Below are positions 1 to 42,096 of a DNA stretch of 42,096 nt, one piece after another. Position 1 is the first letter of the stretch, and each line of letters starts with the position of its first letter. Below the pieces are notes generated by a model, which made no database searches, was not told where the DNA came from, and saw only the letters and a program-made list of their open reading frames with translations. The stretch is from Oxalobacteraceae bacterium (GTDB taxonomy: Bacteria; Pseudomonadota; Gammaproteobacteria; Burkholderiales; Burkholderiaceae_D). The position numbers and the translations under genes were made by a program. Location of the stretch: positions 1 through 42,096 of the forward strand of contig RGFZ01000023.1 of the NCBI GenBank assembly GCA_010024875.1. Reading direction: 5' to 3'.

Positions 1-62
1 CGCAGACTGTCGTATTTCAGCCAGCCGATCATGACGCGCATTCGATGACTAAAGACTTCTAA
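1..62 (+). other. Possible 3' end of an upstream gene (weak)
   Basis: One forward frame is open from the left edge to a TAA at 60-62, and another to a TGA at 46-48. Either could be the last codons of a gene that lies mostly outside the window. The piece is too short to show family similarity. The rest of the leader up to the P450 gene shows only the promoter-like element listed separately. Confidence 0.2.
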
Positions 63-127
63 AGAAGACGCCATCGGTCGTTGCTATCACCGACCACAGA
101 TATCCCGGCTGTGATCGCGAGGACGAC

Positions 128-133
128 TATAAT
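128..133 (+). promoter_or_regulatory. Candidate -10 element for the P450 gene
   Basis: A perfect TATAAT lies 29 bases before the preferred P450 start at 163. No good -35 hexamer is seen at 16-18 bases upstream, so this would be a weak or activator-dependent promoter. Assignment is by position only. Confidence 0.35.
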
Positions 134-162
134 CAGGCGACAACCGTATGAAGAGGCCACCC

Positions 163-1398
163 ATGAGCCCCAATGATCAGCGTTCGCTTGCCAACGGCTT
201 CGAGCTATCCAGCTTACCCGCTGGCTTCCACGATGATCCCTTCCCCGTGTACCGCGCGCTGCGCGAGCATGCACCGGTCAAGCTCATGACCGATGGCAGC
301 TATTTCCTCACTCGCTACGATGATCTGATTACGGTCTACAAGGATACGCGCACCTTCAGCTCGGACAAAAAACTAGAATTCAAACCAAAGTATGGCGACT
401 CACTACTGTATGAACATCACACGAACAGCTTGGTATTTTCAGATCCACCGCTGCATACTCGCGTGAGAAAACTGATAGCCGGCGCACTAACACCGCGCGC
501 GATCGCCAGTATGGAAGATGGATTGGTACGACTGATCGACTCCCTGCTCGATCGTATGGAAGAGAAACAGCGACGCCGAGAAAAAATCGATCTGATCGAG
601 GACTTTGCCTCGGCCATACCCATCGAAGTGATTGGCAATTTGCTCAGCATCCCCGTCGATGAACGTGGTCCCTTGCGCGACTGGTCGCTGGCAATACTTG
701 GCGCACTGGAGCCCGTACTGAGTGCAGAAAACTTTGCGGCCGGTAACCGTGCAGTGGCAGAATTCATTGATTATCTGAATCATCTCATCGCTCGTCGCCG
801 CGAGATACCCGGCAATCCTGAGACCGACGTGCTCACGAGACTGATCCAGGGAGAAGCGGACGGCGAGAAACTCTCTAGTAAAGAGCTGCTGCACAACTGT
901 ATCTTCCTGCTCAACGCCGGCCACGAGACCACAACCAACCTGATCGGGAATGGCCTAGTCAGTCTGTGCGAGCATCCTGCACAGCGAGCGCGTCTGCTGA
1001 AATCTCCTGAACTCATCAAGACAGCCATTGAGGAAATGCTAAGATTCGAGAGTTCAAATCAGCTAGGCAATCGCATCACCACGGCACCGGTAGACATTGG
1101 TGGTATGGCGATGCCCGCGCAAACCCGTCTGACCCTTTGCATAGGCGCGGCGAACCGCGATCCATCGCAATTCGATTCGCCCGAGATTTTCGATATCAGC
1201 AGACAACCGAACCGTCACCTCGCCTTCGCCAGCGGCGCTCATGCGTGTGCAGGTATGAGCCTTGCGCGGCTCGAAGGGCAAATCGCTATTGGAAGGCTGC
1301 TGACTCGTTTTCCGGCGTATGCACTCGCGGGTAAACCAGTGCGCAGCGGACGAGTAAGATTTCGCGGCTTTCTGCAAATTCCGGCCGAGCTAAGCTAA
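163..1398 (+). CDS. Cytochrome P450 (bacterial class I type)
   Basis: This is a soluble bacterial cytochrome P450 of about 411 residues, a haem monooxygenase that would need a ferredoxin and reductase encoded elsewhere. All hallmarks are visible: the I-helix oxygen-binding motif AGHETT, the K-helix ExxR (EMLR), and the haem loop FASGAHACAG, whose cysteine (about residue 362) is the thiolate ligand. An upstream ATG at 148 is in frame, but AAGAGG at 151-156 is well placed as a ribosome binding site for the ATG at 163, so I prefer that start. The gene stands alone, convergent with rmuC. No redox partner is adjacent, so the substrate cannot be inferred. Family assignment is firm; substrate unknown. 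Confidence 0.93.
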   Translation: MSPNDQRSLANGFELSSLPAGFHDDPFPVYRALREHAPVKLMTDGSYFLTRYDDLITVYKDTRTFSSDKKLEFKPKYGDSLLYEHHTNSLVFSDPPLHTRVRKLIAGALTPRAIASMEDGLVRLIDSLLDRMEEKQRRREKIDLIEDFASAIPIEVIGNLLSIPVDERGPLRDWSLAILGALEPVLSAENFAAGNRAVAEFIDYLNHLIARRREIPGNPETDVLTRLIQGEADGEKLSSKELLHNCIFLLNAGHETTTNLIGNGLVSLCEHPAQRARLLKSPELIKTAIEEMLRFESSNQLGNRITTAPVDIGGMAMPAQTRLTLCIGAANRDPSQFDSPEIFDISRQPNRHLAFASGAHACAGMSLARLEGQIAIGRLLTRFPAYALAGKPVRSGRVRFRGFLQIPAELS

Positions 1399-1546
1399 TA
1401 GATCTCAATTCTGCGGCTTGCCGTCAACATGACGTTCTTCGGTACGCATCCTGCAAATTTAAGCAATATCTTTGGCACGGATACCGGAGATGTGCGACAT
1501 GCGGCGCGCCGTGGCGCGCAGCCCGGAAGATCATGCAATCGGTAGC

Positions 1547-2923
1547 TCACGCCACTTTATCTGTCTCGCCGTCATGGTCATCTGCAGAAGGTAGATAGTC
1601 TAGCTCCAGCTCGGCTTTGTCCACCAGATGCTGGGGTAATTCTTTTTGTACGGCGACTCCCAGTCGCTCGAAATCCCGCGCTCGCTTGATCAGGTTACCG
1701 CGACCGCTGTAGAGCTGAGAGAAGGCTGTCGTGAAACTGGCTTTGGCAGAATCCAGTTTCTTGCCAAGATCTTCCATGGATCCGATGAAACCAAGGAATT
1801 TCTGATACAGCTGCGAGGCGCTTTCGGCAAGCTCGGCACTGTGCGCATTCTGATTCTCGAACCGCCATAACTGTCGCACGATATTCAAGCTAGTCAGCAA
1901 GGTGGTCGGTGTGGCTACCAGCACATTGCGCTCCAGCGCCTGCTGAAACAGGGTCTCGTCAGCGCGCAGCGCTTCGACAAAAGCGGATTCGATCGGTATG
2001 AACATGAAGACCATCTCTGGCGAATTCAGTTCACCCAACTCGAAATAGCGACGATCGGACAACTCGGCGATGCGATCGGCGATAGCCTCTACATGTTCAC
2101 GAATGGCTTTTTTTCGCTCGAGATCGTCCTCGGCATTCACATAACGCGTGTACGCATTCAGTGAGACTTTGGCATCGATGATCAAATGTTTCTGCTGCGG
2201 CAGATAGACGATCACGTCCGGACGCTGACGGCCAGACTCGGTGGCGAAGCTGACCTCGCGTCGGTAGTCGCTGCCATCTTGCAAGCCGGATCGCGCAAGC
2301 ACATTTTCAAGGATCAGCTCGCCCCAGTTGCCCTGCATCTTGGCCTGCCCTTTCAGCGCCGTCGCCAAACCATGCGCTTCCTCCGTCATCTGACGGTTCA
2401 GTTCCTTCAGTTGCGCCAGCTCGGTCTTCAGCGCAGCCTGCTGCTGCGCGTCCTGATAATGCATCTCCTCCACACGGACCTTGAATTCATTCAACCGCTC
2501 TCGGAAAGGGTTGAGCAATTGACCAAGACCTTCGATATTTTGCTGGGTAAAGCGTTTTGTTTTATCTTCGAGAATATGAGTGGCGAGATTCTGAAACTCT
2601 TCAGTGAGCGACTTGCGACTACTTTCGCTCATCTCACGCAGCAGGGCTAGCTTTTCTTCCGCCTGTCTGCGCTCTTCTTCAAGACGCGTGCTGGCTGTGG
2701 CCAGTTCGCGCCCTGCAGCGGCCAGTTGATCCTGCAATTGCTGATGCGCGCGGCTGGCATCGGCAAGCTGCACGCGCAGTGCGTCGTGGGCCTGTTCAAT
2801 CAAGCGCGATCGCTCCTGGCTAACCGCCAGCTCGGTGCCGTGTCTGCCGCGCGCGAATAACCACCCGAGCGCGGCGCCCACCGCAGCGGAAATCAGGGCA
2901 ATGCTTGCCAGCAGCAGATCCAT
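1547..2923 (-). CDS. rmuC: DNA recombination protein RmuC
   Basis: RmuC family protein of 458 residues. The family limits recombination at inverted repeats and is thought to be nuclease-like, though its biochemistry is poorly defined. The N-terminus is a single membrane helix (about residues 2-24), followed by a long Gln/Glu/Ala-rich coiled coil to roughly residue 190, then the conserved RmuC core with PDVIVYLPQ and IIDAKVSLNAY. A longer reading from 2956 exists, but GGAG sits six bases before the ATG at 2923 and the protein then begins directly with the membrane helix, so 2923 is chosen. It is convergent with the P450 gene; the 148-base gap contains a GC-rich self-complementary run near 1501-1518 without a T-tract. 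Confidence 0.93.
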   Translation of the reverse strand: MDLLLASIALISAAVGAALGWLFARGRHGTELAVSQERSRLIEQAHDALRVQLADASRAHQQLQDQLAAAGRELATASTRLEEERRQAEEKLALLREMSESSRKSLTEEFQNLATHILEDKTKRFTQQNIEGLGQLLNPFRERLNEFKVRVEEMHYQDAQQQAALKTELAQLKELNRQMTEEAHGLATALKGQAKMQGNWGELILENVLARSGLQDGSDYRREVSFATESGRQRPDVIVYLPQQKHLIIDAKVSLNAYTRYVNAEDDLERKKAIREHVEAIADRIAELSDRRYFELGELNSPEMVFMFIPIESAFVEALRADETLFQQALERNVLVATPTTLLTSLNIVRQLWRFENQNAHSAELAESASQLYQKFLGFIGSMEDLGKKLDSAKASFTTAFSQLYSGRGNLIKRARDFERLGVAVQKELPQHLVDKAELELDYLPSADDHDGETDKVA

Positions 2924-3043
2924 ACAGCTCTCCAGTTGCAACAGCGCGAACAGCATCGCAGTTTAACAGCAGCGACGAAGAAACCTTCGGTAGGTTTTCA
3001 GCGGGCACTACAATAGGCTTCCCCTCTTTCACACCTGCTGGTT

Positions 3044-4690
3044 ATGGCACACATACAACCTGAGGGCTGGCGCGACATGTCCGTGACTGGCGCTGCGCAG
3101 CGAGAAATTGAAACGCTAATGTTGCTGTCTCAGGCATTGCCAGACGAGTACACGATTTTCCACGGTGTGCACTGGACTCAACTCGACAAAATCGGACAGG
3201 CTTTTTCGGTCTACGGAGAGATCGATTTCATCGTACTCTCGCCCGAAGGTCGTTTGCTACTGATCGAACAAAAATCCGGCTTTCTTGCAGAGACCGATGA
3301 AGGGCTTGCAAAGCGCTATCCCGGTCTGGACAAACCCAAGCTAGTCAAGAACCAGATACTGCGCTCCGTGTCGGCACTGCGCCAGCGCTTCGGCAATGAG
3401 GGCGAGAAGCTCAGCATTGATTATCTGCTTTATTGCCCCGACTACCAGGTCAAAAGAATTGAGGCCGCCGGCCTCGCTGCGGACCGCATCGTCGATGCCC
3501 GGCAACGCGACCGGCTGCCCTCGATCATCCAAACGATATTACCCGCTGCGGCTGCAACCGCGCAGCGCGAACGCGTACAGCGTTTCCTGAACAATGTGCT
3601 TCAGCTGGTACCCGATCCGAGTGCGATGATCGGGCAGGCGAATGCGCTGGTGACGCGGCTCTCTGGCGGATTGGCCACATGGGCAAGGCAACTCGATTTC
3701 TCGCCCTTCCGCTTGCGGGTACAGGGCACTGCTGGCAGCGGAAAAACACAGCTGGCGCTTGCGGAATTTTCCGATGCGCTGGCAGCGGGTAAAAAGCCCC
3801 TGTACGTCTGCTACAACCGTCCGCTCGCCGATCATGTGCGTAGATTGCTGCCCTCCGGCGGGCAAGTCGCGAGCTTTCACCAGCTGTGCGACAGCTTTGC
3901 GCGCGCCACCGGCATGACGCCGGACTACCGCGATCAAACGATGTGGCAAGCACTGGAGGAGCATCTGGGTAGTGCGGCACTTACTGAAGAATGGCGCTTC
4001 GATACATTGATCGTCGACGAAGGCCAGGATTTTTCCGAGCGCTGGCGTGATGCGCTATTGCGAATGCTAAACCCCGAGGGCCGGGCTTTGTGGATGGAGG
4101 ATCCGATGCAAAACCTCTACGGTCGAGCGCCAGTTACGCTGCCAGCATGGGTTACCTTGCGCTCGAACGCCAACTACCGTAGCCCGCGACAAATCATCGC
4201 CTGGCTGACTGCGCTTTCAGCGGAGGCGTTATCGGTGGAGGCAGCCAGTCCTTTTGGCGACAGCCATGTCGATCTGCTAATCTATCCGGACAAGGAAACA
4301 GAAAAGCTGCACGCACAAACGCTGCTCGCCATCACGCGCTGTCTGGGCGCCAGCTTCAAGCGCCAAGACATTGCGCTGATCAGTTTTAGGGGACGCGAGA
4401 ACTCACAGCTTCTCAATCTTGATGCGCTCGGCAATCATCAGCTGAAGTCTTTCAGCGGCCAATACGATTTGTTCGGTAATCCACTGTTCCGAGAGGGCGA
4501 CCTGCTTGCCGAATCAGTCTATCGTTTCAAGGGGCAGTCCGCGCCCGCCGTGATCTTCACGGAGATCGATTTTGCCGAACTGGACGAGAAAAGCTTCCGC
4601 AAGCTCTTCGTCGGCATGACTCGCGCCCGTCTAAAGCTGGTCATGGTGATTTCAGAGCGTGCCGCAAAGGTATTGCAGGCGCGGCTTTGA
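3044..4690 (+). CDS. NERD-domain superfamily I DNA helicase
   Basis: A 548-residue fusion of a nuclease-related NERD domain and a UvrD-like ATPase. The NERD part (about residues 15-180) carries the restriction-endonuclease-fold signature: Glu59 and Asp61 in GEIDFIVL, then Glu75 and Lys77 in LIEQKSG. The helicase part has Walker A GTAGSGKT at 228-235, Walker B LIVDEGQD at about 322-329, and C-terminal motifs YRFKGQSAPAVIF and KLFVGMTRARLKL. It should act on DNA in an ATP-dependent way; physiological role (repair or defence) is not known. The start is 3044 or 3077; GAGGG at about 3062-3066 could serve the second. It is divergent from rmuC, which also concerns DNA metabolism, but that may be chance. 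Confidence 0.88.
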   Translation: MAHIQPEGWRDMSVTGAAQREIETLMLLSQALPDEYTIFHGVHWTQLDKIGQAFSVYGEIDFIVLSPEGRLLLIEQKSGFLAETDEGLAKRYPGLDKPKLVKNQILRSVSALRQRFGNEGEKLSIDYLLYCPDYQVKRIEAAGLAADRIVDARQRDRLPSIIQTILPAAAATAQRERVQRFLNNVLQLVPDPSAMIGQANALVTRLSGGLATWARQLDFSPFRLRVQGTAGSGKTQLALAEFSDALAAGKKPLYVCYNRPLADHVRRLLPSGGQVASFHQLCDSFARATGMTPDYRDQTMWQALEEHLGSAALTEEWRFDTLIVDEGQDFSERWRDALLRMLNPEGRALWMEDPMQNLYGRAPVTLPAWVTLRSNANYRSPRQIIAWLTALSAEALSVEAASPFGDSHVDLLIYPDKETEKLHAQTLLAITRCLGASFKRQDIALISFRGRENSQLLNLDALGNHQLKSFSGQYDLFGNPLFREGDLLAESVYRFKGQSAPAVIFTEIDFAELDEKSFRKLFVGMTRARLKLVMVISERAAKVLQARL

Positions 4691-4937
4691 TATGTTGTGG
4701 GGTGGCTCTGGGGCCTTGCCGCGACACTGAGCCCTTGTTCGCGCACCAAGCTTATTGACTTGACAACGCCGCAGATCTTCGAACCCTCGCCCATCGAAGC
4801 CAGACTCCGACCGAGGTCACGCTGCCAAGCCGCTTGCACGCTGCGATGAGCGGTGTCCAAAGCCAGAATGGCAACATCAATGCCGAGGTATCCCTACTAG
4901 CCTCAGGGGCAAAATTTCCTGCGCCGAAGAAAATACA
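4691..4937. other. Gene-free stretch upstream of the iron operon
   Basis: About 250 bases between the helicase stop and the promoter of the cupredoxin gene. I see no convincing coding frame, no strong hairpin followed by T residues, and no repeat. Confidence 0.5.
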
Positions 4938-4966
4938 TTGACACCGCAAATGCGAATTATTATCAT
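4938..4966 (+). promoter_or_regulatory. Sigma-70 promoter of the iron-uptake operon
   Basis: TTGACA at 4938-4943 and TATCAT at 4961-4966 are separated by exactly 17 bases: a perfect -35 and a five-of-six -10. The predicted leader to the cupredoxin ATG at 5009 is about 35 bases. The -10 lies inside the Fur-box-like sequence, the arrangement expected for iron repression. Confidence 0.7.
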
Positions 4967-4967
4967 T
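4949..4967. promoter_or_regulatory. Fur-box-like operator
   Basis: Read on the minus strand the 19 bases are AATGATAATAATTCGCATT. Against the 7-1-7 Fur consensus (TGATAAT-N-ATTATCA) 12 of 14 defined positions match, with the left half perfect. It covers the -10 of the operon promoter, so iron-loaded Fur should block transcription. Inference from sequence; the repressor is not in this window. Confidence 0.7.
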
Positions 4968-5008
4968 TCGATGAATCAGTATTTTTCTGACTGGAGAAAC
5001 CTAGCATC

Positions 5009-5332
5009 ATGAAGCTGACATCCTTTATCGCCGCTGCCGCTTTTGCACCGCTTTGCGTGTTTGCTGCCGACAACGAATTTGTTCTGACGATCAAAGAGCA
5101 CCATTTCACACCCTCTGAGCTGCGCGTACCCGCGGGCAAGAAGGTCAAGTTGATCGTTGACAATCAGGATGCCACGCCGGAGGAATTCGAGAGTCATGAG
5201 CTTAATCGCGAAAAAATCATCGCGCCGAAATCCAAGGCAACCATCTACATCGGGCCACTGAAGCCGGGCAAATACCCTTTCTTCGGTGAATTCAATCAGG
5301 CCACCGCACGCGGCGTCGTCATCGCGGAGTAA
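5009..5332 (+). CDS. Periplasmic cupredoxin-like protein (FtrB / EfeO-cupredoxin type)
   Basis: A 107-residue secreted protein with a Sec signal peptide (about residues 1-20, cleavage near VFA-AD) and one small cupredoxin-fold domain. It fits the cupredoxin partner of FTR1 ferrous-iron permeases (FtrB of Bordetella/Brucella, the N-terminal domain of EfeO), thought to bind copper and help oxidise Fe(II) before uptake. The mature part has no cysteine, so it cannot form a normal blue type 1 copper site; His/Glu-rich segments (KEHHF, FESHEL) and FFGEF are candidate ligands. It opens a likely operon: the permease ATG follows the stop by six bases. Regulation by Fur is suggested by the overlapping operator. 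Confidence 0.85.
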   Translation: MKLTSFIAAAAFAPLCVFAADNEFVLTIKEHHFTPSELRVPAGKKVKLIVDNQDATPEEFESHELNREKIIAPKSKATIYIGPLKPGKYPFFGEFNQATARGVVIAE

Positions 5333-5338
5333 ATCATC

Positions 5339-6169
5339 ATGTTCGGACCGGCTATCATCATTTTCCGTGAAACACTCGAAGCCGCGCTAGTGATCGGCAT
5401 CATCGCTGCCGCAACGCGTGGCGTACCTCGCCGCGCATTCTGGCTGGCGCTCGGCGTCATTGCCGGCATCATCGGCTCGGGTGTCATTGCCGCCCTGACG
5501 GAAACGATTGCCGATATGGCAGATGGTAGTGGTCAAGAACTCTTCAATGCCGCTGTACTGGGCATCGCCGTTCTGATGCTGGCTTGGCACCACATATGGA
5601 TGTCCTCCCATGGCGCAGAACTGGCGCGCGACGCGAGGCAGCTTGGCACGGCCGTGAAAGAGGGCAATCGTGAGTTGTCCGCCATCGCGATTCTCGTCAC
5701 GCTGACCGTACTGCGCGAAGGTGCCGAAAGCGTACTCTTCTTGCATGGCATGGCGACCGGTGGCAGCAGCAGCATCACGGACATCATTGCCGGCGGCGCG
5801 CTGGGTCTAGCCGGCGGTGCGGCGCTCGGCACCATCATGTATCTCGGTCTGATGAAAATCCCGCTGCGCTGGTTTTTCTCGGTGACGGGCGCGCTACTGG
5901 TGCTGCTGGCTGCCGGCCTGGCCGGTCAAATGGCTCGCTTCCTCATCCAGGCCGACATGCTGCCGGCGTTGGCGGCGCCGCTGTGGGACACCTCCTCACT
6001 GCTGTCGACGACCTCTCTGCTTGGCTCTGTCCTGCATGTGCTGGTCGGTTATGAATCCAACCCGAGCGGCATGCAGATGCTGTTCTATGCCGGCACGCTG
6101 GGAGCCATCCTGTTCGCGGCTGCGCTGGTCAAGCGTCAGCATAGCCAACAAGTTCTCAACCCTACTTAA
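5339..6169 (+). CDS. FTR1-family iron permease (EfeU/FtrC-like)
   Basis: A 276-residue integral membrane protein with about seven helices and the two REXXE motifs that define iron permeases of the FTR1/EfeU family: RETLE at residues 10-14 and REGAE at 126-130. These glutamates line the iron path in characterised members. It would move iron, probably ferric iron produced at the outer face, across the inner membrane. Neighbours are the cupredoxin gene upstream and a predicted outer-membrane protein 7 bases downstream. The FtrA/P19 iron-binding protein and the FtrD ferredoxin of the four-gene Ftr system, and the EfeB peroxidase of the Efe system, are absent here. Confidence 0.92.
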   Translation: MFGPAIIIFRETLEAALVIGIIAAATRGVPRRAFWLALGVIAGIIGSGVIAALTETIADMADGSGQELFNAAVLGIAVLMLAWHHIWMSSHGAELARDARQLGTAVKEGNRELSAIAILVTLTVLREGAESVLFLHGMATGGSSSITDIIAGGALGLAGGAALGTIMYLGLMKIPLRWFFSVTGALLVLLAAGLAGQMARFLIQADMLPALAAPLWDTSSLLSTTSLLGSVLHVLVGYESNPSGMQMLFYAGTLGAILFAAALVKRQHSQQVLNPT

Positions 6170-6176
6170 AAGCATC

Positions 6177-6929
6177 ATGAACCAAAAACTACTGATCGCC
6201 AGCGCGCTGGCGCTGGGGGGATTTTGCGCATCGGTTTTCGCCGGTCCGAATGAATACGTCTATCCAGCCACGGTCGAGCCAGGAGAGCGCGAGATCGATT
6301 TCAAATTTGGCTCGCGTAACACCAAGGGCCGCAACAATGACGCGGCCGCAGCCTCGATTGGGCTAGGCTATGGCGTCAATGAGCACTGGTTCAGCGAGGT
6401 GTATTTAAAGTATGCACGTGGCCCCGGCGGCCCGACGGAATTCGATGCCATCGAATGGGAAAACCGTTTCCAGCTCACTGAGACCGGAAAATATCCGCTG
6501 GAAATCGGGTTCTTGATCGAGGTCGAGCGCCCGCAAGACCGCAGCGAAGGCTATGAGCTGAAATGGGGCCCGCTGTTCCAGACCGATTTCGGCAAGACAC
6601 AGTGGAACGCAAACCTTCTGTTCGAGCGTAACTACAGCGCTGTCCAGACAGTACATGCAACCGCCTATTACCAGCTCCAGGGCAAGTACCGCTACCGCAA
6701 GGAATTTGAATTCGGCTTCCAGGGCTTCGGCGATCTCGGTCGATGGGATGACTGGTCACCCACCCGCAATCAAGGCCATCGTCTCGGCCCCGCCGTATTC
6801 GGCAAGCTAGGGCTGTCTAACCACCAGGCAGTAAAGTACAACGCCGCCTACCTGATGGGCAGTAATTCGATCGATGGGCGGGGAGTGCGGGGTAATACCT
6901 TCCGTATGCAGCTCGAGTACGAGTTCTGA
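6177..6929 (+). CDS. Predicted outer-membrane beta-barrel protein, co-operonic with FTR1
   Basis: I do not recognise a named family. The 250-residue protein has a clear Sec signal peptide (about residues 1-22, ending VFA-GP) and then alternating polar/aromatic strands rich in Tyr, Phe, Trp and Gly with no hydrophobic helix. It ends LEYEF, and a C-terminal phenylalanine is the usual sorting signature of barrel proteins. An in-frame longer reading into ftr1 exists but starts inside the permease, so the ATG at 6177 just before the signal peptide is chosen. It is the last gene before a strong terminator, so it probably shares Fur-type regulation with the permease. A role as an iron-entry channel is inference from context. 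Confidence 0.75.
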   Translation: MNQKLLIASALALGGFCASVFAGPNEYVYPATVEPGEREIDFKFGSRNTKGRNNDAAAASIGLGYGVNEHWFSEVYLKYARGPGGPTEFDAIEWENRFQLTETGKYPLEIGFLIEVERPQDRSEGYELKWGPLFQTDFGKTQWNANLLFERNYSAVQTVHATAYYQLQGKYRYRKEFEFGFQGFGDLGRWDDWSPTRNQGHRLGPAVFGKLGLSNHQAVKYNAAYLMGSNSIDGRGVRGNTFRMQLEYEF

Positions 6930-6959
6930 TTATTCCTTCCCCCGCAGTTCGGAATGACG

Positions 6960-6981
6960 CGCCCCCTAGTGGGGCGTTTTT
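6960..6981 (+). terminator. Rho-independent terminator of the iron operon
   Basis: CGCCCC at 6960-6965 pairs with GGGGCG at 6971-6976 over a 5-base loop and is followed by TTTTT. It lies 31 bases after the stop of the outer-membrane protein gene and closes the operon. Confidence 0.85.
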
Positions 6982-7052
6982 CCTAGCGACCTCAGCCACA
7001 TCCCCCTTGCGGTTAAAATCTGGCAAATCCAACACATTGCGAGGAGAAGTGC

Positions 7053-9200
7053 ATGAGCACCTCAGCCCAACAGCCATCGCGCCGTACCTTCTTGAAGCAA
7101 TCCGCCGCACTCACCGGCGCCTTCGCCTTGGGCATACAAGGCAATTCCGCAATGGCTGCTGCGGGCAATGCGCCCGAAGTCACGCACTGGGTCGTGATTC
7201 AACCGGATGACACCGTCATCATTCGTATCGCACGCTCCGAGCTTGGTCAAGGAACCTTCACCGGACTTGCGCAGCTGGTCGCTGAGGAGCTCGAATGCGA
7301 CTGGAGCAAAGTACGCCCGGAATATGCAGATGTAAACGAACATATGCGCCGCAAGAAAATCTGGAAAGACATGTCGACCGGTGGCAGCCGCGGCATCCGC
7401 GACTCGCATGAATACGTGCGCAAAGGCGGCGCTGCCGCTCGTGAAATGCTGATCGCAGCAGCAGCCAAGCAATGGAGTGTGCCGGCATCCGAATGCAAGG
7501 CTCACAACAGCGTGGTGACGCACCCGTCAGGAAAGCAAGCGACCTATGGGCAACTCGCATCGCTGGCCAGCAGCATGCCAATACCTGAAGATCCCAAGCT
7601 GAAGGATCCCAAGGACTGGAAAGTCGCCGGCACCTCCCCTGCTCGCTTCGATATCCCTGCCAAGGTAAATGGCTCGCAAATCTATGCCGTGGACGTGCGT
7701 CTACCCGGCATGCTGCATGCGTCGATACTGCAAAGCCCAGTGTTCGGCGGTTTTGTAAAGCGCGTCGATGACAGTAAAGCGAAGTCCATGCCTGGAGTGA
7801 AGCAGGTTGTTGTCAGCGAAGAATGGATCGCCGTCGTCGCCAATAACTGGTGGCAGGCGAATCAGGCGGTCAAGGCACTGAAGGTCGAGTGGGAGAATGG
7901 CGCCAAGGGTGAGATCTCCAGTGCGACCATCATGAACAAGCTCAAGCAGGACATCGCCGCGCCAAGCCAGCCGGTGGCACGAAAGGATGGCGATGCGACA
8001 CAGGCTCTCGCCAATGCCCACAAGTTGCTGGAAGCCGAGTACACCACCGGCTATGTGAACCACGCCACGATAGAACCTCAGAATGCGACAGCGCTCTACA
8101 CGCCGGACCGACTGGAAGTCTGGGTCGGCACGCAAAATGGCGAATCATCCATCGCTGCTGCTTCCGAGGCTTCTGGCCTGCCACTTGAAAAAATCCAGAT
8201 CCACAAGATGCATGCGGGTGGTGCATTTGGTCGCCGTGGCCCGCATCAGGATTACACCAAACAAGCGGTGAAGATTGCGATGGCGATGCCGGGCACACCG
8301 GTCAAGCTGTTGTGGTCTCGCGAGGAAGACATGCGTCAGGGACGCTATCGCCCGGTATCGCTGGTAAAGCTGCGTGGCGCGATCGATCGTGACGGTAACT
8401 GGACCGCGTGGGAAGTTCGGCAAGCGGATCAGTCGATCGCGATCACGGTATTTCCGCAATTTGTGAAGGATGGCATTGATCAGATCAATACTCGCGTATT
8501 CCGCGACAATCCATATGCAGTACCTAACTTTACGAATGAATACGCGTTGAATGAATTTCACGTTCCGCCAGGTTTCTGGCGCGCGGTCGCGCATACCAAT
8601 AATCCTTTTTATCGTGAATGCTTCGTTGATGAGCTTGCGCACGCAGCGGGAAAGGATCCCTATGCGTTCCGCCGCCCGCTGCTACAAGGTAAAAAAGACC
8701 TCGCCGTACTGGATGCTGCTGCAAAGGCAATCGGCTGGGACAAGCCTGCAAAAAAAGGGATTCATCGCGGGATCGCCGTCGTTGATTCCTATGGCAGCTA
8801 CACGGCAGCCGCCGTCGAGTTATCGGTCAAAGGCTCGGTGATCGATATCAAGCGTGTCGCCGTCGCGATCGACTCTGGTCACGTCGTGCATCCCGATGCG
8901 GTGAAGGCACAGATCGAAGGTGGTGTTATCTGGGGGCTCTCTGCGCTCATGTTTGAAGACATCACGATCGACAAAGGCGCGGTCAAACAGAGCAACTTCG
9001 GCGACTATCCGCTCGCCCGCATCACTCATGCCCCTGAAGTGATTAGTGTGATCGTTCCCAGCGGCGGCTTCTGGGGCGGGGTCGGCGAGCCTCCCATTGG
9101 CGGCGTGATTCCGGCGGCGATGAATGCCTTGTTCAGCGCAACCGGCAAGCGTATTCGCTCGCTGCCCTTGAAGCTGCACGGCTTCAGCTACAAAGCCTGA
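7053..9200 (+). CDS. Tat-exported molybdenum hydroxylase large subunit (IorB-like, xanthine dehydrogenase family)
   Basis: A 715-residue molybdopterin-cytosine-dinucleotide-binding subunit of the xanthine dehydrogenase/aldehyde oxidase family, closest in form to isoquinoline 1-oxidoreductase beta subunit. A twin-arginine signal (SRRTFLK, residues about 9-15) precedes a hydrophobic stretch, so the folded enzyme should be exported. Mo-cofactor motifs seen include GGAFGRRG and, near the C-terminus, GVGEPPIGG, whose Glu (about 679) matches the catalytic base of the family. GAGGAGA ends a few bases before the ATG at 7053 and fixes the start. Such proteins work with a small 2Fe-2S subunit usually encoded next door; here both neighbours are unrelated, so the partner must lie elsewhere or be replaced. 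Substrate unknown. Confidence 0.88.
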   Translation: MSTSAQQPSRRTFLKQSAALTGAFALGIQGNSAMAAAGNAPEVTHWVVIQPDDTVIIRIARSELGQGTFTGLAQLVAEELECDWSKVRPEYADVNEHMRRKKIWKDMSTGGSRGIRDSHEYVRKGGAAAREMLIAAAAKQWSVPASECKAHNSVVTHPSGKQATYGQLASLASSMPIPEDPKLKDPKDWKVAGTSPARFDIPAKVNGSQIYAVDVRLPGMLHASILQSPVFGGFVKRVDDSKAKSMPGVKQVVVSEEWIAVVANNWWQANQAVKALKVEWENGAKGEISSATIMNKLKQDIAAPSQPVARKDGDATQALANAHKLLEAEYTTGYVNHATIEPQNATALYTPDRLEVWVGTQNGESSIAAASEASGLPLEKIQIHKMHAGGAFGRRGPHQDYTKQAVKIAMAMPGTPVKLLWSREEDMRQGRYRPVSLVKLRGAIDRDGNWTAWEVRQADQSIAITVFPQFVKDGIDQINTRVFRDNPYAVPNFTNEYALNEFHVPPGFWRAVAHTNNPFYRECFVDELAHAAGKDPYAFRRPLLQGKKDLAVLDAAAKAIGWDKPAKKGIHRGIAVVDSYGSYTAAAVELSVKGSVIDIKRVAVAIDSGHVVHPDAVKAQIEGGVIWGLSALMFEDITIDKGAVKQSNFGDYPLARITHAPEVISVIVPSGGFWGGVGEPPIGGVIPAAMNALFSATGKRIRSLPLKLHGFSYKA

Positions 9201-9251
9201 CAGGCGAATCAGCCGTTCAGCTGGCAAAACCAGCCGTGTCTGGCCGCTGCG

Positions 9252-10133
9252 TCATCGCTTAGCGGCCAGCTGTCTGAAATCCCGCTCGTACGATGCGAGC
9301 CGGTCGCGGGCGCGCAGGCGCTGCTCAGCACTGCTCAGCTGATGCAGTCCGGCGAGATTGGTACAGGCTTCCTGCTGCAAGGCTCGCTGCATGGCAGCCA
9401 TGCGCGTGTCGTCAGGGCGCAATGAGCGCTCTATCAATCCTTGAATTTCGACCTCCGCCTGCGACTGACTCGGGCGCTGGCGAATGATTTTTTCCAGTGT
9501 GGCCACAATTTGTTGCTGCCTCGCCTGTCGGCGCTCCCAGCTCAGCTGTGGATCCCAGGAAGAACGCTGAACGGCCTGGAAAATAAAGTCGCGCTGATCC
9601 CGCTTGAGCCGCCCGTAGTACGACTCCGCTCGCTCGGTCCAGTCCTCCACACGCTGTCGCGACCGCTGATCGCGAGCTGCATCAAGCCACTTTTCACGCC
9701 ATGCGCGATCTTCCTCTGCAAAACGGCGCCGGAGGTGCTGCAGTTGCTGCGACTCGAGCTGACGCGCAAGACCTGCGAGCAGGGGCACGGACTGCCGCAG
9801 AAGCAGATCGAACTGAGCGAGCGCTGAATCAATGTTCTCGCATACCTTGTCCGGAGAGATATCATCCGAGCTCTGGCGCGCCATGGCCGCCGCGAGATCC
9901 GCATAGTCAGGCAGCTGCGTCTGTCGGTGCCAGAGGTGAAACTGCCGCAACTCGTCCTTTAGCCAGCGTGCCTGCGATGCGTCCAGATCAAGATGGCGAT
10001 CCGCCCACCAGCGGAGCAAGAGCTCTGCCTGGTCATAGCCAAGGCGGACGGTGCTGCAGCCGCCCGAAAGCACTGACACCGCCAGAGTCGCTACAATCAG
10101 GTAACGGCAAGCTCTCTGCATGCTGGCGTTCAC
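9252..10133 (-). CDS. DUF6279 family lipoprotein
   Basis: A 293-residue, Gln/Arg/Trp-rich, mostly helical protein matching the DUF6279 lipoprotein family in overall pattern (signal, cysteine, then YDQAELLLRWW). The N-terminal hydrophobic segment ends VLSGGC; this lipobox is one residue off the usual L-[AS]-G-C spacing, so lipidation is likely but not certain. The start taken is a GTG at 10133 with AAGGGA placed five bases upstream; an ATG at 10121 is the alternative. Function of the family is unknown. It is convergent with the molybdenum hydroxylase and divergent from the DUF2237 gene, whose start codon is only 12 bases away. Confidence 0.8.
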   Translation of the reverse strand: MNASMQRACRYLIVATLAVSVLSGGCSTVRLGYDQAELLLRWWADRHLDLDASQARWLKDELRQFHLWHRQTQLPDYADLAAAMARQSSDDISPDKVCENIDSALAQFDLLLRQSVPLLAGLARQLESQQLQHLRRRFAEEDRAWREKWLDAARDQRSRQRVEDWTERAESYYGRLKRDQRDFIFQAVQRSSWDPQLSWERRQARQQQIVATLEKIIRQRPSQSQAEVEIQGLIERSLRPDDTRMAAMQRALQQEACTNLAGLHQLSSAEQRLRARDRLASYERDFRQLAAKR

Positions 10134-10145
10134 AGGGTTCCCTTA

Positions 10146-10508
10146 ATGGCAATCAATGTTCTTGGTACTCCGCTCAAACTCTGCTCAACCGACCCCATGA
10201 CGGGTTATTTTCGGGACGGTTGCTGCAACACGGATGACACGGACCGCGGCTCGCATGTCGTCTGCGCCGAGATGACGGAGGAATTCCTCATTTTCTCAAA
10301 ACAACGCGGGAATGACTTGTCCACCCCTCGCCCCGAGTTTCGCTTCCCCGGCCTGAACCCCGGCGACCGCTGGTGCCTGTGCGCGTTGCGCTGGAAGGAA
10401 GCCTTTGACGCCGGCGTCGCACCGCAGGTAATCCTTGAATGCACCCATGCCAATGCGCTCAAGTATGTCGATATCAGGCATCTGCTGGAGTATCAGCGGC
10501 AGACCTAG
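10146..10508 (+). CDS. DUF2237 family protein
   Basis: A 120-residue cytoplasmic protein recognised as DUF2237 from its strongly conserved string of motifs: NVLGTPLKLCS, TGYFRDGCCNT, VCAEMTEEFL, GNDLSTPRPE, FPGLNPGDRWCLCA and the C-terminal ECTHANAL. Several invariant cysteines are present. The family is widespread but has no established function. The start at 10146 fits the conserved N-terminus although no Shine-Dalgarno sequence is visible. Its promoter must lie within the start region of the divergent lipoprotein gene. Confidence 0.85.
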   Translation: MAINVLGTPLKLCSTDPMTGYFRDGCCNTDDTDRGSHVVCAEMTEEFLIFSKQRGNDLSTPRPEFRFPGLNPGDRWCLCALRWKEAFDAGVAPQVILECTHANALKYVDIRHLLEYQRQT

Positions 10509-10608
10509 CTACGGAGACAGCGCTGCGTTCAGGTGCAGTCACACCGCAGGCTGTCGATGATAATCAACTTGTACCACGATGTTTGCCTGACTAATAACAA
10601 CAGCTGCA

Positions 10609-12063
10609 ATGCAAACTCTCCTCTCTCAGTACTTTCTGATGCTGGCGGCTGTCTCGTTTGGTCTGCTGCTCGCGTCCCTGCCCTACCTCGGCAGCCGCAT
10701 AGAAGGTCGTGCTCATCCGCTGTGGGCGCTATCGCTGGCCATGTTTGCGTCGTCGCTGGGCCTGTTCGCATGGCTAGTCCCGAAAATGACGCAACTAGAC
10801 GTCGCGCAATTCGGGCTGACCACGTTGGCCAACACTCTGCTCTTTGCTGCCGCCTTGCTACAAGCGGCGTTTTTCAGTCACCTGAATGCCAACGGCAAAG
10901 CACCCCCCTACAGTTTCATCGTGAGCATCATCGTGATCTTCGCGATAGTGTTCGATTGGGTTCGTGTGAACATGGGCTTCGACAATCGCGTGATTCTTGC
11001 CGCCGGCGCCGTCGCGCTGACCCTCAGCTGGCAGTTACGTGAAATATACCGGCTACGCCTTACTGAACCCACCTATCAGATCGGACTGCTTTGGTGGATC
11101 ACAGCTGGCGAGCTCGCTTGTGCCATCATCAGGGTCCTCTCTGCAGCGAGTAACGCGACACATGTATTCACTTTTGATCAAATCCCAGTGATTCTGATCG
11201 TTTTCACACTGCTTAACTGCTTTTTAAACATGTTATCGTATGCCGGTATTAGCAAATACTGGGCTGAAAAAATCTCATATGAAAAAGCGCATGCCGAGTT
11301 GGAGAGCGCCGAAATTCGCAAACTGATAGCAGAAAAAAATACGCTGATACTTCAACTGATGGCAGCTAACAAAACAGCTGCTACTGGCGCACTCTCTGCA
11401 ACGCTTGCGCATGAACTATCCCAGCCGCTGACCTCTCTGCATATCAATCTGGTCGCGCTCAAGCGCGAGTCGTCCTCGCAACAAGCACCGCTCAACCGGG
11501 ATCATCTACTTGACCAGTGTCTTGACAGCGCCAGGCGCCTGAACGAGGTTCTCGGCACACTGCGCAGCATGTTCATCGACAAGAGCGCGCGTCACCAGAT
11601 CGTCATTGTCCGCCAAGTCCTCGAAGCGGTGCGTGACCTGATCTCGCAAGAGGCCGCACGCTCAGAGATTGAACTGCGCATCGAGTCTGAGGACGAATTG
11701 AAATTCTGCGGACGACAGAGCGAGCTGCAGCATGCATTGCTCAATCTCGCCATCAATAGTATCCAGGCGCTTCACAACAACGGAGCACAGGACAAGAAGA
11801 TCATTCTGTCGGCAAGCACTAGCGCTGATGGTTTACACATTGGGGTAACAGACAATGGCCCGGGAATTAAAGATGACCAGCTGCCGTGTCTGTTCGCGCT
11901 GATGAATTCCGAAAAACCTGATGGCATGGGAATAGGTTTATGGATTTGTCGGCATATCGCCGAACGCCACCAGGGAACCATTACTCATCGCCCCAACCTT
12001 CCCCGAGGGGCCATATTTGAAATCACGCTACCTCGCGATTCAATGCAAGATTTACCCGCTTAG
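10609..12063 (+). CDS. Membrane sensor histidine kinase, unpaired
   Basis: A 484-residue sensor kinase. Residues 1 to about 215 form roughly seven membrane helices with no large periplasmic domain, followed by a short coiled coil (about 220-250). The HisKA phosphoacceptor is His268 in LAHELSQPLTSLH, the FixL/DctB-type H-box. The ATPase domain shows the N-box LAINSIQAL, G1 DNGPGIKD and G2 GMGIGLWICRHI. No response regulator is adjacent, so its partner is unknown. No clear ribosome binding site precedes the ATG at 10609. The stop is followed by a bidirectional terminator shared with the convergent H-NS gene. Confidence 0.85.
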   Translation: MQTLLSQYFLMLAAVSFGLLLASLPYLGSRIEGRAHPLWALSLAMFASSLGLFAWLVPKMTQLDVAQFGLTTLANTLLFAAALLQAAFFSHLNANGKAPPYSFIVSIIVIFAIVFDWVRVNMGFDNRVILAAGAVALTLSWQLREIYRLRLTEPTYQIGLLWWITAGELACAIIRVLSAASNATHVFTFDQIPVILIVFTLLNCFLNMLSYAGISKYWAEKISYEKAHAELESAEIRKLIAEKNTLILQLMAANKTAATGALSATLAHELSQPLTSLHINLVALKRESSSQQAPLNRDHLLDQCLDSARRLNEVLGTLRSMFIDKSARHQIVIVRQVLEAVRDLISQEAARSEIELRIESEDELKFCGRQSELQHALLNLAINSIQALHNNGAQDKKIILSASTSADGLHIGVTDNGPGIKDDQLPCLFALMNSEKPDGMGIGLWICRHIAERHQGTITHRPNLPRGAIFEITLPRDSMQDLPA

Positions 12064-12140
12064 AAGGCATGGCAAACTTATTCCATTCGCAGAATAAGGA
12101 TCTCGACGTGTCGCAGAAAGATTGAATTTCCATCAAAAAG

Positions 12141-12176
12141 AAAAAGACTGCACGAGCGATCTTGGGCAGTCTTTTT
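12141..12176. terminator. Bidirectional terminator between the kinase and H-NS genes
   Basis: AAAAAGACTGC (12141-12151) and GCAGTCTTTTT (12166-12176) are perfect inverted repeats around a 14-base loop, giving a stem with A-rich and T-rich ends. It can stop transcription in both directions. Confidence 0.88.
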
Positions 12177-12190
12177 AGCCAGCGCAGCGA

Positions 12191-12562
12191 TCAGCGTTTT
12201 TTGATCAGCGCGGCTTCCAATTTCCCAATCTCAGCTAATTCTGCGGCCCACAATGGCATACGACCACGACCGGTCCAGGTTTGCTTTCTGTCGTCGGGGT
12301 TTCGATATTTCGGTGCGATTTTTATTCCTGCCAGCTTACTCGTGCGCTTTGACTTCGTGCCAGCAGGACGTCCGCGTTTTTTTGCGGGCACCGAGGATGT
12401 CGCAATCGTATGTGCAGCGGCCACTGCCTTGTCGATCACTGCGACGATACGATGGAGATTTTTTCTCGTTTCTTTGTCGAGAATGACTTGCTCTAATTGC
12501 GCAATAACAATTTTTTGTTTTTGCAATTTTTTGAACTGATCTTCTACAGATAATCTGGCCAT
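12191..12562 (-). CDS. H-NS family nucleoid-associated protein
   Basis: A 123-residue H-NS-type DNA-binding protein. Residues 1-60 form a helical, coiled-coil oligomerisation region; the linker carries an AT-hook-like KKRGRPAG; the C-terminal domain has the diagnostic TWTGRGRMPLW loop that inserts into the minor groove of AT-rich DNA. A reading from 12652 adds 30 unrelated residues; the ATG at 12562 (MARLSVEDQ) matches the normal N-terminus. Betaproteobacteria usually have several such paralogues, so the precise name is left open. The AT-rich upstream region with a 12-bp palindrome could be a site of autoregulation (inference). Confidence 0.9.
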   Translation of the reverse strand: MARLSVEDQFKKLQKQKIVIAQLEQVILDKETRKNLHRIVAVIDKAVAAAHTIATSSVPAKKRGRPAGTKSKRTSKLAGIKIAPKYRNPDDRKQTWTGRGRMPLWAAELAEIGKLEAALIKKR

Positions 12563-12652
12563 GGAGAACTCACTGCTGAAAATGAGGGCCAATACTAAAT
12601 CATTCAGAGTGTATTTGCACTCGCAATTTGTCAGTTGTTTATTGCCATTCAA

Positions 12653-13131
12653 TTAAAAATTGAACGATGATCTGAATGCATTCATGATTAAGATCAAAAA
12701 TTTTTCTTGAGAGAATTTTTTATAACGAACGACGAAGCGACCATCAATCGTTCATCATGACGCCAACGACTCATCCATCCAAACACTGCTGGAGAACCGT
12801 TGCTCGAGTGAGCAAGATCATCGCTCCAACGGAAATCTGACCCTTACCAAACTGTCTCAGCAGGCTGGCGGCTGGGGCGCAGACAGCGCACACGTACGGC
12901 AAGCGTGTCGCATGCGATACGGACCGTCTGCGGCTCGCATGCAAAGTACACCGTCCTACAAGCCGGTGAGCGCAACGACAGAGATGCCAACGCCACCATC
13001 TCCCTGCCAAGATAGCGTCAAAGCGCACTCTCCGATGGAAATGAGCCAATCGAGTGGCAGCTTGCAAAGCTTGGTTCTGGAGGCACGCGCTGGACGAGAC
13101 TCTGGAAAGTCATTACGCGAGACATCGCAGC
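12653..13131. other. Gene-free region between H-NS and tRNA-Arg
   Basis: The first 110 bases are AT-rich and hold a perfect palindrome TGAATGCATTCA (12673-12684), likely the H-NS promoter region. From about 12740 the composition rises to the level of coding DNA, but every frame of useful length is interrupted or of unnatural composition. On the plus strand short stretches of protein-like sequence appear to hop between frames, as in a decayed gene, yet I recognise no family. No att site or integrase motif was found beside the tRNA. Confidence 0.4.
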
Positions 13132-13167
13132 AAAGAAAAATGGGTTAGTGCTTTTGACACTAACCCA
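13132..13167 (-). terminator. Terminator of the tRNA-Arg gene
   Basis: TGGGTTAGTG (13141-13150) and CACTAACCCA (13158-13167) form a perfect 10-bp stem with a 7-base loop. Read on the minus strand the stem is followed by TTTTTCTTT (complement of 13132-13140), giving a canonical terminator 33 bases after the tRNA 3' end. Confidence 0.85.
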
Positions 13168-13199
13168 TTGATTTTGAGGCACTTTTGGTACTGAAATAA

Positions 13200-13276
13200 T
13201 GGCGCGGCCGGCAGGAATTGAACCCACGACCCCTTGGTTCGTAGCCAAGTACTCTATCCAGCTGAGCTACGGCCGC
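13200..13276 (-). tRNA. tRNA-Arg (anticodon ACG)
   Basis: The minus strand folds as a complete 77-nt tRNA. The acceptor stem GCGGCCG/CGGCCGC is perfect; the D-arm begins TAGCTCAGCTGGATAGAG; the anticodon arm CTTGG-CTACGAA-CCAAG shows anticodon ACG; the T-arm contains GGTTCAATTCC. The discriminator is G and CCA is encoded (complement of 13200-13202). ACG is read as inosine-CG for the CGU/CGC/CGA box. Confidence 0.97.
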
Positions 13277-13337
13277 GTAGACCAAAATTATAACATCAGA
13301 AAAACTGTTTGGGTTAGGCCTCCCAGCGACTCTGTTA

Positions 13338-13601
13338 CTAGCGTTTCGGCCGGTAGAGATCATGTCCTGCTTCATGAATCTGCTGCCGCAGCGCACGGCG
13401 CTCCTCGGGGGACAGGCGCGGCGGACGACGATCGTCATCGCGCTGACGGGCTTCCTCGGATCGACGCTCCCCGGCCGGCTGATCGCGCGCGCGCTCCGGC
13501 CCTGGTCTCTGCTCATTGCCCTGCGAGGGCGGTACGGCCACGGATAATCCCGGCCGGCCAAGCAGAACCACTAGAAATGAAAGAGCGAGGCGGTGCTTCA
13601 T
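13338..13601 (-). CDS. Small secreted, Arg/Glu/Pro-rich protein
   Basis: No family is recognised. The 87-residue protein starts with a Sec-type signal (MKHRLALSFLVVLLG, likely cleaved before VPPSQG) and continues as a very charged, low-complexity chain of Arg, Glu, Pro, Gln and Asp, ending with an LSPEERRALRQQI segment that looks helical. Similar short proteins of the PPPRLSPEERRxLR type are common in Burkholderiales as hypothetical exported proteins. A longer reading from 13706 adds 35 residues with no export signal in front, so the ATG at about 13601 is preferred, though no ribosome binding site is seen. It is divergent from ompR and could share its control region. Confidence 0.6.
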   Translation of the reverse strand: MKHRLALSFLVVLLGRPGLSVAVPPSQGNEQRPGPERARDQPAGERRSEEARQRDDDRRPPRLSPEERRALRQQIHEAGHDLYRPKR

Positions 13602-13712
13602 CGGGGGTAGGATCACAACTGAGCGAGGCAAGGCGCAGCAGACTTTGTAAAGCTTTGTAATCATTGGTCTGCCGCATGCGGTGGATGACAGGATCGACGT
13701 TACCATACGGCC

Positions 13713-14480
13713 ATGAACTCGACAAATGCACCCCGCCCGGTTCCTTCGCGGCGCACCCGGGGCGCCCAGGCGAAGATACTGGTCGTTGACGATGATGCGA
13801 GGCTGCGCGATCTGCTCAAACGCTTTCTGAGCGAGAACGGCTTCGCGGTCTCAGTTGCGTCAAATGCGCTGGAGATGAACCGAATATGGATACGGGAGCG
13901 TTTTGACTTGCTGGTGCTGGATCTGATGCTGCCGGGCGAAGACGGCATGTCGATCTGCCGCAGGCTGCGCAGCGGTGATGACAACACACCGATCATCATG
14001 CTCACTGCCAAGGGTGAAGATGCCGACCGCATCGCCGGGCTGGAACTGGGCGCGGACGATTATCTTCCTAAACCTTTTAACCCGCGCGAATTACTCGCGC
14101 GCATTGGTGCCGTGCTGCGCCGTATGGTAGCAACCGAGGCTCCCGGCGCTCCCTCTGATCATGAAGAGATTTATCATTTTGGCGCTTTCGAATTCGATCT
14201 GGGAAAACGCGCGCTGAGCAAAGCCGGTGTACCGGTGCCCCTGACCAGCGGTGAGTTCTCGGTGCTCAAGGTGCTGGCTCGTCACGCCCGCCAGCCGCTG
14301 TCGCGCGAAAAACTAATGGAACTGGCGCGAGGACGCGAATATGAAGTCTTTGATCGCAGTCTGGATGTGCAAATTTCGCGATTGCGCAAACTAATCGAGT
14401 CGGATCCCTCCACACCACGCTACATTCAAACGGTCTGGGGGCTTGGTTACGTTTTTATCCCTGATGGCCAGCGCCAGTGA
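13713..14480 (+). CDS. ompR: OmpR-type response regulator
   Basis: A 255-residue two-domain response regulator. The receiver domain (about residues 20-135) has the acidic pocket VVDDD, phosphoacceptor Asp70 in LVLDLMLPGEDG, and the conserved Lys120 in LPKPFN. The C-terminal winged-helix domain (about 150-250) ends YIQTVWGLGYVFIPDG, almost the exact signature of OmpR orthologues. It is followed directly by an EnvZ-like kinase, so it is probably the osmolarity/envelope regulator controlling porin genes, as in other proteobacteria. The name is by family similarity; targets in this organism are unknown. Confidence 0.9.
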   Translation: MNSTNAPRPVPSRRTRGAQAKILVVDDDARLRDLLKRFLSENGFAVSVASNALEMNRIWIRERFDLLVLDLMLPGEDGMSICRRLRSGDDNTPIIMLTAKGEDADRIAGLELGADDYLPKPFNPRELLARIGAVLRRMVATEAPGAPSDHEEIYHFGAFEFDLGKRALSKAGVPVPLTSGEFSVLKVLARHARQPLSREKLMELARGREYEVFDRSLDVQISRLRKLIESDPSTPRYIQTVWGLGYVFIPDGQRQ

Positions 14481-15816
14481 CACGCGCAGCCGGCCGCCAT
14501 CGGGCATGAAAAACGGCCTGTTCTGGCGTACCTTCGTCCTGCTGGCTTTTCTGATTGCGGTAAGCATGGCCGCTTGGGTCGCCAGCTTCCGCATCGTTGA
14601 GCGCACACCCCGAGGCGAGCAGATCGCCGCGCAGGTGGTGTCGATCGTCACCATCACCCGCGCTGCCCTGCTACACTCGGCGCCCGCCTTGCGGCGCGAG
14701 CTACTGTTTGAGCTTGCGACGACGCAAGGCATACGTGTTTATCCTCGCGAAGAAGACGACGACACCGAACCCATGCCCGATTCTGATCTGATCCGGGTGA
14801 TCGAAGATTCGGTTCGCAGCCGACTGGGCGAGGACACGCACTTCGCCGGTTACGTGAATGACATTCGCGGCTTCTGGGTCAGCTTCCGGATCGATGACGA
14901 TGATTACTGGCTGATGCTGGATCGCGAGCGCGTCGAGCGCGCATCTGGCGTGCAATGGATAAGCTGGGCCACGATGACGCTGTTGCTATCGCTGGTTGGC
15001 GCGGCCTTCATCAGTCGCCTGATCAACCAGCCCTTGTCGAGACTGTCGTCCGCTGCTCGCTCTGTCGCTCGCGGTATCACGCCGGCGCCACTACCTGATA
15101 CAGGACCTGCCGAGATACGCGAGGCCAACCAGAGCTTCAATCAGATGGTGCAGGACCTGAAGCAAGTCGAATCTGATCGCGCAGTCATCCTGGCGGGTAT
15201 CTCTCACGATCTGCGCACCCCCATCGCACGCATGATGCTTGAAGTCGAAATGGCCGGTCTGTCCGACGAGGCAAGACGAGGCATGCAGGCTGACCTATCG
15301 CAGATGGAAGCCATCATTGCGCAATTCCTCGACTACGCAAGACCCGCTGAGCCAACGAGCTTCACGGAGCTTGATCTGAGTGAGACGTTGAAAAAAATCG
15401 CTGCAGAGTCATCACGCCATGGTGATCTGCAAATCACCATGCATATCGCTGATGGGCTCAGAGTGCGATGTAACCCTACTGAGTTGCAACGCGTCATCAT
15501 CAACCTGATGGAAAATGCTCGCCGCTACGGAAAGACAGCCCAAGGGAAGCAGACCGACATGGAGATCACCGCGCGCCATGATGGCGGACAGGTGATGTTC
15601 GAAATTGCAGACTGCGGACCCGGTCTGCCGGAAAACCAGATCGATCAGGTGCTTCGCCCGTTCACGCGCCTGGACGCGGCGCGAAGTCAGGCCAATGGCG
15701 CGGGGCTGGGGCTAGCCATTGTCGATCGTGTGGTGCAGCGTCATCGCGGACGCCTGGAAATAAAAAACCGCGAGAGCGGTGGCCTCGCGGTTCGTATATG
15801 GCTCACAACCGCCTGA
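14464..15816 (+). CDS. envZ: EnvZ-like osmosensor histidine kinase
   Basis: Inner-membrane sensor kinase of about 450 residues and partner of the OmpR regulator just upstream. Order of parts: first membrane helix in FVLLAFLIAVSMAAWV, a periplasmic domain of about 120 residues, second helix near WISWATMTLLLSLVGAAF, HAMP linker, HisKA with the phosphoacceptor His in GISHDLRTPIAR, and an ATPase domain with N-box NLMENARRYG and GAGLGLAIV. Possible starts are 14443, 14464 and 14506. The first two overlap the ompR stop, suggesting translational coupling; 14506 (MKNGLFWR) most resembles other EnvZ N-termini. None has a strong ribosome binding site. Confidence 0.88.
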   Translation: MASASDTRSRPPSGMKNGLFWRTFVLLAFLIAVSMAAWVASFRIVERTPRGEQIAAQVVSIVTITRAALLHSAPALRRELLFELATTQGIRVYPREEDDDTEPMPDSDLIRVIEDSVRSRLGEDTHFAGYVNDIRGFWVSFRIDDDDYWLMLDRERVERASGVQWISWATMTLLLSLVGAAFISRLINQPLSRLSSAARSVARGITPAPLPDTGPAEIREANQSFNQMVQDLKQVESDRAVILAGISHDLRTPIARMMLEVEMAGLSDEARRGMQADLSQMEAIIAQFLDYARPAEPTSFTELDLSETLKKIAAESSRHGDLQITMHIADGLRVRCNPTELQRVIINLMENARRYGKTAQGKQTDMEITARHDGGQVMFEIADCGPGLPENQIDQVLRPFTRLDAARSQANGAGLGLAIVDRVVQRHRGRLEIKNRESGGLAVRIWLTTA

Positions 15817-15832
15817 GCCGTAGCAGCGCCGG

Positions 15833-16414
15833 TCAGTTCAGATCTTTGAGCAAAGCGGCCAGAGTTTCTTGCGGCAGCTCTTCCAGATGCACGAGATAGT
15901 TTGGGTGGTCGCAGCCTATCATCATCTGCGCGCCACCTTTCAGCGCAGCTTTCATGTCCGCCGTCAGTTCAAAACGCACAAAATGCACTGCCGAGGTTTT
16001 TTCTTCGTTCTCGCGATCGAGATCTTCGTCAGCAATCGCATAGACGCGCGCCTGACCTTCCACCTGAATGAAAAGACGGTCTTCGATACCGATCATTTTG
16101 GCCAGCGCCACTTTGCGCTCAGCGACGTTGCCATATTCGATCAGCATCGTGGCCTTGAAGTTACTGCCATCCGGGCACAGCGGATTGTAGGCGTCTAGCT
16201 CTGACTGAATACCCTCTTCTTCAAAGATCTTCTCGATGCGCAGCATCTCCTGCACTTGGTAGCGCAGCGTCATCTCGTCTTCAAAAAGTAGCGTCACATG
16301 GTTGCCCAAGTAGACGCTACGGTTTTTCTTGTGCTGCATGACCTGTTTGCGAAACTCGGGACGCTGCTTCGCGTAAGTCTCGAGGGTCATTAGGCTTTCA
16401 CGGGAAATGATCAT
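15833..16414 (-). CDS. DUF3501 family protein
   Basis: A 193-residue cytoplasmic protein of the DUF3501 family, recognised by its length and by RSVYLGNHVTLLFED, RYQVQEMLRIEKIF, and the C-terminal DHPNYLVHLEELPQ. Function is not established. The family is repeatedly found next to rubrerythrin and a CCG-domain Fe-S oxidoreductase, which is exactly the case here. AAGGAG seven bases upstream supports the ATG at 16414. It is the last gene of the trio, 28 bases after the oxidoreductase stop, and convergent with envZ with only 16 bases between. Confidence 0.85.
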   Translation of the reverse strand: MIISRESLMTLETYAKQRPEFRKQVMQHKKNRSVYLGNHVTLLFEDEMTLRYQVQEMLRIEKIFEEEGIQSELDAYNPLCPDGSNFKATMLIEYGNVAERKVALAKMIGIEDRLFIQVEGQARVYAIADEDLDRENEEKTSAVHFVRFELTADMKAALKGGAQMMIGCDHPNYLVHLEELPQETLAALLKDLN

Positions 16415-16442
16415 GACAAACTCCTTAATTCAATGACTGAGA

Positions 16443-17777
16443 TCAGATTGCATAAGCCTTGCGTATCAAGGTCAGCGGGTGGGCCATCTCGGCTTTTTTC
16501 AGGCCATTTTCATCCATGCCCTGCGCGATATGGTGACCTGCGAGCTGGCAGTCCGATGAAATGTAATTAGGCTCCTCATTGGCCATCGCCTTGAATACTG
16601 GCTTGCCGATCTTCATCGACGCCGCGTGATATTCCTTTTTCACGCCATAGGTACCCGCATGACCGGAGCAACGCTCGACGATGTTAAGCTTGGTGTCCGG
16701 CACAAGCTGCAGCATGTCAGCTGTTTTACGCCCGACATTCTGCACGCGGGAATGACACGGTATGTGATACGACACATGACCCAGCGACTGCTTGAAATCT
16801 GTCTTCAGCAAACCATCACGATTGCGCGCGACAAAATACTCAAACGGATCCCACATCGCCCCTTTCACCTGCTGAGTATCAGCACAATCGGGGAACATCA
16901 GCGGCAGCTCCTGCTTGTACATCAGTGTGCATGACGGAACTGGCGTAAGGATCGCGTAGCCCTCTCTGGCCAGCTTGGCCAGATGCGGAATGTTGATGGC
17001 TTTTTTTTCTGCCACACCTTGTAAGTCGCCTTGCTCCAACTTGGGCATGCCGCAACACGCCTCCTTCTCAACCATCACATACGGGATCTCGTTGTGATCG
17101 AGAATTGCGAGCAAATCATGGCCCATACCGGGCTCGTTGTAGTTGACGTAGCAGGTTGAATAAATTGCGACTTTGCCGGGGGTGTGCTTTCCATCCTTCA
17201 CGGGATGATTCGCAGATTTTTTTGCTCCCGAGCGGAATTTGGTGGATGCAAATTCGGGCAGCCAAGCTTTCTTGTCGACGCCCAAGGCATTCTCCAGGAT
17301 GCCACGCGCGACACTCGATTTGTTCACCGCATTGACGGTTTGCGTCACGATGGGAATACCGGCGAATTTACCCAGGCCGTCGGTGTCGGAGAGGAATTTG
17401 TCGCGCGCGAGAACCTCACCTTTCTTGAACTTCACTGCTTTTGCACGCAGCATCAGATGCGGAAAATCCAGGTTCCATTCATGCGGCGGCGTGTACGGGC
17501 ACTTGGTCATGTAGCACAGGTCGCACAGATAGCACTGATCGACGACCTTCATGTAATCTTTTTTGTCGACGCCATCGACCTCCATCGTGTCTGATTCATC
17601 GACCAGATCGAACAGCGTGGGGAACGACTGGCACAGGGACACACAGCGACGGCAGCCATGGCAGATGTCGTATACCCGCTCCAGCTCAGCGTTTAGAGAT
17701 TCTTCGTTGTAGAAATCTTCAGACAGCCAGTCCAGCGGATGCCGGGTCGGTGCTTCCAGATTACCTTCACGTGCCAT
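16443..17777 (-). CDS. CCG-domain Fe-S oxidoreductase (GlpC/HdrD-like)
   Basis: A 444-residue protein with two [4Fe-4S] ferredoxin-like motifs near the N-terminus (Cys39, 42, 45, 49 in CHGCRRCVSLC; Cys82, 85, 88, 93) followed by two cysteine-rich CCG domains. The first CCG domain has EACCGMPK; the second has RCSGHAGTYG, where the middle cysteine of CCG is a serine. Such proteins shuttle electrons to quinones or thiol/disulfide centres, as GlpC and HdrD do. The start is 17777, with GAGGG eight bases upstream; a longer reading from 17873 is not supported. Placement between rubrerythrin and DUF3501 suggests it reduces or services rubrerythrin during peroxide stress (inference). Confidence 0.87.
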   Translation of the reverse strand: MAREGNLEAPTRHPLDWLSEDFYNEESLNAELERVYDICHGCRRCVSLCQSFPTLFDLVDESDTMEVDGVDKKDYMKVVDQCYLCDLCYMTKCPYTPPHEWNLDFPHLMLRAKAVKFKKGEVLARDKFLSDTDGLGKFAGIPIVTQTVNAVNKSSVARGILENALGVDKKAWLPEFASTKFRSGAKKSANHPVKDGKHTPGKVAIYSTCYVNYNEPGMGHDLLAILDHNEIPYVMVEKEACCGMPKLEQGDLQGVAEKKAINIPHLAKLAREGYAILTPVPSCTLMYKQELPLMFPDCADTQQVKGAMWDPFEYFVARNRDGLLKTDFKQSLGHVSYHIPCHSRVQNVGRKTADMLQLVPDTKLNIVERCSGHAGTYGVKKEYHAASMKIGKPVFKAMANEEPNYISSDCQLAGHHIAQGMDENGLKKAEMAHPLTLIRKAYAI

Positions 17778-17926
17778 GATGGTTTCCCTCGTGTGCGTGA
17801 TTTTTAATTGTCGGATTGATGTGATTGTGGCAGGCGCAAACCAACAGGGGAAAGGTCGTTTCGCCTGCCACAACCCTCTCCGCTTGCGCGAAGAGAGTCA
17901 TGCAATGCCGGAAGAAGAAGCTGCCG

Positions 17927-17962
17927 TGCTCTATCGCCGGGTCGTAGTCCGGCAATAGAGCA
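17927..17962 (-). other. Intergenic hairpin between rubrerythrin and the Fe-S oxidoreductase
   Basis: A 14-base inverted repeat (17927-17940 and 17949-17962) with one mismatch and an 8-base loop lies 12 bases after the rubrerythrin stop. No T-tract follows on the minus strand, so it is not a canonical terminator. It may stabilise the rubrerythrin message or act as a partial terminator, letting rubrerythrin be made in excess of the two downstream proteins. Confidence 0.6.
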
Positions 17963-17973
17963 GCAGCGAGTGC

Positions 17974-18396
17974 TTAGTCAACCAGTGCGTCCAGGGCTTT
18001 CTGGTAGCGGTTCGCGTGCGAACGCTCAGCCTTGGCCAGCGTCTCGAACCAGTCAGCGATCTCGTCGAAGCCTTCTTCGCGAGCGGTCTTGGCCATACCC
18101 GGGTACATGTCGGTGTACTCGTGGGTTTCTCCGGCGACAGCAGCCATCAGATTCTGGCGCGAGGAGCCAATTGGCAGGCCGGTTGCGGGGTCACCGCACT
18201 GCTCGAGGTACTCGAGGTGGCCGTGAGCGTGGCCGGTTTCGCCTTCAGCGGTCGAGCGGAACAGTGCTGCAACGTCGTTCTGGCCCTCGATGTCAGCCTT
18301 GTTCGCGAAGTACAGGTAGCGGCGGTTGGCCTGGGATTCGCCAGCGAAGGCGTCTTTCAGATTGGCCTCAGTCTTGGAGCCTTTCAACTTGGACAT
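17974..18396 (-). CDS. Rubrerythrin (short form, without rubredoxin domain)
   Basis: A 140-residue four-helix di-iron protein of the rubrerythrin family, which reduces hydrogen peroxide in the cytoplasm. Iron-ligand motifs are visible: [18 protein letters not shown] (ExxH), [10 protein letters not shown] and KAERSHANR (ExxH). The C-terminal rubredoxin domain of classical rubrerythrin is missing, so electrons must come from another protein, plausibly the Fe-S oxidoreductase encoded next. AAGGAG abuts an ATG at 18402 but stands seven bases from the ATG at 18396, so the latter is the start. It is the first gene of the trio. Confidence 0.93.
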
Positions 18397-18488
18397 CTGC
18401 ATCTCCTTATGAATTCACAAAGTAAACGTGCCGTCGCAGCCGATCATGGAAGCCTGCGCGAACGACTACGACTGAAAACCGACTAGCT

Positions 18489-18516
18489 AGTATAGGTTTT
18501 CGGAATGGATTGTGAC
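18489..18516 (-). promoter_or_regulatory. Candidate rubrerythrin promoter
   Basis: On the minus strand TATACT (complement of 18489-18494) serves as a -10 and GTCACA (complement of 18511-18516) as a weak -35, 16 bases apart. The predicted leader before the rubrerythrin ATG would be about 85 bases. Supported by sequence match only. Confidence 0.35.
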
Positions 18517-18619
18517 GGCGGGTTCGGAAAATCTCAAATTGGCGTTCTCAATGCCGCCGATTAAGAAAACTAATCGATCTTGAGGAAAGGCTTAATGAGA
18601 ACTATTATCAACCGAATGA

Positions 18620-19111
18620 TCATGGCCGGTAAATCAGCGCGGTTGCGTGAGCCGCGATGCCTTCTTCCCGTCCCTCCCAGCCCAGCCGTTCATTGGTCTT
18701 GGCTTTCACATTGACCTGCGAAGGCAGGATCCCGAGGTCTTCGGCGATGTGCACCGTCATGACCGGCAAGTGCGGCGCGAGTTTGGGTTGTTGGGCGATC
18801 AATGTGGCATCGATATTGCCAATTTCAAAACCTGCCTCATGCAGCGTTTGCCGAGCGGCCCGCAGCAACACACGTGAGTCAGCGCCGGCGTAGCTCGCAT
18901 CAGTATCAGGGAAGTGTCGACCGATGTCGCCCAGCCCGGCGGCGCCGAACAGCGCATCCGTGATCGCATGCAGCAACACATCCGCATCCGAATGTCCCAT
19001 CAGACCCATCCGGTGCGGGATGGTCACGCCGCCGATGATCAGCGGACGGCCAGGCACCAGTGCATGGCTGTCATAACCCTGCCCGACTCGGAACGGCGGC
19101 GGTGTCTTCAT
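18620..19111 (-). CDS. ispF: 2-C-methyl-D-erythritol 2,4-cyclodiphosphate synthase
   Basis: IspF catalyses cyclisation of CDP-methylerythritol phosphate in the non-mevalonate isoprenoid pathway. The 163-residue protein has the normal length and the metal ligands Asp14 and His16 (GYDSH) and His48 ([11 protein letters not shown]). The C-terminal [10 protein letters not shown] substrate-binding segment is intact. Its ATG overlaps the ispD stop as ATGA (19108-19111), so translation of the two pathway enzymes is coupled. Confidence 0.96.
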
Positions 19112-19791
19112 GCGTTTCCTTTCAGATGGAGTTCAGCGAGCAGCATATCCTCCGGCAGCGTCACCTTGAAATTTCGCGGACTGCCCTCGACTAGCCGTGG
19201 CTTGAGACCAAGGCGCTCGAATGCGCTGGCCTCGTCGGTAATCGCCTCGCTAGACTGCAAGGCCGACAAGAGTGGCGCATGCCGGAACATCTGCGGCGTC
19301 TGCGCAGCCCACAAGTGCTCTCTCGGCACGGTGTGATCTGCGTGCGCGTGAGCATCACTTCGCTTGAGAGTGTCGACTACCGGCAGTGCCAGCAAACCAC
19401 CCACGGGATCGTCCTTTACGAAGGAGATCAGCTTTTCAATCAGTTCATGACTAATGCCGGGACGCGCGGCGTCATGCACAAGTATCCAGTCGTCGGAGTC
19501 AACATCATGCGCCATAGCGAGCAGGCCATTGGTCACCGATGCCTGCCGGGTCGCTCCACCGCAGCGCAAGATCCGGGTGCGAGGCATCGCTGGCAGTGCA
19601 TCAATGTAGCCATCCGCAGCGCTCACCACCAGATAAATGGCGTCAATCAGCGGCGAATCGGAGAAGGTCTGCATCACATGCTGAATCATGGGCTTGCCAG
19701 CCAGTGGCGCATATTGCTTGGGCATGGGGCTACCCATGCGCGAACCGATGCCGGCGGCGGGTATCAGAGCGATGAAACGCGGCAGGCTCAT
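19108..19791 (-). CDS. ispD: 2-C-methyl-D-erythritol 4-phosphate cytidylyltransferase
   Basis: IspD forms CDP-methylerythritol in the MEP isoprenoid pathway. The nucleotide-binding loop [10 protein letters not shown] with the catalytic Lys of PMPKQY is near the N-terminus, and the metal-binding VHDAARP follows in the middle. The start at 19791 gives 227 residues, the usual size; a reading from 19884 adds 31 residues of no family similarity. No ribosome binding site is evident for either. It forms an overlapping pair with ispF and is divergent from mfd. Confidence 0.93.
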
Positions 19792-20056
19792 GGGCGGGTC
19801 GGCAATTAGTGAAAATCCGGTCATCCCGGATGGAGAGCGTTCTGAGAGCGGCCCGGCGGGCTGGCGTTGATTGTTTGCGGTCATGGGCCGAATCTACCGG
19901 ACCAGGACCAGCACCATGCGATGACTGATTTATAATCTCATCTTGGTTTTTTACTGTCAATTCGGCCCTCGCCTGCATCCGCCTGATACCGCTTGAATCT
20001 GGTCTATCAGGCGGCGCAACCGTGAGGGCAAGCCCATCGCGAAGACCGTAGCGTCT

Positions 20057-23000
20057 TTGCAGATCATGCCCTTAAGTCCTGCCACACCGCTGCCCAAACC
20101 CGGCCACCGATTCGTGCTTCCTGCGCTGCACGGCGCGGCGGAAGCGTTCGTGCTTGCGCAAGCCGCGCATGAATTGAAGGCCAGCGGTCGAATGCTTGCC
20201 ATCGTCGTCGCCGATGCGCCCAATGCGCAACGCTTGCTGGCCGAAATCAGCTGGCTAGGCAAGACCGGCACTGACAACCTACGTTGTCATCTGCTGCCCG
20301 ATTGGGAAACCCTGCCCTACGATCAATTCTCGCCACATCAGGATCTGGTATCAGAACGACTAGCGACGTTGCATGAAATCCAGAGTGGCGAATGCGATGT
20401 GCTGATCGTTCCTGCCACCACGGCGCTGGTGCGCATGGGGCCGCCATCATTTCTCGCCGCTTATACCTTCTTCTTCAAGCAGGGCGAGCGTCTGGATGAA
20501 AACAAGCTGAAGTCACAACTGACGCTCGCCGGCTATCACCATGTCGGACAAGTCATGTCGCCAGGCGAGTACTCAGTGCGCGGTGGGCTGATCGATCTGT
20601 TCCCAATGGGCTCGGCGCTGCCCTACCGGCTCGACTTGTTCGGCGACAGCATCGAAAGCATACGGACCTTTGATGTCGATACCCAGCGCTCACTGTACCC
20701 CGTGAAAGAAGTCCGGATGCTGCCGGGTCGCGAATTCCCTATGGATGAGAGCGCGCGCAGCGCCTTCCGCAGCCGTTGGCGGGAAGCGATCGAGGGCGAT
20801 CCCAGCCGATCTCACGTGTATCGCGACATCGGTAATGGGATTGCCTCTGCGGGTATTGAGTACTACCTACCACTGTTTTTCGAACATACCGTAACGCTTT
20901 TTGAATATCTGCCAGACAGTTGCGGCGTCGCTCTGATCGGCGATATCGATGCCTCGATCAAGCGCTTCTGGAATGACACTCGCTCGCGTTACAACTTCCT
21001 GAAAGCTGACCGCGAGCGCCCATTACTGGCGCCCGAGCAGATCTTCCTGACAGATGAAGATTTTTTTACACTGATCAAGCCACATGGTCGCTGGGTGTTG
21101 CAAGAAGATGCCTCCGCCTCTGCGCTTTCCTCGCCGCTACCAGATATCGCTGTCAACCGACGGCTTGATGACCCATTGAGTAATCTCCGTTCGTTCGCGT
21201 TGCAGACCCCGGCGCGGGTGATGATTTGCGCCGAGTCCAGCGGACGCCGAGAAACCCTGCGCGACTATTTCAGCGAATACGATCTTCCGTTGTCCGTCTG
21301 CGAGAACCTTGACGATTTCAACAGGCAAACAGACAAGTTGATGCTATGCGTCGCCCCGCTGCATGCTGGCTGCATCTTGTCGACTGAGCTAGGCGGTATC
21401 GCGTTCATCACCGAAACCGAGCTGTATGCTGGCAGCGGCCGCCGTGCAGGTCGTCGTAAACAAGAAGCCGTCACTCAGGTCGATGCGATGGTTCGCGATC
21501 TGTCCGAGCTGAAAATCGGCGACCCCGTGGTACATATCAATCACGGGATCGGTCGTTACCACGGGCTGATCAGCATGGATCTGGGTGAGGGCGAGACAGA
21601 ATTTCTCCACCTCGAATACGCAAAAGAAACCAAGCTGTATGTGCCCGTCTCGCAGCTGCACGTGATCTCGCGCTACTCTGGTGCCGCGCCCGAAGATGCT
21701 CCGTTGCATGCGCTCGGGTCAGGCCAGTGGGATAAGGCCAAGCGCAAGGCGGCCGAGCAAATACGCGACACGGCTGCCGAGCTGCTGAATCTGTACGCAC
21801 GCCGCGCCAGCCGGCAGGGTCATGCGTTCCAGTACTCTGCGCACGACTATGACGCGTTTGCCGAGTCCTTCGGATTCGAAGAGACTCCCGATCAATCCGC
21901 GGCAATCCACGCGTCGCATTGCGGGCAACGTTTGTCGCCGTCATGGGCGGTAAACAAGTGGCAATCCTGGCACCCACTACGCTGCTGGCAGAACAACACG
22001 CGCTGACTTTTGCTGACCGCTTCGCGGACTGGCCAGTGCGCATCGCCGAGCTGTCGCGCTTCCGCACCGGAAAGGAAGTCACGCAGGCGCTGAAGGGGCT
22101 GGCCGAGGGTACCATCGATATCGTGATCGGCACCCACAAGCTGCTGTCCTCTGATGTCAAATTCCAGCGCCTCGGGCTAGTAATCATCGATGAAGAGCAT
22201 CGTTTCGGCGTACGCCAGAAAGAGGCGTTGAAAGCCCTGCGCGCCGAGGTCGATGTGCTGACACTCACTGCCACGCCGATTCCGCGTACCTTGGGCATGG
22301 CGCTGGAAGGTCTGCGCGATTTCTCAGTCATCGCAACCGCGCCGCAAAAACGGCTGGCCATCAAGACATTTGTGCGCGGCGAATCCGATTCCATCATTCG
22401 CGAAGCCTGTCTGCGCGAGCTCAAGCGCGGTGGACAAGTGTACTTCTTGCATAATGAGGTCGAGACAATAGAAAACCGCAAGGCCAAACTCGAAGAACTG
22501 TTGCCGGAGGCGAGAATTGCTATTGCACACGGCCAGATGCATGAACGCGAACTTGAAAAAGTCATGCGTGATTTTGTCGCGCAGCGCTTCAATATCTTGT
22601 TGTGCACGACGATCATCGAAACCGGCATTGATGTGCCAACCGCGAACACCATCATCATGCATCGTGCTGACCGCTTTGGTCTCGCGCAACTGCATCAGCT
22701 GCGCGGTCGCGTTGGTCGATCGCATCATCAGGCCTATGCGTATTTGCTGGTCCATGATGTGCAATCACTGACTAAGCAAGCCGAACGTCGACTGGAAGCG
22801 ATCCAGCAAATGGAAGAACTGGGCAGCGGTTTTTATCTCGCGATGCACGATCTTGAAATTCGTGGTGCAGGCGAGGTTCTGGGTGAAAATCAATCCGGCG
22901 ACATGACCGAGATCGGCTTCCAGCTGTACTCGGACATGTTGCATGCCGCTGTCAAGGCACTAAAGAATGGCAAAGAACCTGATCTGGCAGCGCCCTTGTC

Positions 23001-23436
23001 CACGACCACCGAAATCAATCTGCATGTACCCGCCCTGCTGCCCGCTGATTTCTGCGGTGATGTGCATGAACGGCTGTCGATCTACAAGCGACTCGCCAAT
23101 TGTGAAACTGCGGATTCCATCGACGATATGCAGGAAGAATTGATCGACCGCTTCGGCAAACTCCCCGATGCGGCCAAGGCACTGATCGAGACCCACCGAC
23201 TGCGGCTGTCTGCGAAAAAAGTCGGTATCGTGAAGATCGATGCCCATGCCGAGTCAGCACTGTTGCAGTTCGAACCCAAGCCACCGATTGATCCGATACG
23301 CATCATCGACCTGATACAAAAAAGTCGTCATATCAAGCTTTCCGGCCAAGACAAACTTCGCATCACTGCCAACATGCCCGACCTGTCTACGCGAGTGTCT
23401 CAGGTCAAGGCAACGATCAAGGCGCTGGCTGCCTGA
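20057..23436 (+). pseudogene. mfd: Transcription-repair coupling factor Mfd, disrupted by an internal deletion
   Basis: Mfd removes stalled RNA polymerase and recruits UvrA. Two frames together give a nearly full protein. The first (20057 to about 21913) covers the UvrB-like region and the RNA-polymerase-interacting domain (GDPVVHINHGIGRYHG) up to TPDQSAAIHA. The second frame resumes at about 21913 with VALRATFVAVMGGKQ and runs through DEEHRFG, the translocase motifs and the C-terminal D7 domain to the stop at 23436. Between them about 25 residues normally present, including Walker A GDVGFGKTE, are missing: roughly 76 nt by comparison with the E. coli protein (619 + 25 + 507 = 1151 residues, the usual length). 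As written, the product is a 649-residue truncated protein ending at 22006. The start may instead be the ATG at 20066. Confidence 0.9.
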
Positions 23437-23447
23437 CAGTACTCACC

Positions 23448-24299
23448 ATGGTTGACATGAAACTTATCATCCAAGGCCCGCAGGCTGCGTGGCACGCCGC
23501 TCATCGGGTCGCAGATATTGCGAAAGCCCATACGGTCAAACAGATCAGCGAGCATGTATTCCGTTGCGATGGCGTGCAGAGCGATGAAGAGACCCGAGAC
23601 GCCGTACGCGGTGCCTGCCTGGGCTCAGGCGTGGATAGTGCCTTCGTACCCGTCGATCTCGGGCTGGAGCGGTTCCGTGTTCTGGTGATGGACATGGATT
23701 CAACACTGATCACCATCGAATGCATCGACGAGATCGCTGATATGCAAGGGCTCAAATCGGAGGTGGCTGAGATTACCGAGGCTGCGATGCGCGGCGAACT
23801 GGATTTTCGTGACAGCCTGTTAAAGCGTGTCGCGCTGCTGGAGGGACTGGATGCGTCCACGCTGGATCGGGTCTTCGAGCAGCGCCTGAAACTCTCCAAA
23901 GGAGCAAAGAGTCTGCTGGATGCCATGAAAATCGCTGGTCTACGCACGGTGCTGGTATCCGGCGGGTTTACCTACTTCACTGAGCGTTTGCAGCAATCAC
24001 TGCCACTCGACCTGACGCGTGCCAACGTACTGGAAGTCAGCAAAGGCAAGCTGACCGGGCGCGTACAAGGCGAGATCATCGACGCACAAGCCAAACGCAG
24101 CACAGTGGAACAAGAATGCGCCGCACTGGGTGTCTCGACTGCAGCCGCAATCGTCATCGGCGATGGCGCGAACGATTTGGAGATGATGGCGGTCGCCGGT
24201 CTATCCGTTGCCTACCGCGCGAAACCTGTGGTGCAGCAAAAAGCCAGCGTCGCGCTGAATTTTTCGGGATTGGATGGCTTGTTGAATCTGTTCCATTGA
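23448..24299 (+). CDS. serB: Phosphoserine phosphatase
   Basis: SerB carries out the last step of serine synthesis. The 283-residue protein has an N-terminal ACT-like portion (about 1-70) and a C-terminal HAD phosphatase domain with nucleophile Asp82 in MDMDSTLI, motif II VSGGFTYF and motif III/IV GDGANDLEMM. The start may be 23448 or the ATG at 23457; neither has a clear ribosome binding site. It begins 11 bases after the mfd stop and probably shares a transcript with mfd, so disruption of mfd could have polar effects here. Confidence 0.94.
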   Translation: MVDMKLIIQGPQAAWHAAHRVADIAKAHTVKQISEHVFRCDGVQSDEETRDAVRGACLGSGVDSAFVPVDLGLERFRVLVMDMDSTLITIECIDEIADMQGLKSEVAEITEAAMRGELDFRDSLLKRVALLEGLDASTLDRVFEQRLKLSKGAKSLLDAMKIAGLRTVLVSGGFTYFTERLQQSLPLDLTRANVLEVSKGKLTGRVQGEIIDAQAKRSTVEQECAALGVSTAAAIVIGDGANDLEMMAVAGLSVAYRAKPVVQQKASVALNFSGLDGLLNLFH

Positions 24300-24313
24300 G
24301 TCAGGATCAGACA

Positions 24314-24700
24314 ATGGACTATCAAGTGACCTTTGATGCCGATACCGAGTCCCGCAAGCGCTGGCTGTGGTGGCTCTATCTGGGGCATGGCGCATCGGTT
24401 GTGTTCTCGCTCGGTATGCTGTCCTTCATTCCCCTGATCATCAACTACCTCAAGAGAGACGAGACCGCGGGCAGCCTCCTGTACACGCATCACCAGTGGC
24501 AGATCCGCTCGTTCTGGTGGTATGTGGTGTGGTTTTCGGTGGCCTGCTTGATCGCGTTCACGATCATTGGCATTCCGCTGGCTATGCTGATCTGGGCCGG
24601 AGCGTGGATGTGGAAAGCGTACCGGCTGACCAAAGGATTCATCTACCTGTCGGACAACAAGCCTATGTCAGTACCTTCAGCGCCTGCTCAAGATCATTGA
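24314..24700 (+). CDS. Small inner-membrane protein of unknown function
   Basis: A 128-residue protein with two clear membrane segments (HGASVVFSLGMLSFIPLII and a Trp-rich YVVWFSVACLIAFTIIG stretch extending to IWAGAW) and a short polar C-terminus. The loop with LYTHHQWQIRSFWW is reminiscent of DUF4870-like membrane proteins, but I would not assign it firmly. The start at 24314 is preceded by AGGA at a spacing of seven bases; it follows serB by 14 bases and is likely co-transcribed. Its last 38 bases overlap the end of the convergent lyase gene. Confidence 0.7.
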   Translation: MDYQVTFDADTESRKRWLWWLYLGHGASVVFSLGMLSFIPLIINYLKRDETAGSLLYTHHQWQIRSFWWYVVWFSVACLIAFTIIGIPLAMLIWAGAWMWKAYRLTKGFIYLSDNKPMSVPSAPAQDH

Positions 24701-25832
24701 TCAGGTCGCGCGCGTCTTCCAGACCGATATTGAAACGCACCAGCTGACCCGCCTCGGTCCAGGCGCGCCGCATCTGCGCGATACGATAAGGAACAGCCAG
24801 ACTGTTCGCGCCACCCCAGCTATAGCCGATCTTGAACAACTTCAGGCTGTCGATGAAACGATCTGTTTGCTCCTCGGTGAATCTTGGATCGAACAATACC
24901 GAGAACAGCCCACCGGCGCCCGAGAAATCACGCTTCCAGATCAGGTGCCCCGGGCAATCGTCAAACGCCGGATGCAGCACCTTCGCTATTTCCGGTCTTT
25001 GCTTCAGCCATGCTGCAATCTCGCGCGCTGCTTGGTCATGCGCATCAAAACGCAGCTTCATCGTTGGCAGCCCACGCAGCACCAGATAGGTATCGTCCGC
25101 CGAGACGCCCATGCCCAGTCGCATGTGCGCCATCTCGATCTTGCGATGCAGCTCGCGGTCGCGCGTGATCACCGCACCCATCAGCACATCCGAGCCGCCC
25201 GAATGGTATTTGGTCAGCGCCTGCATCACGATATCCACGCCATAGTCGAATGCGCGAAACGCAAGCCCTGCTGCCCAGGTGTTGTCGAGCGCCACCGGAA
25301 CGTGCTTCGCCCTCGCCCCGCGGCAGATCGCGGGAATATCCGGCATTTCCATGGATACCGAACCCGGTGCCTCCGTCCAGATCAGGCGGGTATTTGGTCG
25401 AATCAATTCGGTGATGCCTTCACCGATCAGCGGATCGTAGTAGCGTGTGCTGATACCGAAATCGCGGGTGAGCCAGTCGCCCATCTCGCGGTTCGGATTG
25501 TAGACATTGTCGGGCAGGAGCACATCGTCGCCAGTCTTCAGCAGCGCGAGATCAATCATCGAAATTGCCGCCAAACCACTGGGCGCAAGCAGACAGTGCT
25601 CGCCGCCCTCGATCTCGGCCAGACGCGCCTCGAGCGTGAACGTGGTCGGTGTCCCATGCAGACCGTAGGTGTAGGACTGCTTGTCCTGCCAGTTACGCGC
25701 GCGTAACGCCCCAACATTCTTGAACAAGACGGTTGACGCATGATGTATCGCCGTCGGAAACGCAGCAAAACCCTCGGGCGGGCGATAGTCCGTCGTGGTC
25801 AGCAAAGTCTGCAGCTGCTTCTTTTCACTCAT
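24663..25832 (-). CDS. metC: Cystathionine beta-lyase (Cys/Met metabolism PLP enzyme)
   Basis: A 389-residue PLP-dependent enzyme of the Cys/Met metabolism family, most like proteobacterial cystathionine beta-lyase, which releases homocysteine for methionine synthesis. The PLP lysine is Lys208 in QALTKYHSGGSD; the phosphate-binding APSGLAAIS and LDNTWAAG (with the PLP-ring Asp) are present, as is the substrate tyrosine region YTYGLHGTPT. Related gamma-lyases share these features, so the exact reaction is by family resemblance. It runs convergent to the small membrane protein and follows rimO by 12 bases on the same strand, suggesting co-transcription. Confidence 0.88.
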   Translation of the reverse strand: MSEKKQLQTLLTTTDYRPPEGFAAFPTAIHHASTVLFKNVGALRARNWQDKQSYTYGLHGTPTTFTLEARLAEIEGGEHCLLAPSGLAAISMIDLALLKTGDDVLLPDNVYNPNREMGDWLTRDFGISTRYYDPLIGEGITELIRPNTRLIWTEAPGSVSMEMPDIPAICRGARAKHVPVALDNTWAAGLAFRAFDYGVDIVMQALTKYHSGGSDVLMGAVITRDRELHRKIEMAHMRLGMGVSADDTYLVLRGLPTMKLRFDAHDQAAREIAAWLKQRPEIAKVLHPAFDDCPGHLIWKRDFSGAGGLFSVLFDPRFTEEQTDRFIDSLKLFKIGYSWGGANSLAVPYRIAQMRRAWTEAGQLVRFNIGLEDARDLINDLEQALKVLT

Positions 25833-25844
25833 GATCGGTCAGGT

Positions 25845-27203
25845 TCAGTCTGCGCTGGCCCAGAGATCGTGAGCGTCCGCAGCCGTGATGGTCACGTCAA
25901 TGAACTCGCCTACCTTCAACGTGCGCGAGGGATCGTAGGGCCGCTTCACGTAAACGACACCATCGATCTCTGGCGCATCAGCAGGTGAACGGGCAACCGC
26001 GCCAGTGCGATCAAACTGATCGATCAGGACCCGCATTCTCTTGCCGACTTTTGCCTGAAGTCGCTGGCGAGAAATCGTCGCCTGCATTTGCATCACGCGC
26101 GCGCGACGCTCTTCCCGGATGTCGTCCGAGATGGGGGCAGCGATCTCGTTCGCGGCGGCACCCTCGACCGGCGAATACGCAAAGCAGCCAAGCCGGTCAA
26201 TCTGTGCTTCCTGAAGGAAGTCGAGCAGATACTGAAATTCTTCCTCGGTCTCACCAGGAAAACCGGCAATGAAGGTCGAGCGTATCGTGATGTCCGGGCA
26301 AGCTGCGCGCCACGCACGGATACGCTCAATGTTCTTTTCTCCACTAGCGGGGCGCTTCATGCGCTTGAGCACATCAGGATGCGCATGCTGAAGCGGCACA
26401 TCGAGATAAGGCAGAACATGGCCGCCATTCATCATCGGTATTACCTCGTCCACATGCGGATACGGATACACATAGTGCAGCCTCACCCATGCATCATGCG
26501 CCTTGGCCAGTTCACCCAGTGAGCGCACAAGATCCGTCATGTGCGTGCGCACGGGTTTACCATTCCAGAATCCGGTGCGGAATTTCACATCGACGCCATA
26601 AGCACTGGTATCTTGCGAGATCACCAGCAGCTCTTTCACACCTGCCTTGAAGAGGTTTTCTGCCTCGAGCATCACTTCGGCAATCGGGCGTGACACCAGA
26701 TCGCCGCGCAACGATGGAATGATGCAGAAGCTGCAGCGATGATTGCAGCCTTCGGAAATCTTCAGATATGCATAATGCTTCGGCGTCAGCTTCACGCCCT
26801 GCGGCGGCACCAGATCGAGGAAAGGCTCATGCGGCTTGGGCAGGTGCAGATGCACTGCATCCATCACCTCACCGAGCGCATGTGGGCCCGTGACTGCCAG
26901 CACCTTCGGATGCACCTTGTGCACGATGTCGTCGCCCGACGAATCCTTCTTGCCGCCTAGGCAACCAGTAACAATTACCTTGCCATTCTCGTTCAATGCT
27001 TCACCAATCGCATCCAGCGATTCCTTCACCGCAGAATCAATGAAACCGCAGGTATTCACGATGACCAGATCCGCGCCATCGTAAGATTTTGCGGTGTCAT
27101 AGCCTTCGGCGCGCAGCTGGGTAAGGATCTGTTCGGAATCGACCAAGGCCTTCGGGCATCCGAGGGAGACAAAGCCGACTTTGGGTGTTGAAGTAGAGGA
27201 CAT
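25845..27203 (-). CDS. rimO: Ribosomal protein uS12 methylthiotransferase RimO
   Basis: RimO methylthiolates Asp of ribosomal protein S12. The 452-residue protein has the N-terminal UPF0004 domain with cluster cysteines 16, 52 and 81 ([28 protein letters not shown]), the radical-SAM CxxxCxxC at 153, 157 and 160 (GCNHRCSFC), and a C-terminal TRAM domain. The sequence [12 protein letters not shown] separates RimO from MiaB. It is complete, with no strong ribosome binding site before the ATG. Confidence 0.95.
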
Positions 27204-27263
27204 CGGAGACCAAGAGGCGAGCCCGCCACAGCGGCGGCGCGGGACCGCATTGTACCTGTCATG

Positions 27264-27287
27264 CGCCCTCGCTTGCTCGCGAGGGCG
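27264..27287. other. GC-rich hairpin downstream of phaR
   Basis: CGCCCTCGC (27264-27272) and GCGAGGGCG (27279-27287) are perfect inverted repeats around a 6-base loop, between the phaR stop and the rimO start. No T-tract follows on either strand, so it may be a weak or Rho-assisted stop for phaR transcripts or an RNA-stabilising stem. Confidence 0.5.
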
Positions 27288-27343
27288 TGGCCTCGACCCA
27301 TGATCGCCAGGACTGGCTCACAGTCCGGGCGGGGTGGGGAGAT

Positions 27344-27916
27344 TTATTTCGCTTCGGTCGCCGCCTTGGCCATGGGCGCCCCGGGGAAGGGAAACACGCC
27401 GAACACATTTTTTGCCTGGCTCTGCATCTGCTCCTGCATCTGGATGAACAGGCTCTTGCTCTGTTCGATGTAGTTGCTCATCATGCCCTGCATCATCGGT
27501 CCCTGCACGCTCATGAATTGCGTCCACATCTCGGGGCTGAACGTCTTCTCGTCCATGATGCCCTTGGAGTTTTCTGCGAGCTTGTTCTGGATGTCGATGA
27601 AGACCTGAATATTCTTCTCCAGGTAAGAGCCCATCATGCCCTGCATCGCATGGCCGTAGTAACGAATGATCTGCGACAGCGCCGAGCTCGAGAACATCGG
27701 CTGCCCATTGGCTTCTTCTTCAAGGATGATTTGCAGCAGGATGCTGCGAGTCAGATCTTCTTCGGTCTTGGCGTCTACGACGACGAAGTCCTCGTTGCCC
27801 AGCACAAGCTGTTTCACATCAGCAAGGGTGATGTAAGAACTGGTCTGCGTGTCATACAGACGCCGGTTCGGATATTTCTTGATCAGGCGCTCCGACGCCT
27901 TTTTAGCGATGCTCAT
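27344..27916 (-). CDS. phaR: Polyhydroxyalkanoate synthesis regulator PhaR
   Basis: PhaR represses phasin and its own gene and is released by binding to PHA granules. The 190-residue protein starts with the PHB/PHA accumulation DNA-binding domain (RLIKKYPNRRLYDTQTSSYI, residues about 8-27, then the DVKQLVLGNEDFVVVDAKT region). Two accumulation-regulator repeats follow (SQIIRYYGHAMQGMMGSYLE and a related C-terminal copy). The start 27916 matches the family N-terminus; a reading from 28027 adds 37 unrelated residues. It lies 222 bases downstream of phaC on the same strand, with its own probable promoter in the gap. Confidence 0.93.
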   Translation of the reverse strand: MSIAKKASERLIKKYPNRRLYDTQTSSYITLADVKQLVLGNEDFVVVDAKTEEDLTRSILLQIILEEEANGQPMFSSSALSQIIRYYGHAMQGMMGSYLEKNIQVFIDIQNKLAENSKGIMDEKTFSPEMWTQFMSVQGPMMQGMMSNYIEQSKSLFIQMQEQMQSQAKNVFGVFPFPGAPMAKAATEAK

Positions 27917-28023
27917 GGGGGTTCCGTTTATTTTGCGTCGCAATGTAGCCACGACATTGTAGTCAAATTCCGAACCTGAGTTCGTATCTCCGGCCTCGTA
28001 TAGTGCACGAAAACAATGACTTC

Positions 28024-28058
28024 GCAAAGCAAAGTCTTTCAGCTTTGCAATATATTGC
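28024..28058. promoter_or_regulatory. Inverted repeats in the phaC-phaR gap (candidate PhaR operator)
   Basis: A perfect 12-bp palindrome GCAATATATTGC lies at 28047-28058, and GCAAAGC/GCTTTGC (28024-28030, 28042-28048) forms an adjoining hairpin. Known PhaR sites are TTGC/GCAA-rich, and PhaR represses its own gene, so this is a plausible autoregulatory operator. The hairpin could also end phaC transcripts, though no proper T-tract follows. Inference only. Confidence 0.4.
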
Positions 28059-28138
28059 GACGCGATGTCGGGGGTTTTTCCAAAATAGAAATTTCTCTAT
28101 TTCGACGGCGTAATCAGCGGTGCAAGGTAAGCAAACAC

Positions 28139-29920
28139 TCAGGCCTTTACTTTTACATAACTGCCCGGTGCCGGCTCAATCGGCGGGTGTGACCGATTGC
28201 CATAATTGCGGGGCGCATCGACCTGCTCGCCAGCGTGGCTGGCCAGGAACTCCGCCCAGCCTGTCCACCAACTTCCCGGGTGCTCGGTCGCCCCGGCAAA
28301 CCAGTCATCGGCCTGCTCAGGCAGCTGGTCATTCGTCCAGTAGCTGCGCTTCTTTTTGGCGGGGGGATTGATGACCCCGGCAATATGACCGGACGCTCCG
28401 AGCACAAAGCGGTTCTTGGTTCGCTTGCCCGCATTGATCAGCCCGGCGCTTGCATAGGCACTGGGCCAGGGAACAATATGGTCTTCACGTGATGCGTAAA
28501 TGAACGCTGGCGTCTGTATCTTCCCCAGATCGATAGGATCACCGGACACGGAAAGTTTGCCGGGGATGCGCAGATTATTCTCGAGGTACATGTTGCGCAG
28601 GTAGTAGCAGAACATTGGCCCGGGAAGATTGGTGCTATCCGAATTCCAGTACAGCAGATCAAACGCCGGCGGGCTTTCGCCTTTCAGATAATTGGCCTCG
28701 ACATAGTTCCAAACCAAGTCATTGGGTCGCAAACTGGAGAACGCCGCTGCAAAATCTCGCCCCGGCATCAGGCCGCCTTTGCCTATAGCCTGTTCACGCT
28801 GGACCACCTGCGCTTCATCGACGTACACGTCGATCGTGCCGACATCGCTGAAGTCGAGCATGGTGGTCAGCAAGGTCAGGCTGGCGGCAGGCTTCTCGCC
28901 ACGCGCCGCCATCGCTGCCAGAGCACTGGCCAGCAGGGTGCCGCCCACGCAAAAGCCCAGCGTGTTCACTTGCTTTTCACCGCTGATCTCTTGCGCGACA
29001 TGAATCGCTTCGATCACGCCCTGCTCGACATAATCATCCCAGCCTAGCGATCCGCGCTCGGCACCCGGATTAACCCATGAGACGACGAGCACCGTATGCC
29101 CCTGCTCGACCGCGTAACGAATCAACGAGTTTTCCGGCTGAAGATCAAGGATGTAGAACTTGTTAATGCAAGGCGGAACGATTAGCAGCGGACGCCGATA
29201 GACCTTTTTCGTCAGCGGACGATACTGAATCAGCTGCATCACCTCATTCTGGAACACGACGCCGCCCTCACTGGTGGCGACATTACGTCCGACCTCAAAC
29301 GCGTTTTCATCGGTCTGAGAGACATGGCCTCGTCGCATGTCTGCGATCATGTTCATGATGCCATTCTGTAGGCTCTCGCCCTTGGTCTCGATCAGCTTTT
29401 GCTGCGCATCTGGATTAGTCGCCATGAAATTCGACGGCGACATCGCATCGATCGCCTGCTGAGTGGCGAAGCGGATTTTCTTTTTGGTCTTGTGATCAGC
29501 TTCAACGGTATCCGCGAGCGCATTCAAGTAGCGAGCATTGAGCAGATAGGCGGCAGCGTTGAACGCATGCAGGGGATTGGAACTCCACGCCGGCGATGAA
29601 AAACGACGATCTCGTATCTCGGGCGTGCGCGAGGCGAGCAAACCTGTCCATAAAGTGGACATTTCTTCGATGTAATCTTTCTGCAGCTGCGTCAGCTTTT
29701 CCGGCGGCACCATGGCCATGACTGACGACATGCCCGGCACATCAGGCAGCCCGGGCATCATCGGCGTGGCGGGCATGCCTTGCATCCCGGTCTGCATTAG
29801 ATTGATCACCGACTGCCAGCCCTTGGGATCAGCGAACTGCGCCATCCATGCTGCCGCGCCCGATACAGGATCCGTTTTACTGCCCTGACCAGGTTGCGCG
29901 CGGCTGGCTGATTTGCTCAT
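28139..29920 (-). CDS. phaC: Class I poly(R)-hydroxyalkanoic acid synthase
   Basis: PhaC polymerises hydroxyacyl-CoA (mainly 3-hydroxybutyryl-CoA for class I) into storage polyester at the granule surface. The 593-residue length is typical of class I. The catalytic triad is visible: Cys324 in GFCVGGT, Asp480 in SREDHIVPW and His512 in GHIAGVINPP. GGGGGAG about six bases upstream supports the ATG at 29920. phaR follows on the same strand; the usual phaA and phaB genes are not in this window. Confidence 0.96.
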   Translation of the reverse strand: MSKSASRAQPGQGSKTDPVSGAAAWMAQFADPKGWQSVINLMQTGMQGMPATPMMPGLPDVPGMSSVMAMVPPEKLTQLQKDYIEEMSTLWTGLLASRTPEIRDRRFSSPAWSSNPLHAFNAAAYLLNARYLNALADTVEADHKTKKKIRFATQQAIDAMSPSNFMATNPDAQQKLIETKGESLQNGIMNMIADMRRGHVSQTDENAFEVGRNVATSEGGVVFQNEVMQLIQYRPLTKKVYRRPLLIVPPCINKFYILDLQPENSLIRYAVEQGHTVLVVSWVNPGAERGSLGWDDYVEQGVIEAIHVAQEISGEKQVNTLGFCVGGTLLASALAAMAARGEKPAASLTLLTTMLDFSDVGTIDVYVDEAQVVQREQAIGKGGLMPGRDFAAAFSSLRPNDLVWNYVEANYLKGESPPAFDLLYWNSDSTNLPGPMFCYYLRNMYLENNLRIPGKLSVSGDPIDLGKIQTPAFIYASREDHIVPWPSAYASAGLINAGKRTKNRFVLGASGHIAGVINPPAKKKRSYWTNDQLPEQADDWFAGATEHPGSWWTGWAEFLASHAGEQVDAPRNYGNRSHPPIEPAPGSYVKVKA

Positions 29921-29998
29921 GCGATCTCCCCCGTATTAAAACCGCCGTTTTCGCGTATGCTGCGCGCCATCGATGGGATAACTTGGCAAGAGGAGCGC

Positions 29999-30229
29999 AT
30001 GCACATCGCTGCGGTTGGCTGGATGTATGTCGTGCTGATGATGGCTATCACCGAAGATTCGGTGATAGCCGGCATTATGACGTTTTTCTTTTACGGTGTG
30101 TTACCGACACTTGTCATTGTTTATATCGGCGGAAGCGGCCAGCGTAGAAAACGCCGCGAGCTAGACAGGCTGCAAGCCATGCAAGAGCGGCAACAAGCGG
30201 GGCAAGATCAACCGCCCGGACCTACTTGA
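29999..30229 (+). CDS. Tiny membrane protein containing a perfect hairpin
   Basis: A 76-residue protein with two membrane stretches (about residues 5-18 and 24-42) and a basic, Gln-rich cytoplasmic tail (GQRRKRRELDRLQ). No family name is recognised; similar small proteins lie between phaC and pgeF in related genomes as far as I recall. AAGAGGAG just upstream supports the ATG at 29999. Its coding sequence holds a perfect 12-bp inverted repeat, and its stop overlaps the 3' end of the convergent pgeF gene by eight bases. Confidence 0.65.
   Translation: MHIAAVGWMYVVLMMAITEDSVIAGIMTFFFYGVLPTLVIVYIGGSGQRRKRRELDRLQAMQERQQAGQDQPPGPT
30043..30070. repeat. Perfect 12-bp inverted repeat with 4-base loop inside a coding sequence
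   Basis: GGCTATCACCGA (30043-30054) and TCGGTGATAGCC (30059-30070) are exact reverse complements around AGAT; the next inward bases can also pair. It lies 42 bases into the gene for the tiny membrane protein. No T-tract follows, so it is not a terminator. Confidence 0.9.
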
Positions 30230-30983
30230 TCCAGATCAGCGTCGCCATGCGGCCTGTGACCCGCTCGCGACGAAAAGAATAAAAATTCACGGGTTCGCTC
30301 ATGGTGCAGTAGTCGCCGCCCATCACATGGGTCACGCCTGCGACTGACAGTGCCAAGCGCGCAAGCTGAGGCAAGTCGGCGAGATATTTTCCCGGTTTGC
30401 CCTGAATCGCAGTGAAAGCCCTTCGGGCCTCATCGCCCAAGCGATCGAATGCCCGCAGAACATCGTCACCGACTTCGAAGCAGGCAGGCCCGATGCCCGG
30501 CCCGAGCCAAGCCGACAATTCCCCCGCGCCAGCTTCTCTCATGCGCCCAACCGTCGCCTCGATCACACCGGCGGCCAGCCCGCGCCATCCGGCATGCGCT
30601 GCGCCCACGACCTTGCCCTGCCTGTCGGCCAGCAACACCGGCATGCAATCGGCGGTCATGATCGCGCAGACGATGCCGGGCTCAGTCGCGAAACTGGCGT
30701 CGGCCTTGGGCACGCTGTGCTGCGCGTGCACGGATTTCGCATCGACAACCCGGATGCCATGCACCTGCTCCAGCCACACTGGCTCCGACGGCAGCACGGA
30801 CCGCAGCAGTGCTCGATTATGCTCAACGGCGGCCGGCAGATCGCCGACATGCGTGCCAAGGTTCAGGCCGCCGCCGCCCGCGCCATCATCGTAAGGCGGC
30901 AAGCTCACGCCACCGGATCGCACCGTCGACAGCGCGCCGATACGCTCGGGGAGATCGGGCCAGTGAATAGGAAGTGAACGCAT
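30222..30983 (-). CDS. pgeF: Purine nucleoside phosphorylase / peptidoglycan editing factor PgeF (YfiH, LACC1 family)
   Basis: A 253-residue protein of the YfiH/LACC1 family, formerly called polyphenol oxidase. Members are zinc-dependent purine nucleoside phosphorylases or deaminases, and in E. coli the enzyme corrects mis-incorporated serine in peptidoglycan precursors. The conserved metal-site motifs are present: WLEQVHGIRVV, MTADCMPVLLAD and AAHAGWRGLAAG. The start at 30983 lies five bases after the rluD stop and gives the normal N-terminus; a longer reading from 31058 would overlap rluD. It forms an operon with rluD. Confidence 0.9.
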   Translation of the reverse strand: MRSLPIHWPDLPERIGALSTVRSGGVSLPPYDDGAGGGGLNLGTHVGDLPAAVEHNRALLRSVLPSEPVWLEQVHGIRVVDAKSVHAQHSVPKADASFATEPGIVCAIMTADCMPVLLADRQGKVVGAAHAGWRGLAAGVIEATVGRMREAGAGELSAWLGPGIGPACFEVGDDVLRAFDRLGDEARRAFTAIQGKPGKYLADLPQLARLALSVAGVTHVMGGDYCTMSEPVNFYSFRRERVTGRMATLIWIK

Positions 30984-30988
30984 CGCAG

Positions 30989-31957
30989 TCAAACGGATAT
31001 TCCCGCGCGCACCAGCAGGTCGGCCATGTCTGCGGACACAGGCGCATGCCACTCGCAATCCACGCCAGTGCCCGGATGCGCAAGGCGCAGTCTTTCAGCA
31101 TGCAGCGCCTGCCGGGGAAAGACCGATACGAGATGCGATTTTCCGTATACCGCATCACCCACAATGGGAAAACCGATCGATTGCAGGTGCACACGAATCT
31201 GATGCGTGCGACCGGTCTCCAGCTGGCAACGCAGAAGCGCCACCGGTCGACCATCGATCTGGCCGGAAGCTACCTTCTGGTAGTGCGTCACCGCTGGCTT
31301 GGCCAGCGGTGACTTGCTGACGGCCATACGCGTGCGCTCGCGAGCATGACGGGCAATCGCCGCCTCGATGCGGCCGCTCGACACGGGCTGCCCCCAGACT
31401 AGGGCCAGATACTCGCGGCCCATGGAACGCTCCTGCAACTGGCGCACGAGATCTGTTTGCGCGACCAGCGTTCGCGCCACCACCAGCAGGCCACTGGTGT
31501 CCTTGTCCAGTCGATGCACGATGCCGGCACGCGGCACACCCTCCAGCTCAGGCCAGCGGTGCAACAGACCGTTGAGCAGGGTGCCCGACCAATTGCCCGC
31601 TGCCGGGTGCACGACCAGTCCGACCGGCTTGTTCAGAACGATGATGGATGAATCTTCATGCACCACCGTCAGCGGTACGGGCTCTGGCGCATAAGCATGC
31701 GCCTGTTCGGCAGGTTGCGGCTGCACGGAGATCGTTTCGACGCCAAGCATCAGGCTGCGCACCTTGGCCGGTTTGCCGTCAACCAGCACCCGTCCCTCCT
31801 CTATCCACTGCTGTATCCGGCCCCGCGAGAACTGCGGCAGCAGCACCGACAAAGCCTTGTCGAGCCTCACACCCTGACTGCTGTCATCCAGACGCAAAGA
31901 AATAGGGTCAAGGCTGACGCCAACGACCTCGGCATCATCCAAAGCATCGTCATCCAT
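30989..31957 (-). CDS. rluD: 23S rRNA pseudouridine(1911/1915/1917) synthase RluD
   Basis: RluD modifies helix 69 of 23S rRNA. The protein has an N-terminal S4 RNA-binding domain (RLDKALSVLLPQFSRGRIQQ) and the RluA-type catalytic motif HRLDKDTSGL with its aspartate at about residue 151 counted from the ATG at 31957. That start gives 322 residues, close to the E. coli protein. The frame stays open upstream to GTG at 31993 and TTG at 32038, but those would overlap the probable bamD promoter. The rluD/bamD divergence and the rluD-pgeF operon are the standard betaproteobacterial order. Confidence 0.93.
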   Translation of the reverse strand: MDDDALDDAEVVGVSLDPISLRLDDSSQGVRLDKALSVLLPQFSRGRIQQWIEEGRVLVDGKPAKVRSLMLGVETISVQPQPAEQAHAYAPEPVPLTVVHEDSSIIVLNKPVGLVVHPAAGNWSGTLLNGLLHRWPELEGVPRAGIVHRLDKDTSGLLVVARTLVAQTDLVRQLQERSMGREYLALVWGQPVSSGRIEAAIARHARERTRMAVSKSPLAKPAVTHYQKVASGQIDGRPVALLRCQLETGRTHQIRVHLQSIGFPIVGDAVYGKSHLVSVFPRQALHAERLRLAHPGTGVDCEWHAPVSADMADLLVRAGISV

Positions 31958-32008
31958 CAGTTCGTCGGAAAGGGCCTGGCTGTCTGCTCTCACGGGGTAT
32001 CCATCGGC

Positions 32009-32014
32009 TATAAT
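32009..32014 (+). promoter_or_regulatory. Candidate -10 element for bamD
   Basis: A perfect TATAAT 40 bases before the bamD ATG. The -35 region at the right distance is poor. The element lies inside the longest possible rluD reading frame, which favours the shorter rluD start. Confidence 0.4.
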
Positions 32015-32053
32015 CGGCGCATCAAATTTTCCGCGCAAGCGCCCCGCCCCATA

Positions 32054-32848
32054 ATGAAAAAATTTCTGACACTTGCTGTGATTGCGCTCGCCTTTGTGCT
32101 GTCGGGCTGCGGCTCGCTGGGAGAAAAAAATGACGAGACCAAGGGCTGGTCGGCGGACAAATTATACGCCGAGGCCAAGGACGAACTGAGATCGGGTAAC
32201 TACGAAAAAGCGATCAAGTATTTCGAGAAGCTCGAATCGCGCTACCCTTTCGGCGTCTATGCACAGCAGGCACAGATGGAAGTCGCTTATGCCTACTACC
32301 GCCAGAATGAACAGGCACAGTGCCTGGCGGCAGTGGAGCGTTTCATCCGCCTTCACCCCAACCATGTCAACGTCGACTACATGTACTATCTGAGGGGTCT
32401 GGCGAACTTCAATGACAAGAAAGGGCTGTTCGACTTCATCAGCAGCCAGGATCCGACCGAGCGCGACCCGAAAGCGGCGCGCGAAGCATTCGACGCATTC
32501 AAGCAACTGGTCGATCGCTTCCCCGAAAGCAAATACGCTGACGATGCACGTGACCGGCTGCGCTATCTGGTCGAAGCCATGGCGCAGTATGAAGTGCACG
32601 TGGCCGATTACTACCTTCGACGTGGCGCGCATGTCGCGGCGATCAATCGCGCACAGGTCGTCATCCGGGATTATCCGGCATCGCCCTCGGTGCGCAATGC
32701 GCTGCGCGTACAGATCCGCGCCTATGATGCGCTGGGCATGAACGACCTGCGCGACGATACCGAGCGCGTGTTCCAGCTCAACTACAAAGTTAACTCCGCT
32801 GCGCAGATCACCAACGATGCAGAAAAATCCTGGTGGAAGTTCTGGTGA
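32054..32848 (+). CDS. bamD: Outer-membrane protein assembly factor BamD
   Basis: BamD (ComL) is the essential lipoprotein of the BAM complex that inserts beta-barrel proteins in the outer membrane. The 264-residue product has a lipoprotein signal with lipobox LSGC (cysteine about residue 19), then five TPR-like repeats starting at KLYAEAKDELRSGNYEKAIKYF and including ESRYPFGVYAQQAQ. An upstream frame is open from 31658 but the lipobox fixes the start at 32054. Complete; converges with yaaA. Confidence 0.95.
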   Translation: MKKFLTLAVIALAFVLSGCGSLGEKNDETKGWSADKLYAEAKDELRSGNYEKAIKYFEKLESRYPFGVYAQQAQMEVAYAYYRQNEQAQCLAAVERFIRLHPNHVNVDYMYYLRGLANFNDKKGLFDFISSQDPTERDPKAAREAFDAFKQLVDRFPESKYADDARDRLRYLVEAMAQYEVHVADYYLRRGAHVAAINRAQVVIRDYPASPSVRNALRVQIRAYDALGMNDLRDDTERVFQLNYKVNSAAQITNDAEKSWWKFW

Positions 32849-32922
32849 TGCTCTGGTGATGCGCTAGGCAGCAATCCAATGCCCGAAACGGCTGCCCGGA
32901 CCGCCGCCACGGTTATCAGCGA

Positions 32923-33482
32923 TTACCCCTGCTTGCGCCGAAATACCCAGCGTGCCTCATCCGAGGCCGCTGGCGCGAATGCATAACCCTCTGTGTCAAA
33001 AGCCTTCAGCTTCTCTGGTGTGGTGATTTTTTTCTCGATCGCGTAGCGCGCCATCAGCCCGCGCGCACGCTTGGCGTGGAATGAAATGATCTTGTACTTG
33101 CCGCCCTTCCAATCCTCGAAAACGGGCGCGATCACCGGTACCGGCAGATCGTCCGCGTGGACTGCCTTGAAATACTCCTCCGAGGCCAGATTCACCAGTG
33201 CTTTTGATTTGAGCGACTTGAGCGTGTCGGCCAGATGGCCCGTGAGTTCATCGCCCCAGAAGGCATACAGATCCTTACCCCGCTGGGTCTGCAGGCGAGT
33301 CCCCATCTCCAGACGATACGGTTGCATCAGATCCAGCGGACGCAGCAGCCCATACAGCCCCGACAAGATGCGCAAATGATCCTGTGCCCCGAACGCGGGA
33401 TAAAATCCGGCAAGGTATGTACGTCCGTAGTCAGCGGTGATTCATAGTCCAGCGTCTTCGCCGGCGACAAGACCATCAGCAT
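32923..33482 (-). pseudogene. yaaA: Peroxide stress protein YaaA, disrupted by an internal deletion
   Basis: YaaA (DUF328) lowers intracellular iron and DNA damage under peroxide stress. The N-terminus is perfect: GGAG eight bases before the ATG at 33482, then [19 protein letters not shown] to FIPRSG at about 33388. The other end is also perfect in another frame, from about 33384 with [19 protein letters not shown] to the stop at 32923. About 72 residues that join them in the E. coli protein are absent (32 + 72 + 153 gives the normal 257), and the frame shifts at the joint. As written only a 50-residue aberrant peptide is made. The flanks show no further stops or decay, so the event is recent or an assembly error. 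Confidence 0.88.
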
Positions 33483-33512
33483 GAGCTGCACTCCTTCAGA
33501 TAATTTCCCAGA

Positions 33513-34025
33513 ATGATACCGAAAGCAAGCTCTGTGTTCAGACATCGCGTCGTGCTCGATACCAACGTTTGCCTCGACCTGTTCATGTTTCGGGATCCAC
33601 GATGGCAGGTGCTGCTGGAGTCGCTCATCTGTGGGGAGATCGAGGCATTTACCCGGCACGATTGCCGGCGCGAGTTCGAACTGGTGCTCGCCTATGACAA
33701 GATGAAACTCTCGGCAGAGTCGCAGGCGGCGATACTGACTGAATTCGATCAGCGGATACGGCCGTATGCAAGCAGTGAAAAGATTGAGGCTGGCGCGATG
33801 GCTGGTGGACTACCGGTTTGCAAGGATAGCGATGATCAGAAGTTCCTGGAGCTCGCGCTGGCATGCGAAGCAGATGTACTGATCACCAAGGACAAGGCCT
33901 TGCTGAAGCTGGCGCGCAAGACCGCGCGCAACGGGCAGTTCAAAATATTGGCACCGCAGGCATGGCTGGTATGGTTTGCAGCGTTGAAATGTTCGCAGAT
34001 CAGCGCCGAGCCTGCAGATCTTTGA
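33513..34025 (+). CDS. PIN-domain protein (putative toxin component family, TIGR00305-like)
   Basis: A 170-residue PIN-fold nuclease-like protein. Asp16 in VVLDTNVCLDLF and the late acidic motif CKDSDDQKFLELA...VLITKD are the expected metal ligands of single-stranded RNA nucleases. It belongs to the PIN group annotated as putative toxin of toxin-antitoxin systems, but no small antitoxin gene precedes or follows it, so a housekeeping RNase role is equally possible. It is divergent from yaaA, with only 30 bases between start codons, and ends before a terminator. No ribosome binding site is clear. Confidence 0.8.
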   Translation: MIPKASSVFRHRVVLDTNVCLDLFMFRDPRWQVLLESLICGEIEAFTRHDCRREFELVLAYDKMKLSAESQAAILTEFDQRIRPYASSEKIEAGAMAGGLPVCKDSDDQKFLELALACEADVLITKDKALLKLARKTARNGQFKILAPQAWLVWFAALKCSQISAEPADL

Positions 34026-34068
34026 AGCCGCAAGGATCCCGCCCCCCAAAGTCCGAGTTAAGAAAATA

Positions 34069-34108
34069 AAAACGGCGGCAAAGCACTTCCGTTTGATGCC
34101 GTTTTTTT
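34069..34108. terminator. Bidirectional terminator between the PIN and GST genes
   Basis: AAAACGGC (34069-34076) pairs with GCCGTTTT (34098-34105), followed by more T residues on the plus strand and preceded by an A-rich run that gives a T-tract on the minus strand. It separates two convergent genes. Confidence 0.8.
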
Positions 34109-34136
34109 ATCAATCTCGGAGACTTGACGCGAGGAC

Positions 34137-34799
34137 TCAGGCCTTCCTCTGGCTCTTGATCCATTCGGTCATCTCGACCGCATTCGCTTTCCGATCCGCA
34201 GTCACTTGTTGCACCGTAGGACGCTCACCTACCTGTTTGAGGTAATCGCGCACCGGATAATCCGCCATCATGTCTTCACCATAGATCGCCTTGGTCGCCA
34301 TGCCAACCATCGGCAGATGACAAATCGCAGCGCAATCGGCCATCGTAAATTGATCGCCTGCGATGTAAGGCGAGAACCTTGCGATACGCCCAAAGCCGGC
34401 GATGCTGCGCTTTAAAATTTTTTGCACGCGGACCTTGGTCTCATCGCTGATTTTCCCTCCGAAAAACGCCTCTGCGTAGAGCTCGCGCGCCACCAATTCA
34501 AGATGCAATTCCATGTACTGAATCAGCTCGCGGATGCGTGCCGCTTCAAACGTGTCAGCCGGCAGCAGCGGTTTTTGCGGATACGTCGCCTCGACGTAAT
34601 CAAGCATCACTTGTGACTCGAATAGCACCTTGTCACCGATCTCGAAGTAAGGCACTTTGCCCAGAGGGGATTTCGCGAGCAATGCCGGTGAGCGGTCTAC
34701 CCATACGAGTTTTTCCTGGAACGGGACTTCTTTTTCCAGCAACGCGAGCTTGACTTTGTTGTAGTAATTGCTGGCCGAGAAGCCGCACAGAGTTAGCAT
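34137..34799 (-). CDS. Glutathione S-transferase family protein
   Basis: A 220-residue cytosolic GST. The N-terminal thioredoxin-like domain has the active-site region CGFSASNYYNKV and the cis-proline segment GKVPYFE followed by LFESQVMLDYVE; the helical C-terminal domain has FTMADCAAICHLP. The start is supported by AGGAGG four bases before the ATG at 34799. Substrate unknown. It is divergent from the enoyl-CoA hydratase gene and may or may not belong to the acyl-CoA cluster. Confidence 0.9.
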   Translation of the reverse strand: MLTLCGFSASNYYNKVKLALLEKEVPFQEKLVWVDRSPALLAKSPLGKVPYFEIGDKVLFESQVMLDYVEATYPQKPLLPADTFEAARIRELIQYMELHLELVARELYAEAFFGGKISDETKVRVQKILKRSIAGFGRIARFSPYIAGDQFTMADCAAICHLPMVGMATKAIYGEDMMADYPVRDYLKQVGERPTVQQVTADRKANAVEMTEWIKSQRKA

Positions 34800-34958
34800 T
34801 CTGCCTCCTGGTTTTGATCGGTCCGGCGCGAGTCCGGGATGTGTTTATACAAGCTTGCTGGGGTTACAATGAAGGAATGCAGTCTATCACTGGCCGCATA
34901 ACCCGACAGCGGCTCAATCGCCACTCAACACCGCCACTAACGAAGCCCCTGCCACCCC

Positions 34959-35738
34959 ATGTCCGCCGAATTGCTCGCCTCCCGTCGAGATGCCACGCTG
35001 ATCCTCACGCTCTCCAATCCGGGCGCGAGGAATGCGCTGCATCCTGACATGTATGCCGCCGGCGTGGAGGCCTTGTCGACCGCTGAGCGGGATCCCGAGA
35101 TACGCGCTGTGGTGCTGACCGGCGCAGGCGATACTTTCTGCGCAGGCGGCAATCTGAATCGCTTACTCGAAAATCGCAGCAAAGAACGCGCGGTGGCCGC
35201 CGATTCGGTCGGCAAGCTGCATGCATGGGTGGAAGCACTGCGCGATTGCCCCAAGCCCGTGATCGCCGCCGTCGAAGGTCCGGCAGCCGGTGCAGGCTTC
35301 TCATTGGCTCTGGCCTGCGATCTGATCGTGGCTGCGCATTCATCGCAGTTCGTGGCGGCCTATGTGAAGGTAGGGCTGTCACCCGACGGCGGCATCAGCT
35401 GGGCGCTTTCTCAGGCTCTGCCACGTCAGCTGGCCACCGAGATCCTGATCGAAGGCAAAGCCGTCTCGGCAGCAAGGCTGCATCAGGCAGGCGTTGTCAA
35501 CCGTGTCGTCGTTGACGGGCAGGCATTGAATGCCGCGCTGGACTGGAGCGACGAACTCGCGCGACTATCGCCGCATGCCATGGAAAACATCAAATCCCTG
35601 CTGAGAGAAGCACACAACCAAACCCTGCCTCAGCAACTGGAATCCGAAAAACAAAGCTTCGTCGATTGTCTGCACCACCGCGACGCGTTGGAAGGTATCA
35701 CTGCCTTTCTCGAAAAAAGAAAACCTCATTATCAATGA
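34959..35738 (+). CDS. Enoyl-CoA hydratase/isomerase family protein
   Basis: A 259-residue crotonase-fold enzyme. Oxyanion-hole segments are visible as FCAGGNL and GPAAGAGFSLALACDL. The position of the usual second catalytic glutamate holds VGLSPDGGISW, i.e. Asp with no Glu at the first site, a pattern seen in PaaG-type isomerases, so hydratase versus isomerase activity is open. It heads a plus-strand row of acyl-CoA genes (phosphatase, APH kinase, acyl-CoA dehydrogenase), with 39 bases before the next gene. No ribosome binding site is obvious. Confidence 0.88.
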   Translation: MSAELLASRRDATLILTLSNPGARNALHPDMYAAGVEALSTAERDPEIRAVVLTGAGDTFCAGGNLNRLLENRSKERAVAADSVGKLHAWVEALRDCPKPVIAAVEGPAAGAGFSLALACDLIVAAHSSQFVAAYVKVGLSPDGGISWALSQALPRQLATEILIEGKAVSAARLHQAGVVNRVVVDGQALNAALDWSDELARLSPHAMENIKSLLREAHNQTLPQQLESEKQSFVDCLHHRDALEGITAFLEKRKPHYQ

Positions 35739-35777
35739 GGTCACCGGTCAACAACAAAACAAGAAAGCAATCCCGCA

Positions 35778-36482
35778 ATGAGCTTCAAACCACGTCGCCG
35801 CGTATTCCTGATGCGGCATGGCAGCGTCACTTACTTCGACAATGAAGGAAAGCCCTATCTGCCAGAGACCGTTCCGCTGAATGAACAGGGACAGGCGCAG
35901 ACTACCGCCGCCGGTCGCGTATTCGCAGGCGCCGGCATACGCTTTGACAAAGTCATTGTATCGGGGCTACCCCGCACGCTGGAGACCGCCCATCGCGTTC
36001 TGGCCGAGACAGGACAGAAGATCGATCTCGAACACTGGCCCGAACTCGTGGAAATCCGAGGCGGCAAGCTCTCAGCAATACCGGATCACCAGCTGCGCGA
36101 AGCCTTCACCGGCGCGTTTGAGGGCGTGCCCCCCGAAGACAAACAATTTCTGGGTGGCGAGACGGTTGGTCAGCTGATGGACCGCGTCTATCCGGCCATC
36201 GACAAACTGCGTGCCGATCCCGAGTGGGACACGGTGTTGATGGTGCTCCATGGCGGAGTCAATCGCGCAATCCTGTCCTACGCGCTCACCGGTCAGCGAC
36301 TATTCCTCGGCAATCTGGCACAGACGGCGGGCTGCATCAACGCGATGGATATTGGCGCATCAGCATCGGATTGGGTGGTGCGCCTGGTGAACTACTCACC
36401 ACCGTCCGAGCTACAAGCCGAATCGCGCAGCACAACAATGGAAGCACTTTTCGAGCAGTACCGCAAGGCGCGTGGTCTGTAA
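35778..36482 (+). CDS. Histidine phosphatase family protein
   Basis: A 234-residue phosphoglycerate-mutase-like phosphatase. The catalytic RHG is at residues 13-15 (FLMRHGSV), a second conserved Arg follows in GLPRTLETAH, and the C-terminal histidine is in VLHGGVNRAI. Such enzymes act on many phosphorylated small molecules. It sits between the crotonase and the APH-type kinase, making a phosphorylated acyl-CoA or side product a possible substrate (inference only). Confidence 0.88.
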   Translation: MSFKPRRRVFLMRHGSVTYFDNEGKPYLPETVPLNEQGQAQTTAAGRVFAGAGIRFDKVIVSGLPRTLETAHRVLAETGQKIDLEHWPELVEIRGGKLSAIPDHQLREAFTGAFEGVPPEDKQFLGGETVGQLMDRVYPAIDKLRADPEWDTVLMVLHGGVNRAILSYALTGQRLFLGNLAQTAGCINAMDIGASASDWVVRLVNYSPPSELQAESRSTTMEALFEQYRKARGL

Positions 36483-36532
36483 GTTTCAATCAGTAGACTT
36501 CTACAAATAATAACGCAGGAGCAAGCGGGACT

Positions 36533-37600
36533 ATGTACGAAGAATTCATGGGGACCAAACCTGTCGCAGAGCGCTTGAAAGTCGATCTCGATGCGCTCTC
36601 TGCCTACATGCACGACCACGTACAGGGATTCCAGGGGCATCTGCAGATAGAGCAATTCAAGGGGGGCCAGTCCAACCCGACGTTCAAGCTGAGTTCCGGC
36701 GACCAGCACTACGTGCTTCGTACCAAACCCGCGCCGGCGGCTAAGCTGCTGCCTTCTGCGCATGCGATCGATCGCGAATTCCGTGTGATGGATGCGCTAT
36801 CGAAAACGGGTTTCCCAGCTGCTCGACAATACGCATTATGCGAAGACGAGTCCGTGATCGGGCGCGCGTTCTACATTATGCAATTTGTCGATGGCCGCGT
36901 GCTGTGGGATCAGTCGCTGCCCGGCATGAGCAATGAAGATCGCGCTGCGCACTATGATGAAATGAACCGCGTGATCGCTCAGTTGCACAGCCTCGACTAC
37001 AAGCTCGTCGGCCTGGAAACCTTTGGCAAGCCGGGTAATTATTTCCAGCGCCAGATCGACCGCTGGATACGTCAGTACAAAGCGGCCGAGACCGAGCATA
37101 TCCCGGCAATGGAACACCTGATCGAATGGCTTCCGAAGCATATTCCTGAGGGAGAGATCACCACCATCGTGCATGGCGACTATCGTCTCGACAACATGAT
37201 CTTCCATCCGACCGAACCCAAGATTCTGGCGGTGCTCGACTGGGAGCTATCCACCCTCGGCCATCCGCTCGCCGATTTTTCTTATCACTGCATGAGCTGG
37301 CATATTGAGCCCGGCCTTTTCCGCGGTATTGGCGGACTCGATCTGAAAGCGCTGGGCATCCCGACTAAAGATGAGTACATCGCCCGCTACAGCGAACGCA
37401 CAGGCATTCAGATCAACAAGGAAGATTTCCGCTTCTACCTGGCGTACAACATGTTCCGCATGGCGGGTATCCTGCAGGGCATCATGAAACGCTATCAGGA
37501 TGGCACGGCGGCCAGTGAGCAAGCCTTAAAGAGTGGACAAGCAGCCAAACCAATGGCGATCATGGGCTGGGATTACGCGTCTGGCGCACGTCCTGTCTGA
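36533..37600 (+). CDS. APH-family phosphotransferase (LvaA / ACAD10-11 kinase-domain-like)
   Basis: A 355-residue protein kinase-like phosphotransferase of the aminoglycoside phosphotransferase superfamily. It has the ATP-binding [11 protein letters not shown], the catalytic loop VHGDYRLDN (His214, Asp216, Asn221 region) and the metal-binding LDWELS (Asp236). The subgroup next to acyl-CoA dehydrogenases corresponds to LvaA of Pseudomonas putida and to the N-terminal domain of animal ACAD10/ACAD11, which phosphorylate 4-hydroxyacyl-CoA. An acyl-CoA dehydrogenase starts 65 bases downstream, strengthening that reading. Start 36533 or 36548. Specificity is inferred, not shown. Confidence 0.86.
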
Positions 37601-37665
37601 TTCACTCACACCGAGCAATTCGATTACCCCACACGACCATTGACAATCACGAGCGAGGAGACAAC

Positions 37666-38925
37666 ATGGACTTCGAATATTCCCCCCGATGCATGGAGCT
37701 GCGCGAGAAGCTTAATCATTTCATGGATAAGCATATCTATCCGAATGAGCGCACCTACAAAGAAGAAGTTGATCGGAATGGCCGTGAGAAAGGTAATCGC
37801 TGGATACCGACCAAGATCGTCGAAGAGCTGAAGCCTATCGCTCGCAAGGAAGGCCTGTGGAACCTCTTCCTGCCCAAGTCGCCGCACGCCCCCGAAGGCT
37901 TGTCCAACCTCGACTATGCGCCGCTGTGCGAGATCATGGGCCGCATCACTTGGGCGCCGGAAGTCTTCAACTGCTCCGCGCCCGACACGGGCAACATGGA
38001 GACCATCGAGCGCTACGGCTCTGAAGAGCACAAAGAGCAATGGCTCAAGCCCCTGCTGCGTGGAGAGATCCGTTCCGCCTTTGCGATGACTGAGCCAGAT
38101 GTCGCTTCGTCAGACGCGACCAACATCAGCACCCGCATCGAGCGCGTCGGCAATGAATATGTGATCAATGGCCGCAAATGGTGGACGTCGGGCGCCGGCG
38201 ATCCGCGCTGCAAGATCTATATCTTGATGGGCAAGACCGACCCGAATGCACCACGTCATGCGCAACAGTCGATGATTCTGGTGCCCGCCGATACCAAGGG
38301 CGTGACGGTCGTGCGTCCCCTCTCCGTGTTCGGCTACGACGATGCACCGCACGGTCATTGCGAAGTCACCTTCGACAATGTGCGCGTGCCAGCTTCCAAC
38401 ATGCTGCTCGGTGAAGGCCGCGGCTTCGAGATCGCGCAAGGTCGTCTCGGCCCGGGCCGCATCCATCACTGCATGCGCGCTATTGGCACCGCAGAGCGCG
38501 CGCTGGAACTGATGTGCAAGCGTATCGATTCCCGCGTCGCGTTCGGCAAGAAAGTGTCCGAACAAGGGGTCTGGCGCGAGCGCATCGCCGAGTCGCGCAT
38601 CATGATCGACAGCGCCCGTTTGCTGGTACTGAAAGCTGCGTACATGATGGATACCGTCGGCAACAAGGGCGCCAAGACCGAGATCGCAATGATCAAGGTA
38701 TTGGCACCGGTGATGGCGCAGCAGATCATCGACTGGTCGATCCAGGCGCATGGCGGCGGCGGCGTGTCGGACGACTTCGCGGTCGCCCAGTTGTGGGCAC
38801 ACAACCGCACGCTGCGCATCGCCGACGGCCCGGATGAGGTGCACCGTAACGCGATCGCCAAGCTCGAGCTCGCCAAGTATGCGAGCCTAGGTGAATCGTT
38901 GGATCTGCCGATCACTCGCTCCTGA
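37666..38925 (+). CDS. Acyl-CoA dehydrogenase (ACAD10/11 or LvaC type)
   Basis: A complete 419-residue flavoprotein of the acyl-CoA dehydrogenase family. Seen are the FAD/substrate segment [16 protein letters not shown], the mid-domain [19 protein letters not shown], and near the end [11 protein letters not shown] and DGPDEVHRN, where the Glu takes the catalytic-base position. GAGGAG seven bases upstream supports the start. Position right after the APH-type kinase mirrors the LvaA-LvaC pair and the fused ACAD10/11, where the dehydrogenase-like unit removes phosphate from 4-phosphoacyl-CoA instead of simple oxidation. A terminator follows. Confidence 0.92.
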
Positions 38926-38970
38926 TTCAGTCGCTGTCATTTAGCTATCGCTGATACCGTTTCAGCAAAT

Positions 38971-39005
38971 AAAGCGCCGGGCGTGTAGACTTCCCGGCGC
39001 TTTTT
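38971..39005 (+). terminator. Terminator after the acyl-CoA dehydrogenase, abutting the next gene's leader
   Basis: AAAGCGCCGGG (38971-38981) and CCCGGCGCTTT (38993-39003) form a perfect 11-bp stem with an 11-base loop followed by T residues. The T-tract ends only 18 bases before the ATG of the downstream GST gene, so that gene needs read-through or an overlapping promoter. Confidence 0.88.
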
Positions 39006-39023
39006 CATTTGGGAGAACCGATC

Positions 39024-39716
39024 ATGATTGACGTTTATTCGATGGCCACACCGAACGGGCACAAGGTCCATATCATGCTGGAAGAATGCGGGCTGCCCTA
39101 CCGCGCGCACAACATCGATATCGGCAAGGGCGACCAGTTCACACCCGAATTCCTGGCGATCTCCCCGAACAACAAGATCCCGGCCATCGTCGACCCGAAC
39201 GGTCCTGACGGTCAGCCGATCTCAATGTTCGAGTCGGGCGCGATCCTGGTTTATCTGGCTAGCAAAGTGAACAAGTTTTTAGGCAAGACCGACCGCGAGA
39301 AATTCACCGTTCTCCAGTGGCTGATGTTCCAGATGGGCGGTCTGGGCCCCATGCTCGGGCAGGCGCATCACTTCCGCATCTACGCACCCGAGCAGATCGA
39401 GTACGCGGTGAATCGCTACACCAATGAAGCCAAGCGCCTGTATGGCGTGATGGACAAGCAATTATCCAAACATCGCTACATCGCTGGCGACGAATACACG
39501 ATTGCTGATATCGCCTGCTTCCCGTGGACACGCTCATGGAAGAACCAGGGCATCGACTGGGCAGACTTCCCGAATGCCAAGCGCTGGCATGATGAGATCG
39601 CTGCACGCCCTGCGGTGCAGCGCGGTGTACAGGTGCTGGCAGACCTGCGCAAGCCGCTACTGGATGACAAATCGAAAGAGATGTTGTTCGGGACGACTCA
39701 GTATCAGAAGCGATAG
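39024..39716 (+). CDS. YfcG-like glutathione-dependent disulfide-bond oxidoreductase
   Basis: A 230-residue GST-fold protein of the YfcG/YghU (Ure2p-like) group, which act as disulfide reductases or peroxidases with bound glutathione. Diagnostic strings are YSMATPNGHKVHIMLEECG, ISPNNKIPAIVDPNG and FESGAILVYLA, with QWLMFQMGGLGPMLGQ in the helical domain. GGGAGAA eight bases upstream fixes the ATG at 39024. It follows directly after a strong terminator, so how it is transcribed is unclear. Confidence 0.9.
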   Translation: MIDVYSMATPNGHKVHIMLEECGLPYRAHNIDIGKGDQFTPEFLAISPNNKIPAIVDPNGPDGQPISMFESGAILVYLASKVNKFLGKTDREKFTVLQWLMFQMGGLGPMLGQAHHFRIYAPEQIEYAVNRYTNEAKRLYGVMDKQLSKHRYIAGDEYTIADIACFPWTRSWKNQGIDWADFPNAKRWHDEIAARPAVQRGVQVLADLRKPLLDDKSKEMLFGTTQYQKR

Positions 39717-39850
39717 GCGCCCGAAAAAATCCGCATTCGCGTCGCTTCAGCCTATCGGCGATGATGGGGTGCTGAATGGTTTCAGGACATCGGAACTCTC
39801 TTGCCAGTATCGCGAGTGTCTCCTCGGGTCAGTACTGTTAGGACAGGTTC

Positions 39851-40312
39851 TCAAAAATACATCCTCAATACCGACTCCGCCACACACGCCGGTTTGTCCT
39901 GACCCTCGCATTCCAGCGTCATCTGCCAGACGCTTTGCATGCAGCCCTCGAGCTGCTCGACTTCCAGCAGTTTGAATCTGCCACGCAGCCGGCTGCCGAC
40001 GCGCACCGGCGACGGAAAGCGCACCTTGTTCAAGCCATAGTTGATGCTCATCTTCCCTTTCGGGAGCACGACCACTGATTCAAAGAGCTTGGGGATCAGT
40101 GACAGCGTCAGATAACCATGCGCAATCGTGGTGCCGAACGGTGATTCTCGCTTTGCACGATCGACATCCACATGGATCCACTGCGGATCGTCGGTCGCTT
40201 CGGCGAATTGGTTGACGCGCGACTGCTCCATGGTCATCCAATCCGAGATCGCAACTTCCTTGCCGACTTCGGCTTGCAGATCAGCCACGGTTTCAAATGT
40301 TCTGACAGTCAT
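39851..40312 (-). CDS. MaoC-like (R)-specific enoyl-CoA hydratase
   Basis: A 153-residue single hot-dog-fold protein. The hydratase-2 motif is clear as FAEATDDPQWIHVD, with the Asp and His catalytic pair, followed by the overhang segment AHGYLTLSLIP. Such enzymes hydrate enoyl-CoA to (R)-3-hydroxyacyl-CoA, a possible PHA precursor, so a link with the phaC gene in this window is conceivable. The start 40312 gives the standard N-terminus (MTVRTFETVADLQ). It lies 19 bases downstream of the broken acyl-CoA dehydrogenase and is the last gene of that minus-strand operon. Confidence 0.9.
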   Translation of the reverse strand: MTVRTFETVADLQAEVGKEVAISDWMTMEQSRVNQFAEATDDPQWIHVDVDRAKRESPFGTTIAHGYLTLSLIPKLFESVVVLPKGKMSINYGLNKVRFPSPVRVGSRLRGRFKLLEVEQLEGCMQSVWQMTLECEGQDKPACVAESVLRMYF

Positions 40313-40331
40313 TGTTCTTCTTTCTGAAAAA

Positions 40332-41379
40332 TCAGGCTGCATGCACAAAACCCGGTTGCACGACGAAACGCGCCAGATGATGGTCAGTATCTCCCAGCGT
40401 CAGTTCGATCGCTGACAGGCGTTTGAAGTAGTGAGCAGCAGGCATCTCATTGGTCACGCCCATACCGCCATGCAGCTGCACCGCCTGCTGACCGACGAAC
40501 TTCATCGCTTCGCCAACACGCGCCTTGGCAGCAGAGACGATACGACGGCGCTCAGCCACATCCGAAGACGACACCTTCACTGCGGCCAGCATAGTCATCG
40601 AGCGCGCTTGTTCCAGCTGCATGAACATGTCGGCCATGCGATGCTGCAAGACTTGGAATTTACCGATAGGCACACCGAACTGCTGGCGGGTGCGAATATA
40701 CTCCAGGGTCGCCGCCTGTAGCGCCTCCATCGCACCGAGCGCCTCGGCGCACAACAGTACCGCACCGTGATCGGCGGCTGCATCCAGCAAATCCCATCCC
40801 TTGCCTTCAGCACCCAGCAGCGCGCTGGCAGGCACTCGCACATCCGAGAAGCGAACGGTGGCAATGCGCAGTCCGTCGTTGCTGCGTGCATCGCGAATAC
40901 TGATTCCGGCGGTGTGCGCAGGAATCACGAACAGCGAGATGCCCTGCTCGTGCATCGCCATCGCGGCGCGCACCTACAGCGATATCTTGCAACTCGTGCC
41001 GCGACTGGCGCTCATTCAGCGCGCAGGCAAGCTTTAGTTCACCGCTGGCCACTTGCGACAGCAGCTCCCCATGACTGCCCGCCAGTTTCAGGAATTCCAC
41101 GCCCAGCGCATTGGCAAACACCGGCTCGACGACCAGCGCTCGCCCCAGGGTCTGCATCACGACCATCTGATCGACCGGCGTGCCATCAAAACCCTCATGA
41201 TCCGAAGGCACCGGCAAGGCCAGCACGCCCAGCTCGGCCAGCGCCTGCCATGCGGACCCGGAAGTACCGGTGTCGGAATGGATAATCTGCTTGCGTTTCT
41301 CGAAGCCGTAATCCTTCTCGGTCCAGCGCGTGATCGCATCGGACAATTGCTGCTGCTCGGGGGAGAGATCAAAGTCCAT
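40332..41379 (-). pseudogene. Acyl-CoA dehydrogenase, PimD-like small subunit, disrupted by an internal deletion
   Basis: The N-terminal part (41379 to about 40960) reads cleanly from MDFDLSPEQQQLSDAITRW, with GAGGAGA before the ATG, to ALNERQSRHELQDIAV and ARRDGD. The C-terminal part resumes in another frame near 40960 with HEQGISLFVIP and continues through FSDVRVPASALLG, QFGVPIGKFQVLQHR and QAVQLHGGMGV to the stop at 40332. By comparison with pimeloyl-CoA dehydrogenase small subunits some 30-35 residues of the beta-sheet domain between DGD and GISLF are missing, and the frame changes. As written the enzyme would lack its catalytic half. It follows the large-subunit gene by nine bases. Confidence 0.85.
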
Positions 41380-41388
41380 GGTATCTCC

Positions 41389-42096
41389 TCACAGTCCCAG
41401 AATCATTTGAGTGATGATATTGCGCTGGATCTCGTTCGAGCCGCCATAGATCGAGGTCTTGCGGTAATTGAAGTAGTAAGGCATGAGCGGCGCGCTGTCA
41501 TCGTCTTCGGCGATGCTGTGCTCGCGCTCTCCTTCCAGATAGGCCGGATCGAAAGGCAAGCCGAGCGGGCCGGCGGCTTCGACCATCAGTTCGGTCAGCC
41601 GCTGCTGTATCTCGGTGCCTTTGACCTTGAGCATCGATGCCTCGGGCCCGGGCGCGCGCTGTTTGGCTTCCTGATAGATCACGCGCAGCACGGTCACTTC
41701 CAGTGCCATCAAATCGATTTCCAGCGCGGCGACCTTCTGCGCATATACCGGATCGTCGATCAACGGCCGGCCACCCTTGTGCATACGCGATGCGAGTCGC
41801 TTGATGAATACCAGCTCACGCTTGGAACGGCCGACGGCAGCGATATTGGTACGCTCATGGCCAAGCAGATATTTGGCATAGGTCCAGCCACGATTCTCTT
41901 CGCCAACCAGGTTCTGCACCGGTACGCGCACGTTATCGAAGAAGACTTCATTCACTTCATGCTCTTCATCCAGCGTGATGATGGGCCGCACCGTGATCCC
42001 CGGTGTCTTCATGTCGATCAGCAGAAAAGAGATACCCTCCTGCTTGCGCGCGCCGGTATCGGTGCGCACGAGGCAGAACATCATATCGGCGTGCTG
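41389..42096 (-). CDS. Acyl-CoA dehydrogenase, PimC-like large subunit (partial, 5' end outside the window)
   Basis: The C-terminal 235 or so residues of an acyl-CoA dehydrogenase; the coding frame is open to the right edge. Features are FFDNVRVPVQNLVGEENRGW, LGHERTNIAAVGRS and the C-terminal YRKTSIYGGSNEIQRNII typical of the large subunit of paired dehydrogenases such as PimC. It is followed by the PimD-like gene and MaoC on the same strand, suggesting one degradative operon for a CoA-linked acid. The catalytic details cannot be judged without the missing N-terminal half. Confidence 0.9.
   Translation of the reverse strand, partial: QHADMMFCLVRTDTGARKQEGISFLLIDMKTPGITVRPIITLDEEHEVNEVFFDNVRVPVQNLVGEENRGWTYAKYLLGHERTNIAAVGRSKRELVFIKRLASRMHKGGRPLIDDPVYAQKVAALEIDLMALEVTVLRVIYQEAKQRAPGPEASMLKVKGTEIQQRLTELMVEAAGPLGLPFDPAYLEGEREHSIAEDDDSAPLMPYYFNYRKTSIYGGSNEIQRNIITQMILGL

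Follow-up and report, generated by a model that had tools for sequence, protein, structure and literature searches.

Mfd, the translocase of transcription-coupled repair, is encoded in this record in two different frames, and its Walker A loop is missing at the point where the frame changes. This raises the question of whether the organism has lost a working translocase or whether the assembled sequence has lost a piece of an intact gene. The stretch analysed, called the window below, is 42,096 nt long and is contig 136 of the genome. The genome comprises 3,024,353 bases in 243 contigs, is 96.7% complete with an estimated contamination of 3.19%, and looks like a metagenome-assembled genome.

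The mfd gene and its joint

The mfd gene occupies positions 20057 to 23436 of the plus strand, with the frame change between 21912 and 21913. The left part (20057–21912) translates faultlessly from about 20057 to TPDQSAAIHA at about 21913, and is followed in the same frame by 30 out-of-frame residues and a stop at 22004–22006. Its domains are those of UvrB interaction, D3 and RNA-polymerase interaction (RID), after which the translocase begins. The corresponding N-terminal Pfam models (UvrB_inter, MFD_D3 and CarD_TRCF_RID; PF17757, PF21132 and PF02559) all scored over their cut-offs. The right part (21913–23436, plus strand) lies in another frame, opens with VALRATFVAV, of which the V and A codons are 21913–21918, and carries the remaining helicase domains and the TRCF domain through to the stop at 23434–23436. 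Its C-terminal matches in Pfam are DEAD (profile positions 44–163 of 167), Helicase_C and TRCF. The translations of both parts bear out the passage from TPDQSAAIHA to VALRATFVA that the initial annotation had read as a frame change. Both parts also match the NCBIfam model of Mfd, TIGR00580, over complementary stretches, the left part covering positions 2–444 of its 907 and the right part positions 472–906. What the record lacks of an Mfd protein is the Walker A loop, the codons of which are absent, and a single frame over the whole length, broken at 21912/21913. We nevertheless count the gene as a member of the Mfd family, because we take the absence of the loop to be an assembly fault.

The extent of the gap was established by aligning the window with 16 relatives across the joint, 15 of the same genus and one of the same family. 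Exactly 76 columns are absent from the window between 21912 and 21913, within the interval 21900–21925 where the joint had been placed beforehand and in agreement with the previous estimate of about 76 nt. The initial annotation had also proposed that the P-loop GDVGFGKTE was lost and had called for a comparison with the mfd of relatives. This comparison found the 76-nt segment in all 16, with GDVGFGKTE, the Walker A loop, encoded inside it. The best split point is 21912, with zero slack. Among 20 congeners, 16 have one open frame across the site and four (G010, G011, G013 and G015) have no contig there. The nearest congener, G019, is 89% identical to the left part and 96% identical to the right part; among the matches listed for the right part, the best with a name are from Burkholderiales (Duganella, Massilia and Undibacterium; 86–88% identity). 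Both parts look constrained relative to G019, with dN/dS values of about 0.04 (left) and 0.02 (right), an estimate which, at a dS above 1, is unable to date a very recent event.

Gene order relative to G019 is unbroken on both sides of the joint, from 8781 to the end of the window. The flanks are therefore true neighbours minus a piece. We considered the possibility that the joint is a chimera of two organisms, but this was unsupported, since gene order follows G019 on both sides and both halves have their best match in G019. DNA and protein searches of the same genome for a second copy of mfd, or a stray piece of it, found neither. The 901-base DNA search matched only the window itself, the search with the left part gave one extra weak match (27%, on C238), and the search with the right part returned, among the matches listed (2 of 3), the window itself and, at 40%, a match on C158, which we take for recG by its family resemblance.

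Missing segments in other genes of the assembly

Comparison of the window with the frames of ten relatives revealed at least two more genes in which a piece is cleanly absent and the frame changes, both relative to G019 and to another congener, G003. These are the gene for the peroxide stress protein YaaA (yaaA; 32926–33524, minus strand), from which 214 nt are absent at about 33389/33390, and an acyl-CoA dehydrogenase gene (40335–41379, minus strand), from which 92 nt are absent at about 40945–40953. Both names are taken from the intact genes of G003; for the dehydrogenase, the nearest model, pimeloyl-CoA dehydrogenase small subunit, scored below its cut-off. The frames of G019 compared with the window gave five frame-changing junctions, the losses of 76, 92 and 214 nt and two small shifts; the reverse comparison gave one in 31, where the frame lies opposite a gene that can be annotated. 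The small shifts (+2 nt near 29928 and +1 nt near 32024) lie at the starts of two minus-strand genes. They are absent relative to G003, may reflect G019 frames extended at the start, and were left uncounted.

The test was then taken over 1,002,780 bases of this genome (about a third of it, window included), with frames from 1,187,832 bases of G003 as the reference (G+C content 48%, versus 57% in this genome) and an identity limit of 65%. A frame-changing junction was found at 7 of 268 gene places, three of them inside the window. All seven are net losses, of 70, 76, 92, 124, 149, 193 and 214 nt, in genes that are otherwise in frame; neither frame-changing insertions nor shifts of 1–2 nt were found in the 268 places. 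The genes concerned are unrelated. Besides mfd, yaaA and the dehydrogenase gene, they are clpA (149 nt, L155 near 17684), sucA (193 nt, L243 near 6875; G000:C178), a RelA/SpoT family gene (124 nt, L251 near 8990) and an fnr-like regulator gene (70 nt, L147 near 8352). Because the window had been picked for its mfd break, counts outside it were computed separately, with frames of at least 150 aa and an identity limit lowered to 60%. Five of 236 places were broken, including one extra, unnamed gene with a 113-nt loss (L145 near 3590) seen at this lower limit.

Other length differences fall outside these counts. In-frame gaps of at least 12 aa relative to G003 were left out; there are four in this genome (−78, −51, −54 and +36 nt) and two in the reverse comparison. 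The 78-nt gap lies in sucA, beside the 193-nt loss (L243, about 6309–6875; G000:C178). Relative to G019, the window also shows net length differences, in most of which it is the shorter, for example −1005 nt at about 12.1 kb, −159 at 13.3 kb, −112 at 24.3 kb, −155 at 27.3 kb, −167 at 34.0 kb and +101 at 39.8 kb. Those within 12034–13626 and 24307–24313 are −1005, −95, −159, −43 and −112 nt. These differences lie mostly between genes and are likewise outside the break counts.

As controls, the frames of G003 were compared with the mfd neighbourhood of nine congeners, at an identity limit of 60%, and the frames of this genome with G003. The first control gave no break in 213 places, the second one in 249; this break is a difference of 26 nt, and the gene concerned is less conserved. 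By Fisher's test, 7/268 differs from 0/213 with p = 0.019, from 1/249 with p = 0.070 and from both controls pooled with p = 0.0047. Outside the window alone, 5/236 gives p = 0.063 against 0/213 and p = 0.019 against the pooled controls (1/462). Clean losses thus recur in unrelated genes of this assembly, both with the window and outside it, and by the same test are rare in close relatives, though the break counts are small and most of the test leans on the single reference G003. The make-up of the events, always a loss, of 70–214 nt, in unrelated genes, weighs more than the small counts. With named Burkholderiales references (best 80 loci listed), 14 places in the window gave one break, that in mfd; the 15 places outside the window gave none, nor did controls of 28 and 35 places, numbers too few to weigh.

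Origin of the missing segments

The missing 76 nt of mfd are very probably an assembly fault in this 243-contig draft. We favour this explanation because clean losses recur in unrelated genes here (7/268), against none in 213 places of nine congeners. The initial annotation had left the cause between a very recent deletion and an assembly fault; of the two, the latter has gained from these counts and the former is now less favoured. On this explanation, two correct neighbouring pieces of mfd would have been butt-joined and the short middle piece with the Walker A codons omitted, and the same fault would have taken 70–214 nt out of the other genes. The step responsible might be, for example, the closure of a scaffold gap without N, which is a guess. 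No N letter occurs in the 1.0 Mb of the genome examined, which fits gaps closed unmarked without proving it. The organism's own mfd would accordingly be expected to be intact.

Two ways in which particular pieces could have dropped out were considered. Deletion by recombination between short repeats was unsupported, as the slack of the best splits never exceeds 2 nt at the seven joints and is zero at mfd; the split point of the dehydrogenase is the less firm, its joint being poorly aligned (75 matches in 133). The lost pieces might also be stretches common to related species in the sample. For three of the seven (mfd, yaaA and the dehydrogenase), we measured the fraction of background windows at least as conserved as the lost piece. 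The mfd piece is about average (0.18, 0.43, 0.65 and 0.37 for G019 versus G003, G008, G014 and G018), while most windows are more conserved than the yaaA piece (0.73–0.89) and the dehydrogenase piece (0.95–0.98 in three comparisons, G018 giving no alignment). This idea was therefore unsupported too and, the pieces being not unusually conserved among relatives, conservation does not give the reason why these particular ones dropped out.

The strongest of the other explanations is a real and very recent 76-nt deletion, fixed in the lineage. The clean joint and the otherwise intact parts of mfd are what such an event would leave, and the constraint estimate, made with a relative at a dS above 1, is unable to date it. 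The cell would be left with about 620 residues of Mfd (UvrB-like module, D3 and RNA-polymerase-interaction domain), followed by the 30-residue out-of-frame tail; without a working translocase, Mfd-dependent transcription-coupled repair would be lost. Genes truly lost in recent times would often be expected to show shifts of 1–2 nt. No such shift accompanies the like losses in the six other genes, all unrelated, of this assembly, and the 213 places in nine congeners contain no loss of this kind, so that we consider a real deletion improbable. Slightly less probable still is its extended form, a free-living betaproteobacterium that very recently lost the translocase by a real 76-nt deletion together with near-simultaneous short deletions in several other genes. 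If true, this lineage would live in nature without transcription-coupled repair and have a genome prone to deletions. The initial annotation had drawn a similar consequence, lost transcription-coupled repair and a raised or changed mutation pattern. This holds only for a real deletion and is unsupported, because the evidence, with losses recurring in unrelated genes (7/268), favours an assembly fault.

We also considered a mixture, in which the deletion would be present in part of the sampled population and the assembler would have retained the minor form. A mixture of strains is possible given the estimated contamination and the number of contigs, but it would have to hold for at least seven unrelated genes simultaneously, which makes it very unlikely. 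That Mfd is genuinely split or frameshifted, working as two proteins or through programmed frameshifting, can practically be dismissed: both halves are open and conserved, but the residues that are missing, Walker A loop included, could not be restored by a frameshift, and none of the 16 aligned relatives is split at this site.

Assembly fault thus remaining the preferred explanation, the finding is an ordinary one biologically, and its value lies in the caution that it calls for with this genome assembly. About 2–3% of the tested gene places (7/268) have clean missing segments unmarked by N. Apparent losses of function in this genome are therefore not to be read as biology without the reads.

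Comparison with known systems

In its domains, their order and the sequence of both parts, the gene resembles Mfd as described by TIGR00580 and NF007966, from which the record differs by the absence of 76 nt, Walker A codons included, and by the frame change at that place. Walker A mutants of UvrA and UvrB are among the subjects treated in PMC3025350. Another parallel is the spurious pseudogenes of Cooley and Wright (2024, PMC11017572). According to that paper, assembly errors account for many of the genes in bacterial assemblies that appear frameshifted or stopped, and inflated counts of internal stops mark poor assembly. The likeness lies in apparently broken genes that arise from errors of assembly. 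The difference is that here the events are net losses of 70–214 nt, in a draft resembling a metagenome bin.
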